Positions 1 to 64,000 of a stretch of DNA of 64,000 nucleotides are shown here, piece after piece. Both the position numbers and the translations under genes were made by a program. This stretch comes from Apostichopus japonicus (taxonomy: Eukaryota; Echinodermata; Holothuroidea; Aspidochirotida; Stichopodidae): positions 21,636,898 to 21,700,897 of the forward strand of contig NC_092577.1 of the NCBI RefSeq assembly GCF_037975245.1, read 5' to 3'. The first letter of the stretch is position 1; every line of letters begins with the position of its first letter. The notes beneath the pieces are model-generated. The model ran no database searches. It was not told the origin of the DNA and saw nothing but the letters and a program-made list of their open reading frames with translations.

Positions 1-686
1 GTACATGTGTGGAGGTACACAGTTTAATGACTAGACTAGGCCTAGATTAGGCTACCGCTATAGCCTAGGCCTCTTACCGTGGTCGACCAGCACTTTCAAG
101 TTTCTCTCGAGGACACTGGAACCGGTAAGCGTCGTCGTTGTCTTCGTGCTCTCTACCTGACGATATCTGTGCCCGTTCATTTTCTAAAGCTAAGAGAAGC
201 TGATGTAAGCCACTAACATTGGATGTTTCATCTCCTGGATCTCTGCATGGATCTGTCGAATGTATGCCTGAGCGTAGTCCTGGAAAGTACATCCAGCGTA
301 ACCTGAACAAAATTGATGGCAGCGTCAACCCGCCCTTGAAGGATAAATGCTCTGTGGTCGTCTGAAGTATGATGTAACGAAATTGCTTCGCTAAATATGT
401 TAGAAATGGATGAAAACGCGGTGACAAAACCAGGTACATCCATTTCTTTTAAAGTGCAGGCATGCACATATATGCACGCACCTAGTAGTATAGTATAGCT
501 TATAGGTAAAGTACTTGTGCACGCACCAACGTTGCCTAATTGTAATACATGCACACTGTTGTTGTTCATATACAGCGCTGGTATTTGCATACGCCCCGCC
601 CACGTATCACAGAGTGTCTAACATGGCACCGCCCATTCGCGTGCTGCTCGCGCGTCTATAACCTATATATAATATGAGCTCGCCGA
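1..686. other. Unassigned AT-rich flank
   Basis: No protein family is recognisable. Short open frames on the minus strand (74-439, 228-590) have no domain signature and no splice context. GC-richer patches near 560-650 show no clear promoter motif. Confidence 0.4.
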
Positions 687-924
687 GTGTGACAAAATTA
701 TACGAGTGTGACAAAATTATACGGAAAGCCGTACGGACCTATATTATATCGATTATAATAGCAAAATATATGACTTATTATGGTATATATGTTATGCATA
801 ATGAAAATAGGTTATGCATAACCTATATATATGATCGGTGTACGAGTAAGTTATATATATTGCGGCATAAGTAATGTATATGAGGAGTTATAATCAATAT
901 ATTTGGTATATAATTTTGTCACAC
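687..924. mobile_element. Short inverted-repeat (MITE-like) element
   Basis: The left end carries GTGTGACAAAATTATA at 687 and again directly after it at about 705. The right end at about 908-924 is the reverse complement with a two-base insertion. The interior is very AT-rich and partly self-complementary, with TTATGCATAA copies near 793-822. The ~238-bp size, terminal inverted repeats and lack of coding capacity fit a non-autonomous DNA transposon. No convincing target duplication was found, so the superfamily is not assigned. Confidence 0.5.
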
Positions 925-3900
925 ATGGCGCCTCATACCACTGACCTACCCTATTAAACTTTCTCCCCTCTACCTTAGCGGACATAACAAGCACTCCCTA
1001 CAAGACATAACTTCACAAGCTGCCTACATACCTCAGGCTGAAAGACTTCTAAGAATCGGCAAGTGCTGATTGGCTATAGGGCTCTCATGCTTACAGTTCA
1101 ACAGTTAATAACAACTCCCAGTCCTGCTTTAATTCCACTAACAGCCTCTGCAGAGCTTAACCACAAATGTAAACAAACACTGCAGAGACTGGGAGACAAA
1201 TTAAAGGAGCTTTGGCAAGAAGTGAAGGCTCAGATTTTTTTAAACAATGGGAATTAATTGTAATTAATTAATTTTTGAGCAAAATTTGTTAGGCATCACC
1301 TTATTCATACACAATCCAACAATCATCAGTTCAACTTTTAATATGATCCATCAAAATGTTGAGGAGATTGAGATATTTTAAAACATTACAAAGAATGACC
1401 CCCGATGACCCCCTAAATGACATTTGACCTGAATTTTCCGAACACCCCTCGTAATTCTCATCCCGAGGAACATTGTGACCCAAGTTTCATTATGATTGGC
1501 CATACACTGTACGAACAGGAGCAATTTGAAAATATAGGGCCGCGGCCCAGGCCACAAAAGACCCCTAGTTGATCTTTGATCTCAAATTCATGAACACCCT
1601 GAAGGTAAAACTACCATAGTACTATCGTGACAAACCCTCAACATTGTACCATGCAATCTGTAGGAGAAGCATTTTGCAAATTTTGGACCATCTCTGATGG
1701 CCCTATACCGAATGGTCCTTGTGTCCAAGTTTCATGAAATTCCATCAAACACAATTGTTGACGGATAGAGTGATAGACGCCGCACTGTAACAATAGCTCA
1801 CACCAGCATGCTGGTATGAGCTAAAAACTTGTGCACGCAAGCAGAGTCATCCTCAAGGTATATACCTGGCTGGTAATCACGCCTTTATGTACCATCTTGT
1901 CACCTATGCTCCCGGAATATGTGTTTACTTTGTGTTTAAACGACCAACTGATCCTAGAATAACGGGTATTTTGCCTCCGCTGCTCTATTTCATCGGAATG
2001 ACTTAATAAGCCATAAACCTCACCAAATCACTTGCTAATTCGCCTTCGGATTAATGTTGCTACAATTGACATTGTAAATAACTCGTATAAAAAGAGTAAT
2101 GATTCTTCAAGCCACAAGTACTAATTACGGGACTCGGTAAATTAAGATACTCGGGTTATATTGTCTGGCATAAATGCAGTTGGTGGCGTTGGTGGAGCAG
2201 TTGGTCGAGTTTTACTATGCAAAACACAATACTATAGTGAAGTATCTCATCTAAACATCGCCTATTTCTCTGAGATCCAATGGAGATTGCCTATAAACTC
2301 TGTTAGCTGTTTAAGATTACAATTTAGAAACACAGTTAAAAACATAAGTATGCAACAATTACACAATATCAGATCATACTGCTTTTATTTCTTGCAATTT
2401 TTCATATAAAGAAACACTTATTCATAACTCATTATTAAACAACTACTACTGTTGAGATATTTGTTTAGGTTCTCTGTATGTTTCTTTATAAAGTAGTTTT
2501 GAGACCCCATGCAATAAAATCACCCAAAAATAGTACTCGTTACAACGGCATTGCTTTTTATTATTTATCTCAGACAAAAGTCTAAAATGTTTGCTACAAG
2601 CTTTCAAAATATCATGAGATTTTGTCATTTCAAACATTTACTTTCTCAAATTACCTTTTGAACATTTCTATCCACGAACACATTTTATGTGTACATCTTC
2701 TATTGTAAAATGTTTGTCACGGCATGACATTTTATGCTTTGTTAAAATATGGCGCGAAATTCAAAAATTGGGAGTGTAAATTTATGGATTTGTGTACAAC
2801 AGACAGACAGACCTAAATCTGCACTTACACTATTGTTACTTAGTGCCTGTAATATGACAGGGAAGACAGCACCCAAGTCAAGGACAATTGGGCCTTTCTT
2901 TGATACATTTTGTAGCCATATAATCCACCAAACCGTAACCTAACAAGATACCTATTTTTTTAAATTTATCTTGTGGACCCTTCTTTTTTTATTCAGGTAT
3001 TTAATTGTGTCAATGCCAACATATAAATCACATTCATCAGTACCTTATTTGAAAACATGTGAAAGCAAAATGATTGTTTCAAAGCATGCATTAGACAAAA
3101 TGTGATTGAGCAATTTTCCGAAATTATTACACCCTTTTCCCCTTTTTTTTTCTAACTACAGAATTAAACATCTTTTACTTAGAAATTCTTTATGCCATAT
3201 TAATTTTGATTGTTTGTCTCAAAGCTCCTGCACACAATAATAAAATCATGCACATTGTATAAGTCAAAACAACTTTGACTTTTTCTTCCAAAAACTCGAC
3301 TCTGGAAGTTGTCAAGACAGGTACTCCCCTTTCATCAGACAGAATGCCACATTAGATAACTTTGCTGCAAAATGCAGGGTCAAGTTACTGAAACACAGTA
3401 GATTAAGTATATACCACATTCTGCATTAATTTGTCAACTTCTTGAGAGCATTTAGACAAACAATTAAATTAATACGTCCTTAGTTTACAAGCAAATCCTA
3501 ACAATCCGAATAAAGAAGACTTTTAAAACAACAAACATTTCGAAATTTCAAACAATTAAAATGTGATGGTAACAGTTAAAAACATTTTGAAATGGCAATT
3601 TATGGAATTGAAGAAAATTGAAATTCAAACTTGAAATGAGTTCGCATTCTGCGTAAAACATTTTCAAATTGGATAGTATTGTATCATATTAGGCCTAAGA
3701 AGGTTGTGCTGCCCTCCATGACCAACCCAAATTTGTGAAACTTTGGATTTTCTTCTTTTGGAAAATGCCAATTTATTCATCAATTGATACTTTTAAACAA
3801 CTTAAATGATTAATGACTACAATTATTTATTTGGGTTAATTTTATGATGTATGTATGCATGAATGCTCAGAAAATGTCCTTGGTTTTTTTAAGTGACCAA

Positions 3901-4108
3901 CCCTCCCAATTCTTCTTCTCTGGAGGGCAAGACAACCTTCTTTTCCAGGCAGGTAATATCAACATTTACTGTGCGAAACGTTCAAATTAATTATTCATAT
4001 TGCACACATCTATTTCCATGAAACATATTGATATTTGAAATTGAACAATACCACAATTAGTATTGTTTAGTATAAACATATATTTATATAGGACAGGGTT
4101 ATTTTACC
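925..4108. other. Gene-poor region with dispersed repeat
   Basis: No supported gene is present. From about 1370 to 1830 the text has the look of a dispersed invertebrate repeat: repeated GACCCC and TGACC phrases, ending in a palindrome at 1795-1822. The rest (1830-4108) is AT-rich and only short random-looking open frames occur. Confidence 0.4.
1795..1822. repeat. 28-bp near-perfect palindrome
   Basis: AGCTCACACCAGCATGCTGG is followed by a near-perfect complement ending in TATGAGCT, giving a hairpin of about 14 bp per arm with one mismatch. It sits at the end of the dispersed repeat block and may be its terminus. Confidence 0.5.
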
Positions 4109-4342
4109 ATCTCAACTTATGTTAGTATAAGAATTGCATGTTCTCATGGAACCAGCACAATCCAGAAAACCGGATTTCACCTAAGGGGAAAGACGGAACT
4201 CAACTCTCTGGTACTGGCACCCCCTGGCATAGGCCCTGTCATGACTTCCCACAAAGGATTGTTGCACGAGGTCAAATCCGGTGTTCTGGATTGTGCTGGT
4301 TCCATGAAAATATGCAGTTCTTATAGTAACATAGGTTGATAT
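4109..4342. mobile_element. Hairpin MITE with ~75-bp arms
   Basis: The left arm (about 4109-4184) and right arm (about 4269-4342) are reverse complements at most positions. The inner part, containing CATGGAACCAGCACAATCCAG, matches perfectly apart from the loop side. About 85 bp of non-paired sequence lies between. The 62-residue open frame across it is a by-product of the palindrome. This is a typical fold-back MITE; the family is not identified. Confidence 0.65.
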
Positions 4343-5663
4343 GAGGGTTAAACACCTCTATGTATATAAAGGACAAAATGATCACACATATTCACGTTTT
4401 ATAGTCAAGCAAGCATTGTATAATATCCTCTTGGTAAAAACTGAGAGTGACAATTTTATGAATACAACATGTTTCATTTAAGGAAGTTGTGCAAATTACT
4501 ATACTGTTCGTGGTAGTGATCATCAAACACCATTTTTGGAGTACTTGTTTCAACTACTTCTCTATAATGGTTCCTAAATATTTATGAGATGTATTACTAT
4601 AATCAAAACAATAATTTATTGGCCACAGCGCTATGATCCGAGCGCGCGCGACAGGTTGAGCGCGACTAATCACATGCAGTGCGTTCAAAACATTCGCGCT
4701 GTTGGTGCATGTGAACTGTATGAATGACGCGATAACACATGATACGCACCGGGAGCATGGGACGCTAGGAATAAATACGCTGTGGCCAACAAACTATTGT
4801 TTTGATTCCAAAAAATACTACCGTCTCCCATCTTCAGATATCAAAACAAAAAGCACAAGATTGCACCCTTTACACAACTCTAAATTTCTATTTAAAAAGA
4901 ACTATTGGAAAAATTGATTTCTGAAGGAATTCACATGGAATACAAAGTGACATTTGAAGAGTCTGTCACAGGCTGGAACAAGATCCAACCCCGCTGGTAT
5001 GGCGATTCTATCCACTACGATGAAAAACTGGTTCAAATTGACCGCTGTCCCTAGGGCTAGTAAATATGGTTGTCTGAAACTGTCCTCCTGTAATGCTACT
5101 GTGGCAGCAACATCTTATCAATTAATATCTTGTACTCTTTGAACAATTACATTACATTACATTTGATCTCATAAATGTCAAATTGTAACATGAGTAATAT
5201 TACCTTACTTAAAAAGTACTGTTTTTGTTTGCAGGCACACTCACAAGTTGTTATCCAAGTAATCCCTCACCTTAAAGGGGCAATGAGTGATAGCATGGGA
5301 TTTATCCCCTGAAATTTTGGACTTTTGACACGTACAGTATACTTTTACACATATAGCAACTACCAGTCTTAGAAATAAGAACAAAACAGAGGTTGTCCAC
5401 CAAAATATTGGGATGTCCGCCAAAAAGTAGTAAATATCAACAATCACAATTCTATTAAAATCCCATTTCCTAGGACTCGGCAACCCACAAAATGTTATTT
5501 AGAAATTCGAATATTTTAATCAGAGAATCAGGAATAGTACAGCAACTGCAGGCAGAAGCGTCTCCAATTCTCCAAGTTATGCACCCTCCTTCATTCCAGT
5601 ACTTCTTTTCAAGAGGCTTTCGAAGGTCAGTTTGGAAAGAATCGCAGCATACCTGCAGCAGTG
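4343..5663. other. Gene-poor region
   Basis: No gene is supported up to about 5560. A CG-rich patch at 4620-4760 with several GCGCGC-like motifs stands out from the AT-rich surroundings. From about 5560 the reading frames resemble the N-terminal side of the hAT transposase that follows, but with interruptions. Confidence 0.35.
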
Positions 5664-6169
5664 GTGACTAGGTGGAACTCGACTCTACGCCTTGTTAAGT
5701 CGGTCATCAGTCTTGAGCACCAGGCCCTATTGCTCGCTCATAGAGAATCACGGCCATAAACAGCTTGCCCTAACCCCGCGAGAATGGAGCCAGCTGAACG
5801 AGCTAGTGGAGGTGTTGGAACCATTCCTGGATGCCACAAATCTCACACAGGGCGAGAAAGTGGTTACCATCAGTGCGGTACTGCCATGAATACTCTCACT
5901 TAATCATCACCTCCATGAAATGCACAACCAGGCTCGGTATTTGGATGGTATGGTTACAGAGCTCCAGCAGTCACTACACAAGCGATTGAAAGGCATCTTC
6001 ACCAATGTTGATATGGAGAAGACCGCTGATGCTCATGCTGTGCATTCCTTTGATGACCAGGTATACATCATGGCTGCGTCTCTGGACCCGCAATTCTGCC
6101 TGTTCTGGTTGGAACATGATGTTCTGGTACAAGGGGATACCAAGATTGCAGTTGCGGATCGTGTTAAAG
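5664..6169 (+). pseudogene. hAT-family (ZBED-like) transposase fragment, broken
   Basis: Translated pieces show the hAT landmark VTRWNST at 5664, where the family moves from the insertion domain into the C-terminal half of the RNase H-like fold. A helix-rich stretch follows (TPREWSQLNELVEVLEPF), then YIMAASLDPQF near 6062-6100, the LDPR/LDPQ motif that precedes the dimerisation region. hAT transposases are DDE enzymes that cut and paste DNA in the nucleus. The frame breaks near 5755 (stop after SRP) and at 5887 (stop after AVLP), and the C-terminal hATC region is absent. Sequence at 6169 looks like a splice donor (AAAG/gtaatt), so this could be a decayed exon of a ZBED4-like gene. It is not functional as it stands. 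Confidence 0.75.
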
Positions 6170-7197
6170 GTAATTATTAGGGCTGTCACTCTTTCAGCGA
6201 TATTGGCATTATATTATGACCGTAGGTAGCGTGGTCACTGTGGTGTAGTGCTAACGAATTAATGGGCCTTGCACCTTCGATCCATCAGAATCACCCCTGG
6301 TCCTGTTCACCTTGAGCAGCTTTTCCACGCGATTTGGCATGAGAACCCCAATGCCTCAATCCAAACCCTGCAGTGCTAATACTAATACAGTAGTACACTC
6401 CACTATCCTCTTCACAGCTTTATGACTAGATCAATCACCTAATTGCAGTGAGTGGATCAGGGTTGCCTGCGCCCTTTCCAAATTTTGATGGGGAGGTCCC
6501 TCCCTGTCAAATATTCTAAGGAGAATTCAACAATGAACAGGGGGACCCCCCTTATCCCTGCAATGGTTTTCCAGAATTGGGTATTTAGTGAGGGGGAATT
6601 TCTGCTCTACTGAAGAGAACGCCTCCATCCTTTCCTTAGCGCCAACCATCGTGTGAATATTATTATAGCCTACACTCCAGCATGATGCATCAGTACCAGT
6701 TCTACTACACTTTGCATTGGAAATTGCTTACTGTTATTTGTTGTATGAGAGCATACTGTATAGTTTCAGTCCTAGTTGTGGTCCAGTTTAGAGACTAACT
6801 TTATTTCCAGGGCGAGCAGACTTTCGAAACTTAGCTTCCGGTTTACTGATTTGAGTAACTTCTGGATTCCTCTTCCAAAAGTATGTCAAGTAGAAAAGAG
6901 GAAGTAAGAGTAATGATTGCCAGTTCAAGTGAATGTTGTCAAAGAAATAAGAATTCATGTACTTGTTCGTGATTATTTAATTATGTCAAACCTCAAGTTC
7001 TTACCTGCATTCCAAATAGCTTTGAAGAATATCGGGCAGTCAGGTAGAATATAGCTGCATGCATTTCTGTGAAAACTTTCAAGACACAAAGTTAGGAGAC
7101 ACATGTATTCAATTGTAACAATAACTTTTATTTGCTTTCCTCAGTTTCCTGGAACACTGTTACATTATTCGTAGCCTGCATCATTGTATTAAAACTT
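6170..7197. other. Intergenic, nothing recognised
   Basis: I see no gene, RNA or transposon end here. The C-terminal part of the hAT gene was looked for and not found. Confidence 0.35.
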
Positions 7198-7295
7198 CAA
7201 AGACTTGAGACTTGACTTGAGACTCGCTCAATATTTTTAAGGTGACTTGAGACTTGCTGGTAAAGACTTGAGACTTGACTTGAGACTTGCAGCTA
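7198..7295. repeat. Short tandem repeat, GACTTGAGACTT units
   Basis: The phrase ACTTGAGACTTG recurs about five times in slightly varied form, partly interrupted by TTTTTAAGGTG. It abuts the start of the cysteine-rich gene fragment. Confidence 0.6.
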
Positions 7296-7312
7296 GGGAC
7301 TTCTTGACAACT

Positions 7313-7738
7313 CTGGTGAGTGTACCGAGTGACATAACATATGATGTTATGCCTAGTATCGAGCGGTTTGTCATTTTGCTCTATGACAGAACTAATGAGG
7401 GAACAGATATCAACAAGGCACGACGAAAGATGTTCGCAAAGAAGCCATCTGTGAAGCAGATTCCACCGACGAGGGCAGCTCTGGAACAGCATGTATGGGG
7501 CCAGACACTAGTGACAACTCCAGAATTGCCACCTCCAACTAACTGGGGTGGACTAAATCAGATGGTGGGCTGTATGTGCCACACTGAACCACACTACCAG
7601 AAGCTTCGAAAGCTAGTTATGAACTAGTGAGATGTGGCTGGAGCTTGCAAAAGAAAGGTTGCACGAAGAATAGTTGCACCTGCAAAATGTCCGCACTCAA
7701 ATGCACAGGATTGTGCGGGTGTGAAGGGGCTTGCTGAT
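7313..7738 (+). pseudogene. Cysteine-rich (CxC tail) family fragment, broken
   Basis: The piece carries the recognisable order of a large uncharacterised family in cnidarian and deuterostome genomes: an IERFVILLYDRT motif, then IPPTRAALEQH, then a proline-rich NWG region, then a C-terminal run of CxC-type cysteines (near 7632-7735, ending CEGAC and two stop codons). The family's function is unknown to me. The frame shifts near 7547, and a TGA replaces the expected tryptophan in the downstream frame near 7589, so the copy is dead. A second copy of the same family occurs at 26973-28718. Confidence 0.55.
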
Positions 7739-8399
7739 GAGGTAGCATGATATGTATGCTCAGGAGCTAGCTTCATAGAAGTCTTCCACATGACGTCACA
7801 TATTGCTACGCCACCTTGCCAGTGTTCCCAACTAGATTGTACTTTTCCATTAGGCTGCAATTATATTCTCTTGCTGAAAGCCCTTCCAAACTGGGAAATA
7901 GGAAGAATGTATTTACAGATGACAAATGCACTTTACAAAAACAAACCGCCCAGCAAGGTGAAACATTTTTCGGTTACACTGTCAGTGTGCTATCTCAATG
8001 TTACTCATATCTGTTTGTTGCTGAAAAAGGTTCCTCCTTGCTTAGAAATATTTCAACGGTTTATCGGTATTCAAATCATCAAGAGGCATAACTAAGTTTC
8101 AGTGATATCCTTCGTATGCATATATTCTGATTCCGAGGTAAGCAAACCCGTAAATCGTGATATTGTTATGAATGTTTTTGACATGATGGAATATTTGAAA
8201 TTTCATGGAACATATCGGCATAATACCCCCCTTCAAGTTGTCTATCTTCCCACACTCTAAACTTGAAGCTTGTCAAAAACTGGTGAATGTTGAGCCTGAT
8301 AATAGATTTAGGTATATTGATATATATATATATACGTTTATAAACGTTTTTATAACAAAAACTATCAATGTTGTTTTTTAAGTGTTGCTTTAAGTTGCC

Positions 8400-8745
8400 A
8401 TCCTGCAACGACACATAGCCTATATAAACGATAAATATTCAAATGTGGATATTGCCTTTAATTAGTAATTGTCACTGAATATTATACTTCCTCCATCGTT
8501 TTGAAACTTTTCAAGGTTTCCCGTCATGTCGCAAATTGCAACGAAACATATATTAACGTTACAATATTAACATATTGCCTTTTGAATATTTGTCACTTAA
8601 AATGTGTTTGTTTCTTTCTATCTTGTTAAAATCTTTGAAAGTTTTACTGGTCATGTGGCAAATTGCAACGAAACATATAGTAACGTTACAATCTCAAATT
8701 TGAATATTGCCTTTAACTAGTAATTGTCATTGAATAACATGTGCT
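8400..8745. repeat. Degenerate ~125-bp tandem repeat, about 2.5 copies
   Basis: The phrases TGCAACGAAACATAT, AACGTTACAAT and ATATTGCCTTT recur in the same order near 8405-8455, 8535-8580 and 8660-8710. Copies have diverged clearly. Confidence 0.55.
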
Positions 8746-8754
8746 CCTTGCAAG

Positions 8755-9520
8755 GAAGAACAACGTGGTGCTGTCCAGTTGAGTGAGGCTGTTGGGAGTG
8801 TTGGGGAGGACGTTGATCCTGGAACAAGTAACGACGAGAGTCATTTGGATGTCGAGGTCAGTTGCAGTATGTGATATTTTTATACAAAATTATAAAAAAA
8901 ATTAATGCTTTAAACAAATATTTCAATGCTTTAATAATAATATAATACTTTAATGCGTACACACCACTCAAAGAATGTTGATGGCGCAATTGACAACTAT
9001 AAATCAATAAAATAATACAAAATAAATATGCTTTAAATATATCTTTCAATTTCTTACACAGAAACAACCAGACCCTACTCCGGACGTTGCCTTGGACACA
9101 CCAATTTGGTACACCTTCCTAGAAGGCGGCTCAACAAGTGGCAAGAAGAAAATATTTGACAGCCTGGGTTACTCCTACAATTTGAGGAATATTAATAAAG
9201 GTAGGCTAAAGTCACATGAAGTGTACCATTTGTATACGTGTTTGTATTTTTGACATGCAATGTTTGCCTTTTCTGCAATCCAGATCATAGGAAAATGTAA
9301 AAGGCTACCAAAATTCTAAATAGGAGAATGTATTATGAAATAAATATATTATCAAATATATTATCAAATACATTTTTCAGATGGATCGTTCGAAGGACAT
9401 CCCCTACTGCCCTGCCAGTTTAAAACAAACTGGTGATACATTCACCAGGAGTCATAAGGGTCACCTACACGAGGCAGTGCAGGGGTCAGAAGTGTGGCAA
9501 GAATAAGGAAGGAAATAAAG
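8755..9520 (+). pseudogene. Probable FLYWCH-like zinc-finger gene fragment (three exons)
   Basis: Three exon-like blocks have good splice borders: 8755-8856 (acidic, EEQRGAVQLSEAVG), 9062-9200 (FLEGGSTSGKKKIFDSLGYSY) and 9381-9520. Block 2 resembles the start of a FLYWCH-type domain (GGSTRGG..L.D..GY.Y). Block 3, read in another frame, contains CPASLKQTGDTFTR followed by HLHEA, which matches the second half of the same domain in style. The two halves are in different frames and block 3 meets a TGA in the phase set by block 2, so the unit is probably decayed. FLYWCH domains bind DNA and are often found in MULE-derived proteins. The identification is by eye and uncertain. Confidence 0.4.
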
Positions 9521-9786
9521 GTAAATGTTGGTTCTAATTATGTATAGATATATGTTTTGGGCATTAGTCAAATTGAGGCTAACATGGGATTCAAACACTC
9601 CTCTTCATATTTCTCCCAGTCAGTTAGTTCACTTCTGATTTCATTACTCCTTTTATCATTTAAAAGGATTCTGCACCGAACCATCCAAAAGAGAAAACCA
9701 AGTCGATTGGTTAGCCAGGCACTGAGTGCACACCTTCCAGAAGGCGATCCACGGAATTGCCCTGGGTTACCATGTGTGGAGCAACT

Positions 9787-10107
9787 CCTCCATCACGGCC
9801 AAACGGCACTACCGAACCATCCCATTCTGACAAACGAAACTCAGGTCAAGCGAGCCAAAAAAAAAACATACGCCCGCCGACCTGCAGAGACAAAACGCCC
9901 AACCCCCCACTCAAACATTAAAAAAACTACAAAAGGACGACCCGCACGCAGCGAAACGAAAAACCCCTCCCCAGCACACCAGCGTCCAAAAAAGGCAGCC
10001 CCAGATAAACGGCGAAAATCGCCTTCAATTTGAAGGCGAATGTCAGACCTCACCGCCTCCAGGACTGCCTGCCAACTGGCAAATTTCCCCCTAAAAACCA
10101 CATTACA
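9787..10107 (-). mobile_element. Tx1-like LINE fragment, ORF2 C-terminus and 3' UTR
   Basis: The minus strand reads FRGKFASWQAVLEAV and AAFFGRWCAGEG, the same C-terminal ORF2 tail as the LINE copies at 10723, 34369, 35600 and 39795. The 3' end stops at GGCCGTGA, about 45 bp short of the end seen in other copies. The fragment lies head-to-head with the plus-strand LINE 5' end that starts at about 10108. Confidence 0.8.
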
Positions 10108-10722
10108 AAAACCACATTGCAGGTATTAATTGCTTATTTTATGTACTTTTGTGTTTGAAATGTTTGTTTAGTGTACTTTTGGCTTTGTTTCGTACTTTTT
10201 GTTTTTCGTATGTGTGTGGCCTGCTGTCATGGCGGCTCGCCGTGACAGCAAAATGGAATTGTTAAGTTATACGGGGGAGGCTAAGGTCGTCCCCGGGCAA
10301 GTTTTTTTCAGTTTTGCGTTGTGTTGGTTTAAAGGTCCCTGGAGTGGTTGACGCGCTTCAGCGTAAACCTCTCCGGGGTATGAATGTTTTTCATGTTCGG
10401 TTCACCTCGGAGGCTGCCCGCGTCAAAGACTGAAGGTCACACCGTATGACAGTTCGGTGTGGGTGACAGACCTCCATCTCTCTCTGGACATGTCTGAACA
10501 GGTTGTTGTGCGGACACTGGGGCGTTTTGGGAAAGTGAACGGCAACGAGGAGCCGGAATTCCTTGAATGTAAAGGTGTCAAGACCGGGACTAGACGAGTT
10601 ACAATCGAACTGAAGTCCGATATCCCCTCTACCTTGTGGGCTAATGGGCACAGGGCCCACATTGCATATCCGGGCCAGCCTCGCACTTGTTGGAGGTGTG
10701 GGCTGGAAGGGCATGAGGCCAG
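10108..10722 (+). mobile_element. Tx1-like LINE 5' UTR and ORF1 fragment
   Basis: ORF1 begins at ATG 10229 (MAARRDSKMELLSYTGEAKV), parallel to MASRRDSRIVKLSFTGEQAV in the minus-strand element. Further on the frame from 10457 gives LTLGRFGKVN-like and ANGHRAHIAYPGQPRTC sequence, ending in the CCHC start CWRCGLEGHEAR. Tx1/L1-like ORF1 proteins bind the element RNA with such zinc knuckles. The frame is broken between about 10320 and 10457. It ends at 10722 where the 3' end of the next LINE begins, so the second half of ORF1 is missing. Confidence 0.8.
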
Positions 10723-10885
10723 GTGTGCTTTTTACGTGAGCCGTCATACGGGATACAAAACGTCACGGCCAAACGGCACTACCAAACCATCCCATTCTTA
10801 CAAACGAAACTCAGGTCAAGCGAGCCAAAAAGTACATACGCTCACCGACCTGCAGAGACAAAACGCCCAACCCCCCACTGAAATA

Positions 10886-13800
10886 TTAAAAAACTACAGA
10901 AGGACGACCAGCACGCAGCGAAACAAAACACCCTTCCCCAGCACACCACCGTCCAAAAAAGGCAGCCCTAGATAAACGGCGAAAATCGCCTTCAACCTGA
11001 AGGCGAATGTCAGACTTCACCGCCTCCAGGACTGCCTGCCAACTGGCAAATTTCCCCCTAAAAATAACATCACATCTATTCCTCCAAATAAGTTTTTTTA
11101 CAACAGAACAAACATAAATAATACGCTGCAACACAGCAACGGAACAAACTGGAGGGTCTAATCCATATAAAACAAAACCCTGTCCTACCGACCAGGAACG
11201 GTCTCCCGTTAAACGGTCGGTCCAGGACTCAAACCACAAGTTCAAAACAAAGGGGCAATGCCAAAAAAACATGGGCAGTACTCTCTAAGCTGTCACAGCC
11301 GGTCCTCGGGCACAGTCCATCACCCAATCGCCAGTGATACCTTTTCAGATTGGTCACCAAGGCACCGTGTGCAATTCTCCATGCAAGATCACGGAGCCTG
11401 CAACCATTCAGCCTTGAATGCACCGAACGCCATACTTCGACAGGATGACGTCCCTGTACAAAAATTGCGTTCAAGGCCCTACCCCGCAAGGAACTGAGAA
11501 CGAGGGCCGGCCGTGACAGGTCAACAGGGGGCAACTCAATAAGAGCGGAGCAAATGACACGCATCACTCTGCTTGGTGTGCTACTATGCGGTTCTCTGTT
11601 GCTAAACAGCGCCGGAACCCATCGACGCAAGTGCAACCCGCCCCAAAAACGTACAAAATATGAACAAGGCAACCCTGGGTCAGTTACCGCTACAAACAAT
11701 TGCTTAAATAGCAAACAAGTTAACTTACTTCCCAGATGAACCACCCCTAGTCCCCCCTTCTCCAGTTTTGGTACAATATCGCCCTCTTGACCAGCTCTGT
11801 ACCACCAGACCATATGAATGAAAAAATCGCCCTCTCCAATCGCACCAGGACGCGACGCGGAATTGGGTACACCGCGCCCGGGTACCACAAGATGGGCGAA
11901 ACGAAACGATTAATAACGGTGACTTTCCCCAAGATCGAAAGCCAGCGGGTGCCAAAGGTTTCGAGTCTGCTCTCAAATACCTCAGCCCTCTCGCTCCAGG
12001 TGACATCACAAGGTGCATCGTAGCCGAACCATATACCATTAATTTTGATATTCTGATCCGACCACGACGCACCGAATGGTAAGTCTCTGTATCTCCAGCT
12101 ACCAAGACGAAGGCCCTTTGTCTTTTCTGGATTCAACTTCGCCCGGTAGCTCTCTCAAAAATAGATAAATCATGCGAGAGTGCGCGAAAGGAGCCCAGAC
12201 TCGAAACAACACATGTCACGTCATCTGCATATTGAGCGCATTTCACTTTGGCACCCCCTGGCACAACGAATAGAACAAGTCTGGAGTCCCTTTCCAAAAG
12301 ACGAGAGAGGGACTCGCTAAACAAAACATAAAGTAATGGAGACAGAGGGCGCACCCCCCTCTCTACGTTAAAAACCTCCGAACAAAACCCATTTACGATA
12401 ACAGAACTGAAACTTTCCTGATACAAAACAGAAATCCATTTACGAAAAACCGGGTGCAACTGAAACGTCTCCAATACATTAATTAAAAAACCGCGATCCA
12501 CCATGTCAAAGGCCTTCTGCTGGTCCAGAGACACCAATGCACATGGCAGATCACGCTCAATAACAAAGTCGGTCAAGTCGCGCATCAACCACAAGTTCTG
12601 CTGGATGCAATGACCCTTGACTGCACAAGTCTGGAGATCACCCACAAGATGCGGCATAGCCAGTGCAAGGCGGTTGCACAAAGCCTTAGCCAGCAACTTG
12701 TAGTCCACATTTAACAAGGTGATCGGACGCTTGTTACGGGAATCCAAGGGGTCCCCAGACTTGGGCAGCAAAGTAATCATGCCCAGACGTTGACTTTGGT
12801 TTAACAGTCCGTTTTGGAAGGCGTCCTCGAAGACGGCTCTGATGTCGGGTCCTATTATTGCCCAGAAGGTTCGGTAGAACTCCCTCGGAAGCCCGTCCGA
12901 ACCCGGGGACTTGCCATTCTTCATCTTCGAAAGCGCCTTCCAAAGCTCAACAGTGGTTATTTCGCCCCCCAAAATATCATTGACATCGTGGGGAACGGTT
13001 TTTGAGATTCCCCTCAATAAATCGGCCTGTGCCGACAAGTCGACATTGCCACGCGTAAACAAACTCGAATAGTACTCTTTATATACGCGGACAATGCCGT
13101 GAGGGTCACTAACCACGGTCCCATCAGTAGACAGACGGGACGCGTCTGTCACCTGCCGATGAGCTAACGGACTGGTAAAACCTCAGTGAAGGGCGCTCCT
13201 CGGCTTCCACCGCTTCGACACGGGCCCTGACGCGGGCACCGTGGTACTTTTCATCGAGATAAGTCTGCAAAGCGATGACAGCCAAAGGGTCGCCAAACTT
13301 CACCTCCGCGCACAGCTTCGAGAATTTCTCTTCGACGCCGTGCGCGGGTCACGCAATACTGAATTGCGTAGCGTTTGATGCGCAACTTGACCTCATCCCA
13401 CCATTGGGATGTAGAAGCAAAGGCCGGCTTCAATGTTTGCCATCCTTTGTACCTGGTCTCGAAACCCTGGCGGAACTCTGCCTCGCCAAGAATCCGACAG
13501 TTAAGCTTCCATAGGCCCCGCCCGATGGGGAAAATGGAAGGCAAAACAAAACGTGCTACTACAGTGTCATGGTCAGAGAGCGGACAGCTGAGCGTCTCGC
13601 AACCCGAAAATGTAAAACTTACGGGCGCATACACTCGATCTATCCTGGAGGCATCTTCTCCGTTAGGCCTCACCCACGTATACACCGTACTACACGGGTG
13701 CATATGCCTCCAGACATCGGCTAAAAGGTGTGCGGAAGTGAATCTGTCCAATTCTGTGATCCCAGCGTCGGGACTTGCAGACACAGAAGTTCCGAGTCTG

Positions 13801-14273
13801 TCAAGACCCGAGTCTGGGACACAGTTAAAGTCTCCGACCATGACACACGGCGCACTACCAGGAACAAAGGAAGGGAGCGTGTTAAAAAAATCTCGTCTAG
13901 CAGAAGGCCGATTGGGAGCATACACATTGCAAATGGCGATGTTACCCTGTGGATACTTGAATAGAATGCAAACCAATCGGCCCTCGTGATCCGTCTCCAC
14001 CCTAGTGGCACAACCCGCCTGACGAGCTGACAGAAGGATGACAGTGCCACAGGATGAAGACGAACCAAACGAAGCATGCAGCTCACCACCCCACTCATAA
14101 GCCCATAGAGGGACATCTTCTTCCAAAATATGTGTTTCTTGCAGGCAAACGCAGTCGACCTCCATTGATTTACAATATTGGAAAATGCGACTGCGCTTGC
14201 GATGATCCCTCATGCCATTCACGTTCAAAGTGGCAACTGAAAGTGTATGGGCCATGAGAGGGCAGTGGGGCAA
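10886..14273 (-). pseudogene. LINE ORF2: endonuclease, reverse transcriptase, zinc-binding tail (frameshifted)
   Basis: ORF2 begins with ATG at 14273, two bases after the ORF1 stop. The first block (14273-13251) is an AP-endonuclease-like domain: LNVNGMR, LQETH, NVYAPN, GDFNCVPD and SDHDTV motifs in order. The RT block (13152-12133) has the ALVSLDQQKAFDMVD motif A and YADDV motif C, but motif B reads GVRPLSPLLY and lacks three residues expected after GVR. Next comes the RT connection and zinc-binding region (11888-10886) with GCDSLESTAHVF. The frame shifts near 13330-13150, 12133, 11780 and 11250. The enzyme would nick target DNA and prime reverse transcription from it. This copy is inactive. 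Confidence 0.88.
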
Positions 14274-14275
14274 AA

Positions 14276-15340
14276 CTACGAAGACGACGATTCCGTAAGC
14301 TTCAAGCGCGCCCTAGACGACATATCGTCGTCCGAGTCGTCACTTGAAGCCGACCTTTTAAGAGAGGGTTCCCCCATTTCGTCGTACCAGCTCGTCCCAG
14401 TGGCACGTTTCGGCTCGCTGATCACCGATTCACCGGAGTCGCTGTCAGACAGAACCTCCGGAGAATCGATGACCACCGATTCTCCGTCAGACAAAGCCTC
14501 CGGATCTGGCGATACCGGCGGCGGACTGGGGACGGAACTGGACGAGTTGATGGGGGAAGCTGGTGGAGACTTTCTCGGTGCGGGCACGGGGTTGGGGTCT
14601 GCAACGACGGGGGAGGGTGAACCAGGTGCAGGGGAGGGTAAAATCCCATCAGATTCCCCCTCCTCTCGTGAAGTAGTAGGTGCGTCGGAACTTGACTTAC
14701 CCCCACTCTTAGTCCTAGAGACATAAGAGGGACAAGCTCGAAAGACATGTCCCTCCTTCCCACATAGTGAGCACACAACTCGTTTGGGCAAGCGGTGCTA
14801 TCATGCCCAAGACGAAGGCAGCGCCCACATTTCTTGTTTGGGCAGCCCTTGGCTTCGTGCCCGGTCTCCCCACACCTGAAGCAGGTACGGGGCTGACCGG
14901 GATACCGCACGTGGGCTTTATGCCCTGCTATAAACAGGAAGGAGGGAATGTCCTGTTTCAGGTCGATCCGAACCTGTCGGTGCCCGTTCAACACCCCAGG
15001 GGCTTGTGCATAGGAGCACATTTTGGCAGCCTTGACAGCCCCGAACCGACCCAAAACCGTTACAAGTTCCTGCCGCACCTCTAGTCCTACGTGGATGATA
15101 GTTACCCATACGGATCGCTCGTATGGAGTAACTGTCATCCCCTCGACGTTACTCAGCAACGTGACACCTTTCTGACGGGCCACGTCACTGGTAAAACGTA
15201 AATCGTACGTATTACGACACTGGAGAGCTTGCAACAACAACACCCTTGCTCTTCAAAATACTAAAAACTTGCACCGGTGGAACAGCTTGTTCACCGGTGA
15301 AGGACAACTTAACTATCCGAGAATCACGGCGCGATGCCAT
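14276..15340 (-). pseudogene. LINE ORF1, CCHC RNA-binding protein (frameshifted)
   Basis: The start ATG lies at 15340 (MASRRDSRIVKLSFTGEQAV). The frame shifts near 15235 and again near 14795. The middle part has RTCFRCGETGHEAKGC, a CCHC zinc knuckle, followed closely by a second (KCGRCLRLGHDSTAC) and a third in the other frame (VCSLCGKEGHVFRAC). The C-terminal ~120 residues are Ser/Pro/Asp-rich and low in complexity. ORF1 proteins of this class coat the element RNA in the ribonucleoprotein particle. The open frames on the opposite strand here (such as 14247-14726) are shadows of the acidic tail. Confidence 0.85.
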
Positions 15341-15605
15341 GATACCGAAGGTGGCTAGGCCACAGGGGAGTAACAAAAAACAAACAAAAGACAGGATAGT
15401 GAAACAACAAACGATATACGAACTGAGGAAAACACACGAACACAAGCTATCACACCCGCCTGGCGGGAAGTATAGCACAGCACAGTACAATAACAGCTGT
15501 GACAGTTGAAGAGCGAGAGCGAAAACACGTCCGCACTCCACGAAAGCCAACTGCTAAACTGAGGCCAGGTTGTACCCGAACAAGCGGTGTAGCCGCTGTT
15601 TACAG

Positions 15606-16890
15606 GTTGGGCATACTTCAGTCAGTCGAAGACGCATCTTGCTTTCATTTAGTTTCAAGTTGGTTTGGCGTGCTTTGTCGAGGAATGCTTTGAGATGCTT
15701 GTCGTGATCAAGTGTTGCCTCCTCAGTTGTCTCGCCGCAGCCATAGATTAAGAAGTCATGTGCTATATTTGTGACATTGTCAAATCCTTCAATCATTTCA
15801 TGCTGCCGTCTCTGGAATTCCTCAGTCGCGGTGTTTATACCATATGGCAGTCGTAACAAACGACACCTGCCAAATGGTGTTCCCATGGTGGTAAGGTAGC
15901 TGCTTTCCTTGTCTAGTTTGATTTGCCAGAATGCTTCTTTGGCGTCGATGACACTGAATATCTTGGCATTCGCGAGCTCAGGAAGTATTGATTCGATAGC
16001 TGGTATCGGATAATGCGGACGCTTTAATAATTTGTTTAGGTCTCGCGGATCAATGCAGATCCGAAGTTTTCCATTTGGTTTGCGTACGACACACATGTTT
16101 GAAATCTTATCTGTTGGCTCTGTGACGCGTTGGACGATGCCCCTTTTTCCCATCTCCTCAAGTGCTCTTTGAGTTCTTGTTGTTTGGCAGGTGTGACATT
16201 ATCCTTCATTTCAATGTGGTACTCACCAGGCAAACAACCCAGTCTTGTGAAAAGGTCACTATACTGAATTTTAATTTCGTTTTCATAGCCGTCTGTGACG
16301 TGCGGCTATCGATTTTGTTTATTTCTGGCGCTAGTGTGATGAAATTCATTTTTTATCGCAGCTCCACGTGACAGAAGGAGCGCTTGATTTGTTTCAAGGA
16401 CCTTCAAGGTAAGTATGTATCGCTCATCTTTATGGGTACACCGTAGGTCTACTTCCCTTAATATCTTCAGTAGCTGCCCACTGTACATTTTACTTGTGGT
16501 TTCGATGGTGGTTTAAAGTTTACATTAGGAGCAATAGAGTCAAGGACCTGTGGCGATATTGCACAAACGTCCGATCCTGTGTCAATTTCAAAGTCAACGT
16601 TCGCTGCATGTGCCTTGTATTCCATGTTTATCTTGATCATTAGCTTACTTTTGCCATCGTGCGTTTGAATCATGTACATTGAGTCATCCGATATGGTGTG
16701 TGCGTTTGCTTTCTTTGTCGCCTTGTGTTAGTGGGTACGCGGTGTTGTGTATGGTTGCTTTGTGTTGTCCTTAGATCGACATACTTTCTCATAGTGATTC
16801 CGTCTGCCACAGGAACAAAGGTTCCCGCAGGCAGGACATTTTCTGGGCTCGTGTTCTTCAGTCTCTCCAACATTGAGGAAAATTTATGAG
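15606..16890 (-). pseudogene. Gypsy-type LTR retrotransposon pol fragment (zinc knuckle, protease, RT), broken
   Basis: Minus-strand pieces appear in the normal Gypsy order. A CCHC-like knuckle is near 16800-16870. The aspartic protease motif FEIDTGSDVCAIS is near 16560-16600. The RT runs from 16153 with VRKPNGKLRICIDPRDLN, a VIDAKEAFWQ motif A and RLPYGINTATEEFQ. The YxDD catalytic motif is altered: where an aspartate pair is expected, the sequence is AHDFLIYG. Several frameshifts separate the pieces, and RNase H, integrase and LTRs are absent. The RT stops at the 5' end of the LINE (15605). This is a dead endogenous retroelement. Confidence 0.85.
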
Positions 16891-17783
16891 TGTGATCAGC
16901 GACAGTGGGGGGGGGGGGGAGGGGTTGTGAAAAAATGGCAAAATTTTCATATATTTCACTGCCTAGATGTAAAATGCTGCATTCTTTTTCACTTTCTGTG
17001 AGTAATTTTATCTTCAGAATTTTATCATCATATATACATTATTGAACTCAACAAGCATGACAATTCTCAACAAAGACTAAGAAAACAAGAAAGAAAGGTT
17101 AAAATATATGTGTCATTAATTTGTTCACCTATGAACAAATAGCATAGCATAGCATAGGCAATGAAACATCCTGCAATACACCTTCAATGGAAGTCGCACA
17201 TCATGAAGAAAACTTTTGAAATGTTTAAGTTGCTTTTATTTCTCCACTGTGTCCAATTTTCACTGAAACCAATCTGATGAATATAAATTATTATCACTGG
17301 CAAATATTTCCCATGAATAGATGCTAATCACTTGTTCAGATTAAACTTGTGGCAGTAGCAGGACTTTTAGTTTGACTCCTGTTGACCAATATGACCTTCA
17401 TAAAAACAATAGACCAAATATGAGATTTATTCACAATTCCTTTCTTCACAATTGTTCGGAAAAGATTTTCACAATTTCACCACTGTTGACCCAAATGACC
17501 TTTGATCTCCACCGACATTTTACACCCACAAACCAAAATGAGATCCTAAGAGCTTTCCTACTTGAGAAAGACGTGTTTAAAAGTTAACATAAAGTAAACA
17601 GAGAAAATCAGAGGTGGCGATTAGTTATGGGATTTTTCCCCGTGTGGGCTGTTAAACCACTGAGATTATGCAACACCTTTTGCTGGAGTGTCCCTTTGTC
17701 CGGTTGGGGTGGGAATGGTAGTCAGCCATTAGTAGTGATTTTCTTTTGTATGGTGTGTGCCAAACCTGGGTTAAGACCAGAGC
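16891..17783. other. AT-rich spacer
   Basis: A 13-base G run occurs near 16906. Nothing else is recognised. It may include decayed Gypsy 5' sequence but no LTR boundary could be placed. Confidence 0.3.
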
Positions 17784-17968
17784 CCACTCGGGACGTCAGA
17801 ATGCCCAGTCAGGACGTGAAAAAATTACTAAGTACAGAATGCCCTATCGGGACGTGAGAATGCCCTATCGGGACGTGAGAATGCCCTATCGGGACGTGAG
17901 AATGCCCTATCGGGACGTGAAAGTGCCCAATCGGGACGTGAAGAAAATGGACAGTCGGGATGTGACAA
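17784..17968. repeat. 21-bp minisatellite
   Basis: The unit GAATGCCCTATCGGGACGTGA is repeated four times exactly or nearly so at about 17838-17921, with weaker copies on both sides (AAGTGCCCAATC, AATGCCCAGTCA). A 21-bp unit keeps frame, so an open frame reading RMPYRDV repeats crosses it. There is no sign that it is a gene. Confidence 0.85.
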
Positions 17969-18250
17969 AATAGTATAAAAAATACTTCCCCGGGGGTGGG
18001 GTGTCGAAATTCATGTTTTTAGATACCCCTGCACCCCCTGGAAAAATTCGCGGCATTGTGGTAAAAATTCGAGGGGGTGAATTTTAGGGGTGGGAGACCC
18101 TTCCGTTACATCCTGTTGATGACGTCATAAAAATTTCAACTCATTTGCATGTTCGGTTCATTAATTAAAATTTATTAACCTATCTGCCTAACACTAAATT
18201 ACTCTATATACCATGGTTACTTGGTCAGTCCGATTCCCCCCATCTTTTTA

Positions 18251-21144
18251 GTCAGATGGCTTAGCAACTTGAACGTTACCGGCCGGACAAAAGTACCAAA
18301 TTTGGCATGGAGTTTCTTTTCGACCTATCTATCGATTTTATCCGTGGAACCCACTTGATCGGCTCCGATTTTCCAAGATGGCGGCCAAAATCCAAGATGG
18401 CCGCCAGAAAAAAGGAAATGTCATATGTCTGGCTGTAAAAATCAGAAATGAACAAATGAGGGGTCAATTCAGGTGTTTCGGGGTCACTGAAACAAATGAT
18501 GGTCATGACACGTTGCTTGGGTCACCCATTTCCAAGATGGCGGCCAATATAACAGAAAATGCATTTGTTGTCACTGTTAAAGGTCAGTGGAAGTGTAGAC
18601 TTGACTTTGAAGATTCTGATTCCTTCTGATTAAGTATTGAAAATCCAACCACCAGACTGACTTTTAGTCGATGCAGTGTGAAAATTAGACAGATTTACTA
18701 TTACGTTTGTTTTTGTGACGTCGAGGGGGGAAGCAAAGGATAATGCAAAATTTACATTTCAAAACTCTGCCACTTTAAGAACGCCGAATCTGATTTGATT
18801 GAAAAGCTACAGAATTTTGAAGAATATATAGATGCAAGCATTCTTTGACTTTGAAGAAAACATTAACTTTTCACCTATGGAGGAAGAAAAATCAGCAATT
18901 ACTGTGTAAACTCAATAGCGACATTCATTTCGTTCACCTCTTGACGTCAACGGACCCGGCTATTTAATTTAGGTAACACAAAAACCAAATGAGTTTGAAA
19001 CTGAAAATTCGATATTTGGGGTTATGAAATACACTCTTTTCATCTACGTTAGTTTCAAATCAATCCGCTACACTTAAAGTGACCTTAAAAAATGGAAGTT
19101 TACACTTCCACTAAACTTTAAGTACATATTGGAAGTATTCGGGAATTCTGTCTACAATGTTTCAATACGATGTTTCTTTAGCAGACAGTTCACAGTCGAT
19201 GTACACTATTTGGATCAACATGTGCACCGACAAAGAGATGTGCAAGGCATCTGGCCCACCCTCCTCTTTGATTCTACGAATTGAGTCACCAATCTGAGTA
19301 TACACCCCCGAAGGGCGTGTCGCCTTTGGCCGATTATTGGAAAAGGATCCGGGAAGGAGAAAGCGCAGTTTAGATGGAAGGTGGACCAAACCAAACCCAC
19401 CGCTCAATGGTATCTTTTACAGAACGGTCCTTTTCACAAGGTTTGGTTTGCGCTTTCCCCAAATGAAATCAAAAATGATCCTCTCCAATCTCAGCAAGGT
19501 ATGATTCGGTGCAGCGATCACCGTACCAGGATACCAAAGGAGAGGAAGAATAAAACGATTAACAACTGTAACCTTCCCAGGGAGGGAGAGCCACCTCCGA
19601 CTGAATGTGTCGAGCCCTGCCTCCACCTGATCAGCCTTCTCGGCCCAAGTGGTGGCCTCCGGGGCACCATAACCTAGCCAGATGCCATTTACCCTGATCA
19701 TGACATCTGACCAAGTAGCATCGAACGGGAGGGGTTGGCCGGACCAACCTCCTTAACGTAGCCTTTTGGTCTTGGACTTGTTAAGTCTGGCACCAGTAGC
19801 CTCTTGGAAGGTGGCCAAAACCTTCGATAAAGACTTGAAGGAGGCGAGGTCCTACACAATACAAGTGACGTCATCGGCATATTGCACGCTTGTAACTCTA
19901 GCCCCACCCGGTACATTGAAGGGTTGAAAACCCAAGCATCTGTCCAGCAAGGTACTGAGCGTTTCGCTGAAGAGAACATACAACAACGGGGAGAGGGGAC
20001 AACCCTGACGGACTCCACTTCGAACCGGGAAGGGACCAGAAGTTAATCCGTTAACAATGACCATGCTCGAGACGTACTTATATAGTAACGAGACCCAACG
20101 AATAAACACTGAGTTCAATCCGAAGGACTCCGAAGGATCTACCATGTCAAAGGCCTTCTCCTGGTCCAAGGAGACCAGTGCACATGGCAAATCACGAACT
20201 TTAACTAACTCGATCAAGTCTCTCATCAACCAGAGGTTATGTTGAATACACTTGCCTCGCACAGCACAAGTCCGGAGAGGACCTACAATATCCGGCATCA
20301 CATCCGCTAAGCGATTTCCTAATGCTTTGGCCAGGATTTTGTAGTCCACAGTTGACAGCGTTATTGGACGCCTATTCGGGTCCAAAGGGTCTCCCGACTT
20401 TGTGAGGAGAACAATATTTCCAACCCGCTGTGTTTGGCCTTATGTAATTCAACTGGAAAGAGGTAGCGAAAATCTCCCAATGAGTCGGTATTCACATCTG
20501 GTCGGTTTTCCCTCAAGTTACCCTATTATATAGTTGACTCAATGTAATCAGTCTTACATGACACTCGTAACTCCCATGTAATAACGGGCTTTGCGACAGT
20601 GCCTATCCACGGTCGATCACACCTCAAAGTTCCCAAATAAGTCCTAAGCGGCTTCCTGAGCCAAAGTGACATAATTAGAAAACCAGCCATAACATATAGT
20701 GAGGGTGCTAGCCCGGTTTCATTTACACGTTTGAGGACGGAAGGTCTGATGGTCCCGATCAGTAAAGGGCACAGGGGGTCTGGGGAATGAATATATATGA
20801 AATTTCCTTTTTTTCCAGGCGGCCATCTTAGATTTTGGCCGCCATCTTGGAAATGGGTGACCCAAGCAACGTGTTATGACCATGATCTGTTTCAGTGACC
20901 TCGGAAAGACCTGAATTGACCCCTCATTTGTTCATCTCCGATTTTTACAGCCAGATATATGACATTTCCTTTTTTTCTGGCGGCCATCTTGGATTTTTAC
21001 CGCCATCTTTGAAAATCGGAGCCGATCAAGTGGGTTCCACGGATAAAATCAATAAATAGGTCGAAAAGAAACTCCATGCCAAATTTGGTACTTTTTTTCC
21101 GGCCGGTCACGTTAATCCTTAAAATTTTTGCTAAGCCACCTGAC
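18251..21144. mobile_element. 2.9-kb element with ~300-bp inverted terminal arms and TA flanks
   Basis: The left arm (18251-18546) and right arm (20837-21144) are inverted copies over nearly their whole length. Outer ends read GTCAGATGGCTTAGCAA and, in reverse complement, GTCAGGTGGCTTAGCAA. TA lies immediately outside both ends, as expected for a Tc1/mariner-type target duplication. Each arm carries several AAGATGGCGGC-type motifs. No transposase is visible inside; the interior holds a LINE fragment (19330-20440) and unassigned sequence. It is probably a non-autonomous DNA transposon or fold-back MITE pair split by a later LINE insertion. Confidence 0.7.
19330..20440 (-). mobile_element. Tx1-like LINE ORF2 fragment (reverse transcriptase)
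   Basis: Minus-strand translation gives the RT core: RPITLSTVDYKILAKALGNR, ALVSLDQEKAFDMVD (motif A), GVRQGCPLSPLLY (motif B) and YADDVTCIV (motif C). A further piece, WLSLPGKVTVVNRFILPLLW, is in another frame. About a dozen residues appear to be missing just after motif A. The frame breaks near 19850 and 19700. Both ends are truncated; no endonuclease or 3' end is present. It belongs to the same broad clade as the LINE at 10723 but is clearly diverged from it. Confidence 0.85.
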
Positions 21145-24100
21145 TATATACCGCTTCCGAAAAGAAGGTATTAAGTATACAACCATCGGAAGAATTTTCG
21201 CACACACTGCAGTTATGACAGACAATCCCTGTCAAATTGCCAGGTCTGCTGTTGTTGCCATGGTTTTTGAAGGTGATGTTGCTGAAGGACTTTCTCCTCT
21301 TTGTCAGCCCAGCTGAAAGGCTCTTGTTGAAACAAGCAATGCTTGTTTTTCTACGTTAACAATTCCGAAACACAGACTTACTTCATTCTTTTCAATCAAT
21401 GGCTTGATAGAGTTGCCAAAGAAGAAAGAGAAACGATAAAATTTGAACTGTTGCTGAAGAAATTTGTGTGAAGCCTCCAAAATTCTATGCCCTCATGAAA
21501 AAAGGGGTTACCCATGATCCACTTTGAAACATTTTGGAGACAGCTGACTGTCCAATACATAATGGATGCTCAAAGACGCACAGTGACCAAAGTTATTTCT
21601 TCATTGAAGGCTGCTGAAGATTTGCGTCCTGAAGAAGAAAGGGCATTTTATTTTTCGCTTCTCGGTTCGGTTTGCGTGCCCAGGTTCTTTCCAGGGCGAC
21701 TTTTTCCTTAAAAAAGTAGCAATGTTGGGATTTAAGTACTTTACTTTGTAAACATAACTCAAATGTGATATCTTTACTCACGTTTCTGATGATGGTCAGT
21801 TTAAAGCAAAGTCTGACAGCTTTCTATATGCAGGCTCGATTGAGGGCACGTTACTGAACTCCATTGTTGACTTATTGGATGTGCTTATATGTCTGATTAG
21901 TTAGATAAAACGTTAATAGCACTAGCTTGGTGTGCTCTCATCTCTATGTTGAAACGTAGTATTTTCCGATTGGTTATTGAAATTTCAGCTTTATTCAATG
22001 TGTATTGATTATTGAATACCGCTTGGTTTTCCTGCTCTTTGTTTCTAATTGCAGCTCATATAATGTAAATATGTACGGGTACATACTTCTTGCATTGTTT
22101 ATTTTGCTTAATACAATTACTTTGAAATTGGATCAACTATAATTGGAATCATCTTTGCTTGCCATCTGAAATTGCCTTGTTTCATGATCTTCCTCTGTAA
22201 CTTTTTAATCAATCTTTTGTGATTTCCATCCTTGCTACATATTTATATTTATATAGAAGTTAACTTTTTATGAAATGTTTTAATCAAGAAACTGCATTAT
22301 CCACCTTGCCCGGATCATTCCATTTCTAACGCCTCTTCCCTTGACTTTGTGTGTGGCACTTTCAAGTACTAAGGAGAGACATTTTCATATTGCGTACAAA
22401 TATAATTTGTTATTGTTGAAATACTTTAGGAAATATTATGTATCATATTGTAAAAGAATATTTCATAAACTTTGCACACTGCTTTATATAATATTTAACG
22501 AATTTTTTTCCCATGATCTGTATTTAGAAGTACAGTTTCTTGCTTATTAATATCACATTTCTGTTCTAAAATTACTTCAATGTTCTTCTTGCTCACTGCA
22601 GTCATTATAATAGACTTACTGTAGGGAGTAAACCTGTAGGTTGCTCTTCATTATTAAGAACAATGAAACAAGCATTTCTTACCGTGATGTGCTTCTATTG
22701 CTGCTGCTGCTGTTTCCTCCCTTGCTTTTAATACAGTATTTTATTGTTTTAGTTTATAGCTCAGTATTCTTGAAGAGTTATTATTGTTTCTTTATTATTT
22801 TGTTTGCATTTTATTGTCAATAGTACAGAATATATATTTGCCATTCATACAACGGAAACATAGGTGACAATGGTTATAAATTGAATAAATCTGTTATTAC
22901 TACAGTTTTCCCTCTGTACATTCGTAAGTTTGCTCAGCATAGGACTAACAGGAAACTGTCAGGTCACTATTCATAGCTTGCATGTCATGCATGCATATAT
23001 AGAAATGTTGAAGAGGTGCATTACATAATGTGTCAGATGGTAGATTCCATTTTTTAATCCCCAGTAAAGACTCCTGGAAAAAGCCATGTGAGATCACATA
23101 CAAACTATAAATGTTCATCAACCATACTTTTTTTAATTACTCTATGGTGACAAATACTGTGCTGCTTTTTCTATGCACATGTCCAATGGATCTGGCAATC
23201 CTTCAGGTATCCGCAGTAGCTCAACACGTAACATTTCACTAATACAGAAGATACCGTCTCCTTCAATTCTGCCTACGGAATCATCCGGAGTTAATGACTT
23301 GTTTTGTAATTCTGCTTGAAGTCTCATTTCTATGGAACGACTTTCATGGAAAATTTAATTGGAAAATGTTTTAGGATTCCTTATTTAGGATTCCAGCACA
23401 CATCTGCTGTGGAGTCTTGCTATGTGCCGTCCTAAATTCATGTGAGTTCCAAGCTTTGGGAAATTGTCATACCTTTTCATTTATCAGATCTTAATACACA
23501 AAATGTAAAGCATCGATGTGAATGTCATTTTCAGCATCTAAATGTTCATAATTTTCCATTTCGCAAAATTTGTGCTAGAAAACACACACCAGAGGCGCTC
23601 AATCCTGCAATTGTTTACTGATTGACCAGTAATGTGACTTCCTCTCTCTGTGCCACGAATAAGGTTCGTTAGAAGTGTAATAAGGACATTTTCTCATCCG
23701 TAGTCGAAACGTACTCGAGAACGAGATCCAAACTTCCTGGCTCCCACCATGAATAGATCTACTACAGCAGTTGCTTTCTTTGTAGATGAACAGCTCACAT
23801 CAATGCTTGTATGTGTCACTGAACCCCTTCTAAGGAACAGAACAGAGGTGGAGAAACAATAAAATTGATGTTGACCCAACCCAATCAACCGAAAACACAA
23901 CGTATAGTTTGACAGCTTTTTCACTGCCCGTTTGCGAGTTCCGTGACTGTCTTTACCGCAGCCAGAACCTATTGTTACCCAGCCATGCCATGGGTCTTGT
24001 ATCTTAGTGTTTCTTCCTGTTCTTTCTGTCACAGGAATCGCTATACTAAGTCACAAGAATCATTGACCGTAAGGTAACCTCATGACCAGTTTGGGGTCAA

Positions 24101-24199
24101 ACAGGGGTCCGAGGGTGAAAATGGTTAACTGTGCCAAAAAGAATAGAATAAGCTCAAATTGAAAAATTTAATATCTCATCTTGTAGATCATGACCAAAG
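21145..24199. other. AT-rich region without a supported gene
   Basis: Frames between 21170 and 21720 give protein-like but repeatedly interrupted text (TDNPCQIARSAVVAMVFEGD and FETFWRQLTVQYIMDAQRR), possibly a decayed gene of unknown family. A short CTG run occurs near 22700. Nothing else is recognised to 24200. Confidence 0.3.
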
Positions 24200-25020
24200 A
24201 TAAAGAAAAGTCAACCGTGACCTTTTCATCCGACAAACGGTTAAGGGGTGAAAGGTCAATATATAAAATTGACAAAAAACGCTTCTCCTTTATGTAGCCT
24301 GATCAAGCTTGAAGGTCATTTGGAGTCCAAAACAAGGTCAAATATTAAAGAAGCTGAAATGATATAAGTAACAGTGTCAATGTGTTGGCCTTTGACAAAA
24401 AAAAACAATGTCCACGGTGACCTCTTCGTCCAACCTATGGTTATGGGTCAAAGGTCAAAGAAAGATTAAAGCACAAACAACCTCAAATGGCAAAGGTATC
24501 AGTGTCAACATGTTCGTTCACCTTTGGCAGACATCCAAAATTGTCCACAGTGACCTCTTCGTCCAACTTATGGTTAAGGGGTCAACGGTCAAATCACAAA
24601 TAACCACAAATGGCAAAAGAAAGTTTCAACATGTTCACCTTGGACAGGCATCCAAAATTTTCCATACAGTCAAGGGGTCAAAGGTCTTCATATTGACCTT
24701 TCGTAGACATCCAAAAAAGTCCACAGCGATATTTTTTTCTGACTTACGGTTGACGGGTCAAAGGTCAAAGAAAGGTCAAATCAAAAACAACCCCAAATGG
24801 AAAAAAGTAACAAAGTCATCATGTTCACGTACTTTGGCAGACATTGAAAATTGTCCACAGTGACCTTTTCGTCTGACATATGGTTAAGATGTCAAACGTC
24901 AAAGAAAGGTCACATTTCAAACAATCTGAAATGGCAACAGTAACGGTGTCAGCATGTTGGCTTCGGACAGAAATTTGAAATTTTTCAATGGTGACCTCTT
25001 CATCTGACGTATGGTATATG
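24200..25020. repeat. Degenerate ~130-bp tandem array
   Basis: The phrase GTGACCTCTTCGTCCAAC recurs in varied form near 24206, 24417, 24550, 24728, 24860 and 24990, each followed by a GGTCAAAGGTCAAAG stretch and then CAAATGGCAA. The spacing is about 130-135 bp. Copies are strongly diverged. The same GGTCA-rich style appears in dispersed repeats elsewhere in the window. Confidence 0.7.
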
Positions 25021-26972
25021 AATGAATGTAGTCAGTGTCTTTGGGTTGTGCTCAATTAGGATCGAAGGTCATGCATGGCGTCACAAGGGTCATAAACGTT
25101 AACTGTTCCCCAAAAATTCAAAGCAGGTCAAAACACACAACTAAATATGCCATCATGTAGGCATTGATAAAACATTCAGAAAAGTCAATGGCTACCTTGT
25201 AATATCACCTCTGCTTGTGGGGTCAAAATTGACGCAAATGTGTTAGTAGCCTATTCGACACACCCACTTTGCAGATTTACCCTTTTTCAAAATCCAATTT
25301 AAATTAAAAGCTTTCAATCTCATGATTGTAGTGTAATTTAAAGTAAATAGGCTTTCTTAAAAGAAACTGCATGTTAGAAAACAAGAAAAAAAAGACAGAA
25401 AAACAAAACATAAAAATAGAACAAACATAATAAGAAACAAAAACCCATTGGTTTGAAATGAAGTGGCAAAAAAAACCAAAATTCAGAAACAAGATTTTTA
25501 ATGAGTAATTCTTGATGAAACTTTGAAAAATGTTGTCAGTTTGTACGAGCATTATATGTCCAACGTAACTGTTTGCGAAACGCTAGCACGACGCTTAATT
25601 TTACGCGCTCATTGACCCGCGTACTTTTTTAGCACCTTCATTCGATTGACCATGTTTCGTATCTACGCTACGCTTATTATATCTCTGAAATGCCCACAAT
25701 TCCGGTCGCGGGCGTTTAACTTTTCACGGCAGAGTTGCTGAGTTGGCCATCTTCCCGTAAAATATTTGACTACAATCAGTGTCTTCTCTGCTTTTAAGAT
25801 ATGTAAGAGACTTTCGATGTCCCATTTATGCTTAGGCTTTTGCAAATTCTTAAAGATTCTGCTGATGCCCTGATTTGATATAATTCGATCATTAACTATG
25901 TTTTTAGAAATATTCCTTGTCGGTATCGCCCCGGAGTATCACTGAACTTGCATTCACGACCTGCGTATATCATGTCATTGAATTCCCCGTTAAATCATAG
26001 GTAGACAATTCACTCCAAAATCATGAAAACAGTTATTAATTATGTTTAGACTAATTTAACATTGTTTAGTATTGCATTTAGGCCGTAAGTAGTGATTATG
26101 CAATTCAGGGAAGCTTACGACATCAATTAATATGCTTGGGAAAACCATCTCGTTCAGCGTAGTTCAACTTTATCGAGATGTGGACGTCCATTTTGTGTGT
26201 AAAGTCAATGAGTAAGCTTTTTAGCGGCCATTCTGCACCGTGCAGCGTTGCTCGCCAAAAGTTTCATAGGAAGGGGCGTGGCTTTGACCATATTTGGCAG
26301 TGGGGTTACCTTATTTAGCGCTGACTCGCGAGATTGACTGGGTTTATCGTAGTTGGACTTGCGCGTATTTTGTTTAGCGAGATTGACATTTTTAGCTAGC
26401 AGGTTTCGATTGCGCATGTATTTGGCCATAAATAATTTCTTGTAATCAGGTGTTTGAAAAATGCTTATAACTTAGGTATTCGACCAATAGGCCATCAGCT
26501 GAAGGTCGAAATTCGCTTGTTTCGTTCCAGCAACTGCGGGTCTAAAATTTCTCTACAGCATTGACTACATAAATTAACTAAGATTAATGATCCAAAAGTT
26601 CTCCATGTACTTTCCTGCATTTTTTTGGCAATTCCGCTCCAAAGATCGAACTATATTTTTTATTGCGTATGTTAAGAAACCTGCCGTTTTACGTTCAAAA
26701 GTTGTGCGCCAGTGAGATATCTGTACCATGTGATATGAATTGTCCAATGAGCCATGAGTTCTGTGTGCAATCTTTGTAGAAAACAACAAACTTGGCGGCT
26801 CCCACGGGCGCTAGTCAGTCTCCGACACACGGAAATCTACAGTGCTCAGTGCACATTGAATCTGTAAAATTTGAAGCAGTCAAGGCACTGACGAATAAGT
26901 TACTTCCTGCGCTAAAGATTGGCTTAATCTCAGCGGCGGAGACAGTGATATCGCCGTACTACTGATTACTCC
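25021..26972. other. Non-coding stretch upstream of the cysteine-rich family copy
   Basis: No gene is supported. 25060-25240 may be the decayed edge of the tandem array. 26200-26430 and 26790-26840 are less AT-rich but show no recognised motif. They may contain promoter sequence for the frame starting at 26973. Confidence 0.3.
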
Positions 26973-28718
26973 ATGGCCTACTACGATATAGCGTGTGTTC
27001 AACAGCATAGTATGATGGGGTTCCACGATAAGTGTTACAGGCGGTTCATTGATAGCAAGCACATTGCTGCAAGAAAACGGACAGTTCCAGAGGAGACCCC
27101 ATATGATTTTAAACGAAGAATTGACGGAAAAGATCGAGGAAACCAAGCAGAAGCTCTGGTGTATTGCCTGTTCAATTTATTATATGTGGGAAAAGAAACA
27201 ATACATTACTCGGCGTTGCAAACGGGTGCAGGACAAGCTGCAGCAGGCAGAGACTTTCGATGGAGGTAAGCCTAAGCATACTACACGACTCTACTGCATA
27301 GTTGAAGTGTTAAGAGAAGTTGCATAATGCAAGATCAGTAGCTCTTGAGGGATAGAATCCAAGTCAAAGGGCACAGTGTTGGACCTGAACATAATATAAT
27401 TAGTGGCATGGTCATCTGCTTTGTTTTGTTATAAGGTGGTAGGAATGTAAATTTGTTTAAAATTCTCCATCTGGGGCACTAGCCTAAGTGTTAAATACAG
27501 GCTTCATAGTTTTCTTACTGTGGCCCTTTATTTGAATGATAGAGATATTATATTAGTTAGAAAAATAAGTGTAACAAAGGTGCAATAAGGTTAGGTTTGC
27601 AAGGTCTTATGGTCAGCCTGTCTAGCTTTACCAAAATGAACAAGTATCTGTCTCCTTTATTATTAGTAACAGATATAATCTACCATTGTATAATTTAAAC
27701 CATAACATTAAGAGATAATGTACTGTACTGTCAAAAAAAGCCTGTTTTAATTCTTTTTTTGCATGACACTGGTTTGCAAAATTTGAATGTGTCTTTGTTT
27801 GTCCATAGAAGATGAGCAGATCACATGGTATATAAATAAAATTGTCTTAGTTCTTATTTGTTGAAACTTACATTTTGATCAACAGAAAATGCAAAACAAT
27901 GCTTTTTTTATTTCATTTTATTAAATTATTGCTTCGACAAGCAGCAGAGCGGAAAAAAGATGAGCCCAGATTTTATGAATATTAGAGGAAAAGATCGTGT
28001 TGCCATTGAAGTGAGGTACCACTCTCTATGTTGAAGAAACTAGATACAATTCTTGAGAAGGAAGACATACAGATCTTGAAAGGTAAAGTACTCTCTTCAA
28101 TGTGTGGTTCATTGAGTGTTCAGGGGTGGATCTAGGACTTTTGGAATATGGGGGTCCTCCCCCAAGGAAAATTACAAAATTCTCTAAACGCTTTGAGATG
28201 CAATATCAGGTTAATCTTTCCATTGAAATTATTAAAGTAATTTGCAACATATTTCTAGCTGAATTGTAATTATATTGGTACCCCATCATAAAATGTGAGA
28301 CTCAAAAATATCCAATTTCATGGTACAAGGTGTTCTGTTCATCTCCTCCTCAGAGCAGAGTTTACCACCAACAAAAGATGCTCTGATCCAGCATGTTAAG
28401 CGCTGCACCAACCAGGCTGCTATTCACAGTAGGGCATTGCAGCAAAGGATTGATGCACTCTCACCAGAGGGACATGGATGGAAACTTGAAAATGATGACC
28501 TTATAATCACTTGGATGACGAAGCCACCTGACCCAGATGTTTTGCTTCAGTGTGTCAGCAGTAGCTGTAGAGTCGGCAAATGTCTTAAAGGAAGATGTTC
28601 CTGAATGAATGCACAACTGCCGTGTACAGACCTATGTAAATATAGAAATTGCAGCAACTTCCAAGAAGATGTTGAGATTGTTAATGCAGGGGAAGATGAT
28701 TTGGAGGATGAACTGTGA
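26973..28718 (+). pseudogene. Cysteine-rich (CxC tail) uncharacterised family, probable broken copy
   Basis: The first block (ATG 26973) has FHDKCYRRFIDSKHIAARKR, matching the family's N-terminal 'H..CY..F' motif. After about 27130 the better coding text moves to the +1 frame (CIACSIYYMWEKKQYITRRC), so a frameshift is likely. A second block begins after a splice acceptor at about 28351 and contains SLPPTKDALIQHVKR, GWKLENDDL, and a cysteine-rich tail GKCLKGRCS, then TGA at 28602-28604, then MNAQLPCTDLCKYRNCSN and an acidic end closing at TGA 28716-28718. The TGA stands where the family has a cysteine. The middle of the protein is missing between the blocks. The function is unknown to me. Confidence 0.5.
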
Positions 28719-31700
28719 TGGTGTTAAATCTTGATATCTTAGTCTGAAATTTTATCAAGTTTGAAGTTTGTGAAGAGGGTTAACTTTTTCAAAGTCATGT
28801 TGTCATTATTTTGTTCCCCAGAGTTTAAAGGAACCAGAAAACATGATCTTATTCATATATTCATTTTAGCTATTAGTAGTTTTACGTAGATTACCCTACC
28901 TACCAGACACCTCATGATAAATATCCACATTTTCTTCAAATCACACTTTTTTGGCTGAGAGGGGAGGAGGGTGTTATGGGCATGCTTTACCTCTTGCATA
29001 TTCACAACTACATTTACTGATGACGATGACGCAAATACCGCGTCCTGAAACCAGTCAGAGGTTTATATACTGTTGTTGGGGAACCATCGCCCCTGACCCT
29101 GTTCCAATATCATGGTTCTTTATTGTTTTGCCGTAACATTTCGTTACCTGTTTTATTCATATTGTTAACACGTTTTGTGCATCTGTTCAAGTTTTGACTG
29201 AAGGATATTCAAGTCTTTAGTGACTTTTATTTCATGTAATTATCTTCACCTCTACTACGGAATGGACTTTCCCTTTTCCATACCATATCTGACTTCCATG
29301 CAGTGAATTGAAGTGGATCCTGTTATAACTAGTACAACTGTCCTTGGATGAACTTTTAATCTCTTATTAATTCCTCGCCGCGCCTTTTGATGAAGAACCT
29401 GTATCTTGAAGCTACATGTAAAGTAGAGGGGGAGGGGGTCACATGTGTAAAACAGTTTGGATGGGGAGTGTAACAATTATGGAGAGGAACTTTTCATTAT
29501 ATGTGTATATTTACGCATACATGCACAGACGAAATGCATTCATAACATAGGGGGAAAATCTAAAAATATTTGATTTATTACAAAGCATTATATCTGAGTT
29601 TATTAAAAGTGGTACATTTTTATAATTAAAACCCTTAAGTTATAATGTGCAAAAATTGTATTTCATATTTCAAAGTTGAAAATGTGATTTTTTTTACCAT
29701 TTTGGCGAAAATGGAGGGGGGGGAGGAGGGCACAACTTGTAATGACTGAAAACAACCCTCACTGACCCTTAGACCAGAATCATCTTCCACCATTCTTGTA
29801 ACCCTGACCCAACTATTATACCAAAAAAATATATCAGTCGTAATTAAACATATAAGAAGAGAGTGGTATGTATGCACCACTGTACCAAATCTAACGTTAG
29901 CACATGTGTTCCTAATACATAGCATCGTAGCACGTAATGTCTACATAACATACCCAATTTCAAGGGTGCGTTACAAAAATACTGCAGGAAATTTTTTGGA
30001 GAACTTTTGATATAATGTTTGTGATGCATTAAACTACCGAAAAATGCATTAAAAGTCTAGACCCGGTGTTGCTGGAACGAAACTGATTTTACAGCCACAT
30101 TTGAGCTTCAGCTGATGGCCTACAACAAATGCATGTGTTTATTATGTAAAGTTCCTGAAGTAAGTATCCTGGCCAGATTTTCTCTTTTTTGTGTGCATGT
30201 AAAGCCTATAAAATATTGTTTAATGTTTTATTGAAGTCATGAAAGGAATATTACATGTACCATGCCATTTGATTAAATGGCATTGTCTGCGTTTTAATCA
30301 TGAATTTAATATACATTTAGGCCCTGAGTTTGGAAAGAGAATGAATTTGCAAGAATCCTTTGGGACATGATCGTTATATACCTAAGTGGTTCCATTGAGT
30401 TGATGTTTGTTCATGGAGTGAGTGAGGTTCGTAAAGATGACTGAAAGTAACAGAGATAGAGTATTAAAAAACACTATTATAAATGGTGTAATTAAATCCA
30501 CATACACTACCGTGTTTGATTGAGTTTCAGCTATGTTGATTTAGTATTTTAACGCCCTCTATAATTCACCGCATAAGCGCAACCCTGGCGCATTAGACTT
30601 CTGCAAATGCAGAGTGCACTTCACTAATTGATACTGCCCAGCCCTGCTCAGTGATTAATTCCAAGTGACGAACCAGGTAAAAGCAGTTTATCTAAAATAC
30701 CGTAAAAAAATTGCAAAATGTGGATCAAGTGCCTGAGTTTTGTTCTAGATTTGGTATTTTAATGTCCTTCTCCACATCTAAAGCCAAAAAAGAACAACTT
30801 TTCACCAGCATGTATGGATTTGGCACACCCACAAGTTAGTTGAAATTTAAGTGTGCTATCCCTGGTTATAGCTACGCTGGGCGGTGCCAGGCGGTGGAGC
30901 CCATCACTAAAGGCTACAAGTATTTGAGGCAGGAGCCCACCACTCAGTCTCAAAAAAGCTGCAAATGTACATATTTGTCCAAATGTAGCCATTATTTTAA
31001 AAGATCTTGCCAAAAACACTGATTTTTGATCATTTTCTGCCCAGCACTCAACCTTTTCTAGCTGTGACTCCGATAATAGTAATGAAAATCTCAACAAGTT
31101 TCGTGTCAAGTAGGGGGATGAAAAGTGGATCACGGAGTACCCCTCTAAATAGTAAATTGACCATTTCTTTACATTTTGTTAGCATTCTAGGATGAAACGG
31201 AACTATGGCAGATTCGTGCTTGTTGTTTGGGTTGACAGAACCAGAAAAAAGGTGTGATGGACGGACTGTATGTCATGCGCTATATTACAATGAGGATACA
31301 CACGCAATTGTATTTATTAACAATGCAAAAGTCCAGAGCAAGTTCACAGAAAGCTCATTCATTCGATTGGTCAACTATGGGTATAAACCAGCAAATGGAG
31401 AAGCTGCTGTGCACAACTGTAAGTCTTTTATATTGTGAACTACAGTGGAACAGAAAATCTGCTAACACACAAAAAAAATGAAAACGCAAAGCAATTTTGG
31501 GGGGTTACAAGTATTCATTTTGTATGTAAAATCAATACACAAAATGAAATATTTAGCCCCAGTGATTTTGTGTTAACCAGGTTCCACTGTAGCATAATAA
31601 GATTTATACAATGGGGCCAAAAGTGTGGTCGACCATAGCAAATTTGATATTATGCATTATGAATGTGAATGCAAAATAAATCTTTTTGCAGAAGACAATA

Positions 31701-33059
31701 TCCGCTTGACTAATTGACTCATCATTGGGATTAACATTACCTTCAAGAAAATTGGTCAAGTGCCATTACATATCCAATTCAATTTTACTGTATCATTTTG
31801 AAACAAGTGTGCAATGAAGTTTTGTGTTCAGTAATTAAGATATAACATAGAATTTGCTGTTACAACAATGACCTACAAACTAATTTTGGTTTTAAATACA
31901 GGCTGTTTAAAATACACGAGTACTTGAGTAATGTATAAATTTAAAAAAAAAGAAACATTCATCAACCCTCGTCTGCTATTTCTACTTCTAATAGTATCGT
32001 GTATTACCATTTGCACATAAATTATAATGATATTAATCCCAACTCATTTCCTTCAGGTCTTTCCACGCACTAAGATGTCATTTCCAGTATCTCAAAAATC
32101 ACAACACGAAGTCTTCAAAGAAAAACCGCAAACTATTCCAGAAGCCAAGAAATCACCGGTGAAGAGAAAGCTGAGTCTCAATGCATCAGTATCAGATGTA
32201 TGTATCAAAAAAGCTTACCAAGGGCTTAGAGGCAGAACTGTATAAAAATAAGTTACGCCCACTAATGTGCATGTTACATAGTTAAGTTTCTTTGGCAGAG
32301 GTGTCCATTGCCTCCAAGCTCGCAATATTCAACGTGTATTACACACAGGGAAAAATCAATTTATTTGATTACGGGAGTCCATTCGTAGGAAGGTAGCTTC
32401 GCCAGTTATATGATAAGTTTTAGGTGTGCACCCTATAGTGTTGATGATGAAGGTGAATATGAAAGGCTCAAATGTATTTGGATACCAAATAAAGTCAACC
32501 TGGCCCCAACTTTCACCTTCATTGTCATGATAAACATTGCCCTGAAATATATATATTGTATAATATATACCTTAAAGCTCCATTCTGATCCACAGTCTCA
32601 TTCTGTTGGTAAAGTCCACATTTGCCTGGACTGTTTTTTCTTGTTATCTTTTATGTACTTTTAACTGTTTAACTCGTATATATTTACAAGTGTAAGCAAG
32701 TCCTGTACCCTATAAGGAGATATTTTAAGTGCTACTGTACGATTGCGAAATATCATATTGATATTTTGTCATGTTTTTTGCGATCAATATGTTCCAACGC
32801 TGAAAACTTCCCGATAAGAAGCAGTGATTAAATAAACACTTTTATTGTTTTTCAAGTAAACTACAGTTACGTGTTTGACTATTTAATCTCTTCTGGAATC
32901 GATTTGTACTTCTTTTAACGCAACAAAGTTCAGTCAACTAGTCGTTTTATTGGCTACGAATCACGTCTCTGCGTTCATCTCTGCCAATAGGTTATAGGCC
33001 CAGACTGCGTGTTAACGTGAGTACGTAGCGTATGTGTGACGGTTAACCATTGCTGTGTG
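28719..33059. other. Long AT-rich region, little recognisable
   Basis: No supported full gene. Short G-rich and A-rich runs occur near 29400-29720. A possible short coding frame lies at 31205-31430 (listed separately). The last ~130 bp before 33060 may be Copia LTR. Confidence 0.3.
31205..32244 (+). CDS. Possible two-exon hypothetical gene
   Basis: A frame from ATG 31205 (MADSCLLFGLTEPEKRC) runs 75 codons to a plausible donor AACT/gtaagt at about 31420. A second frame after CAG at 32056 (VFPRTKMSFPVSQKSQHEV) is lysine-rich and ends at 32244. The two phases do not join directly, so either one exon border is wrong or they are unrelated. No domain is recognised. Confidence 0.18.
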
Positions 33060-33139
33060 CTATATAAGTGGTTTCGCTGAACTGCTGGTACTCCCTTTGT
33101 GAGTGAAGATGTCGTGAGACTTGAAATCTTGGATTGTAG

Positions 33140-33890
33140 TTGCATTGAATGGGTGGAATTATGCGACTTGGAAGGTGCAGTGTAGAATGACCTTAATGAA
33201 GGATGGACTTTGGAATATTGTTAATGGTGATGAAAAAGCACCCCTGTGAGTGATGCTGTTAATCTTGCTAGCTTTACACCTAGGATGGATCGTGCATTGG
33301 CAATTATAGTTCTGTCCATCGAGCCATCATTGTTGTATTTCATTGGGGACCCAGTGGATCCAATTGCTGTCTGGGGGAAACTGGCGGAACAGTTCCAAAG
33401 AAAGTCATGGGCCAACAAATTAGAACTCCGACGAAAGCTCTTTTCTCTGCGACTGAAGTCTGGTGATTCAGTTAATGAAGATATCACGGCGATGACTGAT
33501 ATTTTTGAGTCACTCTCGATAATTGGTGACCCAATGTCTGAAGAGGATAGAGTTGTCCATATCCTTGCTAGTTTACCAGAATCATTTATAACATGTTGGT
33601 GACCGCTTTCGAAGCCAATCCTGAAGTCCCCAAGATGGAAACCGTAACAGAGAGATTACTTCACGAGGAGCGTAAGATGCAAAACCGTGACATGTCAAGC
33701 CCAAAGGCCGAGTTGGAAGCAGTGTTCGCTAAACAGCAATCAAGGCAGAACTATAAAGCTCCGAAGTGCTATAACTGCGGCAAATATGGGCACATTCAGC
33801 GTTATCCTAATAGTAATGATAAGGGTAAATCTCAAACCAGTAAAAAGAGTGGTAAATCCAACCTTAGCCCGCCATGCACTCTCAGCTAGT
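33140..33890 (+). pseudogene. Copia gag, broken
   Basis: The gag-like region (UBN2 type) begins near 33140 with NYATWK-like text and continues in the frame from 33246: WGKLAEQFQRKSWANKLELR, the classic Copia gag core, and DRVVHILASLPESF. A shift near 33590 moves it to the frame ending at 33889, which carries the zinc knuckle CYNCGKYGHIQRYP. The last cysteine of this CCHC motif is replaced by Tyr. Gag would form the particle that packages element RNA. Confidence 0.85.
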
Positions 33891-34368
33891 GTCGTGGGTT
33901 CACTTGATAGCTGGATTGTGGACTCCGGAGCAACTTGTCACATGTGTAATGATGAGAAACTGTTCACTGCACTTAGTGACAGTTTCATAACTGTCATACA
34001 ACTTGCTAAGCGTAGCTAAGGTATCAAAAGCTGGCAAACTTACCAGATTTAGTGAGGCAGGTTGTGAAATTCTTCAGGAGGACCTGAAACTAATTGCTGA
34101 GGCACATAAGGTAGGGAACCTATAATATCTGAGTTGTCAAACTGCTCATGCAAAAGTTAATGCTGCTAAAGGTGTCAATCCAGAGTCAACAGAAAATCTT
34201 TGGCATAGGCGTTTTGGTCATCTTGGTGTACGAAATCTAAAAAAGCTGGCCAAAGGAAGTATGGTTGATAGTTTTGACTATGATGTGTCTAAAGGGGTTG
34301 ATTTCTGTGAACCCTGTGTTCAAGGTAAACATCATCGTAGTCAGTTTCCAACCAGTAGCAACAGAAAG
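33890..34368 (+). pseudogene. Copia protease and GAG-pre-integrase region, broken
   Basis: The protease motif WIVDSGATCHMC is at about 33912-33950. After stops near 34017 and 34123 comes the integrase zinc-binding region: LWHRRFGHLG at about 34200 and CEPCVQGKHHR at about 34310-34340, giving the HHCC-type pattern. The integrase catalytic core should follow but the LINE fragment starts at 34369. Confidence 0.85.
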
Positions 34369-34745
34369 TGTGCTTTTTACGTGACCCGCCATGCGGGATA
34401 TAAAACGTCACGGCCAAACGGCACTACCGAACCATCCCATTCTGAAAAACGAAACTCAGGTCAAGCGAGCCAATAAAAACATACGCCCGCCGACCTGCAG
34501 AGACAAAACGCCCAACCCCCCACTCAAACTTTCAAAAAAACACAAAAGGACGACCAGCACGGATCGAAACGAAAAACCCCTCCCCAGCACACCACCGTCC
34601 AAAAAAGGCAGCCCCAGATAAACGGCGAAAATCACCTTCAATCTGAAGGCGAATGTCAGACTTCACCGCCTCCAGGACCGCCCGCCAAGTGGCAAATTTC
34701 CCCCTAAAAACCACATCACATCTATTCCGCCAAACATGTTTTACG
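34369..34745 (-). mobile_element. Tx1-like LINE 3' fragment inside Copia integrase
   Basis: The minus strand gives VFRGKFATWRAVLEAVKSD and AAFFGRWCAGEG and ends at the same 3' terminus (GTGTGCTTTTTACGTGA) as the LINE at 10723. It is 5'-truncated after the ORF2 tail. Copia coding resumes at about 34762 (KVVKWMTPFEAWTGEKPN), so about 150 residues of integrase core are missing across this insertion. Confidence 0.85.
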
Positions 34746-34761
34746 TAATCGAAGTCCAACA

Positions 34762-35599
34762 AAGGTTGTCAAGTGGATGACACCCTTTGAGGCTTGGACT
34801 GGGGAGAAGCCAAATGTTTCCCATTTCCGATCATTTGGGTGTGTTGCATATGCTCATGTCCCAAAGGATGAACGCCAGAAACTTCACTCCAAAGCAAGAA
34901 AATGCATGTTCTTGGGATAAGGTACTGAAACCAAGGGGTATCGACTATACGATCAGAAACGTTCCAAAGTGTTCTTTAGTCGAGATGTTCAGTTTAATGA
35001 GCAGATGCATGGAGTTGAGGAGTCCAATGACTCGCATGAGGGTCGTCACATACTGATTGATAGTATAAGTAACGACAAATTAGTTGCCGATGATGCAGCT
35101 CCAGAGGCACAACTTAGGCGATCAGAAAGAGATCGGAGACCTCCTGATCATTTTGGTGAATGGGTAAACTTTGTTGGAAGTAATCCAAAAGAGCCATTTA
35201 CTGTGAGTGAAGCTCTTGGTAGATCTGATAAATCAAAATGGGTGGATGCCATGGAGAAAGAAGTTCAGTCTCTCCATGATAATAATGTTTGGGTCTTAAC
35301 TGAGCTGCCAGAAGGTAGAAAAGCAGTTGGCAGCAAATGGGTGTTTTAAGGTTAAGTCCTGTGCTGATGGGTCAGTCGAACGGTATAATAAAGCTCGACT
35401 GGTAGCCCAAGGTTTTTCTCAGAAGTTTGGTGTTGATTATGATGAGAAGTTTTGTCCAGTCATACGTTTTGAGTCTGTACGCAATGTTTTGGCACTAAGT
35501 GTTGAAAATGACTTGAAAGTTCACCAGATGGATGTAACAACGGCATTTCTTAATGGTAACCTCAAAGAGGAAGTCTATATGAAACAACCAGAAGGTTGG
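34762..35599 (+). pseudogene. Copia integrase C-terminal side and reverse transcriptase N-terminal half
   Basis: Coding starts with TPFEAWTGEKPNVSHFRSFG (end of the integrase), then RSERDRRPPDHFGEW and the RT start WVDAMEKEVQSLHDNNVWVL. After a frame change near 35345 it continues ARLVAQGFSQKFGVDYDEKF and HQMDVTTAFLNG, the RT motif A region containing the first catalytic aspartate. The frame has a stop at 34918 and a shift at 35345. The YxDD region is missing because the LINE fragment begins at 35600. Confidence 0.88.
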
Positions 35600-36444
35600 T
35601 CCCGGCGCTGTTTAGCAACAGAGAACCGCATAGTAGTACTCCAAACAGGGTGGTGCGTGTCATCTGCTCCGCTCTGATTGAGTTGCCCCCTGTTGACCTG
35701 TCACAGCCGGCCCTCGTTCACAGTTCGTTGCGGGATAAGGCCTTGAATGCAACTTTTGTCCAGGGACGTCATTCTGCCGAAGTATGGCGTTCGGTGCATT
35801 CAAGGCTGAATGGTTGCAGGCTCCGTGATCTCGCATGGAGAGTTGCACACGATGCCTTGGTGACCAACCTAAAAAGATATCATTGGCGATTGGGTGATGG
35901 ACTGTGCCCTAGGACCGGCTGTGACAGCTTAGAGAGTACTGCTCATGTTTTTTGGCATTGTTCCTTTGTAGTAAACTTATGGGAGTGGTTCCAGACCTGG
36001 ACCGACCGTGTTACGGGAGACCGTTCATGGTCGGTAGGGCAGGCCTTTATTTTATATGGGGAAGACCCTCCAGTTTGTTCGGTAGCTGTGTTGCACCGCA
36101 TCATTTTTGTTTGCTCTATTGTAAAAAAACATGTTTGGCAGAATAGATGTAATTTGGTTTTTAGGGGGAAATTTGCCAGTTGGCAGGCAGCCCTGGAGGC
36201 GGTGAAGTGTGACATTCGCCTTGAAATTGAAGGCGATTTTCGCCGTTTATCTCAGGCTGCCTTTTTTGGACGCTGGTGTGCTGGGGAGGTGTTTTTCGTT
36301 TCGCTGCGTGCGGGTCGTCCTTTTGTAGGTTTCAGTGGGGGGGGGGGGGGTTGGCGTTTTGTCTCTGCAGGTCGGCGGGCGAATGTTTCGTTTGTCAGAA
36401 TGGGATGGTTTGGTAGTGCCGTTTGGCCGTGACGTTTTGTATAC
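35600..36444 (+). mobile_element. Tx1-like LINE 3' fragment (ORF2 tail) inside Copia RT
   Basis: A plus-strand frame (35596-36432) encodes the ORF2 tail nearly without interruption: VPALFSNREPHSSTPNRVV, GCDSLESTAHVFWHC (the zinc-binding motif) and AAFFGRWCAGEV. A 10-base G run lies at 36339-36350. It ends just before the Foldback-like element; the last ~40 bp of the usual 3' end are absent. Its coding state is better preserved than in the other LINE copies, suggesting a younger insertion. Confidence 0.85.
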
Positions 36445-36453
36445 CGCGGGAAG

Positions 36454-37632
36454 GGTTACATCTCTATGTTCCGACGTCTCTATGTTCCGACGTCTCTATG
36501 TTCCGACGTCTCTATGTTCCGACGTCTCTATGTTCCGACGTCTCTATGTTCCGACGTCTCTATGTTCCGACGTCTCTATGTTCCGACGTCTCTATGTTCC
36601 GACGTCTCTATGTTCCGACGTCTCTATGTTCCGACGTCTCTATGTTCCGACGTCTCTATGTTCCGACGTCTCTATGTTCCGACGTCTCTATGTTCCGACG
36701 TCTCTATGTTCCGACGTCTCTATGTTCCGACGTCTCTATGTTCCGACGTCTCTATGTTCCGACGTCTCTATGTTCCGACGTCTCTATGTTCCGACGTCTC
36801 TATGTTCCGACGTCTCTATGTTCCGACGTCTCTATGTTCCGACGTCTCTATGTTCCGACGTCTCTATGTTCCGACGTCTCTATGTTCCGACGTCTCTATG
36901 TTCCGACGTCTCTATGTTCCGACGTCTCTATGTTCCGACGTCTCTATGTTCCGACGTCTCTATGTTCCGACGTCTCTATGTTCCGACGTCTCTATGTTCC
37001 GACGTCTCTATGTTCCGACGTCTCTATGTTCCGACGTCTCTATGTTCCGACGTCTCTATGTTCCGACGTCTCTATGTTCCGACGTCTCTATGTTCCGACG
37101 TCTCTATGTTCCGACGTCTCTATGTTCCGACGTCTCTATGTTCCGACGTCTCTATGTTCCGACGTCTCTATGTTCCGACGTCTCTATGTTCCGACGTCTC
37201 TATGTTCCGACGTCTCTATGTTCCGACGTCTCTATGTTCCGACATTTTTTTTGGACTCTAATTTTGTTTACCCAAATTTTTTCGGGAGCAAAATTGTTGA
37301 CCAACATGTTTTCGGACCAACTTTTTTTGGGAGCAAAATTATTTTAGACCAATATATTTTTATGAGGAAATTTTTTTGGAGCACAATTTTTGACACCAAC
37401 ATTGTCATCATAACATTGGGTCATAACATGGTCATCCCAAAAATTGTGTGCCCAAAAAGGTAGGTCAGAAAAAATGTTGGTCCAAAAAAATTAGAGTCCC
37501 CCCAAAAAAAATTGGCGCCCAAAAAAATTAAGTCCCCGAAAAAAAATTTGCTCAGAAAAATGGGGGACCAAAAAGATTGAGTCTCCAAAAACAATTTGTC
37601 GCAACATAGAGACGTCGGAACATAGGGATGTC
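36454..37632. mobile_element. Foldback-like element with asymmetric tandem-repeat ends
   Basis: The left terminus reads GGTTACATCTCTATGTTCC; the right terminus in reverse complement reads GTGACATCCCTATGTTCC. Both run into the 16-bp unit TCTCTATGTTCCGACG, about 49 copies on the left but only one and a fraction on the right (about 37606-37625). The direct repeat ACCGCGGGAAG lies on both sides (36443-36453 and 37633-37643). The interior (37244-37605) is T-rich on the left and A-rich on the right, also roughly inverted. Tandem-repeat arms and a 9-bp-class duplication are what Drosophila FB elements show, within the MuDR/Foldback superfamily. No transposase is present. Confidence 0.75.
36461..37243. 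repeat. Perfect 16-bp tandem array, about 49 copies
   Basis: TCTCTATGTTCCGACG repeats for 783 bp with no mismatch that I can see. Because 16 is not a multiple of 3 and no frame contains a stop, all three plus frames are open and give the same 16-residue cycle in shifted phase. The minus strand contains TAG in every cycle. The long open frames (293-346 residues) are therefore not genes. Confidence 0.95.
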
Positions 37633-37643
37633 ACCGCGGGAAG

Positions 37644-37735
37644 TACAGTACAGTAAAGTTGAAAATTGGGTGTTATCAGATGTAGAGCGAGAGCGAAAAA
37701 CACGTCTGCACTCCACGAAAACCAACCACCAACTC
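37644..37735 (-). mobile_element. Tx1-like LINE 5' UTR remnant
   Basis: The sequence with GAGCGAGAGCGAAAA and CACTCCACGAAA matches the 5' end of the minus-strand LINE at about 15465-15555. Without the Foldback-like element it would directly join the plus-strand LINE 3' fragment ending at 36444. Confidence 0.75.
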
Positions 37736-37798
37736 ATTACTATGTATTTTCAGCAAGTGTAAACAAAAGGGGCTAGCGTTCGTTATATCTATACCAAG

Positions 37799-38152
37799 AT
37801 GTCGATGTGTCAAGCGTATGGCTGTTCGAATCGGGTTTCAAAACGCTCACAACTTGTTTTTTTCAGCATTCCTGATCCGACGAAAGAACCAGAACGATGT
37901 TGAATTTGGTTACAAAAGATTGGTACTGACAAATTTAATTTCAAAACCTACACACATACTCGAAAAACAGAGTCGTTTGTGAACAGCATTTCGAGCCTGA
38001 CTGCATAGAAAATGCACTAGCCACTAAGCTTGGATTTGCTAAGCGAAAGCAATTGAAACCAGGTTCCATTCCAACGATTTTCACCTTTAAAACAAAAATG
38101 AAAAGAGAGACCCAGCAGTGTCAGGAGAAGTGAAGAAGCACAGAGAAGACAG
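37799..38152 (+). pseudogene. THAP-domain first exon, broken
   Basis: ATG 37799 begins MSMCQAYGCSNRVSKRS, the C-x4-C start of a THAP (C2CH) zinc finger. FSIPDPTKEPERC follows, then TGA. Downstream frames supply W (WLQKIGTDKFNF) and, after a frameshift, VVCEQHFEPDC with the last Cys and His and the PTIF ending. The exon closes at a good donor, GACAG/gtgagt at 38152. THAP domains bind DNA and occur in P-element, Kolobok and some ISL2EU proteins and in host factors. It probably joined the exons at 41983-44614, making the ISL2EU element an intron insertion. Confidence 0.7.
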
Positions 38153-38466
38153 GTGAGTTTTGCTGTTGTGACGATACGACTAGCCTGAGCTAAGGGACGG
38201 TAGCTCCTGCCAGTGTTATATTACTTTACTTACTAGGTCAGGCTAGGTTGTTAGGCTAGGCCTAGCCCTGTCCTTGGGCATTTCGTTATGTAATTTCCAC
38301 ATAACACATGCACTGTGTATTATTGTTAGTTTATTACTGTATTATTATTACACCATATGTCTGCCTAGTAATTATGGAATGCCTAATAGACACAATCGGC
38401 GACTCCGAGCAGCGGTGGTCACGTGACGTATAGTGGGTACAGAATCATAACAAACCATCGCGCGAC

Positions 38467-39532
38467 ATGTGCGCAGGGGGGATTGTCGTAGTTTTACTCT
38501 CTAAGTGTAAGAATGAAAGGATCGAGCATGAACTATTTATGCATTTCACTGGGATGGCATCATATGAGAGGTTCAAGCAGTTCTTAAGGTTTGTTTGTCC
38601 AACTTTGGACAATGAAGATGTGATCTACTGGGGAAGCAAAGCGAGTAAACATCGACTGATTGATACTGAACAGCTACTTAATGAATCGTTATATGAATTT
38701 CATGATGCAGGAGATGAAGAGAAAGATTTAATTCAAAACAGTTCATATAAAATCACAGCGCAAAATGAACTTTTGTTAACCCTTATGAAGTTAAGAACCG
38801 GGGCAAAAAATCTGGACCTTGCAGAACGCTTCAACATTTCTAACAGTACAGTGTCAAACAAAATAATAACATGGATAAATCTACTGTACGTAGCACTGGG
38901 AACACTGAACATTTGGCCACACAGAGACATAATCATCGAAAAGTCACCTAAGGAATTTCAAGAAAAATATAAAGACACGGTCATAATCATAGATGCCACT
39001 GAACTAACTGTCCAAGTGCTAAGTTCACTTCAGAAACAGAGTGAGTGCTACAGCAACTATAAGCACCACACTACGCTAAAGTCATTGATTGGCGTAGACC
39101 CAATGGGTGGCGTGATGTTTGTTTCGCAACTTTTCGAAGGGCCAATAAGCGATAAAGAAATAGTAAAGCGAAGCGGGTTTCTCACTGCTTTAAAAATGAA
39201 CTTGAATGTCAAAAAATCCTGCCAGGGGACGGTATCATGGCCGATCGAGGTTTTAATATTGGAGAAGACCTTCAAGAACTTGCCTTAAAACTAAATGTTC
39301 CCCCTTCCTGAGGGAAAATGGTTGCTTCAGTGAAAAAAACATCATACGAGCTCAGAATGTGGCACAACATCGAATCCATGTAGAAAGAACCAGTGGACAA
39401 GTCAAAAGGTTCAGAATTTTCCAGTCATTGATCCATGTATCCATGTTTGGAACTATAAACCAAATTTGGACAGTAGCTTGTTTGATTTCAAACTTCCAGA
39501 ACCCTGTTATTTCTGATGGAGGAGACAAGTGA
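38467..39532 (+). pseudogene. ISL2EU DDE transposase (DDE_Tnp_4-like), frameshifted
   Basis: The frame from 38467 has a helix-turn-helix-like stretch (LRTGAKNLDLAERFNISNST) and then DTVIIIDATEL, which holds the first catalytic Asp. KHHTTLKSLIGVDPMGG follows. After a frameshift near 39220 comes MADRGFNI (second Asp); after another near 39298 comes HVERTSGQVKRF (likely Glu) and a close at TGA 39530-39532. The order and spacing fit the DDE_Tnp_4 fold shared by PIF/Harbinger and ISL2EU. The N-terminal part, normally with a THAP domain, is absent: coding starts only ~20 bp inside the terminal repeat. The enzyme would excise and insert the element in the nucleus. This copy is inactive. Confidence 0.85.
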
Positions 39533-39794
39533 TTTTACATTTTGTTTATGTTGATGATCTGTCCGGCTCAAATCTTGCTTTCTCAAGTGTAATTATTATT
39601 GGCTGTACCTTAAAATGCAGTTTTTTCTTCTTCTTTTTTTTTTTAAATATTATTAAAATGCAGGTGCTATAAACCAAAGTATAAGATTGTAGGACTAGGA
39701 GTAGGATTGTAAAGTAGGATTTTTAACTTTGCATCGTGGAAATACTATCCAGTAATTTTTGCGGTGAAACCATAATGATCTCCCAATGAGTCGG

Positions 39795-39997
39795 ACGACC
39801 CGCGCTGCGTGCGGGTCGTCCTTCTGTACGTTTTTGAATGTTTCAGTGGGGGGGGGGGTGGTTGGGCGTTTTGTCTCTGCAGGTCGGCGGGCGCATGTTT
39901 TTTTGGCTCGCTAGACCTTAGTTTCGTTTGTCAGAATGGGATGGTTCGGTAGTGCCGTTTGGCCGTGACGTTTTGTATCCCGCATGGCGGGTCACGT
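39795..39997 (+). mobile_element. Tx1-like LINE 3' end fragment
   Basis: CGCTGCGTGCGGGTCGTCCTT, a G run, GGTCGGCGGGCGCATG and the shared terminus GTCACGTAAAAAGCGC match the 3' ends of the other LINE copies. It is 5'-truncated to ~200 bp and has no ORF. It sits between the two genes of the ISL2EU element. Confidence 0.8.
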
Positions 39998-40563
39998 AAA
40001 AAGCGCATGTTGTATTTATTACCAGGGGCAGATCAAGGATTTTTTTGGGGGGGGGTGGTCATGCGTACACTCATAAAGTTTACCATCACAGATAATAACC
40101 CCTGCATACTGTCATCTTTTTTATTTGTCTTTGTCAGAGCAGCCCCCCTCCCCCCAGATTACACATGAAGAAATTCAGCCAGCTAGGCCAACATTTCTAC
40201 ATGTATTATTTAGTCAAGTTATTGGATATTTTCATGTAACTGCAATAATTTTCCTCTTGCCAGGCACCATACATTATTCTATCAACTCAAGGTAGTGTTT
40301 AAAAGAATTTGTTTCTGTAGATGACATACTGTAGATGGTATACTCTATTCAGTACATGATAGTTATTGTGTTGAATACATGAATTAAACTTACAATAATA
40401 CTGTTTGTTCGGTGTCAACCTGGTTTTCATTTATTTATTTTGTCAAATAAATACAACTGTAGTAGACATATATACAGCTTTCTTTTTTTAAGCACATTTT
40501 CACATAGATCTGATAAATGGAATGGATTAAACACAGAAATCAGATTGTTTTCCACTTTCTTTT

Positions 40564-40806
40564 CTATGTTGACAGAGAGCTGATAAATGGAAGAGACTTA
40601 ACGTAAACATTGTTCAATTTACTTAACAAACTATTCCAATATTCTTCATCAAACAGTATCCTTATTACTGCCATCTCATGTGAATCACTTAAATATACAA
40701 CAAAGTCACACCATGATAACCCTGAGATTGCTAATTGTCCTTGGACCTGATCGTAATACCCATAAGGAGAATTTTTCATGAGGGAATACATGTTGTTGCC
40801 ATACAC
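40564..40806 (-). pseudogene. YqaJ-like nuclease C-terminal fragment of ISL2EU
   Basis: The minus-strand frame contains YGYYDQVQGQLAISGLSWCD followed by FVVYLSD, the QxQ and WCDFVVY motifs of the YqaJ/lambda-exonuclease family, then a hydrophilic tail. Only about 80 residues remain; the N-terminal half with the main acidic catalytic residues is missing because the frame begins ~20 bp inside the right terminal repeat. In ISL2EU elements this gene accompanies the transposase in opposite orientation, as here. Its role in transposition is not established to my knowledge. Confidence 0.8.
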
Positions 40807-40875
40807 CGCACTTGGTTTGTTTACATTGTATACCCACTATAGGTCACGTGACGCCGGTCGCCGATTGTGTCTATT

Positions 40876-41982
40876 GGTATAAATATATGTCAATTATTGA
40901 TAATAATTTTACCTCATAGAATAAAGGTGCACTATGCTCCCTAAATGAAACATCACAAATTAATCTAACAGCTCTCTTTTGAAGTAAAGAGGGGGAAGCA
41001 TTACCCCAATTAATAGTACAATAATGCAGGTCTAATATAACAGACGTAGCCGGTCTACACCATATCAGAGCCTATCAGCTACTACAGTACTGGCTACAAC
41101 TTAGCCTAGATGTACACTACTCAGTTGCCTAGGCGTACAAGTTCGCAGCTGGTGTTCAGATTACATATGGATTACGGTGATGTATAATGATGTACAGCCC
41201 TGGGCCCTCATTAGTTGGGGCATTTAGCGCAGACCTAATGCCACTAGTCCTTGTCCGGGAAGAATTGGCTTTTTCGCCAGAGAAGAATTGACCAATTCAA
41301 TTGGTCATTGTCAGAGACAATCACTGGGCAATAAAATACAATAAATATGACCGGCTCACTTTTCCCCACACTTTCAAGATATTCTAAGTTCTGTCTGATT
41401 TGTCATAACCACAAACTTTGTTTGCCTTACAAACGGTTACTGTAGCCATAGGCATGTGTATATGGAATAACAAGATATATTATTGCAATACTTTTTGGTG
41501 ATTACTGTAGTAGTATGAACTGTTAACTATGCACTCAGCAAAAGAAGTATGGTAATTATGAGCATCGGTGTCACTGGCTGTCACCCACCTGTTTTAAAAA
41601 CACATGGAGAAGAAGTTGTGCAACAAGCATGTTATAATTTTCCATAAAAAATACAGTACAAGCCTGAGATATTCAATTGTTGCATACATTTTTAACATTC
41701 ATTGTCCATTCTTTATAATAAGGAAAGCCCCTAACATATATGGTTCACCAGCAGTGGTGTGTGGGAATGAGCCGCTCAGAATTTGCAGTGACCTACCAAG
41801 TGTAATCTCTTTAGATGTTTGCCAATAGTTTTTTAATGTCATGTTTTATTTTTGATGTCAATGCATACAGAGCAAGATAACCAAAATATTTATGGCATGG
41901 CCTCTAATGAGATGCTGGTACATAGTCTGTCATATGAAGAAAATTTGTTACATCAAAGTTGTTTTATTTAAATCATCTACAG
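40876..41982. other. Remainder of putative THAP-gene intron
   Basis: No coding or transposon features are recognised. The short frame at 41604-41828 has no signature. Confidence 0.3.
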
Positions 41983-44614
41983 ATAATTTACGATGTGCTG
42001 TGTGAGGAAGGACCGTCAACTTCATCTACCCCCCGATCTACACCATCTTTGCCTGAACCGCTTGATATTTACATTAATGATGAGGACAAGTTGCTGGAAG
42101 TAGCTGAGGTAAATTAACATTCCCATTCCCCCAAAAATCACAAAAAAAGATTTTTCCCTCCTGACCATCACATTGGAGATCTATGTTAGAAAAAAAACAA
42201 GCCATAGACGGAATGCAAAGCTTAATGAAGTGAAATGACCATGGGATTAAGAGATGCTCTTAAAATGCAAATTGCCTAATATTCACAATAAAGTATGTTT
42301 CCTCAATTTCACGCTGTTAGCCTTTCAACAACAGATACTTCACTGAAAGTGAAAAGTCCTGTCAACAGGAGACATCGGATGAAGACTGTGAAACCCAGTC
42401 CAATAAGACTTCAAGGTAAGCAGTTGTTGCACAAGTCTGGTAGTGATTGTGTGTGTATGTACAGTATATGGTGATCAATATGAACCAGTTATTGAATCCT
42501 ATGAAAAATCGCAATCTACAGACCATGCCTACTATGTCCCGATAGATGAAGAAGTAAGATGACATGTTTGAATATAAATTGTCTTTGTTTTGGGACAATG
42601 TTATGGCTCTTGTCTGAATACACAATACACAGCAATATCATTATGACTGTGTGTGACAGTGGTGTGTGGATGGTGGAGGAATGTGCCACCATCCTGTGCA
42701 CAGCTTACAGAACATGGAAGCGAATCTTCTTCCAGGATAGTGCAAACTAGTAGCTGACGACTACATCAATAGACTGTGTTCAAGCAAAAAAAAAAATTGT
42801 CTTTGAACTGACTTGGCACACAGCTAGAGATTTTCCATAGGGGGTCATTGTTTTGGGTGACCCCTGCCCTCTGGCCAAAAAATTGCAATTAACAGGATTT
42901 TTTGGCGCTCAGTTTTTAACAATAGGGCCATGTGTGATCCCCCCCCCCCCCGCCAATCCGTGGCTCCAGTATTTAATATTCAACACAGTATGGGATTTCA
43001 TGCTTGCTTTTCCTTTCTTTTTTTCAAAGGAATGTCCTGAACAGAGGATCTTGCCGAATGAGCTTCTGACCTCAGTTGAACCAGACAAAGGAGACAGTGA
43101 TGATGACAACTCAGGGTCTGGGTTGTATGACTTTGATAATTCATGTAGTAGTGAGCAGGACTCGAGCCACACCTATGACCCGTCGTCCAGTAGTTCTGGG
43201 AACCAGAAGGAAATACCAGCAACATTAGAGCAGACATACTTGTATGAGAGTAAATTTTTAGTATTCATAGAACACCTGGAACATCTTTTCTATTTGATTT
43301 CTTGCCCTGAACGTGGCTTGAAAAGTACCCATGTAGAAGACCATGTGTCTGGCTCATTACTGTCGGCTAAGCTATATTGTCCAAACTATCACCTGATTTT
43401 AGATTGCAAATCTCAACCAGTAATTGGAAAAGGTTTGGGTTGGAAATCTGTTCATAGCATGTGCTATCCTGTTTAGTGGGAACACATTCGGTCATGTTAA
43501 GAAATTTTCAGTCTTTAGGGCTAAACCTTATTAGCAGTTCTACCTTCTTCAATTTTCAACGGAAAGTGCTAAATCCTGTTATTGATCGGGAGTTCTGCAT
43601 ACAGCAGGAAAACCTAATTCCCTCCTTGCCCAACTGGAGTAATGCTGAGTGGTGATGGGAGATGCGACTCTCGAGGCTATAGTGCCAAATGTTGCACCTA
43701 TTCCATGATGGATATGGCTACCCTCTCAGATTTTAACTTCAAATGTGGTTCAGGTCACAGAGACAACCAGCTCTGTGGTCATGGAGAAACTTGGCTTCCA
43801 GAGGTGTATGGGAGTTCTGCACAGTAGATATGTGAAGGTTGATGTTATGGCCACAGACAGGCATACAGGTATAAGATCCATAATGAAGAAGGATTATAGC
43901 CATATCGATCACCAATTTTATGTCTGGCATCTTGCCAAAAGTGTGAAAAAAAGGATCATTGCTAAGGGTAGGAACCAAGAGTGTGCTGACCTGATGCCTT
44001 GGCTACAGGCCATATCTAACCATCTGTGGTGGTCAGCACAAACATGTGGGGGAGATGCTGATCTCCTTGTTGAAAAGTGGACATCTTTGACATATACCAC
44101 ATTACAAATGTGCATGAATGGGTAGTGGGGGAAAACTTCAAGGGATGTACTCACCCTCCGGAGCTTGACAGATGAAGAGGACAGAACAAAGGCATCGCTT
44201 GAAATAGATTCCCCAGCACATACTGTTTTAAATGAGGTGTTGTTTGACAAACGACTTCTCAATGACATTAGAATGTTGAATAGGTCCTGCTACACTGGTC
44301 AATTGGAAGTGTTCCATGGGGCCCTGTTAAAGTACTGCCCAAAGAGGATTCACTTTGATATGCCCCAAATGTGGTCCATAACCCAACTGGCTATTATGGA
44401 CCACAATGCTAATGCATTTAGACAGCAGGCAGTTGTTAAGTGTAAGACTAAGTCCTCTGTCAAAAAAGGCCACAATCGTTACAAGTTAATGTTCAGCAAG
44501 GCAACAAAGAGGCGGACTGTCAAGGCAGTTTATGAACTCAAGACTTATTGGTTTGTGTTTGCCTTGATGGAGAATGTGATGTCTGTCAAAATGGGTAACC
44601 TAGTACTGGGTTAA
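41983..44614 (+). pseudogene. THAP-associated, transposase-derived family (possibly Kolobok-like), broken
   Basis: Small acidic exons with good borders lie at 41983-42108, 42369-42415 and 42465-42553. A large exon follows from 43030. The large exon carries, in order but in several frames, AILFSGNTFGHVKKF (43462-43510), GDGRCDSRGYSAKCCTYSMM (43645-43705), ATDRHTGIRSIMKKDYSHID (43850-43910), FYVWHLAKSVKKR, NHLWWSAQTCGGDADLL and LDHNAN-like text near 44400. These are the hallmarks of a common uncharacterised protein family of fish and marine invertebrates that usually starts with a THAP domain. Conserved Asp residues in GDGR and ATDRH fit an RNase H-like DDE fold; assignment to Kolobok is my inference. 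At least four frameshifts make it a pseudogene. An AATAAA lies near 45285. Confidence 0.65.
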
Positions 44615-47613
44615 CCAGTAGCTCGACCCCTCCAACCTAACATTGCACCTGTTGAAGCACCTCAGAAAGCAGATGCTCTAAGCAGCTTTCGCTCCCGTTT
44701 TGCTAAGGATCAGTGAAGATTATAAATGAAGCTGATTGTACAGATGGTATAGAACATGTAAAAGATTGCAGCATACCTCAGTGGTGTGTGCTGGTATTTC
44801 AGATTCTAATCAGAGTACCACTTGGTTCTTCAAAACAATAACAGAAATTGCATTTTCAAGTAGCATTTTTTTTATATTGATTATAGGCATTTTTATTGTT
44901 TATCTAACATAAACCATATTGTAGTCAAGGTGTTCATGGTAATGGGTGTGAGGGCAGGTTCATGTGCTAACTAACAGTAACAATTTGTTCTACCTCACAG
45001 ACCAATAGAACGCACCAAATTGCTTGGTTTCCAGGGGCATCAGCTGCACTGCATCTTATTTCAATTACATATGTATGTGATCTTCACTTGTGAGGTCCCT
45101 TACAAGAAATGTAATGTATATAACCTTACATTCTGTGTGGAAATCCCTCAAAATTATTATAGTTTTTGAAGGTCGATTCAGTTAAATAACTACTGGGTGC
45201 CTGTGATAGTGGTTGTTCGTATACCTAGTGCCATGTTATTGCCTGCAATGTGCTTCCACTGAGGTAAAATTCACATTACCTCAATAAACCTCTGTTTTGC
45301 TACTAGAGAAAATTTTGTTTCCTCTTTTATAAATACTGGGACATGAACATATGGAGTTAATAAAGTGTAAACAGTGTCATCTGTTGGAGGAGTTTACCCA
45401 TATTTTGTTATCAAATGTCACTTTATATTAAATTTTACACACAGGTTTACATGTTAACCTGAAACTGCAGTGAAATGTGTGTGATGGGTCTTAATCCCTT
45501 TTAGTAATGTAACAACAACAGCCATGTAATGCAACAACAGCCCGTAATCTTGTTTGTGGTTGTCTCAATTCTTCTTATATAATGTAGTCATTCTTTTCAA
45601 CTGAATGATGCAAGGTGTAATACTTTTCATACTTGCTTGGTTGATTACACATTGTGAGCTCATGGACCCTATTGTTTTTGGTAGAGGTCAACGTTTGACA
45701 GAAACATGGATCGTACAATAAATTGCAGAGAATCATGAAGCCTTCGGCTCTTGCCCTTTAATATATTGGTAAATATGAGGCTTTGTAAAAACCAAGCATG
45801 ACTGCATAGATTCCCATATGCAACAAATAAGAAAAATGACAATATTATGTAGGTAATATTCAAGCCCAAAAAATATTTCAATATGCCTCAATTGCTACAG
45901 ACAGCATAATTTCTGCAAAATGCTGAGTTGAGAGAGGATATTTCTTCATTTTACACACCAGATTATAAGCATAAATGTTAGAGGTAGAGAATTGGAGATT
46001 CAATAAAAAAAAACAGGGTGAACTAAAACATTTACACAATATATGGATGAATTACACATGTAATTATTTTCTATATGTGAACAATATTATAATTATTCAG
46101 TGAACTGCAAATTTAGAACAACATAATGTGACATACTGGCCAAAAGTGGGTCATATTATGAAAACACTTTTCCAAGAGTGATTCTACGGCATACAGTTTT
46201 GCTTCAATGTTTCCTCTCTTCTGGTTATGCCACATTAAGCTACAGCACCATAGGTAGACAAGAGCATCAATGACGCAGTATCTCAATACTGGAAGTTCTA
46301 ATATCGATTTCTAGTTTCATATCTTTGCTCTGTCTGTACAATTATCAATATCAATCATGGTACAACAAATATAAAACAAGCATTTACGCTACTTTGCCAC
46401 GAATAGTCTCTGCAGGTTACACTTCATCCTGCGAGTGTTGCCTTTAGCGCTCATTGCCTGTTTGTCGAGTGAACGGCGTTGCAAGGTTTAGTAATGTCAT
46501 AGAAAATTTAAGAACGCTTTTTATGTGGTATCCTTCATCTTGGGTCAGTCCTTTTGGTTATATAGTTTGACGTCAATGACAACAGTCAAATAAGAAAAGG
46601 CGAACAACTCGACCATATTCTTGATGCCCGCCTTGGGAAAGCTAGGCCTATCGACCTACTGTATGTTACTGTAGACTGTAGTGGTGACTACCATAAAAAC
46701 TGTGTACACTTCCAAGTATCAAAACAACCCACGTTGTTCCATCTCAATTATTTTGACAGAAGATTTCATGGATTTATGACTTAAAACTTAAAAAATAATG
46801 TACAAGTAGATTACAAGTTTTTAATTGAAAGTGATGGGTGGCCTCCTCACCTAATAGCCACCCAAGTACAATGGTAAAATCACTCATATTTATTTCAGGT
46901 TGTATTTCTACTGGAGAACATTATTTAGAGGTGACCCCTTGTCAACTAACAGTTATAATGGTTCATAAAGTAAACAGAACTACTTAGATTTATACATACT
47001 AATTAAGTCACTTCCTCAAATGAGAAAAAAAGGAATAACAAATGGGAAAACAGTACTTTAATCATGGCATCATGTGAATTGTCTAAAAGGTAGTTAACGT
47101 TTGTTAAATAACATATAGTACATGTCACCAAAGGGTCCTCTGTTGCTTATTAAGTGCAGGATCATTTTTCACATAGTTTATATTAAATGTTCCCTTTTTA
47201 ATCCGGGCATGGAATCATTATAAGCCAGTTTGGATTTGTGTTTTTTTGGATTTTTTATAATTGCTTCTTAAGAGCCATAAACAAACATGTTAATTGTCAC
47301 ATGTATGGATCAGTTTTGAACAAGATCAACGTAAAAATAGGCCATGAATATCTGCTAAGAAATTGGTCAGTTAATATTTGTAAATTAGTGAACAGCAGTG
47401 TCTGAGATGTAAAGGAAGTATGGATCTGTATGATTTACAATGAAACACAGGTTTATTGATATGAAATGCCATCAGGGGCCATCAGTAAATTAAGAAAACT
47501 AATGGTGGTGAATCAACACGTGAATATCACTGTACTACATATATTGTATCACATATGTTACTTTAATATTGTATACAGTTTGACAACTGTGTATTGAAAT
47601 TTGTTTTTTGCAG
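44615..47613. other. Intergenic region and possible 5' part of the HECT gene
   Basis: A polyadenylation signal AATAAA occurs near 45285. No upstream exon or start codon for the HECT gene could be identified with confidence. Otherwise AT-rich with no recognised feature. Confidence 0.3.
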
Positions 47614-50600
47614 CTGTGGAAAGGCGCAACCTGTTCAGAGGTGTTCCTGTACGGGGTGGCAACAATGACAAAAGAAAGAATAGGAAGGCCAAAGAAGTTG
47701 CTATCAATTTCTTTGCTCTATCAAGGATTCATCAGGTATGTTGTTGACATACATTTGTGCAAAACAAACAAGACTAAACTGCATATATGTGTCTATATAT
47801 TTCTTTAATAACAGTACAGTAGCTTTTATTTTATGCTTTTTAATATCTTTGTTGAAATTTTGGATCTACCTGTTATTTCTCAATATTTATTTTTGCTGTT
47901 CATAATTTTTGGAAGGCATTATCTTTATTTTTGTAGTCACTTATTATTTCTTTACTATTTTCTATTGTTTATTACTCAGTAGTTTTGGTGTTTTGACAAT
48001 TGAAAGTTTCAGTATCAATAATGCTTAGGCTCTCATACTCGAAATTGATTGCTTAATATCCACATTTAGAAACGGAATCACATCATCACATTTTCTATGA
48101 ATTTCTCAAATTTGGTGGTGTATTATTCCTTCATACTCCTTTACATCACATGCCATACTTTTTCTCAAACAGTAATTAACAAGCAAATTGAGATAAATTT
48201 AAGTAATAACCTTATACAGAGCTTTCAGCCTAGACTCCAAACTCAAAGAGTCCTTGCAGCTTCACATAAACTCTTCTGTCTGCATCATGATTGGTTTGCT
48301 AGAGTTGCTCGATAATTACTTCCATGATACGGAGCAGCTCGATATTCATAAGGGTCCGTTATTCATAATGCTCATTGTTCGTAATGATCATTGTTGATAA
48401 GGTTTGTTATCCATAATTAGAAACACGATTCTTTATTCATAAGGTTGGTTATTCATAATTGGAAAAAAGGTTCACTATACATAATTGACAAAACGGTTTG
48501 TTATTAATAATCGAAGAAAATAATCGGAAAAAAAGGTTCGTTATTCATAATTAGAAAAAAGGTCCGTTATTGATAATCGAATAAAAGGTTTGTTATTCAT
48601 AATGTAAACAAAAAGTTTGTTTTTCATAATTGGCAAAAAGGTTCGTTTTTCATAATTTGCCCACAGGAGAATTTTTTCATTACCTTTTTGGGGGAAGGGG
48701 GAAGGAGGGGAGGGTTGCTCCGCCCTGCGGACCTTATGGACACTGACCCCTTTTTATTATGAATAACGAAAAAAAAATTCTGATTATGGATAACAAAGCT
48801 TTTTGTGAAATAATGCACGTTATGAATAACGAACCTTATGAACAATGACCCTTATGAATATCGGGCGGACCCCCCATGATATACGCATGGAGGACTTCCT
48901 TGGTATAAGGAATTGCAGATTGCCATCAGTATCAAGGGCTCATGGGAGAGAACAGTTTGAGAACTTGAAATGCATAGCTGAAGGCTAAGAAAATTATCTT
49001 TTTTGGGGGCTCATACTAAAGTAATTAAATACACAAACAATACTGTGGTTCTCGTTAACTTGAAGGAGACAGTAATTTACAGAAATTTAATGATTCTCAT
49101 TGACCAGAAATGTGATGCGTAAAAGCTCATCTCACTCTTCCATGCAGCTAAAAGAGAAAGAGATGGTTGTTAGAATTGTTGACATTTGTTAGCTCATTTT
49201 GGGTAGCAATTCTTCAATTAAAAGTAAATTATGGTTCAAAATCTGCCTCAAAATATTTTTTTACAGCCAGAACCTTATACCCAATTTTCTAAGATTGATC
49301 TTTGTGACAATCGAAATCATCCACACCAAAACATTTAGCAGGTATAATTACACACAAATGTTTTCAAAACGTCAGTAAAACGTTTCGTCATTTGCTTTGA
49401 TAACGTTATTTGTGGTGTAATAAATATGTCACGAAAACGTTTTCAGGCTATTATTTCAAAACCTTTTTTCGTTAAAACATTAATATAACATTAATATCCC
49501 ATAAAAACGTTATGCCAACGTTTTTATTACACCACATTTAACGTTAAAAAAACATATTTTTAATTGTGATTTAAATGGTGCACATGACAACTTATATACT
49601 GTAGTTCTATCAACATATAGCTGTATTGTAAGTGTGTATTGGGAAATGGTTTAACATTTAACTGTTTTGTTGCTAATGCAGACGAAGATACCACCCAACT
49701 TCACACAAGCTGGCCTTGGTAATAAAAAGGTGTTGCTGTCCTCAAATGCAACCCCTCTGGAGGTGAGGACCTCATTATAGGAGTCCTTTCCAAAACTGGA
49801 AAGAGCAGGAGGATTTGAATACCTGAAAGGCAATGGCACCACAAAATGCCTGGTACCAATACCATTGCCGAGAGATGGGTACAGTGCTACCAGTTTACAT
49901 GCAGCAGCCAAGAAAGCTAGAGTTTACCTAAGGCCTATCCAAAACAATATTAACTTGGATGTTCCACATGTAAGCATAAACCATACAATTTTCAATGTTC
50001 ATGTTAATAAAATGCTCATACCATGATGCAGCAATCATTGAATGTGTACCTCACAACTTGTTCCATTTGAAAGAATACCAGATATTCTTCCTCACTTGTG
50101 TTGTGTAATAAAATTTGAAGCTATAATTTGGGTTTTTAAAATATCCTTGCATATGTGCATAATACCCGCTGGAAGCAGTACCTGTGTGAATTGCTTCATA
50201 TTAATTATTTATGCTATTGGATAGTTTAGAGCCATAACAATTAATGAACCCCTTAGGATTAGTCAAGTTGGCAATTCAAATTGTGAACTGAATGCAAAAT
50301 GATTGTGACAATCACTTGTTGCAGGGCTATCATTATTATTAAAACGTGAAAATTGTAGAATAAATCAACTTTAGTTACTCGCCCATTAACTACTTTGGGA
50401 GAAACCAAAATGTTTTCTGACGATTGCAATCTTACATGAAGTATGCTTGATATGTTTGGTCAACTTGTGTATCAAACCGAATGTCAGATGGTCATGTTAA
50501 GGTCTACAGTACGACCAAAACAGAATGTGAGTAACTCTAGTTTTGACTTTCAGAAACGTCTCACGAACCCTCTGAGATGGACCCACACAAACCCTGTTGG

Positions 50601-53600
50601 TTCATGCACCCTAGTGATCTACACTGTAAGTCACGTGTATTGATATCCCGTGTCATCGGAGGAGTGCTTCCGAAAAGCAAGCTCTTTATGTAATTCACTT
50701 TCATTTTTTTTACTTTATTATAGGCTGCAGGATCTTCATCTTCTAACCCACTGGTGGACTTGATGGAAAAATGTCAAAGTTGCAATTCAGACGTGCCACA
50801 AACTTTGCTTCGACAACATGTTAAGACATGTGTGAGTAGACGACAACTGAGGTAATTTTTGGTTTCAATAACAATCGTAACCATTGCATTCAGGATGGCG
50901 TATATTTGCGTGTGTGGATTGGTTTGTGACGTCCAGCTTGTGAACACGATATCTCAAGTAGGGAAGGTGGGACTAATTTCATATTTGTTGTGTAGAAGAA
51001 GCACAATGAGTACAATTAAGAAGACATCTTTTGGGGTCACCAGGAGTAACATTGTAAAACCATTGTAATCAAGAAGGGAAGCTTGTGCATACCTTATATT
51101 TAGTGTGTATAGAAGTATCACATTGAGTACAAAAAGCGAATACTGCTTGGTTGAGGTCAAAGGTGATATGGGGACAACAGGTCAAATCATGAAAGCCTTG
51201 TAAACATGATATTGCAAGAAGGGAACCTTGGACATATCTCATATTTGGTTTGTAGATGTACCATGTCAAATTTAAGGAGCCTATTATTGCTTTTGGTGGA
51301 GGTCATTTGAAGTCAACTTATGCCATACATTTATATGCTCCCCTCTTATACGTCTCTCTACACTAGCACCCCTTCCTCAACATAATTTCGCAATGGGAGC
51401 TTAGACAGATCGCACATTTGGTTTGTAATTGTACCACATTGAATACAAGAACCCTAACTTGTGGGCAGAGGTCAATGGTCATTTCAGCACGGTCTATGTC
51501 ATATTGAATTTATTGTTTATCACATCACACTGCTTTTCAAAAGTATGGTGTACACCCTGACTATACATATGTGAGATTCATAAAGAAAACTGCTCATTTG
51601 AAACCACAATGCAGTTTTCAGTTGTTGTTTTCCTTTTGACACACTACAGTATTACTCACATGAAAAATAAGGTAAATTTTGATATTGCTGTGTTAGCACA
51701 TTTCAAAATTTGTAACAAGCTTTTATGTTTATATCCAGTGAACATTGAGTGCATGTGGCATAACGGACCAACATGTTTACAAAACAAAATTTTGTGATTG
51801 GAACCTTGCCGTAAGTGTATAATAAAGAAATAAATCAACAATTGATAAGAAAAGGTTACTTGCTTATTCAGTGATAGTGAAATAGTTAATGTTTATCGAT
51901 TACAAACACATACTCCAAACTATATCCTTGTGCACCAAATTGCACTATTACTTGTCTGCATTCAGAATATTTACATGAAACTGAACGGATGTTTCCATAT
52001 TCCACCACTAGGATGCAGGACATTACAGATACAACCAGCACCATCCCTGTTACTTCAGATGACTCTGACAGTGACTTTCCTGAGGTACATTTTAGTATTA
52101 TTTACAATTGGCATTTAGTTTAGCAGCAATTGCAGATTTATGTTGTAATTTTTAGTACAGCTCCCCCCCCCCCCCCCCAAAAAAAACCCTTAATTTTCAT
52201 ACTTTTATTTACAGCTCAAGGAAGAAAAAAAGGTATTGGTTGCATACAAACAGAAAAATAGAATACAAATGTAGAGAAAACACGTGGAAGAGATTGCATA
52301 CTTTGGCATCTATGCACCCTTAGATTAGCAAAAATTTGTGAAAGGAGAGGGCTGTGATTCTCCCTCCTATTAGACCCCTCCCCTAGGGAAATATCCTCCT
52401 GCATTTATATGCCCCACAAACCAGTTACTCTGGCTATGGGCCTGCATTTAGGAGTCTAAAAAACCTTGAAAACCTGTTAACTGCTAAATAAAGCTTGTGT
52501 GCCATTGTGGCATGTGTGTAGCCACCTGGATTGGTAAGACAACCCTATATAGTTATTTGTAGATGCCAAAGAGTATTTGTGGTCACCATAGCTCAAGTCT
52601 GAACTTGATGGCTACAAAGTACAGCTTGGGTGAACCTCATGTGTGATATGTTAACCTAGCTACATTAGAAAGAAGTCTCATGTGAACACCATTTCATCAA
52701 TGAAATATTGCTGAATCTCATATTTTTTGTTCAATCACAATAGATAATACCAGAACTGTATTAATTTCTATGGATTGATGCATGTCAACGAACGTTTGCA
52801 GTCCAAATTGAAAATTTTTGTGAATCTATGTTTAACATTTAATGTTACCATATAAGTAGTGACAAGGTATCCTTATTTTCTTTTGCATTCTGGGTGATAA
52901 ATATGAGAATGCTGTTGCTTGATAGCTAAGCTTGCAATGTGCAATCACCAGCTGTAGTTTACACTGGCTGAGTCTCTCCATTAGAAATTGTTTGGTCAAT
53001 GAACAAAACATATTGTCACAAAAGGAAAAGATTAGAAAGCACAGCTCTGTACGTACCTGCTAATATTGCCTGATCATCCACTTCTCCCACCACCTTTTCC
53101 CCCCATTGTTTTCAGTTGTTTGTTTAATAATTTCCAGCAAATACTTTTCTTTTCAACAAAACAACAAACTAAACCTTTCAGTTTGCTATGTCCTACACTG
53201 AAACTATCATAAACTTCTGACCTTTAGATTCTGAGTAGTGATGAAGGGACTGCTACACCTGCTGTTGGATTACACCCATCATGCTTGCAGAGGTAAATTG
53301 CACACATAAGAAATTAAAGGAAAAGTATATCCTCCAACTTGCTACAATTTACGTATACAATAAGTGCAATGGATATTGTGTGATTAGAATAAAACATTTT
53401 AATATTCCACTAAGCAGGAACCATAGTGCCTGTTGGACTGTTGTTCTGTATAGTATATATGCCTACTTTGTAACCTGCTTTTACATGTTCAATATGGTAC
53501 AGTATGCACTGGAGGTCCTTTGTAAGATTGCATTGCCAAAAGGTTGGCGAAATTGAGTCAATATCCATAAATCTACTTCAAGTCTATTTTTCTTATCCAA

Positions 53601-56600
53601 GTTGCACAGCAATTAACCACTTGAGATATTTCAATTTGAATTTATTATTTAACTTTATCTTTGTGAATGAGTTACTTTAATTGTAACATATTTTATACAT
53701 TGCACACACACGGTGATGCAAATAAATTTGCTTATATATTGAATGTCAAATTTCATCTCCATTATCTGTTTTTCAATGAGATGCATCCTTTATTTGGTAT
53801 TCATTTTACCCCTAGTTCCCAGACCACGGATAATCAGTCCACACTAGGCACAACTCATCCTCAAGCTGGCACCACACCAACTACGACAACAGTTGTGGGC
53901 ATGGTGAAAACCATGACTTCAGTAGACCACCCATACAGTTTGTCATCAAACACGCCAAGAACTGAAGCTCAAATCATAAACAGTAGACCCAGTCCCACAG
54001 CTCTTTCACCTAACCCTACTTTATCCACAACTACATCATCGACACATAGCATGGCTTCTACATCTGGTGAACAGAATACTAACTACATGAGATCCTTGCC
54101 ATCCACCTCTGCATCAGGCACTACACATTATGAAGATGACGAGAATGTCTCATACAGGTACTAAGCAACAGCACATACATATGCATACTGTTTAATTGAT
54201 GAATGATGAACTAAATCCTGACTGTTATGAATAATGCAAACCAATAAAACATGAATGAGCAAGGAATTTTCTGCTGGATTGGGATTCCCCCTTGTCAACT
54301 CAGTGTAACATGCTATGTTCAATTTATCTTGGTAATTTCCTAGTCAACTTTCATTGCTCTTTTCATACTTCTTCAAATAAGAGATTAATTTTTCCTGCCA
54401 TAAAGATGTATACACCTGTTATTTTCTTCAAGTAAATATTCCAATGTGATATTTGGGAGCAACTTTAAGAGGCCCTTTTATATCACCTTACAACAGCTAC
54501 TAACATACAGTTTTGGAAAATGGACAATTAGCTTGCCACGATTTTGAGTGGGCAGATCATTTTCAACCTTTCGACATTTACATATAAAGAGGTATTATAA
54601 TCTGTCTGAGATCAGCTGCAAATTAGGTTCATGTGGTATACTTATATAAGAATGTAAAATTGAAGTATTTTTGTTTCCAGAGGTTTTTGTGTTCGCATGA
54701 TATCTTTAATAAGAAGGCACACCACAGTTATTACTACATTCCTACAAGATGCAGCTGATTACATCATCGAAACCTTCATGCATGTACAGGTACAGTATAT
54801 GCATTGATGGGTTATTTTTTACAAAGGTGCTTGTTTTGTTTGTGCATTGATAGTTAATAATATTGTATCATAGTAATGATATCAACTATTTATAATTCAT
54901 ACTTCTCCATTATTTATGTTTTTAAGGTCATACCTCCAAGATTGCATCGATGTGCACGATATGTCAGATGCAGACATGGAAGAAGATGCACAACTCAATC
55001 GTGCAATTGCCGAAAGCCTTGAAACTTACAGGTACCACATTATTACAATTCACTGCTCAAGACTTACAATATATAAAGTTATTCAAAATCTGGATTTGTT
55101 CTTGAAAGTCATATAGTTGTGTATTATTGTGTCCTGCTCACTGAAAATCTGAAGCATCCAGTGGTATGTATTGTATGTACGCTTCAACCTAGACTACAGC
55201 AGCGCGCGAAGTACACAGGGCAGAGTACGACATGAAGGTGACTTTCATGATTCTGGCAAATTTAACTCAGGTTTGTAACATTGAATGGCAATTTTATACA
55301 TGTGATTCTACTTCTAATGTGCTGAAAACTGAGTGGGTGAGGGAGACTTAATTATAAAGGAGAAAGCGATGTTGAGAGCATTGAAGAAAATTTTGATATG
55401 ATCGTGTGGAAACATGCTTGGTAGTGATCTCAAACAAAGTTTGCTTCACTGATCGAGGTAATAGTTTTATTGATACCCTCACATCAGGGGCGGCGATTTG
55501 TTTCAAATATTGGGGGGAACATTTACTTGGGTGCAGGCGCGTAGTAACTTACATTCCAAAAATTGTTCGCGATTCATGATATTTTGTATATTTATATATA
55601 TATTTATATATATATATATATATATACTTAAATAAAAAACTATCGATCCCCCACCAAAAATATTTGGGGGACATGTCCCCCTCCTCCACCCCCCATGATT
55701 GCCGCCCATGCCTCACATTGAATTTTAATAGCTTGCATCTATAATGGGCTATGTCAGTTTCTGTTATTATTGTTGTATCATTGTGATTATAATACCTTTC
55801 CTTTGTCCTGATCTCTGCTACTAAATATTCTATGTATAAAACTCTGTTCTGTTGTTGATAGACACTGCATTGATAATGTTGTCCATATGCAATGCTGAAA
55901 TGATTGTAATAAAATTCGAAAATGAATCATATAAAAATTTCAAACTATTCAGAAATAAATCAACAACTCACTGCAGCATCAACATGGTGAGAAATGTATT
56001 TTATGATTTCTGGCGTGGATCAATACCAATTCTATATGAACTAATGTAACTCAATAGGTTTCGACAATTATGAAAACCTGCCAACAAAAGTCACATTTCT
56101 ATTTCTCTTACCAAAACAGCAAAAGAGACGATGTAACTTCTGCATCCCTACTGTTGACACTGAACCAGAAGATACACAACAACAGTGTCTTCAGATTCAA
56201 TGTTAACAGGTTGCATCTGTGGGAGTGCGCTGTTCGAGGGTTCAAACGCCTATCCTTTGCTGGGGACAAACGCATCGTGGTCCATTTTACTGACAGCATT
56301 GGCAACATAGAGGGAGCTGTTGACCAAGGTGGGCCTTTGCGAGAATTTATTCGTCTTATGATGAAGAATTTACAAAAAAACAATAGCGTGTTTGATGGCC
56401 CTTTGGACAGAAGATTTCTCAGGATGAACACAAATGGTAGGATGTTGTTATTAAAATATAGTGCATTAGCAATATTGCAAGTAAGTTGAGATAAATTTTC
56501 AGGTGCAGTCTCAATTTATCCAGTTAATATTAACATTTAATTTCTAACCTTGTGACTTTTTGGCTGGATCACATTTATTTGTTGTTTTGTCTTTTCTTAC

Positions 56601-59600
56601 AGATGCAAGCAACAAGCTTCTCTTAGTCTGGCCTTCACATGTAATTGAATTTGTAGAAAGCTGTGTTGTTACAAACCAACTCTAGCTTGAGTCAGTCAAA
56701 TATCACGTCTATAGTAATAATTGCATGATGGTTATTCAAAACAGCATTTTATAAAATTTTATATTCCTTTTATTCACCCAGCATTAAATGGTGGATTATT
56801 CAAAGTTGCTGGTACCATGGTGGCTGTGTCACTAATACATGGAGGGCTAGCACCACACTTCTTTTGGAGGAGTTTATTCAACATCGTGTCATATGGATTT
56901 GAAGCAGCAGCTCCACTTGTTGAAGAAGTTCGTGATCCAGAAACCAAGTTGCTTATTGAAGCTGTAAGTGATTAAGGATGACAGTGTTACAGTTTATGGC
57001 ACAGATTGTTGCTTCATAAACAAATTGATGAAGTAATGAAACAGAAAGAGGAAAATGAGGAAGGGGTAAAATTGTGGGGAGGGGGGTGCAAGAAACCAAA
57101 AGAGTTGTGATAGGCTGTGGGAAAGAGGTGTTTTCAGGAGGGGAAATTTGTTATTTGGAATATATGAAAAGTATTCTCAAGAATCTCAAAGTATCAATGT
57201 TATTATATACATACAGTATCTATAAATTTATGTGTAGTTTATAGAATCCAGAGATGATTTACAGCTAGACTTCAAAAAACAGCCAAAACGTAAGAGAAGG
57301 GAAAGTGAAGTTTACAAAACAAATTAAACATTAAATGAGAAATATATATATAGGTTTTATATTCATATTCTTTTTGACAGATCGTGAATGCGACTTCTAC
57401 AGAAGAGTTAAATGACGCAATTGAATCTGCCTCATTTCTGATGGGATTGGCAGGGAACATTCGAGTCAACCCATCACTCCCTGACAAAGAATCAATTGCT
57501 AAGGAACTAATACAATTTCTTGTAATTGACAGAGCCAGGTCTGCTTATGAAAGGTATTTAATCTCCCTTTATTTCTCAGTACTCAACCATTATCTAGTCC
57601 AAAACTCTAAAATATGACAATTAAAAATTATACACTATAGAGTTTTGGTCTCATCCAAAAGGTTGGTATAAGAAGTCATCGTCCGCAGATGAACATTCTG
57701 CCCCTACCAATTCTGAAGTACATATTAGCTGCATTTAATACTGATTAAGAGGGTTTTGGTGATTATGGTAGAGTTTGTGTATGTGATGCAATAGAACTAG
57801 GAGAACAGTGCATGATGGATTTAAAACTTGGCTAGTGGGTTCATCTTTGTGGGTCTAACATAATAGAGATTTGTGGTCACCATGGGTGGCAAGCTGATAA
57901 CAGCTTGGTAACATCATATTACCCAAAGTAGAAGTCAATATAGGAAAATGTAGACCCACTTGCTCGCAAAATACAGCCAATGATATGCACAAGATTCATA
58001 TTGAAATTGCTGGTGGCTGAATATGTCATTTGAGGCTACACAGTACAGTGCGAAACATTGATGACTGCATTTGCCAACTTGGAAGAACTTCATACATGGT
58101 GTTTATAGCACCTTAGTGAGTACAATAATCCTATTGTTTTAAAGGTCATTTCAGGTCAACATTAATCTCTGAAAAATTGTAAACATACAAATTTCTATCA
58201 GAAATCATTAGCGGACTAATTGACAGTTGGGGAACCATCCATCAGCTGACAATAATTGTCAGCACTTTAAATTTGGAGTACAGTGTTGCTATTGACTTAA
58301 ATCAAATCTGGCAAGGAATGATTAATTGGGCTTTCTGTTTCACTCACTCTGCAGCTTCCTTGAAGGGTTATCTACGATGGGACTACTGGACCTTATTAGG
58401 TCTCATCCACTTGTTATGGAAGAGTGCTTCATGCAGAGGGAGGATATCCTAACAGCCTCAAGAATGGAGAGACTCTTTAGTCACGATCTCTCTCCAGAGG
58501 GCAGCAATAGAAGAATGGCAGAAGCCAGAACGTTGACGTACTGGCTTGACATGCTCATTGATATTGATGGTAAAGTAAACTAAATTTTATGTTGATACTA
58601 TGCAACGTAATGAATGACATATATTACTTATATTTTCCAGGCAGTGTTTCATCATTTAAATTTAACAGAAAACAATCTAAGTCCTTCATTTAAATATCTA
58701 CCATATAAATAAGCTGAACAATTGTTAGTAAAGGAGAACATAGTAACATTGTTTCTTTGATACATGTGCTAAATTATCCATACTAAATCAATGTCATTCA
58801 TGAATCAAAATACATAGCAATTGAGTTGGCCATTTATTTCTTACGTCAAGTGGTTCTGCAAAAGTGCTCACAAAACTATACATAGGCTACTATGGCACTC
58901 ATCAAAAATTTGCTGGAAAAAGCAATTAAACATCCAAGTGTACTCTAAAGGATTACAAATTAAATTCTACCTTAATCTCCCTGTCAAACATGTTTGCTAA
59001 TTAAACACACATAGCAACCTAAAAACTATGTTTCTACCATTAAAGAATGCAAAACACTTAAAGTATGTTTAAATAAATCATTGCTGTCAGTAAACCATCC
59101 AAAACCACTACTATTCCGCCAGGTTACTTTAACAATCTGCTTTAAAATTGTGATTCCTTGCCAAAGGCAAAAAGAGTCAATGATGATTATTCAGATAAAG
59201 CTGATGTAAACCCTTACTTAAAATTTGGATGCATCAAATTAATACATTGTCACCGTGCACACTATTTACCAAAATGTTCTCATAACTGGTACCCTTTCCT
59301 AACTAAGAACACTGTAAAGAGCGACAGTAGATAACATACATTCACATTGACAATCTCTATGAAACTGAATGGGCTCATGTCAGCTTTTTGCACTAATCAC
59401 CAACTTAAGCTTTCCATAGTAACAATAATCCTTAAACTATTCTGACTGTACTCCAAGAAACATTAAACATTAAACATTGTTTTTTTCATTTTACGTTCTA
59501 CTTAAATAGACAAACAGTCAACGATATCTCATAGGGACATCCTAATTTTCGCCACTGGGTTGGACACAGTTCCAGCGATAGGATTTCAGTCAAGTCCTCA

Positions 59601-59769
59601 GCTGCAGTTTCTTCACGATGCAGAAATCAATGAAGGCCAGATATCCCAGTTTCCAAAAGCCCACACCTGCGCCTGCATTTTAAAACTCCCGATCCATAAT
59701 TCCTATGAATTATTTAAAGAAAAGATGGAGTTCGGAATTTCATCTGCTGCTGGATTCGGTGAACCTTAG
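47614..59769 (+). CDS. HECT-type E3 ubiquitin ligase (G2E3-like family) with UBZ-like finger and UIM-like motif
   Basis: Thirteen exons keep consistent phase: 47614-47735, 49682-49969, 50724-50851, 52012-52084, 53228-53292, 53816-54157, 54927-55031, 56120-56436, 56603-56662 (weak donor), 56782-56963, 57381-57553, 58355-58569, 59510-59769. Together they encode about 775 residues ending at TAG 59767. A 5' exon with the start codon is not seen. Domains in order: GGFEYLKGNG and VYLRPIQ region; UBZ-like finger (C-x2-C-x11-H-x3-C, exon 3); Ser/Thr-rich linker (exon 6); UIM-like EEDAQLNRAIAESLET (exon 7); HECT domain from exon 8, with VDQGGPLREF, AVSLIHGGLAPHF, SPEGSNRR and the C-lobe FPKAHTC, where Cys (codon 59668-59670) would carry ubiquitin. 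The enzyme would transfer ubiquitin from an E2 to a target; the zinc finger and UIM suggest ubiquitin binding. An in-frame TAG at 49778-49780 is the only break. Substrate unknown. Confidence 0.8.
48331..48873. mobile_element. Second Foldback-like element, ~27-bp subterminal repeats
   Basis: Ends: left GGAGCAGCTCGATATTCATA; right, in reverse complement, ends with CCCGATATTCATAAGGGTC, so CGATATTCATAAGGGTC is the shared terminus. The left half (48350-48660) is an array of diverged GGTTCGTTATTCATAAT units in one direction. The right part (48755-48865) has the same units inverted (ATTATGAATAACGAA). Between them is a short G-rich spacer. CCATGATAC (48322-48330) and CCATGATAT (48874-48882) flank it, an 8-of-9 target duplication. 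This is the same design as the element at 36454 with an unrelated unit. It lies in the first visible intron of the HECT gene. Confidence 0.7.
49402..49545. repeat. Inverted repeat with AAAACGTT-rich flanks (MITE-like)
   Basis: AACGTTATTTGTGGTGTAAT (49402) is complemented by ATTACACCACATTTAACGTT (to 49545) with two mismatches, around a ~95-bp loop. Both sides are rich in AAAACGTTTT words from 49360 to 49560. It is probably a small non-autonomous transposon in the same intron of the HECT gene. Confidence 0.5.
50860..51760. repeat. Dispersed repeat, copy A (in HECT intron)
   Basis: A run of ~150-bp imperfect subrepeats has phrases such as GAGTACAAGAA, GAGGTCA, CATATCTCATATTTG and TTGTAAACATGAT, followed by a tail with ATTCATAAAGAAAACTGC and ACCACAATGCA. 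The same phrases, in the same order and with the same tail, occur at 60080-61120, so it is a mobile or amplified family rather than a local satellite. Confidence 0.65.
52100..53227. other. HECT gene intron, nothing else recognised
   Basis: A homopolymer C run followed by an A run occurs near 52163-52186. No coding signature or repeat family is recognised in the rest. Confidence 0.35.
55570..55628. repeat. TA-rich microsatellite
   Basis: Alternating TATATA and TTTATA runs lie in the intron between HECT gene exons 54927-55031 and 56120-56436. It sits beside a G-rich block ending near 55690 in which ATTTGGGGG and its complement form a loose inverted pair (55505-55690). Confidence 0.75.
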
Positions 59770-60079
59770 CATGACATAAATGTTTGTTCATCTTTTTGTT
59801 TCTGTCCCTATGCATATGAGGAACCTACGTATTCAGTTGCTTTCACATTTGCATGTATATGGGTGTTTGATTGGGGGGGTTGGTTTGGGCTAGGGTGTAG
59901 CAAAATGGGACAAATGGTTTGCGTGGGGGGCACAGAATGCAAATTGCAGAAATGCAAAGTGAAGCTCTGAGGTTTTCATCGTTCCCAAAAGTTATATCAG
60001 CAGAATTTTGGGGGTAAAAATAAATCAATTATAGTAAGAAGTCAAAATGATTTTTTGACTTTTGATGATAATCTATGCA

Positions 60080-61120
60080 TTCATGCTGGTGTGTATGTAT
60101 GTGTCTGTGATGTCTAGCTAGTTAACATGATGAGAGAAGCTTAGACAGATCTCATATTTTGTGTGTAGGAGTACAAGAAGCCTATTGTTTTGTTACAGGT
60201 TAGAGGTCATTTTGGGTCACAATCAGTCAAATTCTGAAAACCTTCGAAACACGGTATCTCAATTAGGTAAGATTGGGAATATCTCATATTCAATATATAT
60301 ATGAACCACATTGAGTACAAGAAGCCTGTAGTTTTTGGTGGAGGTCAAATGTCATTTGGTTTTATCGGATGTATGTATGTATATGTATGTATATTAGATC
60401 CTCCTGCAAGCAGGAACTCGCGAAGAAGCCTAATTGGCTTATCAAAGCCGCAAGCTGACCGAAGTCAGTCTCTCACATTCATATTTAACGTCCATGATTA
60501 TGAATTGTTAATTGTCAAATTGTGAGAACCCTGTAAACACGATACCTCATTATTGGAGCTTGGGCAGATCTCATACTAGGTAAGAAGGTGAATATCATTT
60601 GAGTCAAAGAAATCTATTGTGTTTGGTGTGGTCAAATAGGTCATTTGAAGTCAACAAATGCCAAACTGTTACTAATTCACTCCCCTCTTACCTGTCCCTC
60701 TACACTACACCATCCTAACATAATATGGGTATATTGGTATGTAATTGTACCACATTGAGTACAAGAACCCTAATGTTGTGGGCCGAGGTCAATGGTCGTT
60801 TGAGTTCACCAGTGGTCAAATTGTGAAAACCATGTTTTACACAATATTTGAACAAGGACAGATGTCATGTTTAGTATGTTGATGTATCACAGTTAGTAAT
60901 GTTGTAGAGGTCAAAAATCATTTCGGAACAGCCTCCGTCATTGTGAATTTGAATTGATTGTTTGTCACATGACACAGCTTTACTAAGATCGAGTATGTTG
61001 TACACTCTCACTGTATATTATGTCAGGTTCATAAAGAACACTGCTTATGTTACATCATTGTAACCACAATGCCTTTTTGCATTGTTTTTTGTTTGGACAT
61101 GACAAATTTCATTTATGTGC
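60080..61120. repeat. Dispersed repeat, copy B (downstream of HECT gene)
   Basis: It has the same subrepeat phrases and tail as 50860-51760: GAGTACAAGAAGCC, GAGGTCA, ATCTCATATT, AAACACGATA, and an end with GTTCATAAAGAACACTGC and ACCACAATGCC. It holds about five diverged subunits and a TATG microsatellite near 60370-60395. Confidence 0.65.
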
Positions 61121-62499
61121 ACCAGGGGGAGGGGGAAAATATTTGGCACACTTTAATGTTTGCAAGTGTGTTAGTGTTCATTGACTTAAATACTGTATTT
61201 TTTGCATAAAACTTGGATTAGAATATCTAATATAAATGACATGTGTCAACTGATAGGTTGTTTGCTGTACATATGTTTGACTTTTTAAGGTGCAAGGGGG
61301 GGGGGGAGATATTACGTGATGCATATGAATGAGTACGTGGGCCTGAATGACAAATAACTAAGTTGGCTCATTGTCGACCAGTTTTAATGTGCCATACATT
61401 ATACTGTATCCATAGTGCTGGCTTATGTAATGGACAGATGGGGAGGGGATATGGTGCCTTCTGACTTCAGCAAGGCTCATGGCAGACAAGAGGCTCAGTT
61501 AGACATCTCTTTTAGTGGCCCAAATACCTTGCTGTTGGTAGGGGTGGGGGTATCAGAGTTCTGCTTGAAACTATATTTTTTATGTGTGTAAAACAAATTT
61601 CTTTTACAATTGTTTGCATTACAACAGCATGTTTGGAAAGTTAAGTCTTATTATAGCCTCGTTAAACTGAAAATTTGTCATTAGCACTATGTTTCATATT
61701 GTTCGGATTAGTGAGGGTAGTATACAGATGAGGGAGTTAAGTAGGCCAACCACTCACCTGTCAATTCTCAGGATACCAAAATAAAAAACAAAACTTATAA
61801 TACTGTTTTTTCTCCTTTTTTGTATTGCATGGTGTGAGCTGCTTTACAGAAGGTTCATTAGCCATGAAAAGCAATTAGTTCAAGATTTCACTGAACAAGT
61901 TAAGCTCAAGATGGTTCATTACTTGATACATTTAGTCAAAGTGTCATTGTGTGGGACTGTATTGTCCTTAATTGAATAAAACACTTCTCCATTCGGGTCA
62001 AAGTAATGGACAAAGATAAAAGTTACTGTGTACATACTTACCCATATGTCCTAATATGGATTGTCAATGATTATTCGAAAGGGGAGGGGGATACCTTACA
62101 CCCATCTCTCAAGGCTACGATACACTGCTATGTGCCTGAATTTTGGTACAGAAATTTATCCCTGCCGCCGCCCCCCACCCCTCCCTACAGAAACCAAAAA
62201 AATGGATACGTCTCTGCTGTCTGTCTGTATACCTATAGCTCTCTATAGCCTGTCCGTGTCTGGCAAGATATGAAGCACAGCAATGTAATGCATACAATCT
62301 GTGAATGTTTGGGACAGAAGATATTCTAGTTATCATGTAATAACCCAGAAGATATGAGGGACAACGCCTGGCTTTAATCATTTATCATCAAATGGTACAT
62401 TTGGAAGCGAGTCTGGTATATTTACGCCGGTTGATTTTAAAATACAATTTGCACCATTTGTTACCATTCCGTACGTGAAACATCAGGCCGTTCTCACCT
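61121..62499. other. AT-rich spacer with G- and C-rich runs
   Basis: G runs occur near 61125 and 61298, and a C-rich run near 62165-62190. The open frames at 62006-62381 follow these low-complexity blocks and show no domain. No gene is supported. Confidence 0.35.
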
Positions 62500-63255
62500 C
62501 GAAAAGAAAATCAATCTGATATCCATTGTGTGCACCCTGAACCTACATTTGCATTGGAGTTTGATTTCCGGCAGTTCGTATTTTATGGTGGATGAAAGTG
62601 TCTTGAAACGACTTAAGTTAATTGTTTATGACGTGCTGGAAGACGAAATGAAGTGCGAACAAGTCAATATCACATCCACAATCCAGCCGTCCTTGTTCCA
62701 TAATCATGTTACAAAAGAGTTGGGGGGCCTATGCCCGTACAAGATCAATGTCAGCCGGTTACCTACGCGGTAAGGACAGAAATAATGGAGGATGCGCAGG
62801 TGGAGAGTGAGACGGAAGATGTGGTCGGTGAACACGATACCCCGGCCACAACTACCGCGGAGTGTTCGGTGGAAACCCCCGTTACAGAGGTGGAGGCAAT
62901 GGAAGTACCTGTGCCAAATTCCAAGGAATGAAAGCGTAAGGCGGACCAGACGGATGACAAGGGTGACGCCTGGATTACACCAAAACGTTCTGCGCGAAGT
63001 AGGAGAGAATCTCCTATCGGACGTGGTCAGCGGTCCCAGAGTCGGGATGGAAGCAGTGCCCTACAGAGGGCTAAAGATTGAAAAGAACAGTGCAATATTT
63101 GGTCAGGGAAAGCAAATTGGATATGTGTTCAGCCACGTTGTCAAGAGGCCTTTCATTCATTTGAGGATATTGTGCTTCACTTAGAGGAACAGCACGCAGG
63201 TGCAAAACCGGGTAAATTTACATGCCCAGTGAAAAGGTGTAAGGGGTCATGAGTG
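62500..63255 (+). pseudogene. ORF1 of a second LINE type, with a C2H2-like zinc finger, broken
   Basis: Frames follow each other: 62528-62773 (VLKRLKLIVYDVLEDEMKC), 62731-62931 (acidic, Val/Thr/Glu-rich), and a last piece up to TGA 63250 containing WICVQPRCQEAFHSFEDIVL and H-x5-H, a C-x4-C-x11-H-x5-H finger. Its position directly upstream of an endonuclease domain suggests ORF1 of a non-LTR retrotransposon. It is unlike the CCHC ORF1 of the LINE at 10723, so it represents another family. Confidence 0.5.
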
Positions 63256-63344
63256 ATCCAAAAGATTGGATAATCCATTTGGCTAACGAACGTCCAAGTT
63301 ATGTACTTCAGCATGGTACAGCGTTTTTCGACAAATATTTGTTA

Positions 63345-63750
63345 TAAATAGATATGACTCGTACTTGTAATTATAACGTATCTATACTGAGTAAGGCTTG
63401 CGAGATTCGGTAAAACGAGCTCGTATAACAGAGTGGGTAAAACTTTTGAGTGTAGATATTGTATTAATGCAAGAAACTTATCTCACAGAAAAAGATCTTG
63501 ATGGTTTTAAAAAATAGCTGCAAGGAGATTTTCTTTTTTCCTTCTTATTCGGTACATTCGTGTGGGGTTCTGATCGCCTTTTCCGATTAATTGAAATGTA
63601 GTTATTCTCAGATCCGTCATGACGATATCGGGCGTTGTATTTCTGTTCTGTGTACTTTCTCCAGTTTTTCAGTACGTATCTGTAACATTTATGCACCCAA
63701 TTCCGGGTCAGAAAGGCGATGTTTTTTTCAACAGTATGAGTACCCAGCCA
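63345..63750 (+). pseudogene. LINE endonuclease domain fragment (second LINE type), broken
   Basis: Pieces in several frames match an AP-endonuclease-like domain in order: VDIVLMQETYLTEKDLDGF near 63450-63505 (contains the Gln-Glu metal-site motif), HSCGVLIAF near 63550, and VRICNIYAPNSGSERRCFF near 63680-63730, followed by the start of the next motif. It stops at about 63745 where a repeat element begins, so reverse transcriptase is not present in the window. Confidence 0.7.
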
Positions 63751-64000
63751 AAAATGTTACCGTATTTTACTGCGGTAAACTATGGTAAATGTATGGTAAA
63801 TAGGGTCAATGTGTGGTAAAATTGTGGTAAAATTAACCGCGGTACGTTTACCGCAGTTTTACCATGATATTACTTCGGTATAAGTAGGGTAAAATTTACC
63901 GCATTTTTACCATGATATTACCGCGGTATAAGTAGGGTAAAATTTACCGCAGTTTTACCATGATATTACTTCGGTATAAGTAGGGTAAAATTTACCGCAG
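63746..64000. repeat. TACCGC-rich element with 48-bp tandem array, runs off the window
   Basis: From 63746 the sequence is rich in TTACCGCGGTAAA-like words. Three copies of a 48-bp unit start at 63853, 63901 and 63949. Copies 1 and 3 agree, while copy 2 differs at a few positions (ACCGCGG for ACTTCGG). The array continues beyond the window. It may be the terminal part of another repeat-ended transposon that cut the LINE endonuclease. Confidence 0.8.

Follow-up and report, generated by a model that had tools for sequence, protein, structure and literature searches.

A non-autonomous foldback-type DNA transposon family with 16-bp repeat arms that very probably grow in place after insertion

The segment at 36454–37635 of the window (the whole 64,000-nucleotide stretch of DNA analysed here) is a 1,182-bp non-autonomous foldback-type DNA transposon. 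With both of its target-site duplications it spans 36446–37643 (Table 1). TRF reported a perfect tandem array at 36461–37243, with 48.9 copies of TCTCTATGTTCCGACG and 100% matches. The right arm consisted of two units, neither of them exact. The termini were inverted, reading GGTTACATCTCTATGTTCCGACG on the left and GGTGACATCCCTATGTTCCGACG on the minus strand at the right, and GGT opened both ends. The 352-bp stretch between the arms was first T-rich and then A-rich. As single-stranded DNA, the region 37230–37643 folded back on itself (z = -8.2; none of 100 shuffles was as good). A perfect 16-bp array, inverted termini and a T-rich/A-rich inverted interior, all described in an earlier sequence-only reading of this DNA, were confirmed. 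The foldback-type architecture proposed there was supported.

Table 1. Features of the element and its flanks in the window
Feature	Position	Strand	Remarks
Target-site duplication, left copy	36446..36453	+	GCGGGAAG
T-type terminus	36454..36460	+	GGTTACA; with the first unit, GGTTACATCTCTATGTTCCGACG
Left arm, outer domain	36461..37244	+	49 tandem 16-bp units, 48 of them exact TCTCTATGTTCCGACG; the innermost ends in A
Inner domain	37245..37596	.	Degenerate 15-16-bp units, self-inverted; left half T-rich, right half complementary and A-rich
Right arm	37597..37635	-	Two diverged units and G-type terminus (GGTGACATCC on the minus strand)
Target-site duplication, right copy	37636..37643	+	GCGGGAAG
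Paralogue of the right flank only, outside the element	15463..15551	+	80% over 91 bp

The same reading had put the flanking duplication at up to 11 bp. The perfect duplication was real, but its length was 8 bp. As both ends begin with GGT, the ACC on the right is part of the element, and the one on the left (36443–36445) is a chance match in the flank. These two ACC triplets, one closing the element and the other preceding the 8-bp target by coincidence, had made the repeat look longer.

On its left side the element was flanked by a retrotransposon's 3' end, and further copies of this retrotransposon were present in the window. Pieces of one non-LTR retrotransposon lay at 9.8–11.6, 34.4–34.7, 35.5–36.4 and 39.8–40.0 kb; a 3' end was common to three pieces, and the copy to the element's left lacked its last bases. 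The paralogue of the right flank contained the octamer GCGGGAAG once, without the element, and the likeness started exactly at that octamer. A continuous unoccupied site was not found, as the paralogue covered the right flank only and the left flank was retrotransposon.

To the right of the element lay a THAP domain piece (37939–38130, E 3e-7), together with HTH_Tnp_4 and DDE_Tnp_4 domains in a single frame (38434–39285; region 37763–39288). The frame at 37763–37903 had no Pfam hit and contained an ATG at 37799. If this ATG is a start, the element sits about 160 bp upstream of another transposon's gene. Other arrays in the window were a 21-bp repeat in five copies (17836–17941), a mixture of 16-, 26-, 42-, 53- and 66-bp periods (48362–48657), and a 48-bp repeat in 3.2 copies that ran to the window end (63847–64000).

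The genome (671.6 Mb in 35 contigs) was searched for the termini. The general terminus pattern had 409 exact matches, against none for a reversed control. T-ends (GGTTACATCTCTATGTTCCGACG) numbered 184 exact matches (85 + 99) and G-ends 213 (96 + 117). Of the G-ends, 196 were listed and 17 counted only, which gave 380 listed ends in all and made the pair counts lower bounds. Facing neighbours within 1.4 kb among these ends delimited at least 96 copies with both ends exact, 327–1,226 bp long (median 688 bp). In 95 of them one end was GGTTACATCT and the other GGTGACATCC, and the remaining one had two G-ends. This showed that the two ends are distinct and fixed. Two more T-G copies among the listed ends measured 1,541 and 1,717 bp. 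Of the 98 exact-ended pairs below 1.8 kb, 89 were read and nine left out. Flank analysis took in 90 loci, from which L035 was skipped for its variant G end (it had a perfect 8-bp duplication) and 12 of the other 89 were dropped for sharing flanks, leaving 77 copies.

Among these 77 copies with distinct flanks, 59 had a perfect 8-bp duplication, ten had one mismatch, four (L088, L100, L102 and L124) had a perfect 9-bp duplication, and four (L018, L033, L120 and L125) had neither. L018, the G-G copy, showed a 6-bp match. Counted by length, exact agreement of the two flanks occurred at 8 bp in 59 copies, at 9 bp in four and at 6 bp in two (L018 and L085), and at 5, 7, 10, 11 or 12 bp in none of the 77. 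Flanks of different copies agreed in at least seven of eight bases in only 10 of 5,852 ordered pairs. This rarity, together with the 409 terminus matches against none for the control, excluded chance. The near-constant size of the duplication across copies is as the class of foldback-type DNA transposons requires. The sequence-only reading had advised aligning flanks to fix the duplication length, and had named copies without duplication as evidence against it. The alignment gave 8 bp as the rule, and 73 copies carried an 8-bp (0–1 mismatch) or perfect 9-bp duplication. Target preference was weak, with GTTTATAC as the plurality sequence and A as the next base (in 35 of 59).

Long inverted arms of tandem repeats, also required of this class, were present. 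The inner half-arms matched as inverted repeats in all 77 copies, at a median of 71.9% over 241 bp (a figure without shuffle control, which was run for the window copy). Their period was 15–16 bp, with lag 16 the highest on both sides, and the inner units anchored on GGAC had the consensus CCAAATTTTTTCGGAC. Outer and inner units might be taken for one repeat from their common period of about 16 bp, but their sequence likeness was no better than that of shuffles (P = 0.62). The periods of the two unrelated units are both close to one and a half turns of the helix. Within the 77 interiors, the longest stop-to-stop frame had 219 codons (L083) and read through short repeat units.

Unpaired ends made up 168 of the 380 listed. 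Fourteen single-end loci (L037–L050) were read, and a mutated opposite end lay within the stretch in ten. No opposite end was present in the stretch read of L041, L043 and L046, and the stretch of L039 was too short. Such loci could conceal an autonomous copy whose ends are altered. Among the listed ends, the only facing neighbours at distances between 1.8 and 30 kb were eight G-G pairs (7.5–23.7 kb, on contigs C2, C8, C15 and C16). Two of the eight, both on C2, were examined as long elements. The whole stretch of one (L051 and L052) held short copies, with one base changed in the T end; for the other (L053 and L054) only the ends were read, and each was a short copy. A larger multi-copy repeat may carry the G-G pairs on C2.

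Ten copies (L028, L050, L073, L076, L077, L103–L106 and L117) had one common flank (TTAGCATAAT). Two of these, L076 and L077, were 99.4% alike over 1,571 bp, and a hAT domain hit lay at a distance of about 2.4 kb from them. The copies thus ride in a larger repeat that multiplies the insertion.

To look for a transposase partner, 285 domain hits (41 KDZ, 150 hAT out of 633 candidates, 11 Merlin, 45 P and 38 MULE) were placed against the 380 listed exact ends. No partner was found between exact ends: a single hit, of P type, lay between listed ends, and it was a nested insertion. None of the 38 MULE, 11 DDE_Tnp_IS1595 (Merlin), 150 scored hAT or 41 KDZ hits was inside an element with listed exact ends. 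Five domain hits were at most 15 kb from an end, on its inner side. Two MULE and two hAT hits were rejected since they lay beyond the closed short copy that owns the end, and three KDZ hits (two loci) and one hAT hit near ends were on the outer side.

The P-type hit in L072 (C17:22241169) sat between a T-end and a decayed G-end, as an autonomous copy might. The element containing it had inner ends TACAGGCACTCG and CACAGGCACTCG and was flanked on both sides by the 8-bp GTTCCGAC. This duplication is part of the array unit, which indicated that the P-type element had inserted later into the array. The locus (C17:22238000–22244500; PF21787 hit) also showed inverted ends of roughly 0.3 kb with minus-strand PIF1 helicase pieces inside.

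The ends of the partner may be altered; it may also belong to the unscored hAT candidates or have been lost. That it belongs to another superfamily with 8-bp duplications, namely P (as in Galileo), hAT, Merlin or Zisupton/KDZ, falls just short of being probable. The genome contained domain hits for each of the four. In the available parts of the sources, Merlin elements have terminal GG and 8–9 bp duplications (PMC8101967), both of which are found in the present family; Zisupton and hAT make 8-bp duplications (PMC12730594); and Galileo of the P superfamily has foldback-like arms and 7–8 bp duplications (PMC4168063). Against these stand the placements of their domains given above. Moreover, six Merlin and seven P loci contained no unit, and their only end-like sequence was one stretch in L061 with seven mismatches; no inverted ends with 7–10 bp duplications spanned the Merlin or P domain in these 13 loci of 4.3–5.9 kb.

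A transposase of the Mutator (MULE/Phantom) type, like that of Tm1 in Meloidogyne, is a serious possibility that we hold tentatively. Tm1 shares asymmetric short ends, tandem short arm units and 8–10 bp duplications with the present family, according to the available part of PMC3169594. The minority of 9-bp duplications and the MULE domains in the genome would also fit. However, 8 bp is the rule and 9 bp the exception here, the reverse of Tm1 as that part describes it, and no MULE hit was inside an element with listed exact ends. A full copy with a MuDR-type transposase, which the sequence-only reading had suggested looking for, was thus not found among these hits. In four MULE loci (L139–L142), the 7 kb that were read contained neither a related end nor a related unit, but did not extend to the ends of the MULEs themselves. 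L139 and L140, and likewise L141 and L142, were 99.3–99.4% identical over about 7 kb, almost to the edges, at different places; these pairs are either very recent large duplications or long young elements. The terminal features do not settle the superfamily, as Merlin-, Tm1- and Galileo-like traits are all present.

Arm units were counted with up to three mismatches. The commonest arm size was five units on the T side (21 of 77 copies) and three on the G side (36 of 77). The T side was the longer in 46 copies and the G side in 20, and the two were equal in 11 (sign test P = 0.002, among copies that share ancestry). Arms of at least 24 units occurred in seven of the 77 copies, on one side each. 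Four were left arms (81 units in L078, 49 in the window copy, 30 in L082 and 24 in L084) and three were right arms (55 in L079, 35 in L080 and 28 in L081). All seven copies had perfect 8-bp duplications. No copy had both arms long, which is uninformative, as about 0.16 copies would be expected from four left and three right long arms.

The interiors of L080 and L034 were 99.65% identical over 573 bp, and yet their arms had 5/35 and 5/3 units, respectively. For each of the six long-armed copies other than the window copy, the four best interior matches listed were short-armed. Some of these short-armed neighbours (L028, L073, L077, L103, L105 and L117) represented one insertion that had been multiplied, so the independent comparisons are fewer than is apparent. 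The long arm of L082 contained 27 copies of a variant, TCTCTGTGTTCCGACG, with two canonical units outside and one inside. These variant units showed that one unit had multiplied in place. The interiors of the right-expanded L079–L081 were 90.5–94.1% alike, and a shared tendency to expand within this subgroup is possible.

The window copy had only partial interior matches, the best being 91% over 168 bp. L126, L079, L112 and L081 were the first distinct copies among the matches listed, and two of these four were expanded on the other side (L079, 5/55 units; L081, 6/28). The best full-length interior match had a median identity of 94.0% in 69 other copies, and the window copy had none. The short-armed relatives of the six other expanded copies and the variant array of L082 favoured growth in place for the window copy too. 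Judged from these sequence comparisons, its left arm most likely grew in place from a few units to about 49 after landing.

It is very unlikely that the long left arm was ancestral and the right arm collapsed. Long right arms do occur elsewhere, such as the 55 units of L079, but two or three right-arm units were found in 45 of the 77 copies, and the closest listed relatives of the six expanded copies were short-armed on both sides. Expansion and collapse had both been offered in the sequence-only reading; collapse is not needed, and a recent expansion is supported by the short arms common in the family and the 48 perfect units, with no close full-length relative for dating. An ordinary minisatellite beside a chance short inverted copy, which the array by itself resembles, is refuted by the fixed ends, the duplications and the 96 paired copies, and its probability is negligible.

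The host gave a natural first comparison. Contig C35, read with table 9 (the echinoderm/flatworm mitochondrial code), carried cox1, nad4L and cox2 in that order, with Pfam matches to cox1 (517 codons, E 4e-151), nad4L (E 2e-19) and cox2 (E 6e-65). The cox1 frame contained 14 TGA, 7 AGA and 11 AAA codons. We take this gene order with this code to point to an echinoderm. Apart from C35, COX1 pieces with TGA codons were present at C29:14745–31219, either a nuclear copy or an assembly piece. TU elements of sea urchins have an outer domain of tandem units of about 15 bp, an inner domain, a middle segment and 8-bp duplications. At the level of description this architecture fits closely, and an echinoderm host is common to both. 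FB of Drosophila likewise combines a foldback architecture with arms of tandem repeats.

The closest designs are TU and Tm1. The following comparisons rest on the available parts of the papers cited. Tm1 has motifs A1 and A2 at opposite ends; like the present family, it has two different short end motifs, a variable number of short tandem units per arm and many copies without protein (PMC3169594). Its 14-bp unit differs in sequence and numbers 1–9 per arm, whereas the unit here is 16 bp and numbers up to 81. Its duplications are mostly 9 bp, whereas here they are mostly 8 bp, with 9 bp in four of 77. One Tm1 element type carries a MULE/Phantom-like transposase, whereas no partner was found here.

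Galileo of Drosophila, in the P superfamily, also has foldback-like long arms with varying tandem repeats (PMC3688188, PMC4168063), and its transposase THAP domain has binding sites within the arm repeats (PMC3688188). It differs in having a P-type transposase, duplications that are mostly 7 bp and, in the only D. willistoni copy with such repeats, a repeat length of about 140 bp. Tetris of Drosophila virilis shares the foldback architecture and tandem-repeat arms, and its repeats seeded a satellite; they are about 220 bp long, and the duplications are 8–10 bp (PMC4079207). TU elements are cited in the same paper.

The unit strings were absent from the main texts searched, and titles and abstracts on TU-like, echinoderm and foldback elements described no such family (most subscription papers lay outside this search). 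We consider the family new and its design long known; the transposon design itself is ordinary.

Going beyond the directly observed ends, duplications, copies and two-domain inverted arms, we propose that a transposase supplied in trans would recognize the two slightly different ends, GGTTACATCT and GGTGACATCC, and that insertion by staggered cuts would leave the 8-bp, sometimes 9-bp, duplication. The ends and duplications point to movement in trans of the DDE cut-and-paste type. By analogy with the arm repeats of Galileo, the 16-bp units are putative transposase binding sites. Once inserted, arms with a few perfect units would act as minisatellites and lengthen in place, as the comparison of copies supports, presumably by replication slippage or unequal exchange. 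Thus, the family very probably consists of non-autonomous cut-and-paste foldback-type transposons whose arms grow in place after insertion, with a left arm of 49 units in the window copy.

Foldback elements with tandem-repeat arms have been proposed as a source of satellite DNA, in the part of the Tetris paper available (PMC4079207). The present genome contains about a hundred insertions whose arrays were similarly short at the start, and a handful of these ran away on one side, among them one member of the near-identical sister pair with 35 and 3 units. The rate and direction of array growth can therefore be measured here. A bolder version, which we regard as improbable, places the partner outside MULE, P, hAT, Merlin and KDZ and has each copy plant a 16-bp minisatellite seed, the two arms growing in place independently of each other. 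If it were true, the family would be a genome-wide, replicated natural experiment on the birth of minisatellites.
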